Assembly: GCA_017460835.1 (NCBI GenBank)
Contig: JAFUAD010000037.1
Span: 1-64,000 of the forward strand
Length of the DNA: 64,000 nt
Reading direction: 5' to 3'
From: Oscillospiraceae bacterium
GTDB lineage: Bacteria > Bacillota > Clostridia > Oscillospirales > Ruminococcaceae
A program made the position numbers and the translations under genes. The first letter of the stretch is position 1. Each line of letters opens with the position of its first letter. The notes beneath the pieces are model-generated. The model was not told the DNA's origin. It did no database searches and was given only the letters and a program-made list of their open reading frames with translations. This document shows positions 1-64,000 of the stretch, piece by piece.

Positions 1-220
1 GATGCTATTTTGGAATGGGGACCTCTATCGCCCATGTTTCGCAAAGCGAAACTGCGCAGTTTGCCTTCGGCAAACATGGGGTTCCCAAGCCCGCCGAGCT
101 CTTTGCACGCTAGGGGAGTTTCGCGCTCTGCGGAGCGCGACCAGAGGCTCTGCCTCTGGACTCCGCGAGCTTTTGAAAAAGCTCGACCAAAACTTTTGAA
201 ATGACACCGCCGGAAGTTCA
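1..220. repeat. Cluster of short palindromes downstream of glutamate synthase
   Basis: No convincing gene lies here. The stretch is a string of perfect or near-perfect hairpins: TTTCGC/GCGAAA near 38-52, GCGCTCTGCGGAGCGC near 125-140, CCAGAGGCTCTGCCTCTGG near 141-159 and GAGCTTTTGAAAAAGCTC near 168-185. Such clustered palindromes look like an intergenic repeat array. A third glutamate synthase domain (GXGXG) is not encoded in these bases. Confidence 0.5.
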
Positions 221-1717
221 TTACTCTCCCGCATGAGAAATACCGAGGATTTCAAGCTCCTTCTCAGTCAGCCCGACGCCGCGAAGCATCAGTCTGTTTC
301 CGCGCAGCGCCTCGATCGAATTGATGCCCATGCCGCCCATCAGCTCCTTGATCTCGTGCCGCCATGCATCCATCAGGTTGATGAGCCGCTGCGAGCCGAT
401 ATCGGGATTGAGCCGCCTGACCAGATCGGGGCGCTGTGTCGCAATGCCCCAGTTGCACTTGCCGGTGTGGCAGCTCCGGCAGAGGTGGCAGCCCATCGCA
501 AGGCAGGCCGCCGTCGCGATATAGCACGCATCCGCGCCGAGCGCGATCGCCTTGACCACATCCGCCGCCGAGCGCACCGAGCCGCCGCAGACGATCGAAA
601 CATTGTTGCGGATGCCCTCATCGCGCAGCCGCTTGTCTACTGCCGCGAGCGCCAGCTCAATCGGAATGCCGACGTTGTCGCGGATTCTGGTCGGCGCAGC
701 ACCGGTGCCGCCGCGGAAGCCGTCGATTGCAATGATATCCGCGCCGGAGCGTGCAATGCCGCTCGCGATCGCCGCGATATTGTGAACGGCAGCGACCTTG
801 ACAATGACCGGAAGCCGGTATTCAGTCGCCTCCTTCAGCGAAAAGACAAGCTGCCGCAGATCCTCGATGCTGTAAATATCGTGGTGCGGTGCCGGGGAGA
901 TCGCGTCGCTGCCCTCTGGGATCATGCGCGTTTTCGAGACATCCCCGACCGCCTTTGTGCCGGGCAGATGCCCGCCGATGCCGGGCTTTGCGCCCTGTCC
1001 CATTTTGATCTCGATTGCGGCGCCCGCTTCGAGATAATCCTTATGCACGCCGAATCTGCCGGAGGCGACCTGTACGATCGTATTTTTCCCGTACTGATAG
1101 AAGTCCTCGTGCAGACCGCCCTCGCCGGTGTTGTAGTAGATGCCGAGTGCCGTAGCGGCTCTGGCAAGGCTTGCGTGTGCATTGTAGCTGATCGAGCCGT
1201 AGCTCATGGCCGAGAACATCACCGGCATACTGAGCGTGAGCTGCGGCGCGAGCTTCGTGTCGAGCGATCCGTCCGGGTTTCTGCGGATATGCTCCGGCTT
1301 CTTGCCGAGGAACACGCGCGTTTCCATCGGCTCTCTGAGCGGGTCGATCGGCGGGTTTGTCACCTGCGAGGCGTTGATGAGAATTTTATCCCAGTAGACC
1401 GGCAGCGGATTGGGATTGCCCATAGACGAGAGCAGCACACCGCCGGTCTCGGCCTGCCGGTAAATCTCCTTGATCGTCTGATCGGAGTAGTTCGCATTTT
1501 CGCGCAGGCGGCAGTCGCTCTTGACGATCTTCAGGGCTCTGATCGGGCAGAGCGTCACGCAGCGCTGGCAGTTGACGCATCTTGCCTCATCGGAGAGCAT
1601 GACCTTGCCGTCGGCATCGTACCAGTGTACCTCATTGGCACACTGCCGCTCGCACACGCGACAGCGGATGCACCGGCTGTCATTGCGCACGACCTCAAAT
1701 TCCGGATAGAAATTCAA
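221..1717 (-). CDS. Glutamate synthase, FMN/Fe-S central domain protein
   Basis: A 498-residue stand-alone version of the central FMN-binding domain of glutamate synthase. This domain condenses ammonia with 2-oxoglutarate to make glutamate. The first 70 residues hold two ferredoxin-like 4Fe-4S motifs (CIRCRVCERQC and CVNCQRCVTLC). The rest has the TIM-barrel hallmarks of the family, such as GEGG, AKPGIGGHLPG, DGFRGGTGAAP and a late Cys cluster (CHLCRSCHTGKC). The start is a TTG at 1717 with GGAGGG seven bases upstream. It overlaps the stop of the amidotransferase gene as TTGA, so the two are translationally coupled. The separate ferredoxin-type arrangement resembles archaeal-type split glutamate synthases. 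The GXGXG domain and an NAD(P)H-oxidising subunit are not in the window. Confidence 0.9.
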   Translation of the reverse strand: MNFYPEFEVVRNDSRCIRCRVCERQCANEVHWYDADGKVMLSDEARCVNCQRCVTLCPIRALKIVKSDCRLRENANYSDQTIKEIYRQAETGGVLLSSMGNPNPLPVYWDKILINASQVTNPPIDPLREPMETRVFLGKKPEHIRRNPDGSLDTKLAPQLTLSMPVMFSAMSYGSISYNAHASLARAATALGIYYNTGEGGLHEDFYQYGKNTIVQVASGRFGVHKDYLEAGAAIEIKMGQGAKPGIGGHLPGTKAVGDVSKTRMIPEGSDAISPAPHHDIYSIEDLRQLVFSLKEATEYRLPVIVKVAAVHNIAAIASGIARSGADIIAIDGFRGGTGAAPTRIRDNVGIPIELALAAVDKRLRDEGIRNNVSIVCGGSVRSAADVVKAIALGADACYIATAACLAMGCHLCRSCHTGKCNWGIATQRPDLVRRLNPDIGSQRLINLMDAWRHEIKELMGGMGINSIEALRGNRLMLRGVGLTEKELEILGISHAGE

Positions 1718-2808
1718 AATGCTCCCTCCTTTACCCTGACGATGACCGGCTCTCCGCCGGCGGGCGACCAGATTTTCTGAATATCCGGCGCCATGACGCG
1801 GATCGCGGCCTCCTCGCTCGCGATATAGACCATATCGTTCTGCTCGCCGACGACCATCGAGCGCAGCTTCAGCCGGTCATTGAGCGCCATCAGCCCGCCC
1901 TCAAAGCCGAGAATGATCGAGAACGGCCCCGTGACCAGCAGGCTCGGAAAGGCGTTCCGCAGATAGGTATACATCTGCTTTTCCGCCTCCGGCTTCGCGT
2001 CGATCGTAGACCAGAACGGCGCCGCGATGACCGCTGCGGTTTCCTCAAGCGTCAGCCCCTGCCGCCGCAGCAGATAGTCTGCGATATAGGTGATGACCTC
2101 GGTGTCGGTTTGCAGCGTACATTTGTAGCCGTACATTTCAATAAAGCGGCGGTTTGCGTCATAGGACGAGATCTCGCCGTTGTGAACGATCGAATAATCG
2201 AGCATGCAGAAGGGGTGCGCGCCGCCCCACCAGCCCGGTGTATTGGTCGGGTAGCGGCCGTGCGCCGTCCAGCAGTATGCCTCATATTCCTCCAGCCGGT
2301 AATACCGCCCGACATCCTCCGGAAAGCCGACCGCCTTAAAAGCGCCCATATTCTTTCCGCAGGAGAACACATAGCTGCCGTCAAGCTGCGCATTGATGCG
2401 GTTGACGGTGCGGACGACCAGCTCCTTTTCGTCGATCTGCAAATGCCGCAGAACCGACTGCATCGGCGAGACAAATACGCGCCGGATGATCGGTTCATCG
2501 GTGATCTGCGGCATTTTCCGCACCTTGATGTGCTCATCCTGCACGATCTCAAAATAATCGCGCAGCAGCGTCATGCACTCGCTCTGGCACTGTCTGTCAT
2601 TGAAGAAGATGTGGAGCGCATAGAAATCCTTGTATTCGGGGTAGATGCCGTATGCCGCAAAGCCGCCGCCCAGACCGTTCGAGCGGTCGTGCATCGGCAC
2701 CATGCTCTGAATGACCGATTCGCCGTTCATGCGCCTGCCGTCGCGGGAGATCATCGCCGAGACCGCGCAGCCCGACGGAATGCGCACCTGACCTTCCAGT
2801 GGGATCAT
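1714..2808 (-). CDS. Class II glutamine amidotransferase, glutamate synthase domain 1
   Basis: A 364-residue protein matching the amidotransferase domain of glutamate synthase, which releases ammonia from glutamine for the partner FMN subunit. The likely N-terminal nucleophile is Cys14 (PSGCAVSAMI), which implies removal of a short leader. Further family features are the HGRYPTN and WGGAHPF segments and the VHNGEISSYDANRRFIE segment. The start at 2808 follows AAGGAGG. It is the first gene of a two-gene unit and overlaps the next gene by four bases. The gene has a consensus promoter at 2903-2931 and a terminator-like hairpin between promoter and start, so expression is probably set by attenuation. 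It is divergent from the ammonium transporter, which supports a role in ammonia assimilation. Confidence 0.88.
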   Translation of the reverse strand: MIPLEGQVRIPSGCAVSAMISRDGRRMNGESVIQSMVPMHDRSNGLGGGFAAYGIYPEYKDFYALHIFFNDRQCQSECMTLLRDYFEIVQDEHIKVRKMPQITDEPIIRRVFVSPMQSVLRHLQIDEKELVVRTVNRINAQLDGSYVFSCGKNMGAFKAVGFPEDVGRYYRLEEYEAYCWTAHGRYPTNTPGWWGGAHPFCMLDYSIVHNGEISSYDANRRFIEMYGYKCTLQTDTEVITYIADYLLRRQGLTLEETAAVIAAPFWSTIDAKPEAEKQMYTYLRNAFPSLLVTGPFSIILGFEGGLMALNDRLKLRSMVVGEQNDMVYIASEEAAIRVMAPDIQKIWSPAGGEPVIVRVKEGAF

Positions 2809-2834
2809 CTCAAATTCCTCCTTAGCAAAAGGAA

Positions 2835-2884
2835 AAGGCGCTCATTCAGAGACACGAATCCCGTGTGTCCGAATGAACGCCTTT
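2835..2884 (-). terminator. Leader hairpin upstream of glutamate synthase (attenuator candidate)
   Basis: On the minus strand AAGGCG plus TTCATTC pairs with GAATGA plus CGCCTT around an inner ACACG/CGTGT stem, followed by TTTTCCTTTT. It lies after the promoter and just before the ribosome binding site, where a terminator would shut the operon off. Confidence 0.6.
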
Positions 2885-2902
2885 GTCCATTTCATTGTTC
2901 CT

Positions 2903-2931
2903 ATTTTAGCACATTGTGAAAGTTTTGTCAA
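2903..2931 (-). promoter_or_regulatory. Sigma-A promoter of the glutamate synthase unit
   Basis: TTGACA at 2926-2931 and TAAAAT at 2903-2908 with a 17-base spacer, reading toward the amidotransferase gene. Confidence 0.75.
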
Positions 2932-3042
2932 TATCCGGCGGACTGTTTTCCGCAGCTCGCGCACAATTTCGGAGGATTCGCCGGATTTCGGCTCCGTTCG
3001 AGCAGAAAATTTATGCCGCATTCCGAAAATCGGAAAAATCGC

Positions 3043-3071
3043 TTGACAAATTTTTGCCGAAGGTGTATAAT
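3043..3071 (+). promoter_or_regulatory. Sigma-A promoter of the ammonium transporter
   Basis: Perfect TTGACA (3043-3048) and TATAAT (3066-3071) with a 17-base spacer. It gives a leader of about 165 bases before the start at 3242. Confidence 0.85.
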
Positions 3072-3091
3072 CGCGGCAGAAACAGCAAAGG

Positions 3092-3220
3092 GGCTGCGGT
3101 ACGGTGAAGCGTATCGCAGCCTTTTGTTGTTCGGCAAAGCGCTTTGCAGAAAAATACGGAAAGAAGCACAACGGGGTGCATGCAGCCGGGATCCGGCACA
3201 TGTCCCCGTTTTTTCTTTTT
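3092..3220 (+). promoter_or_regulatory. Structured leader with terminator before the ammonium transporter
   Basis: Three hairpins follow the promoter. The first pairs GGCTGCGGTAC (3092-3102) with GTATCGCAGCC (3111-3121) and is followed by TTTTGTTGTT. The second is the small palindrome GCAAAGCGCTTTGC. The third pairs ACGGGG (3171-3176) with CCCCGT (3204-3209) around an inner GCCGG/CCGGC stem and ends in T6. The last is a good intrinsic terminator placed before the gene, so transcription must be anti-terminated to reach it. I looked for the hexaloops of ANTAR-regulated leaders and did not find a clean match. Confidence 0.6.
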
Positions 3221-3241
3221 AGTGAACTGGAGGAATCGTTT

Positions 3242-4978
3242 ATGCAGGCAGCAGAATTACTTGAACAAATCGACGGCGAAATCTTTGCCGTATGGTTTCT
3301 GATCGGTGCTGCACTGGTCTTCTTCATGCAGGCAGGCTTCGCAATGGTCGAGACCGGCTTCACCCGCGCAAAGAATGCAGCAAATATCATCATGAAAAAC
3401 CTCATGGACTTCTGTATCGGCACCCCGATGTTCGTTCTGATTGGCTTCGGGCTGTTCATGGGCGAGGATCTTGTCGGCCTGATCGGCAAGCCCGGCTTTG
3501 ATGTTTTCACCGCATACGAAAGCTTCAACTGGTCGAATTTCGTATTCAATCTGGTGTTCTGTGCAACCGCCGCGACGATCGTCTCCGGCGCGATGGCAGA
3601 GCGCACCAAGTTCCTGTCTTACTGTATCTATTCCGGCGTCATCAGCGCGCTAGTCTACCCGATCGAGGCACACTGGATCTGGGGCGGCGGCTGGCTCTCG
3701 CAGCTTGGCTTCCACGATTTCGCCGGCTCCTGCGCCATTCACATGGTCGGCGGCATTGCCGCGCTGGTCGGCGCAAAGATCCTCGGCCCGCGCATCGGCA
3801 AATTCACAAAGAAATCCGACGGCAGCATCCAGCCGAATGCAATCCCCGGCCATAACCTGACACTCGGCGCACTTGGATGTTTCATTCTCTGGTTCGGCTG
3901 GTACGGCTTCAACGGCGCCGCCTGCACGAGCACCGGTCAGCTTGCATCGGTGTTTGTCACAACGACGATCGCCCCGGCCGTCGCAACGGTCACCTGCATG
4001 ATCTTCACATGGATCAAGTACGGCAAGCCGGATGTTTCGATGTGCCTGAACGCATCGCTGGCAGGTCTGGTCGGCATCACCGCCGGCTGCGACGTCATGG
4101 ATGTTGCGGGCTCCGGCATTGTCGGCATCGTTTCGGGACTGCTGGTCTGCTTCGGCGTGTGGCTGCTCGATTATGTGCTGCATATCGACGACCCGGTCGG
4201 TGCGGTCGCGGTTCACATGATGAACGGCATCTGGGGTACGATCGCGGTCGGTCTGTTCGCGACGACGTCGGTTCCCGGCAATGACACGATGAACGGCCTC
4301 TTTTACGGCGGCGGCTTCAGCCTGCTGGGAAAGCAGCTTCTCGGATTTGTCTCGGTCGCTGCATGGACGGCGATTATGATGACCATTGTATTCCAGATTA
4401 TCAAGCATACGGTCGGGCTGCGCGCAACCGAGCAGGAGGAAATCCTCGGCATGGACGCCGCAGAGCACGGTTTGGTCAGCTCCTACGCGGATTTTGCCCC
4501 GGCAATGGGTGAGGCCGCAATGGCGGGATACCCCGAGCACGGCGAGCATGTTGCGGCAAAGCCGGTTCCGGCGGCTGCTGAACGCCGTCAGAAGGACGAT
4601 GCATCGCACCCGAAGATGACAAAGGTCGCGGTTGTGTTCAATCAGGAAAAGCTGCATCATTTCATTCACGCGATGGAGCGCATCGGCATTACGGGCGTGA
4701 CGGTCACAAATGTCATGGGCTGCGGCATCCAGAAATCGAATACCTATTACCGCGGCGCAAAGATGAGCGCGACGCTGCATCCGAAGATCAAGGCAGAGAT
4801 CGTCGTGTGCAAGGTGCCGGTCGAGACGGTGATCAAGACGGCGCGCGAGGTGCTGTATACGGGTCAGGTCGGCGACGGCAAGATCTTTACCTATCCGGTA
4901 GAGCAGGTTGTGAAGGTGCGGACGGGTTCTGTGGATTACGACGCACTCCAGAACGAAGAACTGCCGGAGACAAACTAA
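3242..4978 (+). CDS. amt: Ammonium transporter fused to a P-II regulatory domain
   Basis: A 578-residue membrane protein. Residues 1 to about 420 form an Amt/Mep ammonium channel (AGFAMVETGFTRAKNA, HMVGGIAALVGA, AVHMMNGIWGT), and residues about 459-570 form a P-II/GlnK domain with a recognisable T-loop (MGCGIQKSNTYYRGAKM). P-II normally plugs the channel according to nitrogen and energy status, so the fusion is a self-regulated transporter. The reading frame is open back to 3104, but ATG 3242 is chosen because GGAGG sits eight bases upstream and the membrane domain begins there. The linker between domains (about 420-458) is Ala/Pro-rich. The gene is monocistronic, ends at a strong terminator and is divergent from glutamate synthase. 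Confidence 0.92.
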   Translation: MQAAELLEQIDGEIFAVWFLIGAALVFFMQAGFAMVETGFTRAKNAANIIMKNLMDFCIGTPMFVLIGFGLFMGEDLVGLIGKPGFDVFTAYESFNWSNFVFNLVFCATAATIVSGAMAERTKFLSYCIYSGVISALVYPIEAHWIWGGGWLSQLGFHDFAGSCAIHMVGGIAALVGAKILGPRIGKFTKKSDGSIQPNAIPGHNLTLGALGCFILWFGWYGFNGAACTSTGQLASVFVTTTIAPAVATVTCMIFTWIKYGKPDVSMCLNASLAGLVGITAGCDVMDVAGSGIVGIVSGLLVCFGVWLLDYVLHIDDPVGAVAVHMMNGIWGTIAVGLFATTSVPGNDTMNGLFYGGGFSLLGKQLLGFVSVAAWTAIMMTIVFQIIKHTVGLRATEQEEILGMDAAEHGLVSSYADFAPAMGEAAMAGYPEHGEHVAAKPVPAAAERRQKDDASHPKMTKVAVVFNQEKLHHFIHAMERIGITGVTVTNVMGCGIQKSNTYYRGAKMSATLHPKIKAEIVVCKVPVETVIKTAREVLYTGQVGDGKIFTYPVEQVVKVRTGSVDYDALQNEELPETN

Positions 4979-5008
4979 GCCTACTCCCATACATCTCATT
5001 TCCTTACA

Positions 5009-5052
5009 AAGCAGCAGGGGCACGGTGTAAAAGCCGTGCCCCTGCTGCTTAT
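5009..5052. terminator. Bidirectional terminator between amt and the GH5 gene
   Basis: A 17-bp stem, AAGCAGCAGGGGCACGG with its complement, around an 8-base loop. It lies between convergent genes. Confidence 0.85.
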
Positions 5053-5082
5053 TTATAAGGATTCAGCCCTCTCAAAGCCGAA

Positions 5083-6951
5083 TCAGAGTGTCGGGATCGT
5101 ATTTGCCAGATACTTCAGAAGAAGCGTGAGATCGCCCGCTGCGACGCCGGCCTTGCCGTCCACATCCGCATTGCGCATGCCCTGCTCGGTCACGCCGGTA
5201 TTTGTGTCCTCGGTCGCGATTCTCGCGATGATGACCGCATCTCTGACATCAACAACGCCGTTGCAGTCGGCATCGCCGCGCAGCGTGACAGTCTGCGGCT
5301 CCGTGTCGGAGGTCGAAGAAACGGTCGTCTCCGTGGTGGTGCTGGTGCTGGTCGTGGTGATCTCAGTTGTGGTCGTGGTGGTAGTCGTTGTGGTGGTAGT
5401 GGTCGTCGTCGTGGTCGTGGTGGTGGTTGTGGTCGTGGTGGTCACAACGGAACCGGTATACACCGAGCAGACCTGTGAGGTTTCCTTCCAGCCGTTTGCG
5501 CCGTTGATGACGACCTCGCCCCAGTTCGAGGAGAGTGTGCCGCCTGCATTGGCATTGCTCATGTCGAGATACTCGACCGGGCTGCCGTTGCCGTACCAGC
5601 TCCATGCCATCCAGCCGATGCCCTTTTCCTGCGCATAGGACATGATGTATTCTTCCTTGACGTCGCCGTCGGAGTGGGTATAGCCGAATTCGCCGATCAC
5701 GAGGCAGAGCTCGCGGGTAATCATGCTGTCCATCGTGGTCTTGATCTTATCCTCTGAGCCGCCGGCGGTGCCGTACATATGAACAGAGAACATGGTGTTG
5801 TGCTCGGGGTCTGCTTCGAGGACTGCTCTGCCGCCGTTGATGACGGTCGATGCGGACTGTCCCCAACCGCCCGCGTCGCACATGATGCAGTGGGTCAGGC
5901 CGGCGTCGCGGATGATCTTGACCGCGTCGATATAGGCGCTCTGCCATGCGGAATCGTTCGCATTGCCCTGCCACTCGTTTGCGATGTTGATGATGACGGT
6001 GTCCTCATGGCCCTTGAGCGCCGAGGAGACGTCGTTTGCAAAGTATCTTGCCGCGGTCAGGAGCGAGCTTGCGTCGTCCTTGCCGGTTGCATCGTGAACC
6101 TCAAACACTGCGACGAGCTTGTTCTTCTCGCAGAGCTCGATCAGGTTTGCGACCTCACCGTTGCTGTTCTTGGAATACTGCTGGCCGTCGCCGAGGACGA
6201 TGCGGATGCAGTTTGCGCCGTAGCCGGCGATTTCCTTGAATGCCGCCTCGGTCTTGCCGTCCCAGCTGAACCATGTATATGCGTAGTTGGTGCCGCGCAT
6301 GACAAACGGCTGCTGGTTTGCGTCGCGCAGGACTGCGCCGTCCACATAGAAGCCGTCCTTAGCGGTGACCTCCGAGGAGGCGCTGCCGCCGAGCTTCAGA
6401 TCGGAGACCGTGACCGTACCGCTGACCGTTGTGCCCTCCTGAACCGGCATCACCATCATATTGATGCGGTGAACCTGATAGAGGTCGGCGAGCGTCGTGA
6501 CGTCTCCGTCGTAGCTCCATTCCTCGGATTTCAGATAGTAGGTCAGATCAACGGAGCTGCCCGCGCTGACCTGTGCGCCGTTCGTGGTCTGATACCAGTG
6601 CCAGTCTGCGCCGGTGCCGAGCGCGAGGGCGAAGCTGACATCCGATGAGCCGGAATTCGTCAGCGTGAAGGAAAGCGTGGTGTAATCGGACCAGTCCCAG
6701 CCGGTGCCGTCCTGTGCGCAGAAGCCCGCGACATTGTCGCCCTGATCGGCATTGGTAAAGGTGACGGTCGTCTTGCCGCCGCTGTCCGTGACGGAATCCG
6801 TGCCCATGTGATAGCCGGAGGTCTTTTCCCATGTGTACCCGCCTGCGCCGTCGGCGGCGGCAGCAGAAATGCTGCTCAGGCAGTTCAGGGTTCCGGCTGC
6901 GAGTGCCAGTGCGGTCAGCGCCGCACCGAGCTTATGCTGTGAAAACCTCAT
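5083..6951 (-). CDS. Secreted GH5 glycoside hydrolase with dockerin
   Basis: A 622-residue cellulosomal enzyme. The order is signal peptide (about 1-35), a beta-rich module with several Trp/Tyr that could bind polysaccharide (about 40-195), a GH5 catalytic domain (about 205-470), a long Thr linker, and a type-I-like dockerin at the C-terminus with two calcium-binding repeats (GDADCNGVVDVRDAV and ADVDGKAGVAAGDLTLLL). The likely acid/base is Glu326 in IANEWQG and the nucleophile Glu421 in VIGEFGY. Endo-glucanase or mannanase activity fits; the subfamily cannot be settled by eye. The start at 6951 follows GGGGG, while the upstream in-frame ATG lacks a site. No cohesin or scaffoldin is in the window, so its partner is encoded elsewhere. 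Confidence 0.88.
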   Translation of the reverse strand: MRFSQHKLGAALTALALAAGTLNCLSSISAAAADGAGGYTWEKTSGYHMGTDSVTDSGGKTTVTFTNADQGDNVAGFCAQDGTGWDWSDYTTLSFTLTNSGSSDVSFALALGTGADWHWYQTTNGAQVSAGSSVDLTYYLKSEEWSYDGDVTTLADLYQVHRINMMVMPVQEGTTVSGTVTVSDLKLGGSASSEVTAKDGFYVDGAVLRDANQQPFVMRGTNYAYTWFSWDGKTEAAFKEIAGYGANCIRIVLGDGQQYSKNSNGEVANLIELCEKNKLVAVFEVHDATGKDDASSLLTAARYFANDVSSALKGHEDTVIINIANEWQGNANDSAWQSAYIDAVKIIRDAGLTHCIMCDAGGWGQSASTVINGGRAVLEADPEHNTMFSVHMYGTAGGSEDKIKTTMDSMITRELCLVIGEFGYTHSDGDVKEEYIMSYAQEKGIGWMAWSWYGNGSPVEYLDMSNANAGGTLSSNWGEVVINGANGWKETSQVCSVYTGSVVTTTTTTTTTTTTTTTTTTTTTTTTTTEITTTSTSTTTETTVSSTSDTEPQTVTLRGDADCNGVVDVRDAVIIARIATEDTNTGVTEQGMRNADVDGKAGVAAGDLTLLLKYLANTIPTL

Positions 6952-7029
6952 AATAAATCCCCCTTTTGGAATCATAAACGGACGGAAGCACACCTGTTTC
7001 CCGGTACAGATGCAGGTGCTCCCGTCTTT

Positions 7030-7058
7030 ATTATACAGAGATTCTCACGGATTGTCAA
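7030..7058 (-). promoter_or_regulatory. Sigma-A promoter of the GH5 gene
   Basis: TTGACA (7053-7058) and TATAAT (7030-7035) on the minus strand with a 17-base spacer, leaving a leader of about 70 bases. The stretch 7059-7283 between this and the sulfur boxes shows nothing I can name. Confidence 0.8.
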
Positions 7059-7283
7059 ACAGTTTTTGGAAAATTCGACGAAAAAACGGGGATAGTTCGG
7101 TTTGATAAAGTTACGCTCGGCAATCTGCACAAACGAAAAGAACGATCTTGCGTAACAAAGGACGGAATTGCGCCCGGTTTTCACGCAGAATCCGGAATAA
7201 TCCGGCTCCGTTTCGTCATTTCATACAAATCCGGGCGCAGCCGGATCGGGGGGAGGAGGAAGATTTTGTATCCCGCACAAAAA

Positions 7284-7319
7284 GAATTCCTAGTAAACCA
7301 ATCGGATTGTGAATTCCTA
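7284..7319 (+). promoter_or_regulatory. Tandem GAATTCCTA boxes upstream of the sulfhydrylase promoter
   Basis: GAATTCCTA occurs at 7284-7292 and 7311-7319, exactly 27 bases apart. Each copy is followed by AAACC or AAAACC and then GGATT. Related CCTACTAA motifs sit just after the -10 box (about 7384-7400). The same nonamer lies inside the hemA promoter. This suggests an operator for a sulfur or cysteine regulator of the Rrf2/CymR kind. Confidence 0.5.
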
Positions 7320-7347
7320 CAAAACCGACAGGATTACAAAAAACCGC

Positions 7348-7376
7348 TTGACAAATCGCGGCGCTTGTGCTATAAT
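7348..7376 (+). promoter_or_regulatory. Sigma-A promoter of the Cys leader ORF and sulfhydrylase
   Basis: Perfect TTGACA (7348-7353) and TATAAT (7371-7376) with a 17-base spacer. The predicted transcript has a leader of about 240 bases containing two short ORFs. Confidence 0.85.
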
Positions 7377-7428
7377 AGCATTAACCTACTAATCCTACTA
7401 AAACAGTAAGAGAAAAGGAGAATCCGTT

Positions 7429-7518
7429 ATGAGCAGACTGTTTCCGCAGCTTGACCGGAGCAATTTCCGGTTCGGACGAATGTACCGGAGCGAAAGACCG
7501 CAAGGGTGTTCCTGTTGA
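7429..7518 (+). CDS. Cys-ending leader peptide (29 aa)
   Basis: A short ORF with a strong ribosome binding site (AAAAGGAG at 7413-7420, eight bases before ATG). The product is Arg-rich in its middle and ends RPQGCSC directly before TGA. Placed between the promoter and a cysteine/homocysteine-forming enzyme gene, two Cys codons next to the stop fit a translation-sensing leader: ribosomes would stall when Cys-tRNA is scarce. Cys-rich leader peptides are known upstream of sulfur genes in actinobacteria; the assignment here rests on position and sequence only. Confidence 0.65.
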   Translation: MSRLFPQLDRSNFRFGRMYRSERPQGCSC

Positions 7519-7536
7519 CCGCAGTCCGAATTCCAT

Positions 7537-7611
7537 ATGAAAAGCAAACCGCCGGCTGTGTATGAGATCAGCCGATACCATATTGAATATATTGAAAAAT
7601 TACTGAAATGA
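7537..7611 (+). CDS. Second short ORF in the sulfhydrylase leader (24 aa)
   Basis: An ATG-to-TGA frame of 24 residues (begins MKSKPPAVYEIS) between the Cys leader peptide and the enzyme gene. Its stop codon overlaps the GAGG ribosome binding site of the enzyme gene, so ribosomes finishing here would sit on that site. It has no good binding site of its own, and may be chance. Confidence 0.3.
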   Translation: MKSKPPAVYEISRYHIEYIEKLLK

Positions 7612-7622
7612 GGTAAATGAAA

Positions 7623-8903
7623 ATGAGCAATTATAAATTCGAGACCCTTCAGCTTCACGTCGGGCAGGAGCAGCCCGATCCCGCCTCCGATTCCAGAGCC
7701 GTCCCGATCTACGCGACGACCTCCTATGTCTTCCATAACTCCGCACACGCCGCAGCACGCTTCGGCCTTGCGGATCCCGGCAATATCTACGGCAGACTGA
7801 CCAACTCCACGCAGGATGTGCTCGAAAAGCGCATTGCCGCGCTGGAGGGCGGCGTCGCAGCACTGGCGCTCGCCTCCGGTGCCGCAGCGATCACCTACAC
7901 CATCGAGGCGCTGGCACAGGCAGGCGACCACATCGTCGCACAGAAGACCATCTACGGCGGCAGCTACAACCTGCTCGCACATACGCTCCCGCAGTTCGGC
8001 ATTGAGACGAGCTTCGTCGATGCGCACAACCTCGCAGAGCTGGAGGCCGCGATCAGACCGAATACAAAGGCTGTCTATCTCGAAACGCTCGGCAACCCGA
8101 ATTCGGATATCCCGGACATTGATGCAATCGCAGAGATCGCACACAAGCACGGTCTCCCGCTGGTCATCGACAACACCTTCGGCACCCCGTTCCTGATCCG
8201 TCCGATCGAGCACGGCGCCGATATCGTGGTGCATTCCGCGACCAAGTTCATCGGCGGCCACGGCACGACCCTCGGCGGCATCATCGTCGATTCCGGCAAA
8301 TTTGACTGGAAGGCGAGCGGCAAATATGCACCGATCGCAGACGCAAACCCGAGCTATCACGGCATTTCCTTCGCAGACGCCGTCGGCCCGGCTGCATTCG
8401 TGACCTACATCCGCGCCATTCTGCTGCGCGATCAGGGCGCTGCGATCTCCCCGTTTGCGGCATTCCTGCTGCTTCAGGGCACCGAGACGCTCTCGCTCCG
8501 TCTTGAGCGCCATGCAGAGAACACCAAGAAGGTGGTCGAGTTCCTGAAGAACCACCCGAAGGTCGCAAAGGTCAACCATCCGTCTCTGCCGGATCACCCC
8601 GACCACGCACTCTATGAAAAGTATTTCCCGAACGGCGGCGCCAGCATCTTCACCTTCGAGATCAAGGGCGGTCAGAAGGAAGCCCATGCCTTCATTGACA
8701 ACCTCGAGATCTTCTCGCTGCTCGCAAATGTTGCCGATGTCAAATCGCTGGTGATTCACCCTGCGACGACCACCCACTCCCAGCTCACCGAGGAAGAGCT
8801 GCTCGATCAGGGCATCACGCAGGCGACCATCCGCCTCTCGATCGGCACCGAGCATATCGACGATATCATTGCAGACCTTGAAAAGGGCTTTGCAGCGGTA
8901 TAA
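7623..8903 (+). CDS. metY: O-acetylhomoserine sulfhydrylase / aminocarboxypropyltransferase
   Basis: A 426-residue PLP enzyme of the Cys/Met metabolism family. It is expected to join sulfide (or a thiol) to O-acetylhomoserine to give homocysteine, and some relatives also make cysteine. Family signatures are clear: ASGAAAITYTIEAL in the N-terminal part, VIDNTFGTP, the Schiff-base Lys208 in SATKFIGGHG, and HPATTTHSQL near the C-terminus. The length is normal for the family. ATG 7623 is preferred over ATG 7617 because GAGG at 7610-7613 is nine bases from the former and too close to the latter. The gene stands alone behind a promoter with likely sulfur-responsive boxes and a Cys leader peptide. 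Confidence 0.93.
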   Translation: MSNYKFETLQLHVGQEQPDPASDSRAVPIYATTSYVFHNSAHAAARFGLADPGNIYGRLTNSTQDVLEKRIAALEGGVAALALASGAAAITYTIEALAQAGDHIVAQKTIYGGSYNLLAHTLPQFGIETSFVDAHNLAELEAAIRPNTKAVYLETLGNPNSDIPDIDAIAEIAHKHGLPLVIDNTFGTPFLIRPIEHGADIVVHSATKFIGGHGTTLGGIIVDSGKFDWKASGKYAPIADANPSYHGISFADAVGPAAFVTYIRAILLRDQGAAISPFAAFLLLQGTETLSLRLERHAENTKKVVEFLKNHPKVAKVNHPSLPDHPDHALYEKYFPNGGASIFTFEIKGGQKEAHAFIDNLEIFSLLANVADVKSLVIHPATTTHSQLTEEELLDQGITQATIRLSIGTEHIDDIIADLEKGFAAV

Positions 8904-8962
8904 ATTCAAAAACCAACCTCCTATTGGTTTACCTCCTTCTTTGAGAATCGTGTGAACAAAAT

Positions 8963-8995
8963 CTCCGATGCACTTGCCGGCATCGGAGGTTTTGT
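8963..8995 (+). terminator. Terminator after the sulfhydrylase gene
   Basis: CTCCGATGC (8963-8971) pairs with GCATCGGAG (8980-8988), followed by GTTTTGT. A weaker AAACCAA/TTGGTTT hairpin precedes it. Confidence 0.7.
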
Positions 8996-8997
8996 CA

Positions 8998-9026
8998 TTG
9001 ACAAACAAAACCGGAAATGGTATAAT
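8998..9026 (+). promoter_or_regulatory. Sigma-A promoter of the HD-domain gene
   Basis: TTGACA (8998-9003) and TATAAT (9021-9026), 17-base spacer, directly after the upstream terminator. Confidence 0.8.
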
Positions 9027-9048
9027 AAACTGAAAAGGGATGAACGGT

Positions 9049-9606
9049 ATGGCAACAACAAGAGAAGAAGCATGGGAATTGCTGAATGAATACAATCAGG
9101 ATGCGTTTCACCTCAAGCACGCGCAGATCGTCGAGGGCGTGATGCGTTATTTTGCGCGGGAGCTCGGCTACGGAGACGAGGAGGAATTCTGGGGCATCTG
9201 CGGGCTGCTGCATGACCTCGATTTCGAGCAGTTTCCGGAGCAGCACTGCATTAAGGAGCAGGAGATCATGCGAGAGCGCGGAATCGACGAGCGGATCATC
9301 CATGCAGCGGCAAGCCACGGCTGGGCGATCACTGTGGACATCAAGCCCGAGCATGAGATGGAGAAGGTGCTGTATGCGACCGACGAGCTGACCGGGCTGA
9401 TCGGCGCCGTCGCGAGAATGCGCCCCTCGAAAAGCGTGCAGGATCTGGAGCTGAAATCCGTCAAAAAGAAGTTCAAGACGCTGAATTTTGCAGCAGGCTG
9501 CTCGCGGGAGGTCATTCTCCGCGGGGCAGAGCTGCTCGGCTGGGAGCTCGATGACCTGATCTCCCGCACCATTCTCGCAATGCGGGAGACCCCCGCTGCC
9601 GACTGA
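9049..9606 (+). CDS. HD-domain phosphohydrolase-like protein
   Basis: A 185-residue soluble protein with the HD-domain metal motif. It has His21/His24 in HLKH, the paired His55-Asp56 in LLHDLDFE, and further His residues at ASHGW and EHEM. HD proteins hydrolyse phosphate esters of nucleotides or other small molecules; this one cannot be assigned a substrate. ATG 9049 is used because AAAGGG sits nine to ten bases upstream, while ATG 9040 would touch that site. It is followed after 31 bases by the rhomboid gene, so the two are probably co-transcribed. Confidence 0.75.
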   Translation: MATTREEAWELLNEYNQDAFHLKHAQIVEGVMRYFARELGYGDEEEFWGICGLLHDLDFEQFPEQHCIKEQEIMRERGIDERIIHAAASHGWAITVDIKPEHEMEKVLYATDELTGLIGAVARMRPSKSVQDLELKSVKKKFKTLNFAAGCSREVILRGAELLGWELDDLISRTILAMRETPAAD

Positions 9607-9637
9607 CCGACTGACCAATGAAACCGGAGGGACTGCT

Positions 9638-10237
9638 ATGCTGAAAAAGCTGCTCGGAAAATTCCAGTACAATTCGCCTGTGATTCTGACCTTCACGCTG
9701 CTGGCGCTCTGCGCGGTGCTGCTGAATTACATCACAAACGGCTGGTCGAACCGCTATATTTTCTCGGTATACCGGACGAAATTTTACAGCCCGATGCAGT
9801 ATCTCCGGATGTTCACCCATGTCATCGGCCATGTGAACTATGCGCATTTTATCGGCAATTTCACGATCATTCTGCTGATCGGCCCGATGCTGGAGGAAAA
9901 ATACGGCTCCAGAGACCTGATCGAAATGATCGCGGTGACGGCATTCGTGACCGGGCTGATTCAGGTGATTTTCTTCCCGCATGTCGCGTTGCTCGGCGCA
10001 AGCGGTATTGCATTTATGCTGATTCTGCTGAGCTCCTTTGCGAATTACCAGAAGGGAAGAATCCCGATCACGCTGATTCTGGTCGCGGTGATCTACCTAA
10101 GCGGCGAGATCATCGAGGGCATCCGGAATCCGCATGACAATATCTCGCAGATGGCGCACATCGTCGGCGGAGTCTGCGGTACGCTGTTTGGCTGGGCGAT
10201 CACCAAGCCAAGCAGACAGGAAAGCAGCATCATCTGA
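9638..10237 (+). CDS. Rhomboid-family intramembrane serine protease
   Basis: A 199-residue integral membrane protein with about six hydrophobic segments. The catalytic dyad is visible: Ser122 in LLGASGIAF and His164 in QMAHIVGG. An HFIGN segment after the second membrane helix is also typical. Rhomboids cleave membrane proteins within or near the bilayer. Substrates are unknown. It has a good binding site (CCGGAGGG) and is the second gene after the HD protein. Confidence 0.88.
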   Translation: MLKKLLGKFQYNSPVILTFTLLALCAVLLNYITNGWSNRYIFSVYRTKFYSPMQYLRMFTHVIGHVNYAHFIGNFTIILLIGPMLEEKYGSRDLIEMIAVTAFVTGLIQVIFFPHVALLGASGIAFMLILLSSFANYQKGRIPITLILVAVIYLSGEIIEGIRNPHDNISQMAHIVGGVCGTLFGWAITKPSRQESSII

Positions 10238-10246
10238 TATAGAACA

Positions 10247-10285
10247 GCCGCGCACCGGGAATCATCCGGCGCGCGGCTTTAGTTT
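10247..10285 (+). terminator. Terminator after the rhomboid gene
   Basis: GCCGCGCACCGG pairs (one mismatch) with CCGGCGCGCGGC, followed by TTTAGTTT. The hairpin is nearly identical to the one at 41372-41402. Confidence 0.7.
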
Positions 10286-10314
10286 GCAGTCATACCCATT
10301 CAGGCAGCAAATTG

Positions 10315-10494
10315 TTAAGGCAACACCGCACAGAGCTGGTGGTGCAGATGCGCAGTCAGATCTCTCGTCAGATTGTATGAAAACGACGCCGCTGGGCTGT
10401 CGCCCAGCAAGGAGTTTTCGTGCAAGATGACGGAAAAGCTGCAAGCAGATGTGCCGCCAAGCCGTCAGGCGGGCTTTGTGCGGTGTTGCCTTAA
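10315..10494. mobile_element. MITE-like element, 180 bp with 18-bp terminal inverted repeats
   Basis: The ends are perfect inverted repeats: TTAAGGCAACACCGCACA at 10315-10332 and its reverse complement at 10477-10494, with imperfect pairing continuing inward. There is no transposase ORF inside, so it would be mobilised in trans. TTAA at both edges may belong to the element or be its target. Its right end abuts a phage gene fragment that is open right up to the junction, which suggests insertion into that gene or capture of its tail. Confidence 0.75.
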
Positions 10495-10740
10495 AGTAAC
10501 CGTCAATTCGCTTCCCGCCGGCACGACAACTGTGACTGCACCGTGACCTTTGAGAACGGCAGAAAGCGGCAGGATGTCTGGAGCAAGCGGGAATGGGAAG
10601 TGCCGGCCGAGGATGCCGGTGCTCCTGAGCCGGTCAGGCTGACGGCGGAGCAGGCGGCGATAATTGAGGCGAAACATGCGTCGAGAGTGTTGACAAATAA
10701 TCGCAAAGGTGGTATAATCGAATCAAGGGAAGTGAAACCG
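10495..10740 (+). pseudogene. Remnant of a phage minor head protein (C-terminal part)
   Basis: From the end of the MITE-like element the frame is open without a start codon. It reads HDNCDCTVTFENGRKRQDVW and continues SKREWEVP, which I recognise as the kind of sequence found near the C-terminus of SPP1 gp7 / Mu gpF-type minor capsid proteins. Everything upstream of it is missing. The frame continues into the next feature, and a consensus promoter lies inside it. Assignment is by pattern memory, not by search. Confidence 0.5.
10690..10718 (+). promoter_or_regulatory. Sigma-A promoter of the JAB-like/small-protein pair
   Basis: TTGACA (10690-10695) and TATAAT (10713-10718) with a 17-base spacer lie within the phage remnant frame, 22 bases before an ATG with an AAGGGA site. 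Confidence 0.7.
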
Positions 10741-11202
10741 ATGATTCGAGCGATTGAGCAGCCTATTGAGCAACAGCATACCGGAAAAGGAAATCCAAAT
10801 GCAATTCTGACCTTTGATGTTGAATTAAACAACCGGCAGGCACAACTGCTTGAACAGCTCCCTGATTTTGACAGTAGAGTAACGGTACCGAAAAACAGCG
10901 TAAATATGAGCGATCTTTCTGCGTTAACAGCGAAAACCGGTCAAGAATTTGCTATGTTTACGAAAGGTCAGGAAAGGCTCATTATACGTGGTGATGCTAA
11001 CAGTGTAAATATTGACATTGATACTGCCAGACAACTTGCAGCAGCAGGCTATCGTTAGAGTGGCCATACACATCCCGGCGATAGTATCCAGAGCATGATT
11101 GCTTCGGGTGGTGATATGTTAGTATTGGAGCAGTTTCCACAATGTACGAGCGTAATTTATAATTCAAAGGGACAATATGCAACATTCGGAAAGGAGGAGT
11201 AG
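10741..11202 (+). pseudogene. JAB-like domain protein interrupted by an in-frame amber codon
   Basis: ATG 10741 has AAGGGA upstream and a promoter at 10690-10718. The frame runs 105 residues, meets TAG at 11056-11058, then continues for 47 more codons to TAG 11200-11202. The part after the amber codon begins SGHTHPGDS and has SGGD nine residues after HTHP. This matches the metal site of JAB/MPN-type proteins (HxHP ... SxxD), and a Glu in GQEF before it could complete the site. JAB-like domains occur at the ends of phage-associated polymorphic toxins. The next gene's ribosome binding site lies in the last codons, so the full frame was probably once translated. As written the product would lack the metal site. 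Confidence 0.55.
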
Positions 11203-11204
11203 CA

Positions 11205-11462
11205 ATGTGTAAACTGTTTGAAGATTGGTCTGAAGAAATCCGTCAGTATTGTTTGGCGAACGGCCTGAGCTATGAAAAAGCACGCAACCTGTCACAATGC
11301 TGGGGCAGCAACTTTCTTGCATTGCAATTCTATGATCCGAATCAGGGTAAAGACGGATTGCGCGATGAAACACCGATGCCGCTCGTATTGCTTATCAGAA
11401 AGACGGCAACCGGTCTCGAATTCGAGCAGACTGAATTCACACAGACTTATCTTGCATCGTAA
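11205..11462 (+). CDS. Small hypothetical protein, possible immunity partner
   Basis: 85 residues, acidic, no signal or membrane segment, two Cys in the first half. The GGAGG ribosome binding site overlaps the end of the JAB-like frame, so the pair is coupled. A small ORF directly behind a toxin-like domain is the usual position of an immunity gene, but nothing in the sequence proves this. I recognise no family. Confidence 0.5.
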   Translation: MCKLFEDWSEEIRQYCLANGLSYEKARNLSQCWGSNFLALQFYDPNQGKDGLRDETPMPLVLLIRKTATGLEFEQTEFTQTYLAS

Positions 11463-11463
11463 T

Positions 11464-11496
11464 GAGAACCCGCCCAGAAATGAGCGGGTTTTCTCA
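11464..11496. terminator. Terminator after the small hypothetical gene
   Basis: GAGAACCCGC pairs with GCGGGTTTTCTC around a 10-base loop. It may also serve hemL from the other strand. The bases 11497-11578 hold no gene. Confidence 0.65.
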
Positions 11497-11578
11497 TACC
11501 CGAAAAGAGGTGACCCCAATGGATGGCTGACCGCCGCGCGGCTTCAGTTTACCGTAAAATCTTCATTTTGTGCGCCTG

Positions 11579-12853
11579 TCAGGTTGTTGCGCAGCGCGTG
11601 TACTGTCTCAGCACCTCACAGGTTCGGTCGATATCGGCATCGCTGTGTGCCGCCGATACAAACATCGCCTCAAACTGTGAGGGCGCGGTATAGATCCCGT
11701 TTTCCAGCAGATAATTGAAAAACCGCGCATATGCGCCCGTATCCGCTGCTTTTGCCGCAGCAAAATCCGTCACCGGCGCATCCGTGAAAAAGACCGTCAT
11801 CAGCGAGCCGCAGCGGTTGACCCGCAGCCCCGCCGATTCCGCCGCCTCCTGAAGCCGTGCGGATTTCTGCTCCAGCAGGGCATAGATTTCCGGGTGTGCT
11901 CCGAGCTCCCGGAGCGTCGCCGTGCCCGCTGCGACCGCCGCCGGATTCCCCGAGAGCGTCCCCGCCTGATACACGGAGCCGAGCGGCGCGACGCACTCCA
12001 TGATCTCGCGCCTGCCGCCGTATACCGCAAGCGGCATGCCCCCGCCGACGATCTTTCCCAGCGCGGTCAGGTCGGGCGTGATGCCGTAATACTGCTGTGC
12101 GCCGCCGGGGCTGAGCCGGAATCCGGTGATGACCTCATCGAAGATCAGCAGCGCACCGTGCTCCTTCGTGATCTGCCGCAGCGCTTCGAGAAATCCCGCT
12201 GCGGGCGGCACGACGCCCATATTCGCCGCGCACGGCTCGACGATCACCGCCGCGATCTCCCCGCGGTATGCATCAAACAGCGCCCGGACTGAATCCGCAT
12301 CGTTATACACCGCAAGCAGCGTATTTTCGGTGCAGCCCGCCGGTACGCCGGCGCTGTCCGGAATCGCATGGGTCAGCAGGCCGGAGCCGCCTCTGACCAG
12401 CAGCCCGTCCGAATGGCCGTGATAGCAGCCCTCGAATTTGATGATCCTGTCGCGGTGCGTGAAGCCCCTTGCGGCCCGCACCGCGCTCATGGCGGCCTCT
12501 GTGCCGGAGCTGACCATCCGCAGCATTTCCATAGACGGCATCTGCTCCTGAATCAGCTCCGCGAGCTCGATCTCCCCGGCATGACAGGCGCCGAAGGTCA
12601 GTCCCTTTTCGCAGGCCCGCTGCACCGCCTCCAGAACGGCAGGATGCGCATGGCCGAGAATGCCGGGCCCCCATGAGCAGACATAATCCAGAAAGACATT
12701 GCTGTCGGCATCGTAAATGCGGCTGCCGGCTGCGCGCTCGATGAACAGCGGCGCGCGCCCGACGCTGCGGAATGCCCGCACCGGGCTGTTGACGCCGCCC
12801 GGCATGAACTGCTGCGCCCGTTCATAGAGCGCCTCCGATTTTTGTGTATTCAT
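11579..12853 (-). CDS. hemL: Glutamate-1-semialdehyde 2,1-aminomutase
   Basis: A 424-residue PLP enzyme that turns glutamate-1-semialdehyde into 5-aminolevulinate, the second step of the C5 tetrapyrrole route. It carries [31 protein letters not shown] and the PLP Lys267 in [14 protein letters not shown] 12853 is chosen because it has GGAGG upstream and overlaps the hemB stop as ATGA; the ATG five codons earlier has no site. It is the last gene of the operon. The enzyme acts on the product of HemA, the first gene, so the operon covers both ends of the pathway to uroporphyrinogen III. Confidence 0.95.
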
Positions 12854-13815
12854 GCTTCCTCCAGCCATTTTGCGGCATCCAGCGCGTGATAGGTGATGAT
12901 GATATCGGCACCGGCGCGGCGGATTGCGGTGAGATTTTCCATGACGATTCTGCGCTCGTCAATCCAGCCGTTTGCCGCAGCAGCCTTTACCATTGCATAT
13001 TCTCCGCTGACATTGTACGCCGCGATCGGCAGACCGAAGCGCTCCCTTGCGGCATGCAGCACATCGAGATAAGCGAGCGCCGGCTTGACCATCACCATAT
13101 CCGCGCCCTCGTCGATGTCATCCGCGATCTCCCGCAGGGCTTCCCGGCCGTTTGCCGGGTCCATCTGATACGATCTGCGGTCGCCGAACTGCGGCGCAGA
13201 GCCCGCAGCATCGCGGAACGGCCCGTAATATGCCGAGGCGAATTTGGCGCTGTATGAGAGAATCGGCGTATTCCGGAAGCCCGCGCTGTCCAGCGCCTCC
13301 CGGATTGCAGCCACGCGCCCGTCCATCATATCGGAGGGGGCGATGATGTCGGCGCCGGCTTTTGTCAGGCTGACCGCCATTTTCGCAAGCAGCGGCAGCG
13401 TTTCGTCATTCTGAATCTCATGCCCGCAGACCATTCCGCAGTGCCCGTGCGAGGTGTATTCGCAGAGGCAGACATCCGCAATGACCAGCAGACCGGGCGC
13501 AGCGGCCTTGATATGGCGGATCGCCTGCTGCGTGATGCCGTTGTCGTCATAGGCACTGGTCGCGAGCGCGTCCTTGTGCTTCGGAATCCCGAAAATCAGG
13601 ATCCCGGCGATGCCGCGCTCCGTGATCTGCGTGAGGATCTCATCGAGACGGTCAACCGAATACTGAAAGATTCCGGGCATGGACGGCACCGGATTTTTGA
13701 TGTTTTCGCCCTCTGCGGCAAAGATCGGGTAGATCAGCATATCCTTGCTGAGCCTCGTCTCGCGGACAAGGCTTCGCATTGCCTCAGAGCTGCGCAGTCT
13801 GCGAAAGCGTTTCAT
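12850..13815 (-). CDS. hemB: Porphobilinogen synthase
   Basis: 321 residues, the usual length. The enzyme condenses two 5-aminolevulinates to porphobilinogen. Zinc-site cysteines are at 116, 118 and 126 ([14 protein letters not shown]), and the two active-site Lys are in SYSAKFAS and [12 protein letters not shown]. The start at 13815 has AAGGAGG and overlaps the preceding cobA/hemD gene by 32 bases. It overlaps hemL by four bases. Confidence 0.95.
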
Positions 13816-15232
13816 GCTCTTCCTCCTTTATGACGGCAGCGGCGATGCCCTCCGCCGTGTGCGGCTCAGCCGTGATGACGGGCAGAGTACCCGCGGCTTT
13901 TGCGGTCTGCCTGCCGATGCATACGATTTTCGTGTGCGGGGAGACTGTATATCCCATTGCAAAAAATGTCCGGACTCCGGACGCGCTGCCGAATACCAGA
14001 TAATCCGTGCCGATCTCCTGCGGCTGCGCTGCGGGATTCGGCGCTGTGCCGTAAAGATGCACCTCATCGAACGGCGCCCGCCCCGCCGCAAGGCGCTCCG
14101 TCAGCACGGGGTCGCCCTGCTCTGCCCGGAGCAGCAGAATTCTGCGCGCATCCGTCTCCGCGAGCAGGCTGCCGAGTGCGGCTGCGGTAAACTGCGCCGG
14201 CATGATCTCCGGATAGATTCCGGCCTCCTCCAACACGGAAGCAGTCCCGCTGCCGAGCACGGCAAACCGGAGCCCCGAGAGCGTGCGCAGGTCGGTGCGC
14301 GTATCGCGAAAATGCTGCATCAGCAGCTCGGCACCGTTCCGGCTGGTCAGCGCGATGACATCATACTGTGAAAGCGGCGGAATCTCACATTTTTTTGCGA
14401 TTTGCAGATGATTCACCGCATACGCATCCGCACCGCAGCCGCGCAGCACGGTCTGTACGCGCTGTGTGAAGGCCGCTGTGCCGGTGACGGTCACACTGAC
14501 GCCGGAAAGCGGCAGGCGAACCGTCGGCGAGAGCTCGAACGCAGCCGTCTGCCCGACCAGAATCAGCGCGGGCGGCTGCATTTCCTTTGCCTGCTCCGCG
14601 ATCTCCGAAAGGTTGCTCCGCAGAACACGCTGCTGCGGCGTGCCGCCCGATGCAATGACGGCGGCGGGCATATCGCCGGGCATACCGCCCGCAAGCAGAC
14701 CGGACACGATCTGCGGCAGCGCGCGCAGTCCCATCAGAAACACCAGCGTGCCGCCGAGTCCTGCATACTGTGAAAAATCTGCGGCATCATCCGCGGTATG
14801 GCCGGTGATGACATGAAAGCTGCGGCTCAGCATCCGGTGCGTGACCGGGATGCCCGCGAGCTCCGGCGCGGCAATGCACGAGCTGATGCCGGGGACGGTG
14901 CTGTACGGGATGCCGGCGGCCTGCAAAGCAAGGATTTCCTCGCCGCCGCGCCCGAATACAAAGGGATCGCCGCCCTTGAGGCGCACGACCTGCTTTCCCG
15001 CCGCTGCCTTCTGAATCAGCAGCGCGTTGATCTCCTCTTGCGCGGCACTGTGCAGCCCCGCGCGCTTGCCGACGCAGATTTTCTCTGCATCCGGCGCAAA
15101 ATCGAGCAGCCGCGGGTCGATCAGCGCGTCATAGATCACCGTATCGCAGTGCGCGAGCAATTCTTTGCCGCGCAGGGTGATGAGGTCATAATCGCCGCAG
15201 CCCGCCCCGACGAGATAAACTGTTCCGCTCAA
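13784..15232 (-). CDS. cobA-hemD: Uroporphyrinogen-III methyltransferase / synthase fusion
   Basis: A 482-residue two-domain protein. Residues 1-240 are the SAM-dependent uroporphyrinogen-III C-methyltransferase ([42 protein letters not shown]). Residues about 245-482 are a uroporphyrinogen-III synthase (HemD). The fusion therefore makes uroporphyrinogen III and then methylates it to precorrin-2, feeding siroheme or corrinoids. The frame is open far upstream, but the start is a TTG at 15232: it overlaps the hemC stop as TTGA, and the family begins there. Its end overlaps hemB. Such fusions are common in Clostridia. Confidence 0.92.
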
Positions 15233-16101
15233 AGCTGCTTCACCAGCCCTTCTGCAAGCCGGATGCGCCCGGACACCGGCGCGGAACCGCAGAGAATCCG
15301 CTGATGCCCCCATGTGACATACAGCGTAATGCGCCCCCCGGCAATCTCCGAATATGCCCCGATCGGCGCGCTGCATCCGGCGTCCGTCAGCCGCAGCACC
15401 GCCCGCTCGGTTTCATAGCAAAAGCGTGTATTTTCGTCACAAATCTGCCGCATGAGCTCCGGCAGCGCCCCGCTTCGGCTCTGCACGGCAATGATGCCCT
15501 GACACGGCGCCGGCACCACATCCTGAACCGGAAGCGGCAGGCAGATGTGCTGTTCATGTTCGGTCAGCGACAGGCGCGCAAGCCCCGCCGCCGCGAGCAC
15601 GATCGCGTCATATTCGCCGCGGTGCAGCTTCTCAAGGCGCGTGTCGATGTTGCCGCGAATCCCGGCAAATTCCGCATTCGGGTAAAGCCGCCGCACCCCG
15701 CTGATGCGCCGCCCGCTGCCGGTTCCGATGCGGTAAACAGCATGCCGGTTCTCCTGCATCTCAGCCGCGGCTTCGCGCCGTATCACCAGCATATCCTGCG
15801 GATTCCCGCGCGGGAGCACCGCCGCGATCTCCGTTCCCTCGCGAAGGTTCAGCGGCAGGTCCTTTGCGCTGTGAACGGCAAGGTCGATCGCTCCGCTGCA
15901 CAGCGCCGCCTCGATTTCGCCGACGAACACGCCCTTCCCGCCGATCTCGCTGAGCGGCCTGCTGAGGATTTGATCGCCCCTTGTCGTATAGCAGACGCGG
16001 CTGACCATGACCTCAGGCGCCGCCTCCTGAATGCGTCGGATGACCGCATCGGTCTGCACCAGCGCCAGCTTACTTTTTCTCGTTCCGATTGTGATGTTCA
16101 T
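15229..16101 (-). CDS. hemC: Hydroxymethylbilane synthase
   Basis: 290 residues, slightly short for the family. It joins four porphobilinogens into a linear tetrapyrrole. Signatures are GTRKSKLALVQTDAV, VHSAKDLPL and the dipyrromethane-binding Cys243 in TDAGCSAPIGAY. ATG 16101 follows GGAG by nine bases and matches the family N-terminus; it overlaps the end of sirC by 32 bases. It is coupled to the TTG start of the next gene. Confidence 0.95.
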   Translation of the reverse strand: MNITIGTRKSKLALVQTDAVIRRIQEAAPEVMVSRVCYTTRGDQILSRPLSEIGGKGVFVGEIEAALCSGAIDLAVHSAKDLPLNLREGTEIAAVLPRGNPQDMLVIRREAAAEMQENRHAVYRIGTGSGRRISGVRRLYPNAEFAGIRGNIDTRLEKLHRGEYDAIVLAAAGLARLSLTEHEQHICLPLPVQDVVPAPCQGIIAVQSRSGALPELMRQICDENTRFCYETERAVLRLTDAGCSAPIGAYSEIAGGRITLYVTWGHQRILCGSAPVSGRIRLAEGLVKQL

Positions 16102-16705
16102 GTATTTTCTCCAGCAGCTCCGCAATTTCGCTGTCATCCGGCAGATCGCCGTCCAATAAGCAGAAATCCAGAATTGCGTTCATCGCTTCTTTTCTCTGCG
16201 CCCCGGTATCAAACATCCGGTGTACGGCAGGGCGGAACCGGGTAAGGATCCGGGCGGTCTCCAGCGTGCGGGTGTCGAGCTCCTCCTCGATCACCGCGCG
16301 CAGATATGCTGCAAAAACGGGACTCTGCCCGCCGGTGCAGATGCCGACCGTGACCTCCGGCTCCTGCACCAGAGCCGGAAACAGAAACGAGCAGTTTTCC
16401 GCATCATCGACCGCATTGATCTGGATATTCTGCGCGGTGCAGAGCACAAAAATATGATGATTGAGCGCGCGGTCATCGGTCGCGGCAATCGCGAGAAACG
16501 CCCCGGTGAGGTCATCATCGCGGAATTCCCGCGTCACGCACTGCACCGGCAGCGCCCGCAGCGCGTCACAGATTTCCGGCGCGATGACCGTGATCTCCGG
16601 CGAAAAGGGCAGCAGCTTCTCCGCCTTCCGCAGCGCGACCGTCCCGCCGCCGACAATCACACAGCGCCTGCCCGCAAGCTCCACAAACAGCGGAAACCAG
16701 CCCAT
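16070..16705 (-). CDS. sirC: Precorrin-2 dehydrogenase (siroheme synthase N-terminal type)
   Basis: 211 residues, related to the N-terminal part of CysG and to Met8. It oxidises precorrin-2 to sirohydrochlorin with NAD and may also insert iron. The NAD-binding segment is VIVGGGTVALRKAEKLL (about residues 16-32), with IAATDDRALNHHI and the GICTGGQSP segment following. It lies three bases after hemA. Its presence points to siroheme (sulfite reductase cofactor) as one product of the operon. Confidence 0.9.
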   Translation of the reverse strand: MGWFPLFVELAGRRCVIVGGGTVALRKAEKLLPFSPEITVIAPEICDALRALPVQCVTREFRDDDLTGAFLAIAATDDRALNHHIFVLCTAQNIQINAVDDAENCSFLFPALVQEPEVTVGICTGGQSPVFAAYLRAVIEEELDTRTLETARILTRFRPAVHRMFDTGAQRKEAMNAILDFCLLDGDLPDDSEIAELLEKIHEHHNRNEKK

Positions 16706-16708
16706 ATT

Positions 16709-17839
16709 CTACGCCTCCCTTGCAATGCGCCGCAGCACCTCCGCAAGCTGTGCAAAGCTGCGGCTGTCCGCATCCGCCTTCATTTTATAGATGAGCAGCA
16801 GCGGGTCGTGCTGCGAGAGATACCGGGAAATCTGCGGCATTTCCGGCAGCAGCTCCCGGTAGATCAGCTTCTTTTTCAGCTCATCGGTCTCCTCCGCGAT
16901 GATGTGCTCCGCCTGCACCGCGATGCTCTCGCGCAGGGAGCGGTTTTCCTGTGCGAGCTGCTCGAAATCGTCGATGCTGAGATACCGGATGCCGTCCAGC
17001 GCCGCGGCAGCCGGCTCGATATCCTGCGGCACGGCAAGGTCGATCAGCAGGCGCGGCTTCTGCGTATGCAGGGCGCCCGCAAGCTGCTTTGCCGTGACCG
17101 TAAAATGCGGGCTTGCCGTCGCGCTGATGATGCAGTCGGCGCGGTCCGCATGGGCGTAGCGGTCTGCATAGGGGATGCACCGGACGGCTTCCGGCAGCAG
17201 GCTGATATGCCCCTTTGTCCGCTGCGTCACGGTCACGCTGACATTTTTGTGCGCGAGCAGATTTTTGAGTACGGCACTGCCGATCTGCCCGCTCGCGCCG
17301 ATCATCAGAACATGAACCTGCTCTGCGAAATTTGCGGCCTCGTTTGCGGCGATCGTCGCCGCGGAAACCGGCGTACTCGAGAGCGCGGTATCGGTTTTGA
17401 TGCGCTTTGCGCAGGCGATTGCCGCCTGAAATACCGCGTTTGTCTCAAAATCAAGCTGCTCCTGCTCCGCCGCCTCTGCATAGGCCTCCTTGACCTGCCG
17501 GAGAATCTCGTCCTCGCCGAGAATCATGGAATCCGCGCCGCAGGCCGTGCGGAACAGATGCCGCAGAGCCGCATCGCCGCAGTACATCCGCAGAAAGTCC
17601 GAGAGCCCGTCCTGCGGCATGCCGGAGAATGCCGCGAGCACCGGCAGAATCGCCGCCGTCGGAATTTCATCGCCGGAGAAGTAAAGCTCTGTGCGGTTGC
17701 AGGTGCAGAGAATGACCCGCAGCGGGATATTCTGTTCTGAGAGCGCTGCTTTGAGCGCCCGGCGCTCAGCTTCCGAAAACGCGAATCTGCTGCGGATTTC
17801 AACCGGCGCGTTCCGGTAATGAATACTGAATAAATACAT
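16709..17839 (-). CDS. hemA: Glutamyl-tRNA reductase
   Basis: 376 residues, somewhat shorter than typical. It reduces Glu-tRNA to glutamate-1-semialdehyde, the committed step of tetrapyrrole synthesis. The catalytic Cys47 lies in LCTCNRTELY, and GASGQIGSAVLKNLL is the nucleotide-binding loop. The start follows CAGGTGATCGG closely after the promoter, so the leader is very short. First gene of the operon. Confidence 0.94.
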   Translation of the reverse strand: MYLFSIHYRNAPVEIRSRFAFSEAERRALKAALSEQNIPLRVILCTCNRTELYFSGDEIPTAAILPVLAAFSGMPQDGLSDFLRMYCGDAALRHLFRTACGADSMILGEDEILRQVKEAYAEAAEQEQLDFETNAVFQAAIACAKRIKTDTALSSTPVSAATIAANEAANFAEQVHVLMIGASGQIGSAVLKNLLAHKNVSVTVTQRTKGHISLLPEAVRCIPYADRYAHADRADCIISATASPHFTVTAKQLAGALHTQKPRLLIDLAVPQDIEPAAAALDGIRYLSIDDFEQLAQENRSLRESIAVQAEHIIAEETDELKKKLIYRELLPEMPQISRYLSQHDPLLLIYKMKADADSRSFAQLAEVLRRIAREA

Positions 17840-17858
17840 CCGATCACCTGCCCGCTCT

Positions 17859-17887
17859 ATTATACCACAGAATTCCTATCATTTCAA
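17859..17887 (-). promoter_or_regulatory. hemA operon promoter with embedded GAATTCCTA box
   Basis: TTGAAA (17882-17887) and TATAAT (17859-17864) on the minus strand, 17-base spacer. GAATTCCTA at 17870-17878 lies inside the spacer and equals the two boxes upstream of the sulfhydrylase promoter. A repressor bound there would block the polymerase. Confidence 0.65.
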
Positions 17888-17915
17888 TAGTATATGAGAA
17901 ATTTTTGCGGCGGGC

Positions 17916-18046
17916 AAAAAAAACGGCGCTGTACTGCGTAAAGCCGCACAGCGTCTCTGAGGAAAGAGGTTTTATTGTACCGGTGTACCAATCCGGAAAC
18001 AATCACAACGGTTTATCCCATGAAAACCGTTCAGGACTTGCCTGTT
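17916..18046 (-). ncRNA. Candidate small RNA of about 130 nt
   Basis: A minus-strand promoter (TTGCAG at 18076-18081, TATAAT at 18053-18058, 17-base spacer) is followed after about 130 bases by an intrinsic terminator: GACGCTGT pairs with ACAGCGCC, then T8 at 17916-17923. No ORF of note lies between. Within it CAGG/CCTG and the perfect AACGGTTT/AAACCGTT stem (about 18007-18031) would fold as hairpins. It ends just before the hemA promoter and reads in the same direction. No known family is recognised. Confidence 0.55.
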
Positions 18047-18081
18047 GATTCTATTATAGCCGATGTGCCGCAATCCTGCAA

Positions 18082-18300
18082 TACAGAATATGCAGAATTA
18101 CAGCACAAAATCAAGACGATTCTGAATCCGGCATTTTTCCGCCGGCGCATGCGATTATGACGATCTTGCACGTCCAAAAAGGATGTTGCGGAAAATGATA
18201 GCAAAGAGTAATGATCGGCCGACAGAATATACATTTTGTATTATCAAAGATACGGAATACCATATGTTTTTCCTTATGTGTGCTATCAGAAAATACCTAT
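18082..18300. other. AT-rich intergenic stretch without clear features
   Basis: Relatively AT-rich. Short frames exist on both strands but have no ribosome binding sites or recognisable products. I see nothing I can support here. Confidence 0.4.
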
Positions 18301-18329
18301 TTGCTTTTTTGAACAGTTTATGCTATGAT
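18301..18329 (+). promoter_or_regulatory. Promoter of the GH10 xylanase gene
   Basis: TTGCTT (18301-18306) and TATGAT (18324-18329), 17-base spacer, with an extended TG before the -10. The leader holds a small AGGGATT/AATCCCT hairpin. Confidence 0.5.
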
Positions 18330-18413
18330 AAAGCCAGAGGGATTCAGCGAATGTGCAATCCCTGAAAAAAGGAAAAGACAGCTTTTGTATTTGCATGTTA
18401 GGGGGAAATGAAT

Positions 18414-20756
18414 ATGAAAATGAAAAAGCTGCTGGCGGGCGCGATGTCAGTTGCCATGACACTCTCCGCACTGACGATCCTGCCGGTTATCACCGCCTCG
18501 GCTGAGGTTCTCGTGGACAATCAGTTCGAGCGCAATTATGACGGCTGGTATGCGACCAATCCCGTGACCGATCTTGAGGCGGGCACCGATGCGGCGTATC
18601 AGTCCGGGCGCGGCATGAAGGTCGTAGGCCGCAGCACGCCGGAGGACGGCGCGGAGTCCGAAAAGGGCTTCTACCTCGAGGGCGGCATCAAGTACGATTA
18701 CAGCATGCACGTCAAAGCAGATACCGACGAGCACTATAAGCTGAAGCTCACATGGCGCTATCCGGACAACACGACCGATTCTGCGATCATCGCAGAGGCC
18801 AACGGCAAGGCCGGCCAGTGGACAACGCTCAGCACCAAGTATAAAGCACCGGCGGGAACCGTCAACCTGACGCTGACGCTGACCACCGATTCGACCAACG
18901 ATTTCTGCTTCGACGGATTCAAGGTCACCGGCAAGGCCGCGTATCACAGCGAGGCCGAGATTCAGGCGTATGCGGCAGATGCCGGCCTGAAGGATATGTA
19001 CGCAAATTACTTCCGCGTCGGCACCTGTATGCCGAACAGCGCGCTGAATAACAATACCATCAAGGGCATCATCCTCAAGGATTTCAATTCCGTGACCTGC
19101 GAGAACGAGCTGAAGCCGGAGGCCACACTGGTTCTGAACGGCTCCACCGATAACAACATCAAGGTTTCGCTGAACAGCGCGGCAGGCATCATTGATTTCT
19201 GCATCAACAACAACATCGCAATGCGCGGCCACACCTTCGTATGGCACAGCCAGACGCCGTATGAGTTCTTCAAGCAGGGATTCAGCACCGGCGGCGCTAC
19301 GGTCAGCGTGGATACGATGAACACGCGCATGGAAAGCTACATCAAGAACATGTTTGCGGCAATCGCAAACCAGTATCCGGATCTCAATCTCTACGCCTAC
19401 GATGTCTGCAACGAGTGCGTGGCAGACGGCTCGTCCGGCGGCCCCCGCCAGCCCGGCAACGGCAAAAACGGCGGCGGTCTTTCCGCATGGGTCGAGGTTT
19501 ACGGCGGCAACAGCTTCATTGAGAATGCATTTACCTACGCGAAGAAATACCGCCCGGACGGCTGCAAGCTGTTCTACAATGACTACAACGAATATGAAAG
19601 TGCCAAGATGAACGGCATTCTGAATATTCTGAAAAACCTGAAGTCGAAGGATCTGATCGACGGTATGGGCATGCAGTCCCATATCACCAGACAGTATACC
19701 TCGCTGAACACCTACCTCGCAGCGCTGCACAACTACGCGGATGCAGTCGGCTGCGTACACATCACCGAGCTCGACATCGACAACGCCGACGCGGATTTCT
19801 ACGGCGGCATCATGAGCGAGTGCATGCAGATGTCCGAGGTTGAGGCGTTTGTCGTATGGGGCACGACCGACAACACGAGCTGGAGAAGCGGCACAAACTG
19901 CCTGCTCTATGACGGAAACGGTCAGGCGAAGGCGGCATACAACAAGCTGGCATCTCTCGTTCCGGAATCGGAATGGGGCGACGGCGACAATCCTGTCGGC
20001 GGCGGCGGAACTCCGGTCATCTATGAGCCGGATGAAAACGGCTGCTACTTCTACAACACCTTTGAACAGGGCGAGACCGAGAGCTGGGACGGCAGAGGCG
20101 ATGCAAGCGTCAAGGTCACCAGCGGCGGCTATGAGAGCAGCAATGCACTGCTGATCTCCGGCAGAACCAAGACATGGAACGGCGGCGCACGCGGCATCCG
20201 CTCCAATCCGTTCAAGCCGGGCGGAACATACAGCTTCGGCGCAATGGTGAAGTACACCTCCGGCGAAGCGACCGAGCAGATCAAGATGACACTCCAGTAT
20301 GACGCGGACGGCACGACCCGTTATGATGAGGTCGCAACCGTCACCGCAGCAAAGGGCGAATGGAAGCTCCTTTCCAATACGCAGTTCACCATTCCTGAGG
20401 GCGCGACCGGCATGCTGCTGTATGTTGAGACGCCGGATGACGGCGAGAGCCTGATCGACATTACGATCGACAACGCATGGGGCGGCATCGAGGGCGCAGC
20501 ACCGATCAAATCCCTCCCGGAGGAGACCACAACGGCTCCTGAGGTCAAAGAGACTTTGCTCGGTGACGTTGACTGCAACGGCACGATCGACGTGCTGGAT
20601 GCCGTGATGCTCGCAAGAGTGGCATCCGAGGATACGAACACCGGTATCACCGATATCGGCAAGAAGAATGCCGATGTCACGAAGGACGGCAGCGCAACGA
20701 ACGCAGACCTCACGCTGCTGCTGAAATATCTCGCAAACAAGGTTGCGGGATTCTAA
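18414..20756 (+). CDS. Secreted GH10 endo-1,4-beta-xylanase with two CBM22-like modules and dockerin
   Basis: 780 residues: signal peptide (about 1-30), a CBM22-like module (about 32-175), the GH10 barrel (about 180-520), a second CBM22-like module (about 535-700) and a C-terminal dockerin (GDVDCNGTIDVLDAV and ADVTKDGSATNADLTLLL). The catalytic acid/base is Glu334 in DVCNE and the nucleophile Glu452 in HITELDI. It cuts xylan backbones outside the cell, docked on a scaffoldin. ATG 18414 is chosen because GGGGG lies eight bases upstream; ATG 18408 is too close. The next gene also acts on xylan, so the pair is a small xylan-degradation locus, with a terminator between them. Confidence 0.93.
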   Translation: MKMKKLLAGAMSVAMTLSALTILPVITASAEVLVDNQFERNYDGWYATNPVTDLEAGTDAAYQSGRGMKVVGRSTPEDGAESEKGFYLEGGIKYDYSMHVKADTDEHYKLKLTWRYPDNTTDSAIIAEANGKAGQWTTLSTKYKAPAGTVNLTLTLTTDSTNDFCFDGFKVTGKAAYHSEAEIQAYAADAGLKDMYANYFRVGTCMPNSALNNNTIKGIILKDFNSVTCENELKPEATLVLNGSTDNNIKVSLNSAAGIIDFCINNNIAMRGHTFVWHSQTPYEFFKQGFSTGGATVSVDTMNTRMESYIKNMFAAIANQYPDLNLYAYDVCNECVADGSSGGPRQPGNGKNGGGLSAWVEVYGGNSFIENAFTYAKKYRPDGCKLFYNDYNEYESAKMNGILNILKNLKSKDLIDGMGMQSHITRQYTSLNTYLAALHNYADAVGCVHITELDIDNADADFYGGIMSECMQMSEVEAFVVWGTTDNTSWRSGTNCLLYDGNGQAKAAYNKLASLVPESEWGDGDNPVGGGGTPVIYEPDENGCYFYNTFEQGETESWDGRGDASVKVTSGGYESSNALLISGRTKTWNGGARGIRSNPFKPGGTYSFGAMVKYTSGEATEQIKMTLQYDADGTTRYDEVATVTAAKGEWKLLSNTQFTIPEGATGMLLYVETPDDGESLIDITIDNAWGGIEGAAPIKSLPEETTTAPEVKETLLGDVDCNGTIDVLDAVMLARVASEDTNTGITDIGKKNADVTKDGSATNADLTLLLKYLANKVAGF

Positions 20757-20771
20757 CCCAAGTTCCCCCTA

Positions 20772-20827
20772 AGTGGTGTGTCGGGCGGTGAATCACCCTC
20801 CCGACCCGGCACCCACTCTTCTTTTTT
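20772..20827 (+). terminator. Terminator after the xylanase gene
   Basis: AGTGGTGTGTCGGG pairs imperfectly with CCCGACCCGGCACCCACT around a GGTGA/TCACC inner stem, followed by CTTCTTTTTTC. Confidence 0.65.
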
Positions 20828-20877
20828 CAATCTGCGGCAAAACCCGCATGACAGGCATGATACAGAATCAAAACAGC

Positions 20878-20915
20878 AAGGGAATGTGACAAAACCGTAA
20901 GAGAATGTGAAACAA
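20878..20915 (+). promoter_or_regulatory. Tandem 17-bp direct repeats upstream of the CE4 gene
   Basis: AAGGGAATGTGACAAAA (20878-20894) and AAGAGAATGTGAAACAA (20899-20915) repeat with a 21-base period, two helical turns. This is the spacing expected for a regulator bound to one DNA face. No convincing -35/-10 pair is seen nearby. Confidence 0.4.
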
Positions 20916-20953
20916 CACATCGGGGATTTAAGATACAGAAGGGGTTGGCAAAG

Positions 20954-22405
20954 ATGGTCAACATCAGAAGAACAATCGCGAGACTGACAATTACTGCTGC
21001 GATCGGCCTGATTGCGGCAGCGATCTCTATGCCCGCGAGCGCCGGCGACATGCTGCTTTCCGCATCCTTTGAATCGGGAACGGACGGCTTCTCCGCCAGA
21101 GCGAGCGAGACAGTCAGCAGAACCAACGCAAAGGCCTATGACGGACAGTACAGCCTGTCCGTATCAAACCGGTCGCAGGCATGGAACGGCGCCGTGATCT
21201 CTCTCGGCAGCGCGTGGACGTCCGGTGAAACCTACAGCTTCTCGTGCGCAGTCTATCAGGGCTCCGGAGAAGCGGTCGATATGAAGCTGTCGCTGCAATA
21301 CGATGACAGCTCCGGCACGACCAATTATGCACAGATCGCAACGGATTCGGTTCCGAATGACAAGTGGACGGTGCTCTCGAATACCGCATATCAGATTCCG
21401 GCGGGCGCGACTGCACGCTATCTCTATGTTGAAACCGCGGAGAGCCTCTGCGATTTCTATGTGGATGCCGTTTTCTCCGAGCTTCCGACTGTTTACAGAA
21501 AAGGTGATGTCAACCATGACGAAGCGATCGACAAGAAGGATGCACAGATGCTGCTCCGGTATCTTCTCGGAGAGCCGGAAGCCGTCGATCTCGACACAGC
21601 AGATATGAACGGCGACGGCAAGCTGAATGTGATCGACTTGACGCTCCTGCGCAAGTATTTCATCTATCCGGAGCGCTACACGACCACCACCACAACAACG
21701 ACCACAACCACCACCACCGCGCCGGTGCTCAAGCCCGGACAGTGGAACAATACCGCGGATATCTCGTGGATTCCCGCGGGCAGCAAGACCGTCGCGCTGA
21801 GCTTCGATGACGGCCCGATCAGCGGACAGAACTATGCAACCCGCATTCACGAGGCGCTGACCAAGCAGGGCTTCCACGCGACCTTCTTCTACTGGGGCAC
21901 CAGAATCGCCAGCAACGAGAACGAGATCAAGGAAGCAGAGCGCCGCGGCTTCGAGGTCGCAAACCACACATGGTCGCACCCGGAAAACCTCGATCAGCAG
22001 GATGCAAACGGCGTCATGAGCGAGTATACCAAGTGCAAGGATGCGCTGAACCGTGTGCTCGGCGTAGACCGCGATTATCTGGTGCGTCTGCCGTACCTCA
22101 AGTACAGCACGACCATCGCCAATACGCTGCCGGTTCCGTGCCCGAACTGCGGCCTTGATTCCGGCGACTGGAGCGGAAACTCCGCAGACCGGATCATCCA
22201 GATCATTCAGGGCGAGGCAAATTCCGGCGCACTGAACGGCAAGGTCATTCTGATGCACGAGACCTACGATGCGACGGCAACGGCTGTTGAGCAACTCTGC
22301 CCGTGGCTTGAACAGCACGGCTATGTGGTCTGCACCGTATCCGAGATGTTCAAATACAACAACAAGGAAATGTACGCCGGCAAGGTATACAACTCCTGCT
22401 GGTAA
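20954..22405 (+). CDS. Secreted CE4 polysaccharide deacetylase with internal dockerin
   Basis: 483 residues: signal peptide (about 1-30), a CBM22-like module (about 32-175), a dockerin (about 180-240: GDVNHDEAIDKKDAQMLLRY and ADMNGDGKLNVIDLTLLRKY), a Thr linker, then a CE4 domain (about 260-483). CE4 metal and catalytic residues are present: Asp285-Asp286 in SFDDGP, His338 and His342 in HTWSHP, and His in LMHET. The likely role is removal of acetyl groups from xylan beside the xylanase, although peptidoglycan or chitin deacetylases share the fold. ATG 20954 is nine bases after AAGGGG. The dockerin in the middle of the protein is less usual than a terminal one. Confidence 0.9.
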   Translation: MVNIRRTIARLTITAAIGLIAAAISMPASAGDMLLSASFESGTDGFSARASETVSRTNAKAYDGQYSLSVSNRSQAWNGAVISLGSAWTSGETYSFSCAVYQGSGEAVDMKLSLQYDDSSGTTNYAQIATDSVPNDKWTVLSNTAYQIPAGATARYLYVETAESLCDFYVDAVFSELPTVYRKGDVNHDEAIDKKDAQMLLRYLLGEPEAVDLDTADMNGDGKLNVIDLTLLRKYFIYPERYTTTTTTTTTTTTTAPVLKPGQWNNTADISWIPAGSKTVALSFDDGPISGQNYATRIHEALTKQGFHATFFYWGTRIASNENEIKEAERRGFEVANHTWSHPENLDQQDANGVMSEYTKCKDALNRVLGVDRDYLVRLPYLKYSTTIANTLPVPCPNCGLDSGDWSGNSADRIIQIIQGEANSGALNGKVILMHETYDATATAVEQLCPWLEQHGYVVCTVSEMFKYNNKEMYAGKVYNSCW

Positions 22406-22477
22406 TTCAAAAAACACAGTTTCGTTTTCATTCCGCCTTTCTTTCATGACCCTCTTGAACCATTCTACTCCATGAGA

Positions 22478-22509
22478 AATCACCTGCCCGGCTTCCGGAC
22501 AGGTGATTT
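22478..22509. terminator. Bidirectional terminator between CE4 and the anti-sigma-like gene
   Basis: AAATCACCTG pairs with CAGGTGATTT around a 12-base loop, between convergent genes. Confidence 0.8.
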
Positions 22510-22547
22510 CTTTCTATGTGTATCATTTGGATTGGATGGATGACGGG

Positions 22548-24542
22548 TTATTCGGCGGCGCGTTCCTGTGTCTGATCTAAGGGCGCATCTCCGTAGGGAT
22601 TCAGTGCAGTTTTGCTGCCGTCCGGATTGATCAGGTAGGTTTGCTCTTCTGATGAGTCAGATGTTCCGTTGTCGGAAATACAGTGTGTGAAATAGGTCTG
22701 ACCGTCGAGCTCAAAGTAGAAGCCCTGTTCCTCCTCGCTGATCCGGTTGATTGTGAGCGGATACTGCGCCAGATATGCAGGGAGGTCGTAAACCGTGACA
22801 GCCAAATATTTTTCTTCCGAGTCAAACCATTCGATTCCGGTATAGCCTGTGAAATATGTATACTCATCTGTTTCAGGGTCATATTCATAGCCCTGATAAA
22901 CGTACATATCTTCTTTGTTGCCCTGATGTGTGGTCTCGTCTCCCCAGACATGCCGGAAAAGGGTCAGTGTCGTGTTTTCCGGTACAAGATCGCGGGAACG
23001 TTCGTATCCGTTTCGGCAATACCGGTAATCGTAAACACGCTGAATATTGAAGAACGGGATTTCGTTTCCGTCATCATCCAGCAGCCAGATCTGATTCTGT
23101 TCGGTGAGATAGCGCTGTTCGCCGTCCGTGAGGACGCGCTTACCGTTAATTTCGGCTATCTGCTCCTGCGGCTCAGTCTGCTGCTCCTCGGCCTGCTGCT
23201 CAGGCTCCGCTGCCGCATCGGCCTCGCGGATATACCGCATGGTTTTCGTGTTCAGATCGAAAACGCCGTATCTGTTTACGCCGAAGCTCATGACAGCATA
23301 CTCGCTGTTTGCCGCCAGAACGCCGCATTCCCAGTTGTCAGGGGTGAGCTGCCCGCGGAAATCCTGCGGGGTGTCTGCGTCCGGCTGCCAAAGTACCTCG
23401 TGGCTGCTGAAGTCAAGATCGCCGCACCAGAGCTCGGTTTTGTCCGGGCTGAGCGTATACAGCCTGCCGTCCGCTTCCTCGAAGTGCGTAAACGGTGCGG
23501 TTTCAAACAGAACGGTTGAATCGCCGTTTTCGAGATCGAGCCTGACGTAGCTCGGTCTGTCGTGATTGTCCTGCGTTTCTGCCATAAAATAGGCGCAGCG
23601 CTGATCCGGCGAGATCACATAGCCTTTCAGCGTATCAATCACGGCATCCTCCTGCCCGACGCCGATGTGATATCTTGAAGCGCTCAGTCCGGGCGTGACC
23701 GTGTAGTAGTGTACCAGATCCGATCCCACAATGCAGTAGAATCCGTTTGCGCCGTCCGGCTGCGCCGTGTAGAATGTTATCTCTCCGGTAAACTGCTCCG
23801 CTGTTCCGGTATCTGCGTGATACAACACAGCCCGTGCTGCCTGGAGAATACCGTTATCGCCGAGCGCAAAGTATTCAACCCGATAAATGTCATCGCAGAT
23901 GTGGCAGATGGAACAGATTTCAAACGATTCCGGTGTAAAATCCAAATTAGAATCAAACTCTGCGACATTGAGGAACGGTGTGCGCGTGCCGTCCTGCGCG
24001 ACAATGCTGAGCTTTGCGCCGTCCCGCTCATAGAAGCGCTCGCCGTCCCAGAAGAAGGTTTCCAGCGTATTATCCGGGGAAACCTCGGTCAGCAGTGCGC
24101 CGCTGCGGGAGAATCTGAGCCCATTACTGTAGAAATTGCTGTCGTCATAGAAAAATGCGGTGTGGATTCCGCTGAGCGGCGTAATCTCACCAGTTCCGCC
24201 GAGGAGGTTTGTGCTCGGTATCTCCGCAATCTGCGCTGCGGGGCTGTTTGCCTGCGATTTCGCGCTTTGCTGTTTTGCGATGAACACACCGCCGCCGACA
24301 AAGACCGCGAGCGCTGCCGCCGCGACCATGCCGGTCGTCAGACGCTGTAATACGCTGCCTTTCATCGTATTGTCCTTTCTCCGCCTCTGTGCGGGCGCCG
24401 TGAGGAATTCGTCCTCAGCGGGGGCAGTCCGCGCAGATGTGTGCTTTCTGACGGGGCGTGTGCGGGTATACCGCGGCCTTGCCTCCGCGATATAATCCGG
24501 CGAAATGTCGTCCATGATACGAAACAGAATGTCCGGTTTCAT
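22548..24542 (-). CDS. Membrane-anchored protein, probable anti-sigma partner
   Basis: 664 residues. Residues 1-70 are basic and cytoplasmic, about 71-92 form one membrane helix (VAAAALAVFVGGGVFIA), and the large outer part is rich in Asp, Glu, Tyr and Trp with repeated YxxD/LxxDG-like strands that suggest a beta-propeller or similar fold. A Glu/Gln-rich stretch lies near residues 440-465. I recognise no catalytic motif. Its ATG overlaps the end of the upstream sigma-factor frame as ATGA and shares GGAGGGG, the usual arrangement of an ECF sigma factor and its membrane anti-sigma factor. The function is inferred from that context only. Confidence 0.6.
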   Translation of the reverse strand: MKPDILFRIMDDISPDYIAEARPRYTRTRPVRKHTSARTAPAEDEFLTAPAQRRRKDNTMKGSVLQRLTTGMVAAAALAVFVGGGVFIAKQQSAKSQANSPAAQIAEIPSTNLLGGTGEITPLSGIHTAFFYDDSNFYSNGLRFSRSGALLTEVSPDNTLETFFWDGERFYERDGAKLSIVAQDGTRTPFLNVAEFDSNLDFTPESFEICSICHICDDIYRVEYFALGDNGILQAARAVLYHADTGTAEQFTGEITFYTAQPDGANGFYCIVGSDLVHYYTVTPGLSASRYHIGVGQEDAVIDTLKGYVISPDQRCAYFMAETQDNHDRPSYVRLDLENGDSTVLFETAPFTHFEEADGRLYTLSPDKTELWCGDLDFSSHEVLWQPDADTPQDFRGQLTPDNWECGVLAANSEYAVMSFGVNRYGVFDLNTKTMRYIREADAAAEPEQQAEEQQTEPQEQIAEINGKRVLTDGEQRYLTEQNQIWLLDDDGNEIPFFNIQRVYDYRYCRNGYERSRDLVPENTTLTLFRHVWGDETTHQGNKEDMYVYQGYEYDPETDEYTYFTGYTGIEWFDSEEKYLAVTVYDLPAYLAQYPLTINRISEEEQGFYFELDGQTYFTHCISDNGTSDSSEEQTYLINPDGSKTALNPYGDAPLDQTQERAAE

Positions 24543-25093
24543 GAATACCCCTCCTTTTTTAAGTATGCTGCGAGCTTTTGCCGGGTGCGCATCAATGTGA
24601 CGGTGACCTTTGATTTTGTGATATGCAGATTTTCCGCGATCTCCTCGACGGAGCAGAGGTATCAGTACCGCTGGACGAAGATGATGCGGTGATCGTGCCT
24701 GAGCGTGCCGAGAAACGCATTCAGCACCCGGCCGAGCTCGCGCCGGTCGAGCTCCTGCTCGACGGTATCCGGGTCGGTGCAGTCGCGCAGCTCATCGAGA
24801 ACGGCGGGCAGCTCGGAGCCGCCGCGCCGCTGCACATGTGCGGCTTTCAGCTTGTTTTTCGCGAGATTGCGGGTGATCGCGGCGACAAAGGCATAGAGGT
24901 TCTCGGGTCTTGCCGGCGGGATGCTCTCCCAGAGCCGGACGAGCGTATCGTTGACGCATTCCTCCGCGTCCTGTGCATTGCCGAGGATGTTGTAGGCGAC
25001 GGTATAGCAATAGCTTCCGAACTTTCGTTCGGTTTCGGCAGCAGCACGTTCATCGCGGGAGAAATACATCGCGATCAGGTCGTGATCCTGCAT
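24539..25093 (-). pseudogene. ECF-type sigma factor with in-frame TGA in region 4
   Basis: ATG 25093 follows AAAGGAGG. The first 143 codons encode a sigma-70 family protein (SYCYTVAYNILGNAQDAEEC, then ITRNLAKNKLKAAH). The frame hits TGA at 24662-24664 after IIFVQRY and would otherwise continue YLCSVEEIAENLHITKSKV... to a TGA at 24539-24541 that overlaps the next gene's ATG. In relatives I remember, this position is Trp (RRYWY), so a single TGG-to-TGA change explains the stop. The downstream part is the helix-turn-helix that reads the -35 box, and it is intact in sequence. TGA is used as a normal stop elsewhere in this window, so a reassigned code is unlikely. It is either a recent nonsense mutation or a read-through site. 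Confidence 0.75.
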
Positions 25094-25168
25094 ACAGCGC
25101 ACCTCCTTTCCGTCATATTTGAAGCACTTCACAAAGATAGACAACATTTTGTGATGGTTGATTACATG

Positions 25169-25434
25169 CCGGCAGTGCCGGCCTCCATTTTGGCTTCGCG
25201 GGTTTCTTTTCCTGTGCTCCAAATCTCAATCAGGACGCAGCACAAGTATGTGCTGCCCGTTTGGTTCATGCTCCCATAATTCACATATGAGGACTGCCGC
25301 GTGCACGCTCAAGCGTGCCCACATATTCGGCTGAGAAAAAACACTCTGCTCCGCTCATTATGGTGCGAAGCGAATCGGCAGCCGGCACTGCCGGCCGAAG
25401 CCAAATCGCCAGCGGGGGCTCCCCGCCCGCCGGC
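25169..25434 (+). repeat. Palindrome-rich intergenic repeat, copy A
   Basis: A non-coding element of about 265 bp upstream of the tRNA-Val promoter. Its core is bounded by the 15-bp inverted repeats GCCGGCAGTGCCGGC (25169-25183) and GCCGGCACTGCCGGC (25381-25395). Inside are hairpins GCAGCACA/TGTGCTGC and GCACGCT/AGCGTGC. The core is present in inverted orientation as copy B at 28211-28450, while the tail after the second 15-mer (to about 25434) is repeated in the same orientation. Confidence 0.75.
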
Positions 25435-25454
25435 AAATTTTTTTGAAAAAGGGG

Positions 25455-25483
25455 TTGACAAAGCATACGATTTGTGATATAAT
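25455..25483 (+). promoter_or_regulatory. Promoter of tRNA-Val
   Basis: TTGACA (25455-25460) and TATAAT (25478-25483) with a 17-base spacer, 13 bases before the tRNA. Confidence 0.85.
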
Positions 25484-25495
25484 AATATCTGTTGT

Positions 25496-25569
25496 GAGGG
25501 TGTAGCTCAGTTGGTTAGAGTACCTGCTTGACATGCAGGGGGTCATCGGTTCAAGTCCGCTCATCCTCA
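25496..25569 (+). tRNA. tRNA-Val (GAC)
   Basis: 74 bases without encoded CCA. The acceptor GAGGGTG pairs with CATCCTC, the D-arm is GCTCAGTTGGTTAGAGT, the anticodon stem CCTGC/GCAGG encloses loop TTGACAT (anticodon GAC), and the T-arm contains GGTTCAAGTCC. Discriminator A at 25569. Confidence 0.93.
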
Positions 25570-25578
25570 TCGAAAAAG

Positions 25579-25611
25579 TGCTCCGGTATTTCGCCGGAGC
25601 ATTTTAATTTT
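25579..25611 (+). terminator. Terminator after tRNA-Val
   Basis: GCTCCGG pairs with CCGGAGC, followed by ATTTTAATTTT. Confidence 0.75.
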
Positions 25612-25632
25612 CTGCGATTGCCGCATCCCCCT

Positions 25633-25676
25633 GAAAATAAGCAGCACCGACTCCATCCTCTGCGGAGCCGGTGCTG
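25633..25676 (-). terminator. Terminator after cdaR
   Basis: On the minus strand CAGCACCGGCTCC pairs with GGAGTCGGTGCTG, followed by CTTATTTTC. Confidence 0.75.
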
Positions 25677-25681
25677 TTTTG

Positions 25682-27118
25682 CTAATCGTCGGCAGATACC
25701 ACGGATACCGAAATATTGACGCGCGGCTGCGGACTGACCCACACGCCGGTCGCCGTATCTGGCAGCGTCACGGTAAACGCCTGCGAGAAATTGCCCTCCT
25801 GCGAGCCGGAGACATTGATAAGATTGATCGACGCGCGCAGATCGGTGGAATAGATTTCCGCGAGCTCCTCCGGCGTTCCGATCAGCGTAATGATCGTGTT
25901 GCCTGCGGGAGATTGCAGCGCGTACTCATAATCCTGCGAGGGATTGATGAGCTGAATATCGCTGTTTTTGATGATGCGCGTGTCTGCGATCAGATCCGTC
26001 GCGTCCAGCGTGACAATGACGGTTCCGAGCTGTGAGCGGTCGGTATAGCCGGCTTCCATTTCCACATTGATCTGGAAAATGCTGCCGATCGAGAGCTTAT
26101 ACATCGAAATGGAGCCGATCTCCCATGAATCGTAGGTGTCGAGAATCGCCTTGTTTGCCGGATCGCTGGTCTCAATCGTGATCATGAGATTGCTGTCATC
26201 GTCGCCGTAGCCCGGCAGCGTGAAGTCGGAATTGAGCCGGATCCGCTTCAGCACCGTGGATTTTTCAAGGTTGGCGGGGACATTATCGAGCGCGATCGTG
26301 ACCGGAAGCGTCTTGGTGTAATAAACCGGCATGGTGACGGCAAAGCTCGTCGCCTGAATATTGAAGGTCGAAGCGGAATCGGATATGATTTCGTCCCTTT
26401 CGCCGATCAGCTCCCAGTCTGTGCTGGTGTAGGTTTTCCTCTGCGAGAGCTCCTCGGCGTCGTCGATCGTCACGCGGATGTGGTCGATATTGGAGACCTG
26501 CGTGCTCGGCCCGGTGATCGTGACCATTGACGGCTCATACTCGATCTCGTCGGCATTGACGACAACATCCTTGCCGTAGGTCAGATTCGGACAGCGCAGC
26601 TCATTGACCGGAATACTCCGTGTCTCGTACTGGTCCATTGTGACCTCGACCGTGGACTTCGAGAGCTTATACTCTCCGAAATCCCGTCCGTTTACGCTGC
26701 GCAGCCGGATCGGTAGCGTCTGCGTGCCGATGGTATCGGTCACAGTCGAATCAAAATCGACATACGCGACGACATCTCCCCTGCTCAGGCCGCCGATGAC
26801 GGTACGGTTGCCCTTGATCGTGCAGTTGACCTTGAGCTTGCCCTCGTTTTCATAGGAGATCACGCTGAGCCCGTAGCCCTCCGCCTTTGAGCCGGAGATA
26901 TCAACCACGACCGGCACACCGGAGATCGAAACCTCGTAATTCGGGCTGATCTGTGATGCGATATAGACCCAGATGAAGAATGCCGCCAGAAAGGACAGAA
27001 TCAGCAGAATCAGATCGGTGCGGGTCGGCTTATGCAGCTTCGGCAGCGGGATTTTGAAGGAGGAGCGTGCTTTTGCGGCCGGTGCTGCGCCCGGCTTTGC
27101 GGGTTTATTTGTCTGCAT
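25682..27118 (-). CDS. cdaR: CdaR, YbbR-domain regulator of the c-di-AMP synthase
   Basis: 478 residues with a cytoplasmic Lys/Ala-rich tail, one membrane helix at about 33-52 (LILLILSFLAAFFIWVYIA) and several YbbR-like beta repeats outside the membrane. CdaR is known to bind and modulate CdaA in Firmicutes. ATG 27118 is used because GGAGG precedes it by seven bases; it overlaps the end of cdaA by 14 bases. Second gene of the cdaAR unit; glmM, often third, is absent and a terminator follows. Confidence 0.88.
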   Translation of the reverse strand: MQTNKPAKPGAAPAAKARSSFKIPLPKLHKPTRTDLILLILSFLAAFFIWVYIASQISPNYEVSISGVPVVVDISGSKAEGYGLSVISYENEGKLKVNCTIKGNRTVIGGLSRGDVVAYVDFDSTVTDTIGTQTLPIRLRSVNGRDFGEYKLSKSTVEVTMDQYETRSIPVNELRCPNLTYGKDVVVNADEIEYEPSMVTITGPSTQVSNIDHIRVTIDDAEELSQRKTYTSTDWELIGERDEIISDSASTFNIQATSFAVTMPVYYTKTLPVTIALDNVPANLEKSTVLKRIRLNSDFTLPGYGDDDSNLMITIETSDPANKAILDTYDSWEIGSISMYKLSIGSIFQINVEMEAGYTDRSQLGTVIVTLDATDLIADTRIIKNSDIQLINPSQDYEYALQSPAGNTIITLIGTPEELAEIYSTDLRASINLINVSGSQEGNFSQAFTVTLPDTATGVWVSPQPRVNISVSVVSADD

Positions 27119-28097
27119 CGGAGCCCTCCTTCCTCTGCGCATCCGTCTGTGCGGGGCGCTTCGCCGGAGGCTGAGCCGGTTTGCGGACAGCGGGCGCCTT
27201 CCGCTCTGCGGAGGAATTCACCTGACCGGAAGCGGGCTTGCGCCTGCGCCGGAATGAGAGAATGCCGCCGGCATCCTTGTCCTGCGGAAGAAGCGTGAGC
27301 TGCAAAAGGCGCTCCAGCGAATTTTTCGTATAATTTCTTGTCAGAACGCCGTCCTGTGCGACGGAGATCTGGCCGGTCTCCTCCGAGACCACAATGACGA
27401 GCGCATCGGAGTTCTCGCTCATGCCGATCGCGGCACGGTGCCGCGAGCCGAGGTGCTTGTCGATCAGCTCCTCCTTCTGCGGCTTCGGCAGAAAGCATGC
27501 CGCAGCCCAGATGATGCCGTCGCGCATAATCACCGCGCCGTCGTGGAGCGGGGTCTTGTTGTAGAAGATATTGCCGAAGAGCTCGGTGCTCGGAATCGCC
27601 TTCATGACGGTGCCGTTGAGAATCTGCTCGCCGAGCTTGGTGCTGCGCTCGATGACGATGAGCGCGCCGGTTGTGGTTTTCGAGAGTTGTTCCGCCGATT
27701 CGCAGATGATCGGGATGGCGGTTTTCCATTTATCGCTGACCTCCTCGCTCTCGCCGAGCGCAAAGCGCGGCAGCTTGGAGGTTGTCTGTCCGAATTTTTC
27801 GAGCGCGCGCCGCAGCTCCGGCTGGAACAGCACGATGACGGCGATAAGGCCGGCATTGAGCACCTTCACGGTGATGAAATTCAGCGCCTTGAGGCCGATG
27901 ATGCTGCTGAAGAAGTAGAAGGCGACGAGGAGGGCGATGCCCTTCATGAGCTGCCCGGCGCGGGTTTCGCGGACGAAGCGGAAGACGGTAAAGACGAGGT
28001 AGGTCAGCAGGGCGATATCGAGGAAATCGACGATACCGATAGACTGCATGACGTTAGAGAGCGCATGCCAGCCATTTTGCAGCAATTCAGAGATCAC
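27105..28097 (-). CDS. cdaA: CdaA, membrane-bound diadenylate cyclase
   Basis: 330 residues. Three membrane helices lie in the first 90 residues (LLTYLVFTVFRF, GIALLVAFYFFSSIIGL, VLNAGLIAVIVLF), then the DAC domain with the DGA motif (NKTPLHDGAVI) and RHR motif (HLGSRHRAAIGMSE). It makes the second messenger c-di-AMP from two ATP. The C-terminus is a basic Pro/Ala-rich tail of about 60 residues. A GTG start at 28097 is preferred: AGGAGGG lies nine bases upstream, while the ATG at 28148 is about 20 bases from the -10 box and has no site. Confidence 0.9.
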   Translation of the reverse strand: MISELLQNGWHALSNVMQSIGIVDFLDIALLTYLVFTVFRFVRETRAGQLMKGIALLVAFYFFSSIIGLKALNFITVKVLNAGLIAVIVLFQPELRRALEKFGQTTSKLPRFALGESEEVSDKWKTAIPIICESAEQLSKTTTGALIVIERSTKLGEQILNGTVMKAIPSTELFGNIFYNKTPLHDGAVIMRDGIIWAAACFLPKPQKEELIDKHLGSRHRAAIGMSENSDALVIVVSEETGQISVAQDGVLTRNYTKNSLERLLQLTLLPQDKDAGGILSFRRRRKPASGQVNSSAERKAPAVRKPAQPPAKRPAQTDAQRKEGSDADK

Positions 28098-28163
28098 GCA
28101 GATTTTCCCTCCTGTTTCCGGCTCCGGCTGCGGTGCCGGTACCGTCATAATTCATACATTATC

Positions 28164-28192
28164 AGTATAACACATTTTTTCCCGGATTGCAA
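28164..28192 (-). promoter_or_regulatory. Promoter of cdaA-cdaR
   Basis: TTGCAA (28187-28192) and TATACT (28164-28169) on the minus strand, 17-base spacer. Confidence 0.65.
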
Positions 28193-28210
28193 CCATTCAG
28201 ACAAAATTTT

Positions 28211-28493
28211 CCGGGCGGGCGGGCGCGGAGCCCGCGCTGGCGATTCGCTTCGCACCATAATGAGATAAGCGGGGTATTTTATCTCAGCCGAATATTTTGG
28301 CACGCTTGGGCGTGCAGCCGGCAGTACCCATATGTGAATTATGGGAGCATGAACCAAATGGGCAGCACACTCCTGTGCTGCGTCCTAAATAATATTGGGT
28401 GGATATGCAAAGAAACCCGCGAAGCCAAAATGGAAGCCGGCACTGCCGGCCGAAGCCAAATCGCCAGCGGGGGCTCCCCGCCCGCCGCGCAAA
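28211..28493 (-). repeat. Palindrome-rich intergenic repeat, copy B
   Basis: The inverted counterpart of copy A. The reverse strand shows the same ordered blocks: a GCCGGC palindrome, CCATTTTGGCTTCGCGGG, GGACGCAGCACA...TGTGCTGCCC, TTTGGTTCATGCTCCCATAA, GCACGCC/GCGTGC, CAGCCGAATAT and CCATAATGAG read from the other side. The 28436-28487 block is in the same orientation as 25381-25434. No ORF is supported. The gap 28098-28578 is otherwise promoters. Confidence 0.75.
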
Positions 28494-28499
28494 TTGTGC

Positions 28500-28529
28500 T
28501 TGCAATCACTGCACTCTCTGTGATATAAT
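28500..28529 (+). promoter_or_regulatory. Promoter of addB-addA
   Basis: TTGCAA (28500-28505) and TATAAT (28524-28529), 18-base spacer, directly after repeat copy B. Confidence 0.6.
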
Positions 28530-28578
28530 AGTATCAGAATCATCCGTATCCAAAATCACAGAAATGAGGAATCCTCCG

Positions 28579-31500
28579 ATGCTGCATCTGATAATCGGCG
28601 GGGCGGGCTGCGGAAAATCCGCCCTCCTGATCCGGCAGATTCAATCCTCCGCCGCTCCCGGCACCGGGATCCGTACCTTCGTGCCGGAGCAGTTCGCCTT
28701 TACCTATGATACCAAGCTCTACGGCGTACTCGGCGCCGCCGGCTTCAACCGCATCCGCACAGGCAGCTTCCGCAGCCTGACCGCCGAGCTTCTTGAGGCA
28801 TTCTCCGAGTCGCCGCGCGATGCCGCGGACGATGTGACGAAAACCGTCATCCTGCACCGCCTGCTCGCGCAGCTCTCGCAGGGGCATGCCCTCCGCTTTT
28901 ACGGCAGACAGGCGGAAAAGCCCGCCTTCCTCGCACAAATGACCGCCCAGCTTTCCGAGCTGATGCAGTCCGGCAGCACCCCCGAGCAGCTCCTTCAGGC
29001 CTCTGCCGGAACCGAGGGTGTACTCGCGGAGAAGCTCTATGATATTGCGCGGATTTACGCGGATTATCTCTCAGAGCTCGAACGCCGCGGCCTGCGCGAT
29101 GTGCTCTGCGACCCGATGAATGCCGCAGCCGCCGCCGATGCCTCCGGCTACCTGAAGGGCGCCCATATCTTTCTCGATGAATTTGAATCCTTTACCGGCG
29201 ACCAGTACGCGATGCTGGAGATCATGCTGCGGGACGCCGCGGAGGTCTGGATCGCCCTGCGCACCGATGACCCCGATGCGCCGGACTACACCCGTTTTGA
29301 CGCGGTCAACCAGACCACAAGGCGGCTGCGGCGCATGGCAAAGGAGCAGAACCTCGAAACAGAAACCGTGCTCTGCTCTGAGCAGCACCGGTTCCACGAC
29401 CCGTCCCTTGCGCATCTGAGCCGGTATCTGTTTACGCAGGTGCAGCCGCAGTATGAGGGCGTTCCGGCGGTCACGCTGACCGAGGCGCGCGATGTGACGC
29501 TCGAAGCGGAGTACACCGCCGCGCAGATTCGCAGGCTCATGCAGGGCGGGATGCGCTGCGCCGATATCATGGTCGTGATGCACGATCCGGCGCAGTACGG
29601 CTCTCTGCTGGAGGCGGCATTTCAGCGCTATCAGATTCCGTTTTTCATGGATCTGCGGCGTTCCGTGCTGCATACGGCGGTCATGAAGCTGCCGCTCTGT
29701 CTGCTTTCGCTGATGCAGCGGACGGCGACCGAGCAGATTCTGCTGCTGCTGAAAACGCAGCTCAGCCCGCTGCACCCCGCAGAGGCGGCATTTCTGGAAA
29801 ATTATGCCTATATCTGGGATATCGAGGGCGAGCAGTGGGAGCATATCTTTGCAAAGGAGACCGACCCCGATGCACGGGCGGAGAGCATCCGCATGAAGCT
29901 GATGCCGGCAATTCTGCGGATGCGGAGATCGGCACGCAGAGAGGGCGTCACGGGCGCGGAGCTCTGCGAAGCACTGTACCGCTGCATGGACGAGACCGGT
30001 GTGCCGATGCGCGTCGGCGGGCTCGCGTCGCATCTGAATGAGCAGGGGGATGTAGAGGGCGGAAGGGCGCTGCGCCGGCTCTGGAACCGGTTTACCGAGC
30101 TGCTCGACGCGCTCCATGAGGCGCTGACCGACACCCCGCTGACCCCGCAGCAGCTTTCCGAGCTGATGACGGCGGTTCTGCGCTCCAATCAGATTCCCGT
30201 TCCGCCGCAGACGCTCGATGCCGTGACGGTGCAGAGTGCGGCGGCTGCGCGGTACAATGCGCCGAAGGTCGTGTTTGTCCTCGGTGTCAATGACGGGCAG
30301 TTCCCCGCGGATATTCAGCAGAGCGGCTTTTTCACCGAGCAGGAGCGCGCACTGCTGGAGGAATGCGGCGTGGCGCTGTCCCGTTCGGTGCGCGATCTCT
30401 GCGCCGATGAACGGCTGATCGTCTATAAAACGCTCTCTGCGCCGTCAGAGCAGCTCCGGCTCAGCTATGCGCTCGCGGGCGAAAGCGGCGAACGCATGGT
30501 GCCGTCCTCGCTGACCGAGGACATCCGGAAGCTGCTGCCCGGCATCCGGACCGAATTTGCCGACAGCATGGGCACTGCATTTTATGTCTCCACAAAGGCG
30601 GCGGCATATTACAGCTTTGTGCAGGATTATACCGTTTCGCCGAGGGAGCGGGCATCGGTGCGCGCCATGCTGGAGGAGATCCCCGAGGAGGCAAAGCGGC
30701 TTCAGGGGCTGCGGCAGTCCGCCGACCCGGAGCGGCTCCGCATTCGCAGCAAGGCGCTGATGCGCCGCCTGACCGGTGACCGCCTTACCATGTCCGCGAC
30801 ACAGATCGAAAACGCGGTCAAATGCCCGTTTATGGGCTTCTGCCACAATAATCTCAGGCTGCTGCCGCGCAGAAAGAAAAATCTCGATCCGCTCTCCGGC
30901 GGAAATCTCGTGCATTACTGCATGGAGCGCCTGTTTATTGAGCACCCGGACCGCGAGGAATTTCTTGCGATGACTGCGGCCGATCTCAAGGCACATGCAC
31001 AGCGCTGTGCCGATGATTTCCTGCAAAATGAGCTCGGCGGCGGCAGCGGCAGACCGGCACGCTTCTTGCAGCAGCTTTCGCGGATGACCGGCCGCATGAC
31101 CGCCCTGCTGCTGCATACGCAGGATGAAATGCGGCAGTCGCAGTTCCGCCCGGATGCCTGCGAGCTCGTCATCGGAACAGTCGGGGAGGAGCAGGGCACC
31201 GCGCCCTTCCGCTTGCAGCTCCCCGACGGCATCGCGCTCTACCTGAACGGCAAGATCGACCGCGTTGATCTGACCGAGCAGGACGGCAGACGCTACCTGC
31301 GCATTGTCGATTACAAGACCGGCGCGAAGGAATTTTTCCTCGGCGATATCTATTACGGGCTGAATTTGCAGATGCTCCTCTACCTGTTTGCGCTGCTCGA
31401 TGACAATACCTATTATCCGGATGCAGCACCGGCGGGTGTGCTTTACATGCCCTCCGGCATGCCGAAAAGCCGGGACCGCGGCGATCCCGAGCCGGTCGCG

Positions 31501-31959
31501 GAATATGTCAGCCGCTATTTCCGCATGAGCGGAACGGTGCTCTATGACCGCGGAATCCTCTCGAAAATGGAGGAAAGCATCGCGGGCGTCTATATTCCGG
31601 TGCGGCTCGCAGAGGGCGACACCGGCAGCGATCAGCCCGCGCTGACGGCCGATTCGCAGGTCTTTACGGCTCAGCAGCTCACGCGGCTCCGGAGCCATGT
31701 CGAGGAAATCGTGCGGGAGACCGCAGAGCAGCTTGCGGCGGGTGATGTCGCGCCGCGCCCGATGAAGAAAAAGCAGGCGGGCAGCATGTTCTATGCCGAT
31801 GCCTGTGCATACTGTGACTATCATACCCTGTGCGGCGTGACCGAGCAGGATACCGGCTGCTTCCGGCTTCCGGTGAAGGAGAAAGAGGCTGAGGCGGCCA
31901 TGAAGGCGATCATGAACGGAGAAAGGGAGGCGGAGACCGATGAGCAGATGGACACCTGA
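28579..31959 (+). CDS. addB: AddB subunit of the AddAB helicase-nuclease
   Basis: 1126 residues. With AddA it processes DNA double-strand breaks for recombination. Walker A (GGAGCGKSALL) is at the very N-terminus, and the C-terminal part holds a RecB-like nuclease (RIVDYKTGAKEF) with the Fe-S cysteines split between VKCPFMGFC and CAYCDYHTLC, as known for AddB. The frame is open upstream, but ATG 28579 matches the family N-terminus and has GAGG nine bases before it. It overlaps addA by 20 bases. Confidence 0.93.
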   Translation: MLHLIIGGAGCGKSALLIRQIQSSAAPGTGIRTFVPEQFAFTYDTKLYGVLGAAGFNRIRTGSFRSLTAELLEAFSESPRDAADDVTKTVILHRLLAQLSQGHALRFYGRQAEKPAFLAQMTAQLSELMQSGSTPEQLLQASAGTEGVLAEKLYDIARIYADYLSELERRGLRDVLCDPMNAAAAADASGYLKGAHIFLDEFESFTGDQYAMLEIMLRDAAEVWIALRTDDPDAPDYTRFDAVNQTTRRLRRMAKEQNLETETVLCSEQHRFHDPSLAHLSRYLFTQVQPQYEGVPAVTLTEARDVTLEAEYTAAQIRRLMQGGMRCADIMVVMHDPAQYGSLLEAAFQRYQIPFFMDLRRSVLHTAVMKLPLCLLSLMQRTATEQILLLLKTQLSPLHPAEAAFLENYAYIWDIEGEQWEHIFAKETDPDARAESIRMKLMPAILRMRRSARREGVTGAELCEALYRCMDETGVPMRVGGLASHLNEQGDVEGGRALRRLWNRFTELLDALHEALTDTPLTPQQLSELMTAVLRSNQIPVPPQTLDAVTVQSAAAARYNAPKVVFVLGVNDGQFPADIQQSGFFTEQERALLEECGVALSRSVRDLCADERLIVYKTLSAPSEQLRLSYALAGESGERMVPSSLTEDIRKLLPGIRTEFADSMGTAFYVSTKAAAYYSFVQDYTVSPRERASVRAMLEEIPEEAKRLQGLRQSADPERLRIRSKALMRRLTGDRLTMSATQIENAVKCPFMGFCHNNLRLLPRRKKNLDPLSGGNLVHYCMERLFIEHPDREEFLAMTAADLKAHAQRCADDFLQNELGGGSGRPARFLQQLSRMTGRMTALLLHTQDEMRQSQFRPDACELVIGTVGEEQGTAPFRLQLPDGIALYLNGKIDRVDLTEQDGRRYLRIVDYKTGAKEFFLGDIYYGLNLQMLLYLFALLDDNTYYPDAAPAGVLYMPSGMPKSRDRGDPEPVAEYVSRYFRMSGTVLYDRGILSKMEESIAGVYIPVRLAEGDTGSDQPALTADSQVFTAQQLTRLRSHVEEIVRETAEQLAAGDVAPRPMKKKQAGSMFYADACAYCDYHTLCGVTEQDTGCFRLPVKEKEAEAAMKAIMNGEREAETDEQMDT

Positions 31960-34900
31960 GCAGGAGGCTGCGATCGAAGCGCGGGGCGCATCACTGGTCG
32001 TCAGCGCGGCGGCAGGCAGCGGCAAGACCTCGGTTCTGGTCGAGCGGCTGATCCGCCTGCTGTCCGATTCCGAGCACCCCTGCCCGGCAGAGCGCATGAT
32101 CGTCGCGACCTTTACCAATGACGCGGCAGGCGAGCTGCGCGCAAGGCTGAGCCGCAGTCTGACGGAGCGCCTGCTCGATGCGCCCGATGACCCGTGGCTC
32201 CGCCGGCAGCAGACCATGCTGCAAAGCGCCAGCATTTCGACAATCCACAGCTTTTGTATTGCGCTGCTGCGGGAGCAGTTTGCGGCGCTCGATATCTCCG
32301 CGAGCTTCCGGATGATGGACGACGCGGAGGAAAAAACGCTCGCGGGCGCTGCCGCTGCTGCGGTGCTGGAGCAGCTCAGCGCCGATGCGGAGGAAAACCC
32401 GGAGATCCGGGCAGAGCAGAAGCTCCTGTTCGATGCCTTCTGCACGGCGGATGACCGCCCGCTTGAGGCGCTGCTCCGGTCGGTCTATACGCTGACCGAG
32501 CAGACGCCCTTCGGCGCATCGCTGCTGACCGAGGCCGCAGAGCAGTATGAAACCGGCAGCATGCGGCAGATCGCGGCGGAGGCGATCGGTGCAGAGCTCG
32601 ATGAGATCATCCGGTACTATGACAAGGCCGTCGCGCTGTGCCGGGAGCTTCCGGCGGAAAAGCAGTTTGCGGTTTTGTGGGATGAATACACCGAAGCAGC
32701 CGGGCTGAAGGATGTGCTCAGTGAGGGCGATTTTACGCGGCTTTCCGAACTGATCGGTGCAAAGCGCGGCAGCTCGCTCCGGCCGCCCGGAAAAAAGGTC
32801 GATGCGGCACAGTGGGCAAAGGTCAAGGCGCTGCGTGACAGAGGAAAGGCATGCCGGGATGCGCTGCGGTCGAAATGGACGGCGGCACTGCGCCTTTCCG
32901 ATTCCGATTTTGCCCGTCACGGCGCGATTCTGCGCAGCCTTGCGCGGCTGACGGCGCAGTTCTCGGAGACGCTGTTTGCGATGAAGCAGGAGCGCAATGC
33001 GCTGGGCTTCGGAGATGTCATGACGCTGACGCTTTCTCTGCTCGCGGAAAAGCGCCCCGACGGCAGCATCCGCAAAACGCCGCTTGCCGGGCAGCTTTCG
33101 CAGCAGTATGAGTGCATCATGATCGACGAATTTCAGGATGCCGACAATTTGCAGGATCTGATCTTCCGGATGCTCTCACGCGGGGGCGATGCCGCGCATT
33201 ACGGCAGCAATCTGTTTTTTGTCGGCGACAGCAAGCAGTGCATTTACCGCTTCCGCAATGCAAACCCGAACAATTTTTACCGCGCCATGCGCGAGAGTGC
33301 GCTGTACCGGTCGCCGCAGCTCAGCGAAAACACCGTGATTCACCTGAACCGCAATTTCCGCAGCGCCGGCGAGGTTGTCGATTTTGTCAATCAGATCTTC
33401 TCTGCGCTGATGACGGAGCAGGTCGGGGAAATCTCCTATGACGGAACGCAGGCGCTGGTGCGCGGCGCCGAGTACCCGGAGGCAGAGCGCCCGGTCGAGC
33501 TGATGCTGCTCGAAAAGCCCGCGGATGAGGCAAAAGCGGTCGCTGCGCGGATTGCCGAACACCTGAACCGCGGGACGCCCGTCCGGGACAAGGACGGCAC
33601 GCTGCGCCCCTGTGCGCCGAAGGATTTTCTGCTGCTCTTCCGCAATAAGACCCATGTGCCGGAATATGCTGCGGCGCTGACGGCGCTCGGCATCCCGGTC
33701 TGCCGGATCGAACGGAGCAGCTATCTGCAATCGCCGGAAATCATGCTGCTGCTGGATATTCTCCGGGCAATCGACAACCCGCTGCTCGATATCTCCGCAG
33801 CGGCGGCGATGCTTTCGCCGATGATCGGCTTCACGCTCGACGAGCTGACCGCCGTCCGCATCTATGACCGGAAGCGCAGCCTGTTTCAGTCCGTGCAGAA
33901 GCTCCTTGCCGATGCGGATGACGGGGAGACCGGCGCAGAGCCCGCGCTCATCGGAAAATGCAGGAGCTTCTGCGGATTTCTTGAATCCATGCGGCTGTAT
34001 TCAGCGATGGAAACACCGGAGCAGCTCATCCGGCGCGTGTATCAGCAGACCGATTTCCTCGGCATGATGCAGATGACGGAGGGCGGCGAGCAGAAAAAGG
34101 CCAATCTCCGCGCGCTGATCGCTCACGCGAAAAAATTTGAGGAAATCAGCAGCGGCGGGCTCTCGGCATTTCTGCGCTATGTGGATACGATGCTGGAGCG
34201 CGATCAGGATTTGCAGGGCGGCGGCGTGCCTGCCGGAACCGAGAATGTTGTGCAGATCAAGACGATTCACGGCTCAAAGGGGCTCGAAGCGCCGTTTGTG
34301 ATTCTCTGCTGTTCGGACAGCCGCTTTTCGGGCAAGGACAGCAGCGAGACACTGCAATTTCATGCGGAGCTCGGCATCGGCTTCCGGCTGCATGACCCCG
34401 AGACGCTGACCCGCGGCATGAGCCTGCCGTATCTGGCGATTTTTCAGCGCAATGACGCCGAAATGCGCAGTGAGGAGCTGCGGCTGCTCTATGTCGCGCT
34501 GACCAGAGCACGAGAGCACCTGATTCTGCCGATCCGGCACAGCGCAAATTATGCGAACAATCTTGCGGCATTTGCTGCGGAGCAGGATGCCTTCGGCGGA
34601 CAGGATGACGCCCTGACGGGGAGCATCGGCTGCATGCGCGACTGGATGACCGCGGTGCTGATCCGGAACCCCGGCTGCGAGGCGCTGCGGCGGGAATTTG
34701 ATCTCGAATGCGGCAGCGATGCAGCGCAGAAGCTCCTTTCGGTGCGGGTTGACCGCATCGCGCAGGAGGATGCGGCAGAAACTGAAGCCGAGGAGACTGC
34801 CGAGGCGGCGGAGGCTGCTGCCGACCCCGCGCTGACGGCGCTGCTGAAGGAACAGTGCGCGTGGCGGTATGAAAGCCGCGAGGCGGGGCTGACCGCAAAA

Positions 34901-35509
34901 TACGGCGTTTCGGAGCTTGCAAAGGCGGAGGATTTCTCCGCGCCGCTGCGCAAGCCGCTGTTCATGCGCGAAAAGCACGGGCTCTCCGGCGCCGAGCGCG
35001 GCACTGCCGTCCACACCTTTTTGCAGTATGCCGACTTTGCGGCGGCCGCATCGGATGTGCAGGCAGAGGTCGTGCGGCTCCGTACACTGGGCAGGCTGAC
35101 CGCAAAGCAGGCGGAGGCCGTCGCAAAAAGCCGTATCTCCGACTTTTTCGCATCGGAGCTGTATGAGCGGATCCGCAATGCAAAGCAGATCTGGCGGGAG
35201 CAGAAATTCACCGTCCGGCTCAGCGACCTGCACCTCAGCGGCACGCTCGCAGGGCTCGGCGCGGAATATGCCGGCACGGAGGGCATGCTGATCGGCATTA
35301 TGGATCTGGTCTTTGAGGAGGAGGACGGGCTGGTGCTCGTTGATTACAAAACCGACCGGGTACGGGCGCCGGAGGAGCTGCTGGAGCATTACACCGAGCA
35401 GATTCACCTCTATGCCGAGGCGCTGCGGCTGGTGATGCAGAAACCGGTCAGGGCGTGCTGCCTGTATTCCCTGACCCTGAACCGGACGGTTCCGGTCAGA
35501 ATGAGGTGA
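31940..35509 (+). CDS. addA: AddA subunit of the AddAB helicase-nuclease
   Basis: 1189 residues, UvrD/RecB-type. Walker A is in AAAGSGKTSVLVERL (about 23-37); other helicase motifs are IMIDEFQDAD, VGDSKQCIYRFRNANP, IHGSKGLEAPFV and YVALTRAREHL. The C-terminal nuclease motif is LVLVDYKTDR. The start at 31940 follows GGGAGGCGGAG and lies inside the end of addB, so the subunits are made together. An Ala/Glu-rich stretch near residues 945-960 separates helicase and nuclease parts. Confidence 0.95.
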   Translation: MSRWTPEQEAAIEARGASLVVSAAAGSGKTSVLVERLIRLLSDSEHPCPAERMIVATFTNDAAGELRARLSRSLTERLLDAPDDPWLRRQQTMLQSASISTIHSFCIALLREQFAALDISASFRMMDDAEEKTLAGAAAAAVLEQLSADAEENPEIRAEQKLLFDAFCTADDRPLEALLRSVYTLTEQTPFGASLLTEAAEQYETGSMRQIAAEAIGAELDEIIRYYDKAVALCRELPAEKQFAVLWDEYTEAAGLKDVLSEGDFTRLSELIGAKRGSSLRPPGKKVDAAQWAKVKALRDRGKACRDALRSKWTAALRLSDSDFARHGAILRSLARLTAQFSETLFAMKQERNALGFGDVMTLTLSLLAEKRPDGSIRKTPLAGQLSQQYECIMIDEFQDADNLQDLIFRMLSRGGDAAHYGSNLFFVGDSKQCIYRFRNANPNNFYRAMRESALYRSPQLSENTVIHLNRNFRSAGEVVDFVNQIFSALMTEQVGEISYDGTQALVRGAEYPEAERPVELMLLEKPADEAKAVAARIAEHLNRGTPVRDKDGTLRPCAPKDFLLLFRNKTHVPEYAAALTALGIPVCRIERSSYLQSPEIMLLLDILRAIDNPLLDISAAAAMLSPMIGFTLDELTAVRIYDRKRSLFQSVQKLLADADDGETGAEPALIGKCRSFCGFLESMRLYSAMETPEQLIRRVYQQTDFLGMMQMTEGGEQKKANLRALIAHAKKFEEISSGGLSAFLRYVDTMLERDQDLQGGGVPAGTENVVQIKTIHGSKGLEAPFVILCCSDSRFSGKDSSETLQFHAELGIGFRLHDPETLTRGMSLPYLAIFQRNDAEMRSEELRLLYVALTRAREHLILPIRHSANYANNLAAFAAEQDAFGGQDDALTGSIGCMRDWMTAVLIRNPGCEALRREFDLECGSDAAQKLLSVRVDRIAQEDAAETEAEETAEAAEAAADPALTALLKEQCAWRYESREAGLTAKYGVSELAKAEDFSAPLRKPLFMREKHGLSGAERGTAVHTFLQYADFAAAASDVQAEVVRLRTLGRLTAKQAEAVAKSRISDFFASELYERIRNAKQIWREQKFTVRLSDLHLSGTLAGLGAEYAGTEGMLIGIMDLVFEEEDGLVLVDYKTDRVRAPEELLEHYTEQIHLYAEALRLVMQKPVRACCLYSLTLNRTVPVRMR

Positions 35510-35516
35510 GGGTGCG

Positions 35517-36551
35517 GTGCTTCAGATCACATTAGCGGAGATCAGAACGGTTCTGCATGCATTTCAGATTCCGGAGGATGCAGCGGATTTCTGCGAATTG
35601 CAGCGCTATGATTACCCGGATCATGACCCGAAGCGCCGGGATGTGCGGCTGATTGTCAAGGCGGTGTTCCGGGCGCGTCCGCCGGTGGTGCTCCGGTTCA
35701 AATCCGAGCCCGGCATATCCGCGCAGAGTATCGAGGCACAGTGCCGCTTCGCCGAAATGCTCCGACAGGGCGGCATCGAAACGCCGTATCAGTATACCAG
35801 CGGCGTGCGCTATGCAGCGGCATACAGCCTGCACGGCTATGATGTGACTGTCACGGCGGAGGATTTCTGCGAGGGCGAGGTCAAGGCCGTGGACTGCCGG
35901 ACTGCCCGGATGACCGGCGAGCTGCTCGCCCGGATGCACGATCTCTCCGAGCAGAACGGCGCGCAGCTCCATCTCAATACGCTCTTTGACCCGCTCAGCC
36001 GGAATGATCTGTTTGATGTGTCCGCTTTTTCGGAAAACAAAGAACAGCTCCGGAAAATCGCACCGGAGCTGTATGATGAGATCGAAGCACTTGCCGCCGA
36101 GCGGATGCAGCATGCCGCCGTTTTCCGGGATGCATCCCGCTTTGCCGTGCAGGGAGATATCAGCCTTTGTAATCTGTATGAAACGGCAGACGGGCGCCTC
36201 GGCGTCTTTGACTTCAACAACAGCGGCGACAATGTGCTGTATTATGATGCGGTGATGCAGGCGGTTTTTGAGGCGACGCTCATGGATTATGCCGAGGCGG
36301 ATACGCCGGAGCGCGAGCAGAACATTCTCGCGGCATTTCTCAGCGGATACGGCAGCATCCGCCCCTTTACGGAGCAGCAGCGGGAGGCTTTTCCGCATTT
36401 ATACGCATTGCTGACCGCGTTTGCGAGCGGGAGAATGCGGTATCATGCCGACAGCCTGACGGCCTTGCTCGGCAGCGGCAGAACGGATGAGGCTCTGGTC
36501 TGCATGGAAATGATCCGGCATGATCTGATGAATCTGCGCGAAATGCCGTGA
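35517..36551 (+). CDS. Aminoglycoside-phosphotransferase-like kinase
   Basis: 344 residues with an APH/choline-kinase-like fold. The catalytic loop is seen as VQGDISLCNLY (normally HGDxxxxN) and the metal motif as GVFDFNNSG. The first residue of the catalytic HGD is Gln here, a deviation from most relatives. An N-terminal lobe with VVLRFKSEP and ARMTGELLARMHDL fits. The substrate is unknown; a small alcohol or sugar is more likely than an antibiotic. GTG 35517 is the start, eight bases after the addA stop, so it belongs to the addBA transcript. Confidence 0.75.
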   Translation: MLQITLAEIRTVLHAFQIPEDAADFCELQRYDYPDHDPKRRDVRLIVKAVFRARPPVVLRFKSEPGISAQSIEAQCRFAEMLRQGGIETPYQYTSGVRYAAAYSLHGYDVTVTAEDFCEGEVKAVDCRTARMTGELLARMHDLSEQNGAQLHLNTLFDPLSRNDLFDVSAFSENKEQLRKIAPELYDEIEALAAERMQHAAVFRDASRFAVQGDISLCNLYETADGRLGVFDFNNSGDNVLYYDAVMQAVFEATLMDYAEADTPEREQNILAAFLSGYGSIRPFTEQQREAFPHLYALLTAFASGRMRYHADSLTALLGSGRTDEALVCMEMIRHDLMNLREMP

Positions 36552-36598
36552 TAGAACGGTACGATCATATCAATCATATCAATGAAGGAGGTTTTATT

Positions 36599-37318
36599 AT
36601 GACAGCGACAACCGAACAGCTGCGGGAGGCAGTGGAAAAGGCAAAAACCGTCGTATTCTTCGGCGGGGCGGGCGTCTCGACCGAGAGCGGCATTCCGGAT
36701 TTCCGGAGCGTGGACGGGCTGTATCATCAGAAGTATGACTACCCGCCCGAGACCATCCTCAGCCACAGCTTTTTCCTGCGGCACACCGAGGAATTCTACA
36801 AATTCTACCGCGACAAGCTGCTCAGCCACGACGCTAAGCCGAATGCCGCACACAAAAAGCTCGCAGAATGGGAGCAGCAGGGCAAGCTGAATGCAGTCAT
36901 CACACAGAATATTGACGGGCTGCATCAGGCGGCGGGCAGCAAAAAGGTGCTCGAGCTGCACGGCAGTGTGCTCCGCAATTACTGCATGGACTGCGGGAAA
37001 TTTCACGGTGTTGCGGCGGTCCGGGACAGCAGGGGGCTTCCGCGCTGCGATGCCTGCGGCGGACTGATCAAGCCGGATGTTGTGCTCTATGAGGAGGGGC
37101 TCGATCAGGATATCATGGAGGAGGCGGTGCGCTGCATCCGCGAGGCGGATATGATGATTATCGGCGGAACGTCGCTCGCGGTGTATCCGGCGGCGGGGCT
37201 GATTCATTATTTCCGCGGGGATACGCTGGCACTCGTCAACCGCGATGAGACGCCGCTCGACGCCCGCGCAGACTTTGTGCTGCATTCAAAGATCGGAGAG
37301 GTGTTCTCTGCGCTGTGA
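36599..37318 (+). CDS. cobB: Sir2-family NAD-dependent protein deacylase
   Basis: 239 residues. Sirtuin motifs are complete: GGAGVSTESGIPDFRS (about 22-37), TQNIDGLHQAAG, catalytic His121 in LELHGS, the zinc cysteines 129, 132, 150 and 153, and GGTSLAVYPAAGL. It removes acyl groups from Lys using NAD. ATG 36599 has AAGGAGG seven bases before it; the frame is open upstream without a site. It lies 47 bases after the kinase gene and is probably the last gene of the addB transcript. Confidence 0.93.
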   Translation: MTATTEQLREAVEKAKTVVFFGGAGVSTESGIPDFRSVDGLYHQKYDYPPETILSHSFFLRHTEEFYKFYRDKLLSHDAKPNAAHKKLAEWEQQGKLNAVITQNIDGLHQAAGSKKVLELHGSVLRNYCMDCGKFHGVAAVRDSRGLPRCDACGGLIKPDVVLYEEGLDQDIMEEAVRCIREADMMIIGGTSLAVYPAAGLIHYFRGDTLALVNRDETPLDARADFVLHSKIGEVFSAL

Positions 37319-37584
37319 GCAATAATAAGGTATCGCTGCGCGATGATCTATCATGGAGCTCCGCTCCATGCCTCGCTTAAGAGGCATTGCCCATTAAGAA
37401 TCCCAATATGAGAAATAATATAAAAAATACGAACATACGCACATTTCACTTGTAATGGGATTCTAAAAGGAATACCCTAATAAACAGGGTATGGGGCTCG
37501 ATGTTTGCGCAGCAAATCTGACACAGCAACGCGAGGAGAGCCCCATTATCAATTCATCGGAGATACATCTTTATCGACAAACAG
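37319..37584. other. Gene-free stretch with inverted repeats between cobB and rbr
   Basis: No gene. It holds CATGGAGC/GCTCCATG (about 37353-37372), AGAATCCCA paired at a distance with TGGGATTCT (about 37395 and 37457), the ATACCC/GGGTAT hairpin near 37472-37492, and GGGGCTC/GAGCCCC flanking about 37495-37547. The AT-rich middle differs from neighbours. It may be a decayed mobile element; I cannot name it. Confidence 0.35.
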
Positions 37585-37615
37585 AGGGGAGAGAACCTGC
37601 ATTCTCTCCCCTTTT
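37585..37615. terminator. Bidirectional terminator between cobB and rubrerythrin
   Basis: AGGGGAGAGAA pairs with TTCTCTCCCCT around a 6-base loop, followed by TTT; convergent genes. Confidence 0.8.
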
Positions 37616-37624
37616 CATGCGGAA

Positions 37625-38164
37625 TCAGAAATTTTCTGCGCGGAGCTTGAAATATGCCTGCGGATGCTTGCAGACCGGACATACTGCCGGCGCCTTCTTG
37701 CCGATGACAATGTGACCGCAGTTCGAGCACTCCCAGATCATATCGCCGTCTCTGGAGAAGACCAGCCCCTCCTGCACATTCTTCAGCAGCTTGCGGTAGC
37801 GCTCCTCGTGTACCTTCTCGATCTTGCCGACCATCTCAAAGAGCGCCGCGATTCTCGTAAAGCCCTCCTCGCGCGCGACCTTCGCGAACTCCACATACAT
37901 GTCTGTCCACTCGTAATTCTCGCCCTCGGCAGCCGCCGTCAGGTTCGCGATCGTATCCGGAATCTCGCCGCCGTTCAGCTCCTTGAACCAGAGCTTTGCG
38001 TGCTCCTTTTCATTGTTTGCGGTTTCCTCGAAGATCTCAGCAATCTGCACATAGCCTTCCTTGCGCGCCTTCGATGCAAAATAGGTGTACTTATTGCGCG
38101 CCTGCGATTCTCCTGCAAATGCTGCCATCAGATTCGCTTCTGTTCTTGAGCCCTTCAGTTCCAT
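37625..38164 (-). CDS. rbr: Rubrerythrin
   Basis: 179 residues. The N-terminal part is a ferritin-like diiron domain with the ExxxxxxH pattern ([41 protein letters not shown]). The C-terminus is a rubredoxin with two CxxC pairs (CSNCG, CPVCK). It reduces hydrogen peroxide in anaerobes. ATG 38164 has GAGGAGG upstream. The promoter has a perfect 17-base palindrome between -35 and -10, suggesting repression released by oxidative stress. Confidence 0.95.
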
Positions 38165-38231
38165 GATTGGTTCCTCCTCAGTATCATATTTTTGCGGGAT
38201 TTCAGATGTTCCTTCCGGACATCTTCCTATC

Positions 38232-38260
38232 ATTATAACATAGAATTTCTATGTTGTCAA
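38232..38260 (-). promoter_or_regulatory. Rubrerythrin promoter with operator-like palindrome
   Basis: TTGACA (38255-38260) and TATAAT (38232-38237) on the minus strand. The entire 17-base spacer reads ACATAGAAATTCTATGT, an 8-1-8 palindrome. Location and symmetry fit a repressor of the PerR/Fur type or another peroxide regulator. Confidence 0.7.
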
Positions 38261-38320
38261 GGGGGATTTTGTGAAAAGCGGAAAAATTCCGGATAGCCCG
38301 GAAATCGCCGCCCGCCGCTC

Positions 38321-38349
38321 TTGACAAATCACGCAAAATCGAATAAAAT
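38321..38349 (+). promoter_or_regulatory. Promoter of the aspS T-box leader
   Basis: TTGACA (38321-38326) and TAAAAT (38344-38349), 17-base spacer. Confidence 0.75.
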
Positions 38350-38355
38350 AAGTGC

Positions 38356-38612
38356 AGGAGACCCGCGCTCCACGGAAATCCGGCCAGAGAGACAGCGCCG
38401 TAAGGCTGAAAGCGCGTCACGGAAAGTAGCAGCAGCGGCAACACTCCCGCGCGCAGAGCCCTGCGCGGAACTTACCAAATGCCCCAAAAAAGTGAACCGG
38501 ATCTGCAAAATGCGCCGGTTAAATCGGGTGGCACCGCGGGTTTTCATGCTATGAAACGCTCGTCCCGAAGCAGTCTGAATCAGCAGGCAGCTTTGGGGCG
38601 TTTTTATTTTTA
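38356..38612 (+). promoter_or_regulatory. T-box riboswitch upstream of aspS
   Basis: The conserved antiterminator sequence AAATCGGGTGGCACCGCGG is at 38521-38539, and the competing terminator pairs CGTCCCGAAGC (38561-38571) with GCTTTGGGGCG (38590-38600) before a T-rich run. Stem I features AGAGAG and GGCTGAAAG are at about 38380-38412. The base triplet in the specifier position, just before ACTCC, reads AAC (38440-38442), an Asn codon; an Asp codon is not seen there. Uncharged tRNA binding would favour read-through into aspS. Confidence 0.9.
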
Positions 38613-38626
38613 CAGGAGGATTTTTT

Positions 38627-40372
38627 ATGTACCGTACAGTTATGTGCAATGCGCTGCGGCCGGAGCACATCGGGCAGACCGTCTCGCTTGCGGGCTGGGT
38701 TGACACCATCCGCGACCACGGCGGCGTGCTGTTCCTTGCGCTGCGCGACGAAACCGGCATCACGCAGGTCGTCTTTCATGACGACGAGATGCTGAAAGGC
38801 ATCGGCAGAGAGAGCGTGATCTCCGTCACCGGCGAGGTCGTCGAGCGCGACGCCGAAACCGTTGACCCGAAGCTCGAAACCGGTCTGGTTGAGGTGCTCG
38901 TGAAGGAAATGGAGCTGCTCGGGCCGTCGAAGTCCATGCTGCCGTTTATCCCGGCAGAGTCGCTCGATACCCGCGAGGAGGTGCGCCTGAAGTACCGCTA
39001 CCTCGACCTCAGAAACCCGAAAATTCACGAAAACATCATTCTCCGCTCGAAGGTCATCACCTTCCTGCGCCGGAAGATGGAGGAGCTGGGCTTCCTCGAT
39101 ATCCAGACGCCGATCCTGACGGCCTCCTCGCCGGAGGGCGCGCGCGACTTCCTCGTGCCGAGCAGAAAGCACAAGGGCAAGTTCTATGCGCTGCCGCAGG
39201 CGCCGCAGCAGTTCAAGCAGCTTCTCATGGTCTCCGGCTTCAACAAGTATTATCAGATCGCGCCCTGCTTCCGCGATGAGGATGCGCGGCAGGATCGCTC
39301 TCCGGGCGAGTTCTATCAGCTCGATTTTGAAATGGCATTCGCAACGCAGGACGAGGTTCTGGCGGTCTGTCAGGAGGTCATCTCCGAGACCTTCAAACAG
39401 TTCAAGCCGGATTCCGTGATCTCCGAGGCGCCGTTCGAGCGCATCACCTACCGCGATTCGATGATGAAATACGGCACGGATAAGCCCGACCTGCGCAACC
39501 CGCTTCAGATCATCGACCTGACGGATTTCTTTGCAAATGTCGATTTCCCGATCTTCAAGGGCAAGCCGGTTCGCGGCATTGTCGCGGACTGCGCAGGCTG
39601 CTCCAAGAAATTCTTTGAGGATTCGCTGAAATTCGCGACCTCGATCGGCATGAAGGGGCTCGGCTATCTGACCGCTGTCGAGGGTCAGGCGAATTTCAAG
39701 GGCCCGATCGACAAGTTCCTCAGCGATGCACAGCGTGAGGAGATCCGGCAGATCTCCGGCATCAGGGACGGCGAGACCGTGTTCTTCATCTCTGACAAGA
39801 AGGGCACTGTGGACAGCTACGCCGGCCAGATTCGCACATGGCTCGGCGAGCGGCTGAACCTGATCGAGGAAAATGCCTTCCGCTTCTGCTTTGTTGTCGA
39901 TTTCCCGATGTACGAGATCAACGAGGAGACCCACAAGCTCGACTTCACGCACAACCCGTTCTCCATGCCGCAGGGCGGTCTGGAGGCGCTGGAGAATCAG
40001 GACCCGCTGGAGATTCTGGCCTATCAGTACGATCTGGTCTGCAACGGCATCGAGCTCGCGTCCGGCGCTGTCCGGAATCACAGCGTTGAGATCATGAAGA
40101 AGGCCTTTGCGCTTGCGGGATACACCGAGGAGGAGCTCGCCGCACGGTTCTCCGCGCTGTATACCGCCTTCCAGTACGGCGCACCGCCGCATGCCGGCAT
40201 GGCGCCCGGCATCGACCGCATGATCATGCTGCTCGCCGATACCGAGACGATCCGCAATGTCATTGCCTTCCCGCTGAACGGCAATGCACAGGATCTTCTG
40301 CTCGGCGCACCGTCTGTCGTCACGGAGCAGCAGCTTCGTGAGGCAAATATTCAGATTCGCGAGGAAAGCTGA
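38627..40372 (+). CDS. aspS: Aspartyl-tRNA synthetase
   Basis: 581 residues, bacterial type. It has an N-terminal OB fold (residues about 1-110), class II motifs such as the RYLDLRNP and FRDEDARQDRSPGEFYQLDFE segments, the bacterial GAD insertion in the middle, and motif 3 near GMAPGIDRMIMLL. ATG 38627 follows AGGAGG. The T-box specifier reads Asn, so this enzyme may be non-discriminating and also charge tRNA-Asn with Asp for later amidation by GatCAB; no asnS or gat genes are in the window to test this. Confidence 0.95.
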   Translation: MYRTVMCNALRPEHIGQTVSLAGWVDTIRDHGGVLFLALRDETGITQVVFHDDEMLKGIGRESVISVTGEVVERDAETVDPKLETGLVEVLVKEMELLGPSKSMLPFIPAESLDTREEVRLKYRYLDLRNPKIHENIILRSKVITFLRRKMEELGFLDIQTPILTASSPEGARDFLVPSRKHKGKFYALPQAPQQFKQLLMVSGFNKYYQIAPCFRDEDARQDRSPGEFYQLDFEMAFATQDEVLAVCQEVISETFKQFKPDSVISEAPFERITYRDSMMKYGTDKPDLRNPLQIIDLTDFFANVDFPIFKGKPVRGIVADCAGCSKKFFEDSLKFATSIGMKGLGYLTAVEGQANFKGPIDKFLSDAQREEIRQISGIRDGETVFFISDKKGTVDSYAGQIRTWLGERLNLIEENAFRFCFVVDFPMYEINEETHKLDFTHNPFSMPQGGLEALENQDPLEILAYQYDLVCNGIELASGAVRNHSVEIMKKAFALAGYTEEELAARFSALYTAFQYGAPPHAGMAPGIDRMIMLLADTETIRNVIAFPLNGNAQDLLLGAPSVVTEQQLREANIQIREES

Positions 40373-40409
40373 AAACGAGGAAACCGATAATTCGGGTGAG
40401 GAGAACAAT

Positions 40410-41360
40410 ATGCGAAAAAGATTGTTTATATGCTTTTTAGCATTCGGAATACTGCTCTCTCTGGCGGGCTGCGCAAAAAAATCAAGCAGCAGAAGCAGCA
40501 AGCAGGAGCTCGATCTGGCAGAATATTATTATCGCAGCGATGAAGACGAATACGAAGGACAGTTTTATTGGATCTATCATTTTTCCGGCGGAATGTATCG
40601 TGCCCAAGCCTATACGCCCTACGGTCAAGCAATTACATATCAGAATGTGTGGGAAGTGATGGAGGACGGAACCTACAGCATCAGCGGCAGCCGTTTGACA
40701 CTCGATCCGAAAGGAAGCATCGCTTTCCGGAGTACGAATTATGTCACAGCATCGAAGGATTATACCTATACACTGAAGGCGGACGGTGACAACATGACCG
40801 ATGAAAACGGGAATGTGTACTATCGCGGAAAACCATGGACAGAAAATCCGGCATATGAAACACCGGTCGTACTGGCGGACTCCTATGCGGAGCAGAGCGA
40901 GAAATGGAATGTTTGGATTGATCAGGATGCCGGCGCCGAGGCTGAAGTCTATCTGGGCGATGAGGAGCAAGACTATGACCTTTATATTGATGTGACGGAT
41001 ACCGGTTCGGATCCGTGGTCGATTCAGGCGAAGTATGAGGGTCTGAGGCTGGAGCAGGGGTCAAAGTATCATGTTTCCTTCGAGTATTATATCCAGACCA
41101 ATAATTATGTATTAACCGGATACGACCATACCAAGCACAAGGGGTATTATGTATTCCAGCATAACGGCGATGATTATACGACATATCTGGAAGAACCGCT
41201 GACTCTGACACAGCAGGAGCTTTACACAACGGTCAATTTCACATTTATTATGACAGAGCCGACTGATGACAATGTGTTTTTCGGGATTAATGCCGGCGGA
41301 CTGGGCAATACCGGCGCCAATGTATCAATCAAAAAACTGCTTATTGAAAAGCTCTCCTGA
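40410..41360 (+). CDS. Lipoprotein of unknown function
   Basis: 316 residues. A lipobox LSLAGC places the lipidated Cys at about residue 21. After a Ser/Lys-rich spacer come two Tyr- and Trp-rich beta regions; the second (about 185-316) resembles a carbohydrate-binding beta-sandwich ending in a VSIKKLLIEKL strand. I do not recognise the family. ATG 40410 follows GAGGAG, 37 bases after aspS; it may share that transcript. Confidence 0.65.
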   Translation: MRKRLFICFLAFGILLSLAGCAKKSSSRSSKQELDLAEYYYRSDEDEYEGQFYWIYHFSGGMYRAQAYTPYGQAITYQNVWEVMEDGTYSISGSRLTLDPKGSIAFRSTNYVTASKDYTYTLKADGDNMTDENGNVYYRGKPWTENPAYETPVVLADSYAEQSEKWNVWIDQDAGAEAEVYLGDEEQDYDLYIDVTDTGSDPWSIQAKYEGLRLEQGSKYHVSFEYYIQTNNYVLTGYDHTKHKGYYVFQHNGDDYTTYLEEPLTLTQQELYTTVNFTFIMTEPTDDNVFFGINAGGLGNTGANVSIKKLLIEKLS

Positions 41361-41371
41361 GAAAACAAAAA

Positions 41372-41410
41372 CCGCGCACCGGAAATCATCCGGTGCGCGG
41401 TCTGTTTTAT
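41372..41410. terminator. Bidirectional terminator between the lipoprotein and pilT
   Basis: ACCGCGCACCGG pairs perfectly with CCGGTGCGCGGT around AAATCAT, with T-rich tails on both strands. Confidence 0.85.
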
Positions 41411-41412
41411 CA

Positions 41413-42522
41413 TTAGCCGATTACGCCGTCGCGGGTGATGACAGACTGTCCGCCGAGCGCGGTCAGGTAACGGTAGAACTCCGTCTTGTCCTGGCACTTC
41501 TCCAGCGCGTCGATCTCGTTGACGGTGTTGTTCTTGACCAGACGCGCAAGCTCCTGGTCGAGGCACATCATGCCGTGCGCCTTACCTGCCTGAATCGAGG
41601 ACAGGATCAGGTGAATCTTACCTTCACGGATCATAGCCGAGACAGCGTCGGTAACATTCAGAATCTCCATTGCCGCGATACGGCCGTTGCCGTTCTTCAG
41701 CGGGAGCAGCGTCTGCGATACGACGCCGACGAGGACGTTTGCGAGCTGTGTACGGATCTGAACCTGCTGATGCTCCGGGTACACGTCGATGATACGGTTG
41801 ATCGTATCCGGTGCCGAGGTCGTATGCAGGGTCGAGAAAACAAGGTGACCGGTTTCAGCAGCGGTGATTGCAGCCTGAATCGTCTCAAAGTCACGCATTT
41901 CTCCGACGAGGATGACGTCCGGGTCTTCACGGAGCGCTGCTCTCAGCGCCAGCGCGAAGCTGCCGACATCGGCGCCGACCTCTCTCTGGTTGACCATGCA
42001 GCGCTTGTGCTCATGGACATACTCGATCGGGTCCTCAATGGTGATAACGTGGGCACTCTTGTTCGTGTTGACATAGTCGATCATGCCGGCGAGCGTTGTG
42101 GACTTACCGGAACCGGTCGGGCCGGTGATGAGCACGAGTCCGCGGGGACGCATCGCAAATTCTGCCATGACAGGCGGCATGAACAGGTCGTCCAGTGTCG
42201 GGATATCATTGCGCAGCAGACGGATGGCGATTGCCATATGGTCGCGCTGATGGAAGATGTTGCAGCGGTGACGGAAGCCGGCGGGCGTGACGAACGAAAA
42301 GTCCGTATCAATGCGCTGTCTGACGTTTGCACGCTGCATTTCGTTTGTCATCTGCTCGACGATTTCTGCGATCATCTCGTCGGTCATTTCCGGGTAGCTG
42401 CTCATCTTACGCAGCTGGCCGTGCAGACGGACAACCGGGCAGATGCCGTAGGTGAAGTGCAGGTCGGAGCAGCCGATCGAACGCACATCATTCAGAATTT
42501 TGTTAATGTCGATAAAAGGCAT
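41413..42522 (-). CDS. pilT: PilT, type IV pilus retraction ATPase
   Basis: 369 residues, normal length. Motifs are Walker A GPTGSGKSTTLA (about 134-145), the Asp box ITIEDPIEYVHEHK, Walker B DPDVILVGEMRD and the His box TGHLVFSTLHTTSA. PilT hexamers pull pilin subunits back, driving twitching. It follows pilB by 26 bases on the same strand. Confidence 0.94.
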   Translation of the reverse strand: MPFIDINKILNDVRSIGCSDLHFTYGICPVVRLHGQLRKMSSYPEMTDEMIAEIVEQMTNEMQRANVRQRIDTDFSFVTPAGFRHRCNIFHQRDHMAIAIRLLRNDIPTLDDLFMPPVMAEFAMRPRGLVLITGPTGSGKSTTLAGMIDYVNTNKSAHVITIEDPIEYVHEHKRCMVNQREVGADVGSFALALRAALREDPDVILVGEMRDFETIQAAITAAETGHLVFSTLHTTSAPDTINRIIDVYPEHQQVQIRTQLANVLVGVVSQTLLPLKNGNGRIAAMEILNVTDAVSAMIREGKIHLILSSIQAGKAHGMMCLDQELARLVKNNTVNEIDALEKCQDKTEFYRYLTALGGQSVITRDGVIG

Positions 42523-42548
42523 ATCATTATTCCTCCGTTATTTGATAA

Positions 42549-44210
42549 TCAGACAGCGTATGTAACACGAACCAGCTCGTCCATACTGGTTACGCCCTGC
42601 TGAACGAGGTCTGCGACATTGTCACGCAGCAGCTTGGTACCGTTTGCACGGGCAGTGCGCTCGAGCTCCTCGGTGCTGGCGCCGTTTGCGATCAGGGTTG
42701 AGATATTGCCGGAGCAGTGGATGATCTCATGAATTGCGGTACGGCCGCGGTAGCCGCCGCCGCACTCATTGCAGCCGACTGCATCATAAATCGGAACAGA
42801 ATGGTCAATATGCATCAGATCATTCTCCTCCGGCGTAGACATTCTCTGCTTGCGGCAGCTCGGGCAAAGAACCTTAACGAGACGCTGTGCCACAACGCCG
42901 ATCAGAGAGGAAGCGACCATGTATGCCGGGATGCCCATATCCACGAGACGGACGATCGTCGAAGCGGCGTCGTTCGTATGGAGCGTGGAGAGCACGAGGT
43001 GGCCGGTGATAGCGGCGCGGATGCCGATTTCGGCGGTCTCGCCGTCACGCATCTCACCGATCATGATGACGTCCGGGTCCTGACGGAGAATGGAACGCAG
43101 GGCTGCCGGGAAGGTCATACCGGATTTCACGTTGATCTGGCACTGGTTGATGCCGTCCATCTGCTTTTCAACCGGGTCCTCAACCGTCACGACGTTGACC
43201 TCCGGTCTTGCGATTGCGCCGAGTGCAGCATACAGGGTGGTCGATTTACCGGAACCGGTCGGACCGGTAACGAGGATAACGCCGTGCGGGCACTTGATCA
43301 TGCTCTCGAACAGGCGGTAGTTGTAATCGGACATACCGAGCTCGTGCAGGCCGCGCGTCTTGATTGCGCCGGTGGAGAGGATACGGATAACGATCTTCTC
43401 GCCGTGAACCATCGGCAGGGAGGAGACACGGACGTCGAGCGGGATGTTATCGACTGTCTGCGAGAAACGGCCGTCCTGCGGGATACGCTTTTCTGCGATG
43501 TTCATGCCGGAGATCAGCTTGAGACGGGTCGCGAGCTGATTCTGCACATTACTGGAAACATTCATCAAGGTTACGAGGTCGCCGTTGACACGGACACGGA
43601 TCTGGGTATACTTTTCAAACGGCTCAATATGAATATCCGTTGCTTCCATACGGAACGCATTTTCGATGATCTGTGTTGCGAGTTTCACGATCGGGGCGCT
43701 CTCGACACGGTCTCTGGACTCGTCGTCCTCGAGCATCTCGCCCTGTGTGGTATCGGCACCGAGGTCGCCGAGATCGGACATCTGATATGCCTTACCGATC
43801 GCCTTCTTGATCGCGGATCTGGTTGCAAGAACCGGGATGGTATCGTAACCGGTCTTGACCTTGATATCCTCGAGAATGTTGAAGTTGACAGGGTCATCGG
43901 TTGCGACGGTCAGTCTGCGTCCGGTCATATTGATCGCGATGACGCAGTTGCGCTCTGCCAGATCCTGCGGAACCTTCCGGGCGATTTCGCCGTCGACCTC
44001 AACGCTGTTCAGATCGACGAACGGCACCTGCAGCTTCACAGAGAGTGCCTGCGCGAACTTCATGTCGGTCATGAAGCCCATCTCAACGATGACTTCACCG
44101 AATTTCTTGTTGTCAGTCGATTCGCGCTGTCTCTGCAGAACCTGCTGCAGCTGTTCCGGTGTGATGTGACCCTCCTCAACGAGGTAGTCACCGATTCGGA
44201 TGTTTCTCAT
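42549..44210 (-). CDS. pilB: PilB/GspE, type IV pilus assembly ATPase
   Basis: 553 residues. The N-terminal MshEN-type domain (IGDYLVEEGHITPEQLQQVL) precedes the GspE core with Walker A GPTGSGKSTTLYAAL, VEDPVEKQMDGINQ, DPDVIMIGEMRDGETAEIG and the tetra-Cys zinc motif (CPSC ... CNEC). It powers pilus extension. ATG 44210 has GGAGG six bases upstream; a TTG two codons earlier is less likely. It is divergent from pilD. Confidence 0.94.
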   Translation of the reverse strand: MRNIRIGDYLVEEGHITPEQLQQVLQRQRESTDNKKFGEVIVEMGFMTDMKFAQALSVKLQVPFVDLNSVEVDGEIARKVPQDLAERNCVIAINMTGRRLTVATDDPVNFNILEDIKVKTGYDTIPVLATRSAIKKAIGKAYQMSDLGDLGADTTQGEMLEDDESRDRVESAPIVKLATQIIENAFRMEATDIHIEPFEKYTQIRVRVNGDLVTLMNVSSNVQNQLATRLKLISGMNIAEKRIPQDGRFSQTVDNIPLDVRVSSLPMVHGEKIVIRILSTGAIKTRGLHELGMSDYNYRLFESMIKCPHGVILVTGPTGSGKSTTLYAALGAIARPEVNVVTVEDPVEKQMDGINQCQINVKSGMTFPAALRSILRQDPDVIMIGEMRDGETAEIGIRAAITGHLVLSTLHTNDAASTIVRLVDMGIPAYMVASSLIGVVAQRLVKVLCPSCRKQRMSTPEENDLMHIDHSVPIYDAVGCNECGGGYRGRTAIHEIIHCSGNISTLIANGASTEELERTARANGTKLLRDNVADLVQQGVTSMDELVRVTYAV

Positions 44211-44229
44211 ACTCAACCTCCAAAAACAC

Positions 44230-44258
44230 TTGAAAAATATGCCATTCTGTGGTAAAAT
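44230..44258 (+). promoter_or_regulatory. Promoter of pilD
   Basis: TTGAAA (44230-44235) and TAAAAT (44253-44258), 17-base spacer, in the 82-base gap shared with pilB. Confidence 0.65.
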
Positions 44259-44292
44259 AGATAACAGTACAAACCATAAAGGAGGTACCGTT

Positions 44293-45213
44293 ATGTACCA
44301 AATGATTCAGGGCACCGCAATGCTCGCGGCGCAGACGGGCTGGAGAGAATGGAAATCAATGGATGCGCTCTTTTTTCTCATTGCCCTTCCGATTGTATTC
44401 CTCTACGGAATCTGCATCGGCAGCTTTCTGAATGTTGTCATCATCCGGCTGCCGCGCGGGGAGTCGCTGATCAAGCGGTCGTCGCACTGCATGACCTGCG
44501 GCGCGAAAATTCGCATCCGCGATCTGGTTCCCGTGTTCAGCTGGCTGTTCCTGCGGGGACAATGCCATAGCTGCGGGGAAAAGATTTCGGTGCGGTATCC
44601 GATCGGCGAGACGCTGAACGGTGTGCTCTATGTCATCAACTTCATTGTGTTCGGCGGAATCAATCCCGGATGCTTTGTCAATTTCCTGCTGATGTGCATT
44701 TTCACATCGCTGCTGGTCTGCATCGGCTGGATCGACTGGGATACCTTTGATATGTATGACATTCTGAGCATTCTGATCGCGCTGCTGGCGATCCCTTCAC
44801 ATTTTCTGACCGAAAATAACATTTCGGTCAAGGACCGGCTCATCGGAGCAGCGTGCATCAGCATTCCCTTCCTGCTGATCGGAGAGCTGGTGGGTGTTTA
44901 CATCAAGAAGAAAACCGGTGAAAAAGTACGCGGTATTGAGCTTGGCGATACAATTCTGATGGCATGTGCCGGACTGTATCTCGGCTGGCGTGCGATGCTG
45001 CCCGCGGCATTCATCGGCATTCTTCTTGCTGCAATCTTCGGACTGATTATCAAGAGAATAACAGGCGAATCGAAATTCGCATTCGGGCCGTATCTCTGCA
45101 TGGGGCTCTGGATCGGTGCGATGTTCGGCGAGGAGCTAACGAACTGGTATCTTAACCGGATGTTCCCGCCGGAGGAAACAGTTTCATTCTACTCATCGTT
45201 GATTTGGTTCTGA
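44293..45213 (+). CDS. pilD: PilD, prepilin peptidase
   Basis: 306 residues, polytopic membrane protein. The N-terminal part has GSFLNVVIIRLPRGES and two CxxC pairs (CMTCG, CHSCG) of the methylase/zinc region. The catalytic aspartates are in WIDWDTFDMYD and GIELGDTILM; the second is a variant of the common GxGD. It cleaves the leaders of the prepilins encoded just downstream on the other strand. ATG 44293 follows AAAGGAGG. Confidence 0.9.
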   Translation: MYQMIQGTAMLAAQTGWREWKSMDALFFLIALPIVFLYGICIGSFLNVVIIRLPRGESLIKRSSHCMTCGAKIRIRDLVPVFSWLFLRGQCHSCGEKISVRYPIGETLNGVLYVINFIVFGGINPGCFVNFLLMCIFTSLLVCIGWIDWDTFDMYDILSILIALLAIPSHFLTENNISVKDRLIGAACISIPFLLIGELVGVYIKKKTGEKVRGIELGDTILMACAGLYLGWRAMLPAAFIGILLAAIFGLIIKRITGESKFAFGPYLCMGLWIGAMFGEELTNWYLNRMFPPEETVSFYSSLIWF

Positions 45214-45240
45214 TTATTACGCACCCTTTGAGTGGGATTC

Positions 45241-45275
45241 GGGCAGCCGGCAACACCGGCTGCCCGTTCCTTTGT
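45241..45275. terminator. Terminator between pilD and the prepilin operon
   Basis: GGGCAGCCGG pairs with CCGGCTGCCC around CAACA, followed by GTTCCTTTGTT. Confidence 0.75.
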
Positions 45276-45290
45276 TCTTTGCAATTGTAA

Positions 45291-46544
45291 TCAGCTTGCC
45301 TTCGGATACTTGGCATCCACAGCAGTCAGATAGGTCTGGAACTCAGAGTAGTAGCTGCCGTCAGCGGAGGTTACGCTGTAGGTCGTTTCCGGAACTGTGA
45401 AGATGAAGTAGAAACCGGGTCTCAGGTCTGTGGTATCCGTAGAACCGAGAATGCTGACCTTGTTGGAGCCGTTCGTGTTGGTGAACTCGTTGGTCGTACC
45501 GTTATTGGTCACGATCGAATTGTACCGGCTGATGCCGAGCGGATGCCCGCTGTAGGATTCGATGATGACCTTCTCATAGGCCTCTGCCGCCGTATCGGGA
45601 TTCCGGATCTGCTTGAAATCAAACAGCGGCCGGGTATACTTCTTGGTCGCGTCAAGCACATTCTTCATGCAGAACGAAGCACTTGCGTGATTGCTGGAAT
45701 CATTCAGAATCAGACCGATACCGTCCGAGCTTCTGTTCAGCTCATAGGCCTCGATGTTGATGGTGCAGTTCGAGGGGTCAAAGTCGGCGGTGGAAGCGTT
45801 TGCGAAATCGCCGAGCGAGAACTGATACTCGTAGTTGCCGTACATTTTCTGGTTGACGTACCACGGCGTCACGGTATACTGGTGATCGCCTGTGCCGTAG
45901 GAGCCGGTACCGTTCGAGAAATATGCGTTATACTTCACGCCAGAGCCGGAGCCCTGATCGGAGCGGTACTCGACGATGCCGTTGTTTTCGACATACTGAC
46001 CGCTTGCAGAATAAGCCGGAGTCCGGTCGGCAGTCAATCCCTCTGTCGGGCCGAAATTGAACTCATAGAGCAAAATCTGTCCTGCATTCATCATGGAATC
46101 GGAGAACGATTTGAGCGTCGGATATGCGTTGCTTTTCGGATTCTGCTCATAGACGGTATTATCGAACACCATGACATAGATCTTGCCCTTGTAGTCAATG
46201 TACTGTCTGTTCATGAAGTAGTCCGTCCAGAACATATTGACCTGTTCGATCATCACATCAGTCGGCACATAATCCGAAGGCTCGCTGCTGTGGGCATTGC
46301 CCTGATAGGGCTTATAGTTTGCATAGCAGCGAACGCGGTCGGCGTACTTGAGGTTGCCTTCAATCGCGCGCTTCATGTTGTCGATACACGATGTTGTGGA
46401 TTCGTAGTTCGAGCTGCGAACGAAATACTTTGACACCGGCTGCATCAGCTGAACCGCGCTGTACATGATAATGGAAAACAGCGCCATAACAATGATCAGC
46501 TCGACCAATGTAAAGCCGCTATGCTTTTTCTTTCGCTCCTCCAT
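45291..46544 (-). CDS. Large prepilin-like protein
   Basis: 417 residues. A prepilin signal is clear: KKKHSGFTLVELIIVMALFS (cleavage after Gly, Glu at +5), followed by a hydrophobic helix and a large Tyr/Asn/Ser-rich globular part. The size points to a minor pilin or tip protein, not the repeated shaft subunit. ATG 46544 follows AAAGGAGG. Last gene of the pilus operon. Confidence 0.82.
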   Translation of the reverse strand: MEERKKKHSGFTLVELIIVMALFSIIMYSAVQLMQPVSKYFVRSSNYESTTSCIDNMKRAIEGNLKYADRVRCYANYKPYQGNAHSSEPSDYVPTDVMIEQVNMFWTDYFMNRQYIDYKGKIYVMVFDNTVYEQNPKSNAYPTLKSFSDSMMNAGQILLYEFNFGPTEGLTADRTPAYSASGQYVENNGIVEYRSDQGSGSGVKYNAYFSNGTGSYGTGDHQYTVTPWYVNQKMYGNYEYQFSLGDFANASTADFDPSNCTINIEAYELNRSSDGIGLILNDSSNHASASFCMKNVLDATKKYTRPLFDFKQIRNPDTAAEAYEKVIIESYSGHPLGISRYNSIVTNNGTTNEFTNTNGSNKVSILGSTDTTDLRPGFYFIFTVPETTYSVTSADGSYYSEFQTYLTAVDAKYPKAS

Positions 46545-46623
46545 GCTGGATTTTCCTCCTTTCATTCATCCGCGCCGGGCGGAGAGCCGGAGCCCCGGCC
46601 TCCGCTGCGGCGGACGTATTGGA

Positions 46624-47562
46624 TCACTCACTCTTCAGCGGGTTCAGAGCGCCGGTATTGACGTTGTACTCAATCACGACCTGATTGTAGAACACAATAC
46701 TGGTATCCTCTGAGCCGTATTTGACATACATATAGTACGTTGCACTGCCTGTCGAGTAGTTTGCGCCGTTTTTCACTGCGGTGAAGGAGATCAGCTTGCT
46801 GACGGTATCGCCCGCGAGAACCTCTGCCTCCGTAACCGGATTCACAAGAACCTCATAATCGGCATTCAGCGCCATTTTCTTGGCTTCATCGCTCTTGTCG
46901 ATGATGACCTTGCTGCCGCTTCCGTCAGAGAAGTTTGTGCCGGTAGCGGTGATTCGATCGAACTTGGAAATCACTGCGTTAGCGCTTGTGACAGCAGCAG
47001 TCCGCTCGGTTTCCGTCATGTTCTCATCGAACTGCTTTTCCATTTTGTCACTATAGCCGGTATCTCCGGGAGTCTTTGAATATTTGCCGCTGAAGTACGC
47101 AACCGGTCTCAGCACGACTCTGAACGGCGTAGTCGGGCGCTCCGGAGAAGCGACCGGAACCTTGTTAAAGGTCATAAAGCGGTAGTTGACATTGGAATGC
47201 AGGTCTTCGCCGATGATCTGTGCATTCGAGTTCACGGCATCGACGGTATACTCGAACGCAGCGCGCTCGGTGCCGCCGGAGTTGATGCGCTTGCCGTTTG
47301 TCGAGCCGTCAGCGGCAGTTTTGATGTCATAGATGATCTCGTAATCGACGCGGACGACATCGAATGCATGGCTTGCGTCGTCGTTTGTCTGGACGTTATC
47401 CGCGAACTTCGCTTCGTAGGAGAGACGGTCGTTCAACTGATTGGTTGAGCGCATCACAGCATTGACAGTCGACATGATCCGAACGACCAGCAGCGCGATG
47501 ATAGCATACACGCCCATTGAGACAACAATCTCAATCAGCGTCATACCTTTTTTGGCTTTCAT
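46624..47562 (-). CDS. Prepilin-like protein
   Basis: 312 residues with signal KAKKGMTLIEIVVSMGVYA (cleavage after Gly, Met at +1, Glu at +5) and one N-terminal helix. The rest is a mixed alpha/beta ectodomain rich in Asn, Asp and Thr. It lies between the other prepilin and the PilX-like gene. A GGAGG site precedes the ATG. Confidence 0.82.
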   Translation of the reverse strand: MKAKKGMTLIEIVVSMGVYAIIALLVVRIMSTVNAVMRSTNQLNDRLSYEAKFADNVQTNDDASHAFDVVRVDYEIIYDIKTAADGSTNGKRINSGGTERAAFEYTVDAVNSNAQIIGEDLHSNVNYRFMTFNKVPVASPERPTTPFRVVLRPVAYFSGKYSKTPGDTGYSDKMEKQFDENMTETERTAAVTSANAVISKFDRITATGTNFSDGSGSKVIIDKSDEAKKMALNADYEVLVNPVTEAEVLAGDTVSKLISFTAVKNGANYSTGSATYYMYVKYGSEDTSIVFYNQVVIEYNVNTGALNPLKSE

Positions 47563-47580
47563 GCTGTTTCCTCCTTCCGA

Positions 47581-50505
47581 TTAGTTTGCACCCTGATAGT
47601 TGTTGTGCAGGAAGTCCTTGTTGTCTGCACCGAGGTCAGAGCTGTTGGTGTCGTAGTCGAACACGGTTTCAACCTTGCGGTGAGAGTCGCCGATGTAAGC
47701 GACTGCAACCTTCGGGTCGCCGGTCGCGCCCATCTGTTTCGTCATCGAACCGCCGACGCCTGCCAGATAACAATTCGCCTGATCTGTAGAGTTGTCGCGG
47801 GTAATGGAGTTCCACTCTTCACGGTAATACACGCTTGCATTATTGAAATTCATCGTTCCGGATGTCAGCGTGGAAGTCGGCATGATCACCTCAGCATTCC
47901 AGAACAAACCGTTTGTTGCGCTATAATTCTTGTTCTGTATGCCAAGCAGGATTGCATTGGGGACAAGCTCATATGCAAACTTAAACGCGTCATCCTGATT
48001 CTGGAAGTTTGCATCTGCCGGATAGATCGGGTTCTGAACAATATACAGATCACCGGTCTTACTTGCGCCGGCTCCGCCGGTCAGGCGTCCGTACATGCCG
48101 GTCGTCATGATTGACATTTTCTCCATATCCATTGAAGGATCGAGGAAAATGACAACTTCACCGTGCTGTGCGAGTGTACCCTGTGTTCCGGTAGCGTCAT
48201 TGTAATACGGGGTGGGCTGATTCGCTCCGAGCGAATAGTTTGCAGTGTTATTGATCAGAACGTCCGCACTGCCGCCGCCCGTCATATAGATATACAGCGG
48301 AACCTTCTTATTTGCTCTCTGCGAAGGGTCGATCACGACTGTCGTGCCGGATACTACATTCAAAACGCAGCTTTCCGTAACGAGCTTTGCGCCGGCAGCC
48401 GGCTTGGTGTCCGCAGTACCGTCATTTTTATGATAGCAGATTGTAACACCTGTGCCGCCGGAGGTTGTAATCGTGTTTGCGGCTGCTGTTGCTCCCATAG
48501 CAGCTTTGAACGAAGCTTCTGTCTCATAAATCGGATAGTTTGCTGCATTCAGTGCCGCAACTGCACCTGCGGGGTCTGCGACCTCATACTTATCAATCAG
48601 AATATGCGCCGTATTCACCGGGAATGTATACGGGACATAGTAGGAAGCGCCGTTTACATCCGTCAAGAGCTCTGCGCCTTCCCAGTTGTGTCCGCAGGCG
48701 ATGCTCTCCTTGACGAGGTTGTCATTCTTCGCATTTGCGACGGTCTGCGCAGCGCCGACAGTAGACGGCTGCTTCAGATCCCAGCGGTAATACCGCTCGA
48801 AAATTTCATCGGGGCGATATGCAAACGGATACAGGGAGAAGTCATAATTTACGTTCTCGGTGACATTTTCCGTTCTGGTTGTATAGCTGACTGTGTACCA
48901 TCCGTTGCTTGTGTAGCCGTCGCCGTCCGAAGGAGGACCCCACAGGCCGACACCGCCGTCAAACCACTGATCTGATACAAATGTATAATGCTTATCCTGA
49001 TAGGTCTTCTGATACGTTACCTGTCCCTTCGGAACAGCATTGCGGTAGTTTGCATTGTAATATGCATAACCGGTATCAATGTAGCTTTCCGCGGCAGCAC
49101 CGGTAATTGCACCGCCGTAATTCGTTGTACCGGCGCAGATAACCTTGCCCTTGATCTCTACATTGCCCTGAATGGTCAGGGTTCCGCCCGGATTCGCGAA
49201 CACAACATTGCCGTCAATGACGAGCTTTTTCTTGTTTCCGCTGAGGGTCAGGCTCTTGTTGATGCTGTAAATATTGCCGCCGACTGCTGCATTCATATTT
49301 GCATTGACGTTGGCTTTGTTGATGTTATTCGATACAAATGCTGCGATCGTGGACAGATTGTCGTTGTAGCCGTCCCAGTAGGAATCCAATTCCGGGTCAA
49401 GCAGATATGCGTCACCGTAAACGACAACGGATTTCTGCGTCTGGGCTTCTTTCGTATTGACACTGCCCGCAAACAGATTGACAGGATAATTGCCTGCTTC
49501 GCCGGGATCAGTGCCGTTCTTTTTTCTTCCGACAATCAGATTTGTTACGCCCGGATTCATTGTGCCGTCAACATAAACAAGGTTCAACTCATTATATGAA
49601 GTCGGTGCATATGCCGGTGCAATATTGGCGCTCCATGTCACAACACTCGAATTTCCGCCGACGACATTGCCGTAATAAACAGCCGTCTCGCCCTTGCGCT
49701 GGAATTCGTTTACAACATGAACATTCGATTTGATTCCGTAGCAGAAAAGGATATTGCCGACAGCACCGTTCTGGTTGTTCAGCTCCCTTTCTCCTCCGTC
49801 ATAATTGCCTCTGCCTGACGGCAGCATGCTGGTTCCGGCAACCTGCGGTCCGAAATAGACCATGTTTCCGTTTGTCGCGCCGCCGTTATACTGGATCGTA
49901 CCGATGGCAATAAACTTATTGTCATCATCTTCCTCTACCGTACCGGAATTGACGCGGCTGCTTGCGGTATTCTGAATGCCGCTGTTCAGCCCCTCCTCCG
50001 GAGCGCGGTAGTTCTCGTAGATGTAGTTGCAGACGGTGTAATCCGCCTGGTTTCTGCCGGTGCCGACAGAAGCGGTTGCGGTGATCTTCCACGCACGCTG
50101 TGCATGGATCGCTCTGGTATCGGTATCCCAGACGTAGTTATCGGGGATACGCTCGATCGTACAATTTACGACATTTCCGTTGTTCGAGAACTGGATTCCG
50201 CTCGTGTCGGAGAAATCGACGGTAATCGGCTTCGGGTCTTCGCCGAGCACGACCTTCTCGGAAACCCAGTCATAGAACGATTTGTTACTGTATGCGGAGT
50301 TTGTGACTGCGTCGAGTGCTGCCTGCGCAGCGTACTGCGCCTGTGTTTCATAGTATGTGTAGTACGATCGGCGGTTTGCGGCGGAGGTCAGAACCAGCGT
50401 CGAGATCAGGAACACAGCCAGTACCAGCATCACGCCGACGACGGTCAGCAGAACTGTGCCCTTTTTCTTTGCACGTTCCATCCTTTCTGCCAAAATTTCT
50501 TTCAT
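47581..50505 (-). CDS. PilX-like giant pilus-associated protein
   Basis: 974 residues. Residues about 15-40 form a single hydrophobic helix after a basic stretch (KKKGTVLLTVVGVMLVLAVF), like the N-terminus of PilX-type minor pilins, but without the usual Phe-Thr-x-x-Glu prepilin signature. The remaining about 930 residues are Asn/Gly/Tyr/Val-rich and beta-like; NGNVVFANPGGTLTIQGNV-type segments suggest a beta-helix or adhesin-like ectodomain. It could be a pilus-borne adhesin. ATG 50505 is used, with AAAGGTGG upstream. Confidence 0.6.
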   Translation of the reverse strand: MKEILAERMERAKKKGTVLLTVVGVMLVLAVFLISTLVLTSAANRRSYYTYYETQAQYAAQAALDAVTNSAYSNKSFYDWVSEKVVLGEDPKPITVDFSDTSGIQFSNNGNVVNCTIERIPDNYVWDTDTRAIHAQRAWKITATASVGTGRNQADYTVCNYIYENYRAPEEGLNSGIQNTASSRVNSGTVEEDDDNKFIAIGTIQYNGGATNGNMVYFGPQVAGTSMLPSGRGNYDGGERELNNQNGAVGNILFCYGIKSNVHVVNEFQRKGETAVYYGNVVGGNSSVVTWSANIAPAYAPTSYNELNLVYVDGTMNPGVTNLIVGRKKNGTDPGEAGNYPVNLFAGSVNTKEAQTQKSVVVYGDAYLLDPELDSYWDGYNDNLSTIAAFVSNNINKANVNANMNAAVGGNIYSINKSLTLSGNKKKLVIDGNVVFANPGGTLTIQGNVEIKGKVICAGTTNYGGAITGAAAESYIDTGYAYYNANYRNAVPKGQVTYQKTYQDKHYTFVSDQWFDGGVGLWGPPSDGDGYTSNGWYTVSYTTRTENVTENVNYDFSLYPFAYRPDEIFERYYRWDLKQPSTVGAAQTVANAKNDNLVKESIACGHNWEGAELLTDVNGASYYVPYTFPVNTAHILIDKYEVADPAGAVAALNAANYPIYETEASFKAAMGATAAANTITTSGGTGVTICYHKNDGTADTKPAAGAKLVTESCVLNVVSGTTVVIDPSQRANKKVPLYIYMTGGGSADVLINNTANYSLGANQPTPYYNDATGTQGTLAQHGEVVIFLDPSMDMEKMSIMTTGMYGRLTGGAGASKTGDLYIVQNPIYPADANFQNQDDAFKFAYELVPNAILLGIQNKNYSATNGLFWNAEVIMPTSTLTSGTMNFNNASVYYREEWNSITRDNSTDQANCYLAGVGGSMTKQMGATGDPKVAVAYIGDSHRKVETVFDYDTNSSDLGADNKDFLHNNYQGAN

Positions 50506-50577
50506 GGGGAAACCACCTTTCTCAATTGCGGATAGCCTTCTTGTTTTTCGCAAGAAGGCAATCCTCATTTTTCAAGT

Positions 50578-51492
50578 TTACTGAGCGACCTTGGTTCTCC
50601 ACTCGTTGCCGTTCCAGATCTTCGGATCATACGGATCTCCGGTATACGGCTGAGTCGGTTCCTGGACGTAGTAGGCGCGGTATTCGATGATGACATCTGT
50701 ATAGCCCGGCTTTTCTCCGTCCGCGGTCTCACCGGTATTGTTGTTGTTACCGGCCTGAACCTGTGCGTCGCCCTCGCCCTCTCCGGCATTGGCATTTGCA
50801 TTTGCGTTGCCCTTGTTATCGGCTTTGAGGTCCTCGTTGAAATCGCAGTCCTTGAGCTGAACAGAGGTGATCAGCATTGCGTTCTCGCTGCCGGACTTCT
50901 CAGCATATGCCTTGACAGCATCCAGGAGCGCCATGGTATCTTCACGGTTGATCCGAAGCGTGAAGGACGCGGTGCCGCTGCCGACAGCCTGAGAGGAACG
51001 TGCTGCGAGGAAATCGACCTCCTTGCGCTTTTCCTGGGCGGTCTTAGCAAGAGAGCCGTCGAGGTCAGCGTTTTCAAGGAGCGGATAGGTCACAACATTC
51101 GGGGTGTAGTAGTAGTACGAGAGTGTGGCCGAGCTTTCATCCGAAACGGCGAAAGAATCGCGAATCTGAACCTCGTCGGTCTTAAACTTCTCGATGTTCA
51201 GGAACTCGTTGCGAAGGAATTCCTCCATCTCAACAGAGCTCATCGTATCGGTGAAGTTCTCTGAGATTGTCTTGGCGTCCTCATACTTTTTGGTGATGAC
51301 GCCCTGTCTGGTCGTGATCTGGTCGTAGTTCTTGACCTGCTTATCCCAGGTTTCCTGTACGGTTTTCAGCTGATCCTGGTCTCTGTTGAGTTCTTCCCAC
51401 TTCGGCTTAATGAAGACGAAAATGCCGACTGCGAAAATCACGACAACACAAACGATCAACAGAATGATTCTGTCTCTGTAACCAAATTTCAT
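50578..51492 (-). CDS. pilO: PilO-like pilus assembly protein
   Basis: 304 residues: one membrane helix near the N-terminus (ILLIVCVVVIFAVGIFVF), a coiled coil (about 33-85, EELNRDQDQLKTVQETW), then a ferredoxin-like outer domain. An Asn/Ala/Gly/Glu-rich low-complexity stretch lies near residues 222-260. Order and topology fit PilO, partner of PilM/PilN. It overlaps the pilMN stop by four bases. Confidence 0.75.
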   Translation of the reverse strand: MKFGYRDRIILLIVCVVVIFAVGIFVFIKPKWEELNRDQDQLKTVQETWDKQVKNYDQITTRQGVITKKYEDAKTISENFTDTMSSVEMEEFLRNEFLNIEKFKTDEVQIRDSFAVSDESSATLSYYYYTPNVVTYPLLENADLDGSLAKTAQEKRKEVDFLAARSSQAVGSGTASFTLRINREDTMALLDAVKAYAEKSGSENAMLITSVQLKDCDFNEDLKADNKGNANANANAGEGEGDAQVQAGNNNNTGETADGEKPGYTDVIIEYRAYYVQEPTQPYTGDPYDPKIWNGNEWRTKVAQ

Positions 51493-53192
51493 TGTTCTGC
51501 GGCCTCCTCATCCTGCTTCATGCCAAGTGCTTCCCAGTTAACCGTTCCGCCCTTCATGCTGACGTTCAGGCTCAGCTGGATCCGCTGCTGCTTGTCATTT
51601 GCGTTCTTCTTGTTATTGTTATTGTTGTTATTTGCGGCGGCGCCTTCTTCGCCCTCGCCGGGATTGTTGTTATTATTGTTGTTATTGTTGTTTTCCTCTT
51701 CCTGATTCTTCTGAACCACGGAATATCCGTTATACTGGATGTTGGAAACATCCGGCAGTGCGCGGAGTGCCTTGATCAGCTCAGTCGGAAGGGTCGGAAC
51801 CGGGAGGTCCGGCTCAACATTCGACTCCAGCGAGATGATATATATGCCGTCGCTGTAATTCAGTGTTGTAATCTCAAGGGCTTCCTTCAGATCATCGTCA
51901 TTGTCGATCTTCAGAACGCTCTTAACGGTATCCTTAATGGTCTTTTCGATTTCCTCATACTGTGCCTTCGTCGGCTTCGGACGGCTGACATATGCCTGAT
52001 ATGCATCCAGAACGCCGTCGTGATAGGTCGTGACCGCATCCTGTGTCTGGGTCAGCTTGTCGATCTGCGCATCCAAAGACTTTGCATAAGCAGAAGCGCT
52101 CTTTTCATTAATCAACTGGATATCGTCCTTCGCCTTGTCATCCTTCATCTTCAGGAAGAACCATGTACCTGCGCAAATCACGAGCGAGACTGCTGCACAG
52201 ACGCCGAGCAGCGCGAAGTAGGAGGAATCGGACTTGATCTTGTTGTTGTTGACGGTATCGGTTTCGAGCAGGTTGATGCGCTCGGTATCCTTGTTGCGCT
52301 TGAACATCGCGCCGATCGCATTCGCATAGGAGGAGAACTCAAGGTTCTCATACCCGTGTACCTGCGGCGGCACATTGATGATGCTGGTGCGGATACCCAT
52401 TTTTTCCAGCTCGTTGGTCAGTCTGACGTATTCATGCGTATCGCCGTAGAACACCACGTTCTCGATCGGCTCGCTGCCGGACTTGGACTTCTGGAACTGG
52501 AGCATACGGAAGATGTTCTCGTTGACCGCCTCGAACACATAGTCCTCGGAATCGTCGTAGTCCTCCGCGGAAATGGATGCGAAACGGGAGAAGGAGAGCT
52601 GTCCGTTCTCATAGAGGTTCAGGGAGATAAAGTTGTTGTCGATCTGAACAGCGAGCAGCGGCATCTTGGACTTCACCTTGGTATCTGCGAGCAGAACCTT
52701 CGTGATGCAGTTGCAGCCGATCATAACGCTGCGCAGGCTGATCTGAAGCATGTTGAACACTCTCTTGTAGCAGTCAACCACTTCATACGGGCAGGCGGTT
52801 GCGAGAACCTTGACGCCGCCCTGTGTCTGTTCGGAATCACCGACGACAATGTAGGAGACAGAATAGGAATCGTCAATGCCGAGGGCAGCTGCCATCTCTG
52901 CACGGACCATCTTCATGAAATCCTGCTGCTTTTCCGTTTTCTGGATATGCAGCTCCTTGAAGATCGTCATGTTCGAGGAAATGCTGACGATTGCTTCCTT
53001 GTCGGGCATTTTGTTGGTACGGAGCACCTGGTTGATCAGTGTTGCGAGACGCGGCACGTCACGGACGTGACCGTTTACGATGACCTCTTCCTCCAGATTC
53101 AGGGTTGCCGCGGAGTTGATACGAACCTTGCCGTTGCTCTCGGAGCCCTTGATAATCCTTATGTTGCGGTCGGTAATGTCAAAGGAAAGCAT
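51489..53192 (-). CDS. pilM: PilM-PilN fusion protein
   Basis: 567 residues. Residues 1-310 are an actin-like PilM domain (LSFDITDRNIRIIKG, VQIDNNFISLNLY, VVFYGDTHEYVRL). A membrane helix follows at about 327-350 (YFALLGVCAAVSLVICAGTW) and then a PilN-like coiled-coil and outer domain. PilN normally is a separate protein, so here the cytoplasmic ring and inner-membrane collar are one chain. Two poly-Asn runs separated by PGEGEEGAAA lie near the C-terminus (about 498-530). Confidence 0.75.
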   Translation of the reverse strand: MLSFDITDRNIRIIKGSESNGKVRINSAATLNLEEEVIVNGHVRDVPRLATLINQVLRTNKMPDKEAIVSISSNMTIFKELHIQKTEKQQDFMKMVRAEMAAALGIDDSYSVSYIVVGDSEQTQGGVKVLATACPYEVVDCYKRVFNMLQISLRSVMIGCNCITKVLLADTKVKSKMPLLAVQIDNNFISLNLYENGQLSFSRFASISAEDYDDSEDYVFEAVNENIFRMLQFQKSKSGSEPIENVVFYGDTHEYVRLTNELEKMGIRTSIINVPPQVHGYENLEFSSYANAIGAMFKRNKDTERINLLETDTVNNNKIKSDSSYFALLGVCAAVSLVICAGTWFFLKMKDDKAKDDIQLINEKSASAYAKSLDAQIDKLTQTQDAVTTYHDGVLDAYQAYVSRPKPTKAQYEEIEKTIKDTVKSVLKIDNDDDLKEALEITTLNYSDGIYIISLESNVEPDLPVPTLPTELIKALRALPDVSNIQYNGYSVVQKNQEEENNNNNNNNNNPGEGEEGAAANNNNNNNKKNANDKQQRIQLSLNVSMKGGTVNWEALGMKQDEEAAEQ

Positions 53193-53276
53193 TTGCGATA
53201 TCCACCTCTCTGTTTTTTAAGTTTCGCGTGATCTTCTGTGCGGCGGCGCGACCCGCCGCACAGCTTATTGCCGGAA

Positions 53277-54476
53277 TTAGGTATTTTCGAGACCCTCGAA
53301 GGAGCCGTACAGTGCCGGGAAGAACGCGGCGCAGACCAGTGCGATGATAACGCCGAGAACGATCAGCATGACCGGTTCCAGCAGCGAGCACAGACGCTTG
53401 ACGGCGGAATCCGCTTCTTCGTCGTAATACTCAGCTGTCTTTGCGAGGATGTCGTCCAGTGCGCCTGCTTCCTCACCGACGAAGATGATGGAGCAGAACA
53501 TGGAATCGAAAATATCGGCTCTCTGGATCGAGGAGCTGAGCGTTTCACCGCTCTTGACCTCGTCGATGATATCGCGGAACTTGAGGGAGATGTAGGTGTT
53601 GTTCAGCGTATCAGAGGAACGCTTGAGACATTCGACCATCGGCAGACCGGAGGAATACAGCGAAGCCATTGTCTGCGCGAAACGTGCGGTATAGATCTTG
53701 ACAACGAGCTTGCCGAAGGCCGGGCCTTTGATCTTGAATCTGTCCCATTTCAGCCGGACATCCGGGAGCTTCAGTGCGTAAATCGCAACGAAGACCAGGA
53801 CGACGATTGCGCCGATAATGATGACATAATGCTTTGTGAGGAAGTCGCCGATGCCCATCATCGCCTTCGTCAGGCCCGGAATCTCGTCCGGATCGTCGTA
53901 GAGGTTTGTGAAGGTCGGCATGATGAACACGAAGACGCCGATGACGATTGCGATTGTCAGAACGACCAGGATGATCGGGTAGACCATCGCGCTCTTGATG
54001 GTGTTTGCGATTTTGTTCTGGTTTGCGTAGTAGTCGCTGAGTCGCTGCATGATGACGTCCATCTGGCCGGAGGATTCACCTGCGCCGACCATGGAGGTCA
54101 TCAGGGTCGGGAAGACGCTGCCGTGAACCTCAAGTGCATCCGAGAACGATTCGCCCTTCTGCACATTTTCGTACACATCGCGCCATACGTTTCGAGCAGC
54201 CTCGCTCTCCTGCTCCTTGCAGAGAATGTCGAGTGCCTTGACCAGAGTCAGACCCGATGTCAGCATCGCCGCGAGCTGTCTGGTCGCGAAGGCAAGATCC
54301 TTTGTCTTGAACTTTTTGACGGTCTTGACGCTGGACTGCCGCTCCTTGTACTCGGTAACATACATTCCCTTTTCACGGATTTTCGCCAGAAATTCCTGCT
54401 CATCCTCTGCGGACATGACGCCCTTGCGGACATTACCTGTCGCGTCCTTCGCTGTATAAGCGAAACTTGTTGGCAT
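53277..54476 (-). CDS. pilC: PilC, inner-membrane platform protein
   Basis: 399 residues of the GspF/PilC family, with two repeats each containing a helical domain and membrane helices (FATRQLAAMLTSGLTLVKAL, MVGAGESSGQMD, then ARFAQTMASLYSSGLPMVECL, FVGEEAGALDDIL). It forms the platform on which PilB and PilT act. ATG 54476 follows AGGAGG. First gene of the six-gene operon down to the prepilins. Confidence 0.92.
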   Translation of the reverse strand: MPTSFAYTAKDATGNVRKGVMSAEDEQEFLAKIREKGMYVTEYKERQSSVKTVKKFKTKDLAFATRQLAAMLTSGLTLVKALDILCKEQESEAARNVWRDVYENVQKGESFSDALEVHGSVFPTLMTSMVGAGESSGQMDVIMQRLSDYYANQNKIANTIKSAMVYPIILVVLTIAIVIGVFVFIMPTFTNLYDDPDEIPGLTKAMMGIGDFLTKHYVIIIGAIVVLVFVAIYALKLPDVRLKWDRFKIKGPAFGKLVVKIYTARFAQTMASLYSSGLPMVECLKRSSDTLNNTYISLKFRDIIDEVKSGETLSSSIQRADIFDSMFCSIIFVGEEAGALDDILAKTAEYYDEEADSAVKRLCSLLEPVMLIVLGVIIALVCAAFFPALYGSFEGLENT

Positions 54477-54668
54477 AAAACCACCTCCTGAAAGCATGAT
54501 TTCGATTTTTCGGCTGCCGGGGAGCGTCCCGGCGGTTCCTGTATATCCGTGTGCAACTCAGCGCACGCCATACAGGCTCCGAAGCAGGCTCCGCACCTTG
54601 TGTTCCAAGCGTACCGGAAGCCGCCCCGCATCTGCAAATGGGCATAGCAATAGCCACACATAGATCCA
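54477..54668 (-). promoter_or_regulatory. Long structured leader of the pilC operon
   Basis: About 190 bases lie between the promoter and pilC. Hairpins such as GCCGGG/CCCCGGC are seen, but not the conserved core of a GEMM c-di-GMP riboswitch. Its role is unknown. Confidence 0.35.
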
Positions 54669-54675
54669 TAGGGAT

Positions 54676-54704
54676 ATTATACCACATAAATTTTCCGATT
54701 GCAA
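54676..54704 (-). promoter_or_regulatory. Promoter of the pilC operon
   Basis: TTGCAA (54699-54704) and TATAAT (54676-54681) on the minus strand, 17-base spacer. Confidence 0.7.
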
Positions 54705-54748
54705 CTGTTTTTTGTCCAAATTTTTACGGGTCTTTTTGGGCGTTTTAC

Positions 54749-55783
54749 CTAAATCTCGCCGGGCGGTCCGCCGATCGACTGCTTCATGACGATCCGGCCG
54801 GGAATGACATGCCGTGCAGCGGGCTTCTGCGGATTTTCGAGGCGCGCCAGAAGCAGTGCCACGGCGGTATGCGCCATCTCGGTGAGATCGACCTCGACGG
54901 TCGTGATCGCCGGCACGCACATATCGGAAACGGTGTAATTGTCATAGCCGGTGACGGAGATATCCTCCGGGATGCGGAAGCCCTTGCGCTGGAGCTCGCC
55001 GATAAACCGGAACGCGGTCTCGTCGCAGTTGCAGACGAACGCGGTCGGCATCTCCTCCGGCAGATCCCACTCCGTCAGGCTGTGGCCATTCGGGAGGCGG
55101 TCGTTGAGCGTCCAGTCCTCGCGGTAGGTCAGCCCGTGCTCCATGAGGCATTTGATATAGCCGAGGAAGCGGTCGTGGATGCTGCTGGTCGCGAGCACAT
55201 TGCCGACGAAGCCGATCTTCGTATGCCCGCGCTTCACAAGCTCCTCGGTGATCAGGTAGCTGTCGTAATAATTGTCTGAGATCACGGCATCAATGTCGCT
55301 GTGCTTGTCGTAGAAATCGAGGAACAGAACCGGAATATGCGCGGAAGCGAGCTTTTCGAGGTAATCGCCGGCGAGCTGCCCGACGACGATCAGCCCGCGC
55401 ACCTGTCTGTCCGTGACGATCCGCGGCAGATTGCAGCCCTGCTCATCCGCCTCCGAGACGCTCTCGTAAACGGAGTAGAGATTGCAGTGCATCAGCTCCT
55501 TTGAGACGCCGGCGGTGAGGAACCAGTAAAAGGTTCCGCGGCCGCCCGCAAAGCGTTCGCTTGTCAGGATGCCGATGCTGCCGCCCTGCTCCTGAAGATC
55601 GGAGGCCGATTTCCGCGGTGTGCGCGGTGCAGAGGGGCGGTAGCCGAGCTCCGATGCGCGCGCACGGATCTTCCGGCGCATTTCCTCGCCGACGCCGCCG
55701 CGGTCATTCAGTGCATTGGAGACCGTCACGACGCTGACGCCCATTTCCTTTGCGATATCCGACATCCGGACACCGTTCTTCAT
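54749..55783 (-). CDS. LacI-family transcriptional regulator
   Basis: 344 residues. The N-terminal helix-turn-helix is MSDIAKEMGVSVVTVSNALNDR-like (about residues 7-28), followed by a hinge and a periplasmic-binding-type effector domain (GILTSERF, VFLDF..., AVISDNYYDSYLITEELVKRG, SVTGYDNYTVSDM). LacI regulators usually answer to sugars; none of the neighbours is an obvious target. ATG 55783 has GGGGGG six bases upstream; the ATG two codons earlier touches that site. Confidence 0.9.
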   Translation of the reverse strand: MKNGVRMSDIAKEMGVSVVTVSNALNDRGGVGEEMRRKIRARASELGYRPSAPRTPRKSASDLQEQGGSIGILTSERFAGGRGTFYWFLTAGVSKELMHCNLYSVYESVSEADEQGCNLPRIVTDRQVRGLIVVGQLAGDYLEKLASAHIPVLFLDFYDKHSDIDAVISDNYYDSYLITEELVKRGHTKIGFVGNVLATSSIHDRFLGYIKCLMEHGLTYREDWTLNDRLPNGHSLTEWDLPEEMPTAFVCNCDETAFRFIGELQRKGFRIPEDISVTGYDNYTVSDMCVPAITTVEVDLTEMAHTAVALLLARLENPQKPAARHVIPGRIVMKQSIGGPPGEI

Positions 55784-55861
55784 GTGCATCCCCCCTTGCG
55801 CTGTCAGGCGGTGCGCCCGTGCCGGGGCCGAACAGCATATTATAAATAGTATACTGCCGGT

Positions 55862-55888
55862 GATTCCGGCACAGAATATGCCGGAATC
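55862..55888. promoter_or_regulatory. Palindrome in the LacI gene leader
   Basis: GATTCCGGCA (55862-55871) and TGCCGGAATC (55879-55888) form a 10-bp inverted repeat downstream of the promoter. It could be an autoregulatory operator or an RNA hairpin. Confidence 0.4.
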
Positions 55889-55909
55889 AGGCCCGCCTAT
55901 ATTTGTTTT

Positions 55910-55938
55910 ATTATAACACAGATCGAGATTTTTGTAAA
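55910..55938 (-). promoter_or_regulatory. Promoter of the LacI-family gene
   Basis: TTTACA (55933-55938) and TATAAT (55910-55915) on the minus strand, 17-base spacer. The stretch 55939-56154 between this and the next promoter shows no gene. Confidence 0.7.
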
Positions 55939-56154
55939 TACCCGACGAAAAAAAACTTTCCGTATAAACACATTCAGTGGAATCAGACTATCACCCTGAT
56001 TTTGTCCTCTCGGTAGTTTATTCGCAAAAAATGCAACAAAATTTTCACTCCCTTTTTATGCACTTCGCCGACGGCACCAATTCATTTTAGAAAAATTTGT
56101 GAATCGTGCTCAATTCTATGCATCGAAATCCCCGAATATTCGGCTTTTTCCCAC

Positions 56155-56183
56155 TTGCACTTTTGCGCAAAATGTTGTATGAT
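56155..56183 (+). promoter_or_regulatory. Promoter of the Ser-rich lipoprotein
   Basis: TTGCAC (56155-56160) and TATGAT (56178-56183), 17-base spacer. Confidence 0.6.
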
Positions 56184-56266
56184 ACAAAATGAAGGTTTGA
56201 GATGCGGATTCCGCACCCATTCCCCCGTAAAAACATATAAAAACGAAAAGAAAGAGGTATCCGATT

Positions 56267-57094
56267 ATGAGCACAAAGAAGCTCCTGGCTGCGCTCTGCG
56301 CATCCGCAATGATCCTTGCTGCATGTACTGCATGCGGCAGCTCCGACGACAGCAGCTCCGCATCGACCGCGGAAAGCTCCGCAGCAGAGGAGTCCTCCGC
56401 AGAGGAGTCCTCCGCAGCAGGCGAGGACGAGAGCTCCGCTGAGGCCACAACCTCCCAGGCAGCCGATGACTCCTCCGAGGCAGAGACCGCCGCAACCGCT
56501 GCAACCGCAGCACCGGCTGAGTCCTCCTCGACCGAATTTGAGGAAGCAGTCGCGGCAGAATCCGGCGACGCATTCCTTTACATCAACGACGGCCAGTTCT
56601 ACATCGCATACGACGGCACCGCCGAATCCAGCTCCAGCGCACCGCGCATGACTTATGATGCAGGCGTCGCGAAGATCGAGGGCAACGGCCAGTATACCGT
56701 CAGCGTCCGCAATGACACAAACGGCCTGCGCTACGATGCAACCGGCGATGCAGCCGGCGACCTCGTGGTCAGCGGCGTGCAGTTCGCGGCTGTCATCGTC
56801 AAGGACGGCACCACCCTCTATCCGAACATGAGCATCGAGATCAACGAGATCCGCCTCGACGGCACACCGGTCGCGACCGTCGCGAAGAACTACACCTCCT
56901 CCGACGACGGCAAGGAGATGCGTGCAAACATCTACAACCAGTGGGTCAACAAGTTCCCGGATGATGCACACACCGCAGACGGCGCCGTGAGCGGCGAGTT
57001 CGGCGAGTACTCCGCACAGATCATTGATCCGGCATCCTTCGGCACATGGAAGAAGGTCGAGGTCGATTTCACTGTCAGCGGCATCGACGAGTAA
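56267..57094 (+). CDS. Ser/Ala/Glu-rich lipoprotein
   Basis: 275 residues. Signal peptide with lipobox ILAAC (Cys20), then a low-complexity Ser/Ala/Glu linker (about 24-95) and a globular C-terminal domain (about 100-275) with Tyr-rich strands (FLYINDGQFYIAYDG). Such linkers are common in surface lipoproteins of this group. The domain is not recognised; a binding role at the cell surface is possible. GAAAGAGG precedes the ATG. Confidence 0.7.
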   Translation: MSTKKLLAALCASAMILAACTACGSSDDSSSASTAESSAAEESSAEESSAAGEDESSAEATTSQAADDSSEAETAATAATAAPAESSSTEFEEAVAAESGDAFLYINDGQFYIAYDGTAESSSSAPRMTYDAGVAKIEGNGQYTVSVRNDTNGLRYDATGDAAGDLVVSGVQFAAVIVKDGTTLYPNMSIEINEIRLDGTPVATVAKNYTSSDDGKEMRANIYNQWVNKFPDDAHTADGAVSGEFGEYSAQIIDPASFGTWKKVEVDFTVSGIDE

Positions 57095-57107
57095 GATAAT
57101 CTGAACC

Positions 57108-57147
57108 GTTCCCGGCGCAGCATGATCTGTGCCGGGAACATTTTTTT
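57108..57147 (+). terminator. Terminator after the lipoprotein
   Basis: GTTCCCGGC pairs with GCCGGGAAC, followed by ATTTTTTT. Confidence 0.8.
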
Positions 57148-57156
57148 GAAAAAGGC

Positions 57157-57185
57157 TTGACAACCGCCGGATTTTGTGATATAAT
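57157..57185 (+). promoter_or_regulatory. Promoter of tRNA-Arg
   Basis: TTGACA (57157-57162) and TATAAT (57180-57185), 17-base spacer. Confidence 0.85.
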
Positions 57186-57217
57186 AGCAGAGTTGACGGA
57201 TGAAATATCCGCAAGAT

Positions 57218-57291
57218 GCGCCGGTAGCTCAGCTGGATAGAGTAACTGGCTACGAACCAGTAGGTCGGGGGTTCGAATCCCTTCCGGCGCA
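57218..57291 (+). tRNA. tRNA-Arg (ACG)
   Basis: 74 bases without encoded CCA. Acceptor GCGCCGG pairs with CCGGCGC, anticodon stem ACTGG/CCAGT encloses loop CTACGAA (anticodon ACG, read as ICG), and the T-arm has GGTTCGAATCC. Discriminator A at 57291. Confidence 0.93.
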
Positions 57292-57293
57292 TT

Positions 57294-57322
57294 GAAGCCC
57301 TCCTGATTTTCAGGAGGGCTTC
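57294..57322 (+). terminator. Hairpin after tRNA-Arg
   Basis: GAAGCCCTCCTG pairs perfectly with CAGGAGGGCTTC. The T tail is weak, so processing or partial termination is possible. Confidence 0.6.
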
Positions 57323-57565
57323 GCTGTTTCTTCCTGAGGAGTATAACGGCAGGCACAGTACATGTGAACCGTCATTACAACCGCAATCGGTGCAAAAAAA
57401 TGCGGCCATGCTGCATTTTCTGCGAAATCTGCATATACTACTGCTAAGCGGCAATCCCGCGCCCTGAAATGATACGGGAGTGGCAGTGTATGCAGCAATG
57501 CACACAGCCCTCAGAACAGCTTCCGGCTCAAGGGGCATGTGTGCATTGGCGCTTTTCCGATAACG
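57323..57565. other. Gene-free stretch between tRNA-Arg and the RNA gene
   Basis: No supported gene. Minus-strand frames here only continue into the antisense of tRNA-Arg and have no ribosome binding sites. Confidence 0.5.
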
Positions 57566-57604
57566 GCGCACCGGCGGGGCTGTCTCCGCGGTGCGCTTTG
57601 TTTT
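57566..57604 (+). terminator. Plus-strand terminator
   Basis: GCGCACCG pairs with CGGTGCGC around an inner CGG-rich loop, followed by TTTGTTTT. It may catch read-through from tRNA-Arg. Confidence 0.6.
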
Positions 57605-57610
57605 AAGCGC

Positions 57611-57925
57611 AAAAAAGCAGCACTGCCTGCACGGGTTGGCAATGCTGCTCTTGTTCTAAGTTGTTTCGCACCGGTCTATACCACCCCGGCGCGCCGCTGC
57701 GGCATTTCATCCGCAGACACCTTCAGGTTACTCTGTCATATATAATCCCTGCATCGGTATCACACCCTATGCATTGTGATATTTTCCCAAATTGCGCGGT
57801 TTATGTCCCGCGGCTGTACTCCTGCATCGGAAGCACACCCTTTCATTCATAAGGTTCGGGAACTGACATCAGCAGCCCATTGGAAACGCCTCCAGTCTCT
57901 ATTGAGCGGGTCGCTCTTTGTTTAT
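57611..57925 (-). ncRNA. Candidate structured RNA of about 315 nt
   Basis: Transcription would start near 57925 from a perfect promoter and end at a strong terminator: GCAGCATTGCC pairs with GGCAGTGCTGC, then T6 at 57611-57616. No ORF with a binding site lies inside. The RNA has many local hairpins: GAGCG/CGCTC near the 5' end, GCGG/CCGC, TATCACA/TGTGATA, CTGCGG/CCGCAG. A motif of the form GGGTGTGnTnCCGATGCAGG occurs twice, 73 bases apart (plus-strand 57748-57768 and 57821-57841), each placing GATGCA in a hairpin loop. It lacks RNase P, tmRNA and SRP hallmarks that I know. 6S and the raiA-type large RNAs remain possible; I cannot decide without a covariance search. Confidence 0.7.
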
Positions 57926-57931
57926 GGCTTT

Positions 57932-57960
57932 ATTATACCACAGTTCTTTTTATTTGTCAA
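57932..57960 (-). promoter_or_regulatory. Promoter of the structured RNA
   Basis: Perfect TTGACA (57955-57960) and TATAAT (57932-57937) on the minus strand, 17-base spacer. The stretch 57961-58158 up to the next promoter holds no gene. Confidence 0.85.
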
Positions 57961-58158
57961 TAGGTTTTGTGGAATTTCTATATATTTTTATATTTTAACA
58001 TGATTTTATGCGTGAAAGCGCATGTCCGCGCCCCGAAAACCGGGCGGAAATAAGCGGAATCCGGCGGAAAAATCGGGAAAGGGCGTGTGAAAATTAGCCA
58101 AAGCCTTGCATACAAAACAGGCTAGTTTGTAGAATCTTGACAATTTGTTCAAAAGGGC

Positions 58159-58187
58159 TTGCATTTTCAGGGAAAGAATGATATAAT
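58159..58187 (+). promoter_or_regulatory. Promoter of the secreted dockerin protein
   Basis: TTGCAT (58159-58164) and TATAAT (58182-58187), 17-base spacer, with a leader of about 110 bases before the start at 58304. Confidence 0.65.
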
Positions 58188-58303
58188 GACACTATGTATA
58201 TGTGTCGCCTCACCATTTTGCACTCTTTTGCTGCCGTCCCCTGCGGATACAGCCGGCAGTCCGGCGGACACATCACATAATCTACTATTAAGGAGAGGTT
58301 TGA

Positions 58304-60622
58304 ATGAAATCACTTTTCAAGCGCACGCTTGCAACAGCGACCGGTTCCGTGCTTGCACTGAGCCAGCTTGTCTCTGTTGCTGCGACTGTCAATGTCAGCG
58401 CTGCTGAAACGCTGGTCGTTGACAAGGCATTCGTTCTGAACGTCCCGATCGACGAACTGAACCCCCTCAAGGCGGATCAGGTCTCTGACTGGGCAGACGA
58501 AGCAGAAGCAAAGTTCATCGAGCTGGGCGACGGCCATACCTTTAAGGTCGGTACCCAGAAGGCAAAGGATCGTGCCCGCACCTTCCTCGCAAAGAACGGC
58601 TCAGCTTATCTGACCGCTGAGGACATCGAGGCTCTGCTCGCAACAGTCGATGCACAGGGCACTGTCGTGACCAACACGAACGGCACCTTCACCGGCACCG
58701 CAGGCTTCGGCGATATCGGTCCGATCATCGGCGGCATCGTCGAGAGACTCTACGGCGACAAAATCGTTGAGCTCGACTGGTCCGAATTCCACGCAAGCGC
58801 ACAGGCTACCGTCAGCGGCAAGGTCGATTTCGACGCAAAGACCGTCACCTACGAAACCGCAATCACCGCAAGCAACGGCAAGACCTATCAGAACTTTAGC
58901 GGCGCAAAGCAGTATGCGTTCGATGTTCTGGAGGAGGCAACCCAGTACGCAATCAGCAAGGGCGGCCTCAAGACCACCATCACCGACACCCACGATCAGA
59001 CCGTGAAGAAGCTCGGCTATGTCTCTGCAATCGCAGATGCAATCAATGCCATCACCCTTTCCGGCGAGACCGATCCGGATACCGCATATTCCGATTACCT
59101 CGCAGCAGTTGACACCGCGATCGACGGCTCCGGCGTTCCGGCAGCAGTCGCTGACAGAGTGAAGAACGCAATCGACAAGAGAGAGCCGGCTTCCGTTACC
59201 TCCGCGATCGAGAGCGAGCGCTTCAACAGCCTCTTCGACAGAATCGTGAATGTTGTCAACAGCAGCAAGGCAAATGCACAGGTCGATCTGACCACATCCG
59301 ATATCGCAGCAGTCATCAACGACGGCTACGATTACGAGATCAATGTCCCGAACGGCTACTCCGCAGATGCTGCCTTCAAGTATGAGGACGAGCAGGCTGC
59401 CGATCTGCTCGATGCAGTGAAGTCCGTTTACACCGATGACGGCTTCATCGCAGGCGCAGACCTCGAGGCTCTCGCAAATGCAGCAGGCGGCGAGAATCAG
59501 GATTACATCGTCGTGGACGGCACCGGCGCTGAGGTTACCGACTTCACAAAGGATTACACCGTGATCGAGGTCGTTTCCCACAAGGAAATCTCCGCTTATG
59601 CCAATACGGACTATGTTGTCAAGGGCGAGCTCTTCTACGATGTTGAGCGTGTGATCGAGCAGATCGTTGTTGAGGAGGTCGAGGAGACCACGACCACCAC
59701 AACCACCACCACCGATACCACCTCTACCACGACTACCTCCACCACCTCTGACAGCACCTCTACCACGACTTCCTCTACCACCACCGATAGCACCACCACC
59801 ACGACCGATACCACCTCCTCTACGGATTCCACCAGCAGCACCACCACCACGCTGGCAACCTATGTTTCGTTCGATGTCGGCGCAAACGGCAACAACGAGC
59901 TGGTTTACTGGTCTGAGGAGACCGATGCGACCTTCGATTTCGATACCATCACCATCAAGGCTCACTTCATCGTTGCAGGTGAAGATCAGGCTGAAGATGT
60001 TGTCGATGTGACCGAGTTCTTCGGCGCAGAGGCAAATTCCCCGGCTGAAATGGGCATCTCCCTGGCAGAAGGCATCGGCAGCGGCAAGTTCCCGGTCGGC
60101 CTGATCCTGAAGGACGAGGCCGGTCTTGCTCAGGTCATCGACGAGAAGGGCTACGATTCTGAGTCCATCATCGCAGATCAGAGCTTCGCAAACGGTGCGA
60201 TCGTTTCCAGATTCTATGTCATTCTGGTTCTCCGCGGCGACGCCGACCTGAACGGCGAAATCAGTGTTGAAGATGCACAGTATGCTCTGAACTACTACAC
60301 TGACGTTCTGGCAAAGCACGGTCCTGCACACACCATCCGTGCTGGCTACTATCTGATCGGCTACAATGATCCGATGGCAATTATGCCGTATTCTCACTAT
60401 GCAATGGATACTGCTGACGGCGACGGCGTCATCAATATTGAAGATGCGCAGAGAATTCTTCAGTACTACACCGATAACACCCTGGCACAGAAGAATTACG
60501 ACTGGGATAAGGTCAACGAGGGCGTTCACGTCATTCCGCTGAATCAGCTCCACGCAGATCCGCTTGCACAGGATGACTTCGGTAAGGCAGATTACGTTGA
60601 TTACATGGCAACCCGTGAATAA
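58304..60622 (+). CDS. Secreted dockerin protein of unknown function
   Basis: 772 residues. Signal peptide about 1-34; a large Ala/Asp/Thr-rich helical region (about 35-450) with no known catalytic motif; a Thr/Ser linker (about 465-520); a beta-like domain (about 522-640, YVSFDVGANGNNELVYW) that resembles cohesin or CBM-type sandwiches in style; and a C-terminal dockerin-like pair (RGDADLNGEISVEDAQYALN and ADGDGVINIEDAQRILQYY) separated by an unusually long insert. AAGGAGAGG precedes ATG. It may be a structural cellulosome component or an adaptor (beta domain plus dockerin), but this is inference. Confidence 0.65.
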   Translation: MKSLFKRTLATATGSVLALSQLVSVAATVNVSAAETLVVDKAFVLNVPIDELNPLKADQVSDWADEAEAKFIELGDGHTFKVGTQKAKDRARTFLAKNGSAYLTAEDIEALLATVDAQGTVVTNTNGTFTGTAGFGDIGPIIGGIVERLYGDKIVELDWSEFHASAQATVSGKVDFDAKTVTYETAITASNGKTYQNFSGAKQYAFDVLEEATQYAISKGGLKTTITDTHDQTVKKLGYVSAIADAINAITLSGETDPDTAYSDYLAAVDTAIDGSGVPAAVADRVKNAIDKREPASVTSAIESERFNSLFDRIVNVVNSSKANAQVDLTTSDIAAVINDGYDYEINVPNGYSADAAFKYEDEQAADLLDAVKSVYTDDGFIAGADLEALANAAGGENQDYIVVDGTGAEVTDFTKDYTVIEVVSHKEISAYANTDYVVKGELFYDVERVIEQIVVEEVEETTTTTTTTTDTTSTTTTSTTSDSTSTTTSSTTTDSTTTTTDTTSSTDSTSSTTTTLATYVSFDVGANGNNELVYWSEETDATFDFDTITIKAHFIVAGEDQAEDVVDVTEFFGAEANSPAEMGISLAEGIGSGKFPVGLILKDEAGLAQVIDEKGYDSESIIADQSFANGAIVSRFYVILVLRGDADLNGEISVEDAQYALNYYTDVLAKHGPAHTIRAGYYLIGYNDPMAIMPYSHYAMDTADGDGVINIEDAQRILQYYTDNTLAQKNYDWDKVNEGVHVIPLNQLHADPLAQDDFGKADYVDYMATRE

Positions 60623-60635
60623 TCCATTCGCATTC

Positions 60636-60668
60636 AAAAAAGACACAGCTTCGGCTGTGTCTTTTTTT
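60636..60668 (+). terminator. Terminator after the secreted dockerin protein
   Basis: AGACACAGC-TTCG-GCTGTGTCT with flanking A6 and T7, good in both directions. Confidence 0.85.
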
Positions 60669-60685
60669 GCCCTATACTCCTGCGC

Positions 60686-60718
60686 AAAAAAGAGACACCG
60701 GAAAGCTCCGGTGTCTCT
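60686..60718 (-). terminator. Terminator after the leucine-rich repeat gene
   Basis: AGAGACACCGG pairs with CCGGTGTCTCT; on the minus strand it ends in T6. Confidence 0.85.
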
Positions 60719-60723
60719 CTGCA

Positions 60724-63700
60724 TTAAAACCGAATGGTAAAGGTGGTCTGCTCCTTGTCCCAGTGGATATCCGCATCGGCAAAGGGGTCGTCGCTGCCGG
60801 CGGCTGCGGGCTCCGGGAGCTCCGCCGAAATGTGCTCGTCGAGCTTCGGGATATCCGGTTCCTCGTCCGCGAGCTTTGCGGCGGGTTTCGCCTCGGGCTC
60901 AGCCGCGGGCTTCTTGCGGCGCGGCATGGAATCCACATCCGGCAGATCATCGAGCAGGCTTGCGCGCTGACGCGCCTTGCGCTGCTCCGGGGTCTCCTTC
61001 TCGCGGCGGCGCATCTCCTGCTCCTCCGGCAGATCGGGCAGATCGTCGAGCAGGCTTGCGCGGCGGCGGGCCTTCGTCTCCTCGGGGGTTTCCCTCTCGC
61101 GGCGGCGGATTTCCTCCTCCTCCGGCGAGAGCTCCTTCTTCTTGCTGCGCTTGCGCTTGGGCTTCTCGGCGGGCAGCGGAGCGGCTTCCGCTTCTTCGAT
61201 CTGCGGCAGCTTGGCCTTCGGATCGACCGGCACGGATTTCTTCCGCGCCTCAGCGAGCTCACGCTTCACGCGCTCCGCGTAATTGAGCTCCTCCTCCTCG
61301 ACAAAGCTGCGTGCTGCGGATTTCTCGGGAGCGGGCGGCTCAGGCTCTGCGGCGGGCTTTGCCGCGGGCTCAGGCTGCGGCTTCTGTGCCTTTCGTTTCT
61401 GATTCTTCGGCTGCGGCTTGGGCGGCTCGGCATCCGATTGTGCCTCTGCCTCCTGCACAGCCTGCGCGGGATCCTCAAAGGTCTGGCTGAATACCGGCTC
61501 ACCGGATGCCTTCGGCTCCGGCTCAGCAGGCTTTTCTTCGACAGGTTCGGGGATTTCCTCGGGCGCGGGCGGTTCCTCCGCCGCAAACAGGAATGCGGGG
61601 TCGTTCGAGACCGCCTCGGTGGCGGGCTCCTCCGGCAGGGTCGTATCCCCAAAGAGGAATGCGGGATCGCCGGGCGACGGCGCAGGCTCGTCTGCGGCCG
61701 GCTGCGGCTGCTGATCTGCAAACAGGAACGACGGGTCGTTGGTCGGCGCGGTGATCGGGTCTTCCCTTCTGCGCGGAACCGGCGGGGCTGCTGCGGCCGC
61801 GGCTGCTGCCTGCTCGGCCTCCTCCTCCGCCTGCTCCTGTGCGAGCAGCGATTCCATATTCAGCGGAATCAGCGTCATCATCAAATGATGCTGCTTTGCA
61901 TAGCGCTCTGCATAGCTGCCCTCCTCAGCATGGAGCCGGAACTTCGGGCACTCGGTAAACGCATTTTCGCTGATTTCCGTGACGGAGCGCGGAATCGCGA
62001 TATCGGTCAGCTTTTCGCAATGGCTGAACGCGGACTGGCCGATTCTCGTTACGCCGTCCGGAATGATGATCTTCTCGATGCCGGCGTGATAGAACGCCTC
62101 ATTGTCGATCTCAGTCAGCGTCGCGGGCAGCTTGATCGTTTTCAGCGCCGTGCAGCTTGAGAACATCGCGTGGCCGACCTTTGTCGGGCCCTCGCGGAAT
62201 ACTACCTTTTTCAGATTGGTGCAGCCGTGGAAGATATAGCCGTCGATGCGGCGCAGTGTCGTCGGGAGCTCGATGCGCTCGAGCTGGTCGCAGTACGAGA
62301 AGGCGCCGTGCTGGAGGCGGTTGACGCCCTCCGGCAGCCGGACAATCCGCACGGGAAGCTGCGCAAATGCGGCAGCACCGATGCACCGGACGCCGATCGG
62401 GACATTGACCTCCGGCTGCGTCAGATTGGCATGCAGCAGGATATTGGCACCGGCGATCGTATACGGCTCGGTGCGGCGGGTCATCCACGGGGTATAGGCA
62501 AATGCGTCGATGCCGATTTCGGTGACACTCGTCGGGATGATGACATCGGTCAGGACGCCGCAGTTTGCGAAGGCGTTGTCGCCGATGCTGATGACGCCCT
62601 CCGGAATCACGGCAGCGCGCAGGCCGCCGCGCTCAAAGGCACGCGGGCCGATGCGGCGGACACCGACCGGAATCGGGCTGTATCCGTCGGCGCGGATCAG
62701 AAATCTGCCGACGATGTAATGGCCGGCGGTCATGCGGAACAGCGGCGTGTCGGCAAAGGCATTGCCGGCGATCTCCTCAACGCTGTCCGGGATATAAGCT
62801 TCCTGAAGGCTGGAGCAGCCGCGGAATGCATTTTGCTGGATGTATTTGGGTCCCTCCGGAATCACGACCGTGCGGAGTGACGAGCAGCCGCTGCAAATGC
62901 CGTCGCTGACCATATCGAGCTTTGCGGAAAAGCGCAACTCGGTCAGGGACATACAGTCGCGCAGGGCTTCATTTTCGAGCTTTTCGAGCGTATCCGGCAT
63001 ATAGAACCGGCGCATTGTCGTACAGCTTTGGAACGCATTTTTCTCGATGACCTCCATGCCCTGCGGCAGGATGACCTCCAGCAGCGGGCAGTCACGGAAG
63101 GCGAAGCGTCCGATGCGCTTCAGCGTGCTCGGCAGATAGATGCGCTGCAAGCTGCGGCAGCCGTTGAAGGCATAGCCGCCGATCTCGACAACACCCTCCG
63201 GCACAACGACGGAGACGAGCTGCCGGTTCTGCTCAAAGGCGTGGTTGCCGATGCGGATGACGCCGTCCGGGATCATGATATCGCGGACATTATACTCCTG
63301 CGTATATTTTTTCAGAATGCCGTATTCGATGAAGAACGCAGGATTGCAGCCGCGCAGCAGATTCGCCTCCCGCTCGGTGTAGCACATGATGCCGTGCTCC
63401 TGCGCATAGCGGTGTGCGACGCTGCCGGTGACGGTGGTGATGACCTGGATATTGTGATCCGATCCGAACGCATACGGATGGAGCTTCGTAACAGACGGGG
63501 GAATGATGATCGCTTTCAGCTCTGTGCAGCCGGCAAAGGCGTCCTCGCCGATTTCGGTCACGGTTTCGGGGATATAGACGCTTGTCAGGGATGAGCAGCA
63601 CGAAAAAGCCTCGCGTCCGATGGTACGGAGTCCGGCAGAGAGCTTGAGGTTGACGAGCGAAGTACAGGCATAAAAGGCGCGGTTGTCGATATGCTTGACG

Positions 63701-64000
63701 CTGGAGGGCAGGGTAACGTCCTCCAGACGGGAGCATCCGGAGAAGGTGCCGCGGGCAATGGACTCGATCTTGTCTGAGATGAACACAGAGCGCAGTCCGC
63801 TGCAATTGCAGAATGCCCATGCACCGATGGTTTCGCAGGTTTCCGGAAGATTTGCGGCACGGAGCACATGGCAGCCGTCGAAAGCGTTGGTTCCGATCTC
63901 GCGCAAGCCGTCAGAGAATTCGACATCCTGAAGCTGCGCGCAGAGTGCAAATGCACGCTCCCCGATGGTTTTGACGCTTGCGGGGATGCTGATGCTGTTG
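60724..64000 (-). CDS. BspA-like leucine-rich repeat protein (5' end missing)
   Basis: At least 1091 codons, open through the right edge, so the true start and any signal peptide are outside the window; the ATG at 63906 lies within a repeat and is not the start. About 680 residues consist of LRR_5/BspA-type repeats (pattern IGxxAFxxCxxLxxVxIPxSVxxI). The C-terminal about 380 residues are different: Pro/Glu/Ala-rich with DPSFLFA, DPAFLFG and DPAFLFA repeated, then two copies of ASLLDDLPD, each preceded by an Arg-rich ETPExxKARxR segment. No membrane anchor or dockerin is seen at the C-terminus. The repeat part suggests binding to proteins or surfaces; the tail suggests docking to another protein. 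Confidence 0.75.
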   Translation of the reverse strand, partial: NSISIPASVKTIGERAFALCAQLQDVEFSDGLREIGTNAFDGCHVLRAANLPETCETIGAWAFCNCSGLRSVFISDKIESIARGTFSGCSRLEDVTLPSSVKHIDNRAFYACTSLVNLKLSAGLRTIGREAFSCCSSLTSVYIPETVTEIGEDAFAGCTELKAIIIPPSVTKLHPYAFGSDHNIQVITTVTGSVAHRYAQEHGIMCYTEREANLLRGCNPAFFIEYGILKKYTQEYNVRDIMIPDGVIRIGNHAFEQNRQLVSVVVPEGVVEIGGYAFNGCRSLQRIYLPSTLKRIGRFAFRDCPLLEVILPQGMEVIEKNAFQSCTTMRRFYMPDTLEKLENEALRDCMSLTELRFSAKLDMVSDGICSGCSSLRTVVIPEGPKYIQQNAFRGCSSLQEAYIPDSVEEIAGNAFADTPLFRMTAGHYIVGRFLIRADGYSPIPVGVRRIGPRAFERGGLRAAVIPEGVISIGDNAFANCGVLTDVIIPTSVTEIGIDAFAYTPWMTRRTEPYTIAGANILLHANLTQPEVNVPIGVRCIGAAAFAQLPVRIVRLPEGVNRLQHGAFSYCDQLERIELPTTLRRIDGYIFHGCTNLKKVVFREGPTKVGHAMFSSCTALKTIKLPATLTEIDNEAFYHAGIEKIIIPDGVTRIGQSAFSHCEKLTDIAIPRSVTEISENAFTECPKFRLHAEEGSYAERYAKQHHLMMTLIPLNMESLLAQEQAEEEAEQAAAAAAAAPPVPRRREDPITAPTNDPSFLFADQQPQPAADEPAPSPGDPAFLFGDTTLPEEPATEAVSNDPAFLFAAEEPPAPEEIPEPVEEKPAEPEPKASGEPVFSQTFEDPAQAVQEAEAQSDAEPPKPQPKNQKRKAQKPQPEPAAKPAAEPEPPAPEKSAARSFVEEEELNYAERVKRELAEARKKSVPVDPKAKLPQIEEAEAAPLPAEKPKRKRSKKKELSPEEEEIRRRERETPEETKARRRASLLDDLPDLPEEQEMRRREKETPEQRKARQRASLLDDLPDVDSMPRRKKPAAEPEAKPAAKLADEEPDIPKLDEHISAELPEPAAAGSDDPFADADIHWDKEQTTFTIRF

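Follow-up and report, generated by a model that had tools for sequence, protein, structure and literature searches.

On the minus strand of the window (the whole 64,000-nt stretch of DNA that was analyzed), positions 57611-57925 hold a predicted, self-contained transcription unit of about 315 nt (Table 1). An earlier note on this DNA had described a structured RNA with a perfect minus-strand promoter and a strong terminator, and each of these elements was recovered. The promoter boxes (TTGACA at 57960-57955, TATAAT at 57937-57932) match the consensus throughout, and among 27 relatives, the window's own genome included, the -35 box reads TTGACA in all 27 and the -10 box TATAAT in 24. The 315-nt fold was better than those of all 100 shuffled sequences (z -3.8). 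The 3' hairpin (57648-57617; -23.9 kcal/mol, z -5.6) is followed directly by six T; a simple terminator scan missed it because that scan allows loops of 3 to 8 bases and this loop has 10. The nearby tRNA-Arg gene (57217-57292, plus strand) has a promoter at 57157-57185 of identical form, with 12 of 12 matches and the TG. From this likeness we infer, with fair reason, a promoter of the stable-RNA type, from which the RNA would be produced in quantity.

Table 1. Features of the RNA locus and its conserved neighbor, with positions in the window
Feature	Position	Strand	Evidence
Promoter	57932..57960	-	TTGACA, 17-nt spacer, TATAAT with preceding TG; 12/12 consensus matches
Shine-Dalgarno, module 1 (GGAGGCG)	57887..57893	-	Sequence; 6/9 matches to AAGGAGGTG
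Minigene 1, MGC-stop	57869..57880	-	Sequence, frame reading; 3 codons
Shine-Dalgarno, module 2 (AAAGGGTGTG)	57834..57843	-	7/9 matches to AAGGAGGTG
Hairpin A, minigene 2 start codon in loop	57816..57836	-	All 7 pairs possible in 14/27 genomes
Minigene 2, MQEYSRGT-stop	57801..57827	-	Sequence, frame reading; 8 codons
Hairpin B, minigene 2 stop codon in loop	57795..57812	-	18/27 genomes vs 20% of random triplets
Shine-Dalgarno, module 3 (AGGGTGTG)	57761..57768	-	6/9 matches to AAGGAGGTG
Minigene 3, MQGLYMTE-stop	57728..57754	-	Sequence, frame reading; 8 codons
Possible small hairpin CCGG..TGGTATAGaCCGG	57670..57690	-	GGTATAG in 11/27 transcripts, stricter CCGG form in 6/27
3' hairpin, loop AACCCGTGCA	57617..57648	-	284/297 stem cells pair in 27 genomes
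T run behind hairpin, predicted RNA end	57611..57616	-	Six T; TTTT run close behind in 18/27 genomes
Divergent secreted-protein gene (MKSLFKR...)	58304..60622	+	Conserved neighbor; no Pfam/NCBIfam family over cut-off

The earlier note could not match the RNA to RNase P, tmRNA, or SRP RNA, and the covariance-model search it proposed gave the same answer: none of the 4,227 families of Rfam 15 reached its gathering score in 57611-57925, and with E values up to 10 a single chance match appeared, at E 9. Its suggestion of a 6S-type RNA fell away. RF00013 did not match at the locus, and a separate 6S gene was found in 28 of the 30 genus genomes (E 0.001), 22 of them over the Rfam cut-off, as is the window genome's own (G000:C86). 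ARAGORN and Rfam (RF00023) likewise detected no tmRNA at the locus; a separate tmRNA scored over the cut-off in 21 of the 30 genomes, with none over it in the window's own incomplete assembly. Since the genus carries separate 6S and tmRNA genes, the RNA is neither. These results support a structured RNA gene that stands on its own and lies beyond the Rfam families.

Within the unit, the note had seen a module repeated twice. The two 21-nt copies (57841-57821 and 57768-57748) are indeed 90% identical, and a third related module (GGAGGCGTTTCCAATG, 57893-57878), overlooked in the first reading, lies upstream. The module starts read AAAGGGTGTGCTTCCG-ATG, AGGGTGTGATACCG-ATG, and GGAGGCGTTTCCA-ATG. 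All share one layout. An extended Shine-Dalgarno related to AAGGAGGTG, taken here as the extended sequence complementary to the 3' end of 16S rRNA, is separated by a short spacer from an AUG, whose frame is soon closed by a stop. In all three window modules the stop falls within about ten codons of the AUG, and we refer to these very short frames as minigenes. The claim that the RNA has no translated frame therefore had to be given up: such a frame follows each module, and its shortness is frame specific in the 27 genomes (see below). The GATGCA modules are better read as translation start sites than as a motif displayed in loops.

To describe the distribution of the unit, we combined sequence and pattern searches. 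A blastn search for homologues, also proposed in the note, matched the window's RNA in 19 of the 30 genus genomes (own included), and the module pattern AAGGRYGTGNNNCCRATG matched in 28 of the 30, its reversed control giving 0 matches. Among 64 pattern matches, 61 fell inside the RNA locus itself, on which count a mimic of regulon start sites was rejected as a candidate; of the three strays, two stand before long frames of the usual kind, so the module can serve as an ordinary start site. The unit is thus present in 28 genomes, all with the promoter, at least two modules, and a 3' hairpin whose loop reads CCCGTG (TTCGTG in G014). Of the two genomes lacking a match, one has the locus at a contig edge (G019, where the neighbor gene starts at base 130), and the other has no full-length match to the neighbor gene (G025). 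One member, G005, was recognized late and is left out of all tests on 27 genomes. In G005 we also noted a start resembling the modules, whose promoter has the form seen at the locus, within about 1 kb of the 6S RNA gene (G005:C20:88900-91000, L083); this site is not a member of the locus.

Wider sets of sequences were also searched. Named records contained an exact module form on 13 contigs, titled as Ruminococcus sp., Oscillospiraceae, or Clostridiales assemblies; several of these came from the rumen or omasum of sheep or goats and one came from horse feces. With up to 2 mismatches, the module pattern matched 6 of 297 family genomes, four of these within the genus. Across 394 genomes of the order, the tandem-module pattern was found in the window's own and was absent from the other 393. 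The unit looks genus bound, although patterns as strict as these two could miss a diverged form in other lineages. No match to the unit was returned by blastn against phage and plasmid records. Separately, positions 2918-3008 of viral contig IMGVR_UViG_3300031998_000520 (L114) contain two tandem copies of AAGGGGGTGATTCCAATG followed by MNY-stop and MDY-stop, with further repeats nearby. This stretch has no Rfam or tRNA match, its exact form occurs in no other viral contig, and it is possibly an independent tandem-minigene RNA.

Across the genus, each RNA carries two to six modules spaced 51 to 143 nt apart, giving 105 modules in the 27 genomes. Modules were defined by CC before the last base of the spacer and by a minimum of 6 Shine-Dalgarno matches out of 9. 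The conservation of these two elements is therefore partly built in; the frames and stops are free of the definition. Matches to AAGGAGGTG numbered 8 of 9 in 57 modules, 7 of 9 in 40, and 6 of 9 in 8, and no module among the 105 had all nine. An in-frame stop occurred within 11 codons in 91 of the 105 modules, compared to 27 in frame +1 and 34 in frame +2; at background positions in the same 27 transcripts, 41% had a stop within that distance. When modules were thinned to 62 dissimilar ones, which lowers shared ancestry without removing it fully, 56 stopped within 11 codons, versus 19 and 24 in the other frames. The p value for the frame test (6e-16) is rough because related modules are not independent. 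Such an asymmetry is expected of translation under selection and not of an untranslated row of binding sites, and the minigenes are likely translated. Three of them, one each in G001, G020, and G022, consist of AUG and stop, and 19 modules open two-codon minigenes. At the other end of the range, 14 of the 105 frames run for 12 to 34 codons, 12 of them last in the row. Stops were UGA in 46 modules, UAA in 45, and UAG in 14.

The encoded peptides drift, and the shortness of the frames is kept. Sixteen of the 27 genomes have MG-stop as their first minigene, and 5 more have MGC-, MGR-, or MGA-stop. In the second, MQ[KRE]Y...G recurs among closer relatives. From the third minigene on, there is hardly any common sequence (MYR, MTR, MWCFDDF, MGKAADS, and MQSH, each before a stop), yet most of these frames are short, and outside the closer relatives the peptides are unrelated across the genus. 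We regard it as very unlikely that the tiny peptides are themselves the product, as a signal or toxin. The recurrent MQ[KRE]Y...G is what such a product would leave, but in the closer relatives the same bases form the stems of hairpins A and B, and in G009 a stop at codon 4 cuts this minigene to MQK-stop. The other minigenes have almost no peptide sequence in common, and many are M-, MG-, MW-, or MQ-stop. The peptides do not seem to be what matters.

The claim that GATGCA is shown in hairpin loops held for one of the two copies. The piece 57843-57795 folds with z -4.2, and the GATGCA of the first copy does lie in the loop of a hairpin (57836-57816, hairpin A); the hairpin of the second copy is little better than chance (z -1.2, with 25 of 200 shuffles equally good). 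Over the 27 genomes, hairpin A is paired in 144 of 189 cells, versus 37 to 58% in slid registers, and the 14 genomes in which it pairs fully hardly vary. Hairpin B shows compensatory exchanges (GCGGU/ACCGC, CCGGC/GCCGG, and UCGGA/UCCGG). Neither placement is a general rule. With the start codon in a loop, 76% of cells paired at module 2, 43% at module 1, and 54% at modules 3 and later; module 2 of the closer relatives is the one place where the AUG sits in such a loop. The stop codon, in a loop in 18 of 27 genomes at module 2, was so placed in 12 of 78 cases elsewhere, below the 20% of random triplets. Elsewhere in the transcripts, GGTATAG, partly within a CCGG/CCGG hairpin, is read in varying frames or lies outside frames, and hence is probably an RNA-level motif.

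Codon usage bears on whether the unit is a brake of the CreT or lambda bar kind, on which a tRNA is trapped as peptidyl-tRNA at rare codons (AGG). CreT RNAs, the small RNA toxins of CreTA modules, combine an efficient start signal (with a strong Shine-Dalgarno in one of two) with a single mini-ORF of 4 to 6 codons and a stable stem-loop behind; the mini-ORF holds two consecutive rare codons, its peptide does not serve as a product, and the RNAs are repressed through CRISPR-Cas (PMC8501985). The window's unit shares the strong start signal, mini-ORF, and stem-loop with CreT. In keeping with a trap, AGG is the most enriched minigene codon, at 19 of 425 compared to 2.6 per thousand in the window's mechanically chosen ORFs, and it reaches 45 per thousand in frame, whereas the other two frames have 12 to 15 and the untranslated gaps 12. 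AGG or AGA occurs in 22 of the 91 short minigenes. However, many of the AGG frames are related MYR-stop or MTR-stop forms, 9 of 27 genomes, the window's own included, have no AGG or AGA minigene, and the commonest codons at position 2 (CAG, GGC, and TAC) are common ones. Unlike CreT, the genus has two to six minigenes with mostly common codons behind a consensus promoter; the window's copy has no two consecutive rare codons, and its three minigenes contain no AGG, AGA, or AUA. A search with PADLOC for defense systems matched none of the six neighboring proteins searched. The phage lambda bar minigene (AUG-AUA-UAA) is alike in that its frame has a few codons and translation itself, rather than the peptide, has the effect (PMC8012679). 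The unit differs in lying on the chromosome as an array of two to six minigenes, with a promoter and 3' hairpin of its own. Taken together, we consider a tRNA trap improbable.

The unit always adjoins the divergent MKSLFKR gene (28 of 28 loci; by tblastn at E 1e-5 in 26 of 27, by protein clustering in G020, and separately in G005), with about 310 to 400 bp between the gene's start and the -35 box of the RNA where the start aligns. This constancy would suit a regulatory leader, for the MKSLFKR gene or for one downstream, but the MKSLFKR gene is divergent, the 3' hairpin closes the unit, and no adjacent downstream cluster is common to more than 3 of the 27 loci. Downstream genes differ among these loci, with no conserved gene on the same strand, and the unit does not qualify as a leader of downstream genes; we accord the leader reading, for either neighbor, little likelihood. 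The same difference separates the unit from the cis-acting minigene mg2 of axe-txe, which it resembles in its two-codon frames with Shine-Dalgarno sites: the mg2 type acts on a downstream gene (PMC8708949), and here none is shared. The MKSLFKR protein has at least 39 relatives among 5.8 billion proteins (only candidates sharing most words were scored), and those with names are from Oscillospiraceae or Ruminococcus. By eye, it has a threonine-rich stretch and a dockerin-like C terminus. The window also encodes a 1,060-aa protein with BspA-type leucine-rich repeats (60724-63906, minus strand) and a type II secretion F protein (53277-54497, minus strand).

Repeated GG-containing motifs in a stand-alone RNA are also the mark of sponges of the CsrB/CsrC type, in which the repeats are protein-binding sites. 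AAAGGAUGU resembles the CsrA consensus, which is the point in favor of such a sponge here. However, CsrA was found in 0 of the 30 genus genomes, with 3 of 14 control genomes positive, and modules 2 and 3 of the window carry GGG, not GGA. A sponge would also leave the frame-specific stops unexplained, since the repeats here are start sites followed by in-frame stops. With neither a host CsrA nor a repeated GGA, the candidate was rejected for CsrA, and we give a sponge of this kind next to no credence.

The loop of the 3' hairpin keeps CCCGTG in 26 of 27 genomes, whereas the stem varies freely, with many compensatory exchanges: 284 of 297 cells pair, and dealing the 3' arms anew gave 214 on average and 236 at most (arms were positioned for maximal pairing in each genome, and the dealt-anew control was not re-placed). 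In 9 of 27 genomes no TTTT run follows closely, and some of these have a second hairpin and T run further on, so the 3' hairpin is more than a terminator. These features form the case for the main rival, a trans-acting small RNA whose CCCGUG loop is the effector, by pairing or protein docking, and whose minigenes retain ribosomes to protect the RNA or report translation activity. It keeps translation and makes the minigenes the guard of the small RNA; ribosomes at minigene sites may shield RNA from nucleases, as suggested in PMC8708949. Still, a partner of the loop within its own transcript did not exceed shuffles (6.0 versus 6.4 bases), and guarding alone does not require up to six starts. 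We judge this small-RNA reading doubtful, though it is the strongest of the rivals.

The explanation that we favor, tentatively and as somewhat short of probable, is a stand-alone tandem minigene array on which ribosomes would start and stop repeatedly and which encodes no protein as its function; its useful output would be ribosome engagement. In its favor are the frame-specific stops, the AUG-stop forms, Shine-Dalgarnos with 6 to 8 of 9 matches, the drifting peptides, and the lack of a shared downstream gene. Against it stand the 14 longer frames, the want of any full Shine-Dalgarno match, the restriction to a single genus, and the CCCGUG loop, which is the part that this reading explains least. 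The start codon of module 2, in its hairpin loop, could also be hindered in initiation. On minigenes with strong start signals, ribosomes can re-initiate without dissociating and peptidyl-tRNA can drop off, and translation can be inhibited (PMC8708949 and PMC8012679). Very short frames favor the drop-off, strong Shine-Dalgarnos favor such re-initiation, and minigene expression can inhibit translation (PMC8708949, PMC8012679, and PMC10192219). These behaviors point to ribosome engagement as a likely output.

On this ribosome-engagement model, the RNA, likely strongly transcribed, would offer two to six translation starts. Ribosomes would bind, form at most about ten peptide bonds at most minigenes, and leave by termination or drop-off ahead of the following module. 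Their engagement could act as a decoy, a brake, an idling platform, or a reservoir, with short peptidyl-tRNAs as a possible by-product, and the 3' CCCGUG hairpin might stabilize the RNA or dock a partner.

In the open-license literature, we found nothing described as a stand-alone tandem minigene array. The minigenes of the cited papers act in cis as regulators, belong to phages, or are toxins with a single mini-ORF, and the array would be a variant of these minigene RNAs. Perhaps, although we would not count on it, it represents a new class of RNA, translated without a product, in which tandem start-stop minigenes, expressed constitutively from the chromosome, would trap ribosomes by holding or idling them and would serve as a built-in throttle or as a store of translation capacity. 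As a caution, structured RNAs considered "noncoding" may contain frames much too short for annotation to record. If two to six minigenes are kept genus-wide in a stand-alone array despite the drift of their peptides, then the target of selection would be the starting and stopping of ribosomes and not a product. The array would let one ask, in a natural setting, whether regulation by an RNA can work through the use of initiation capacity.
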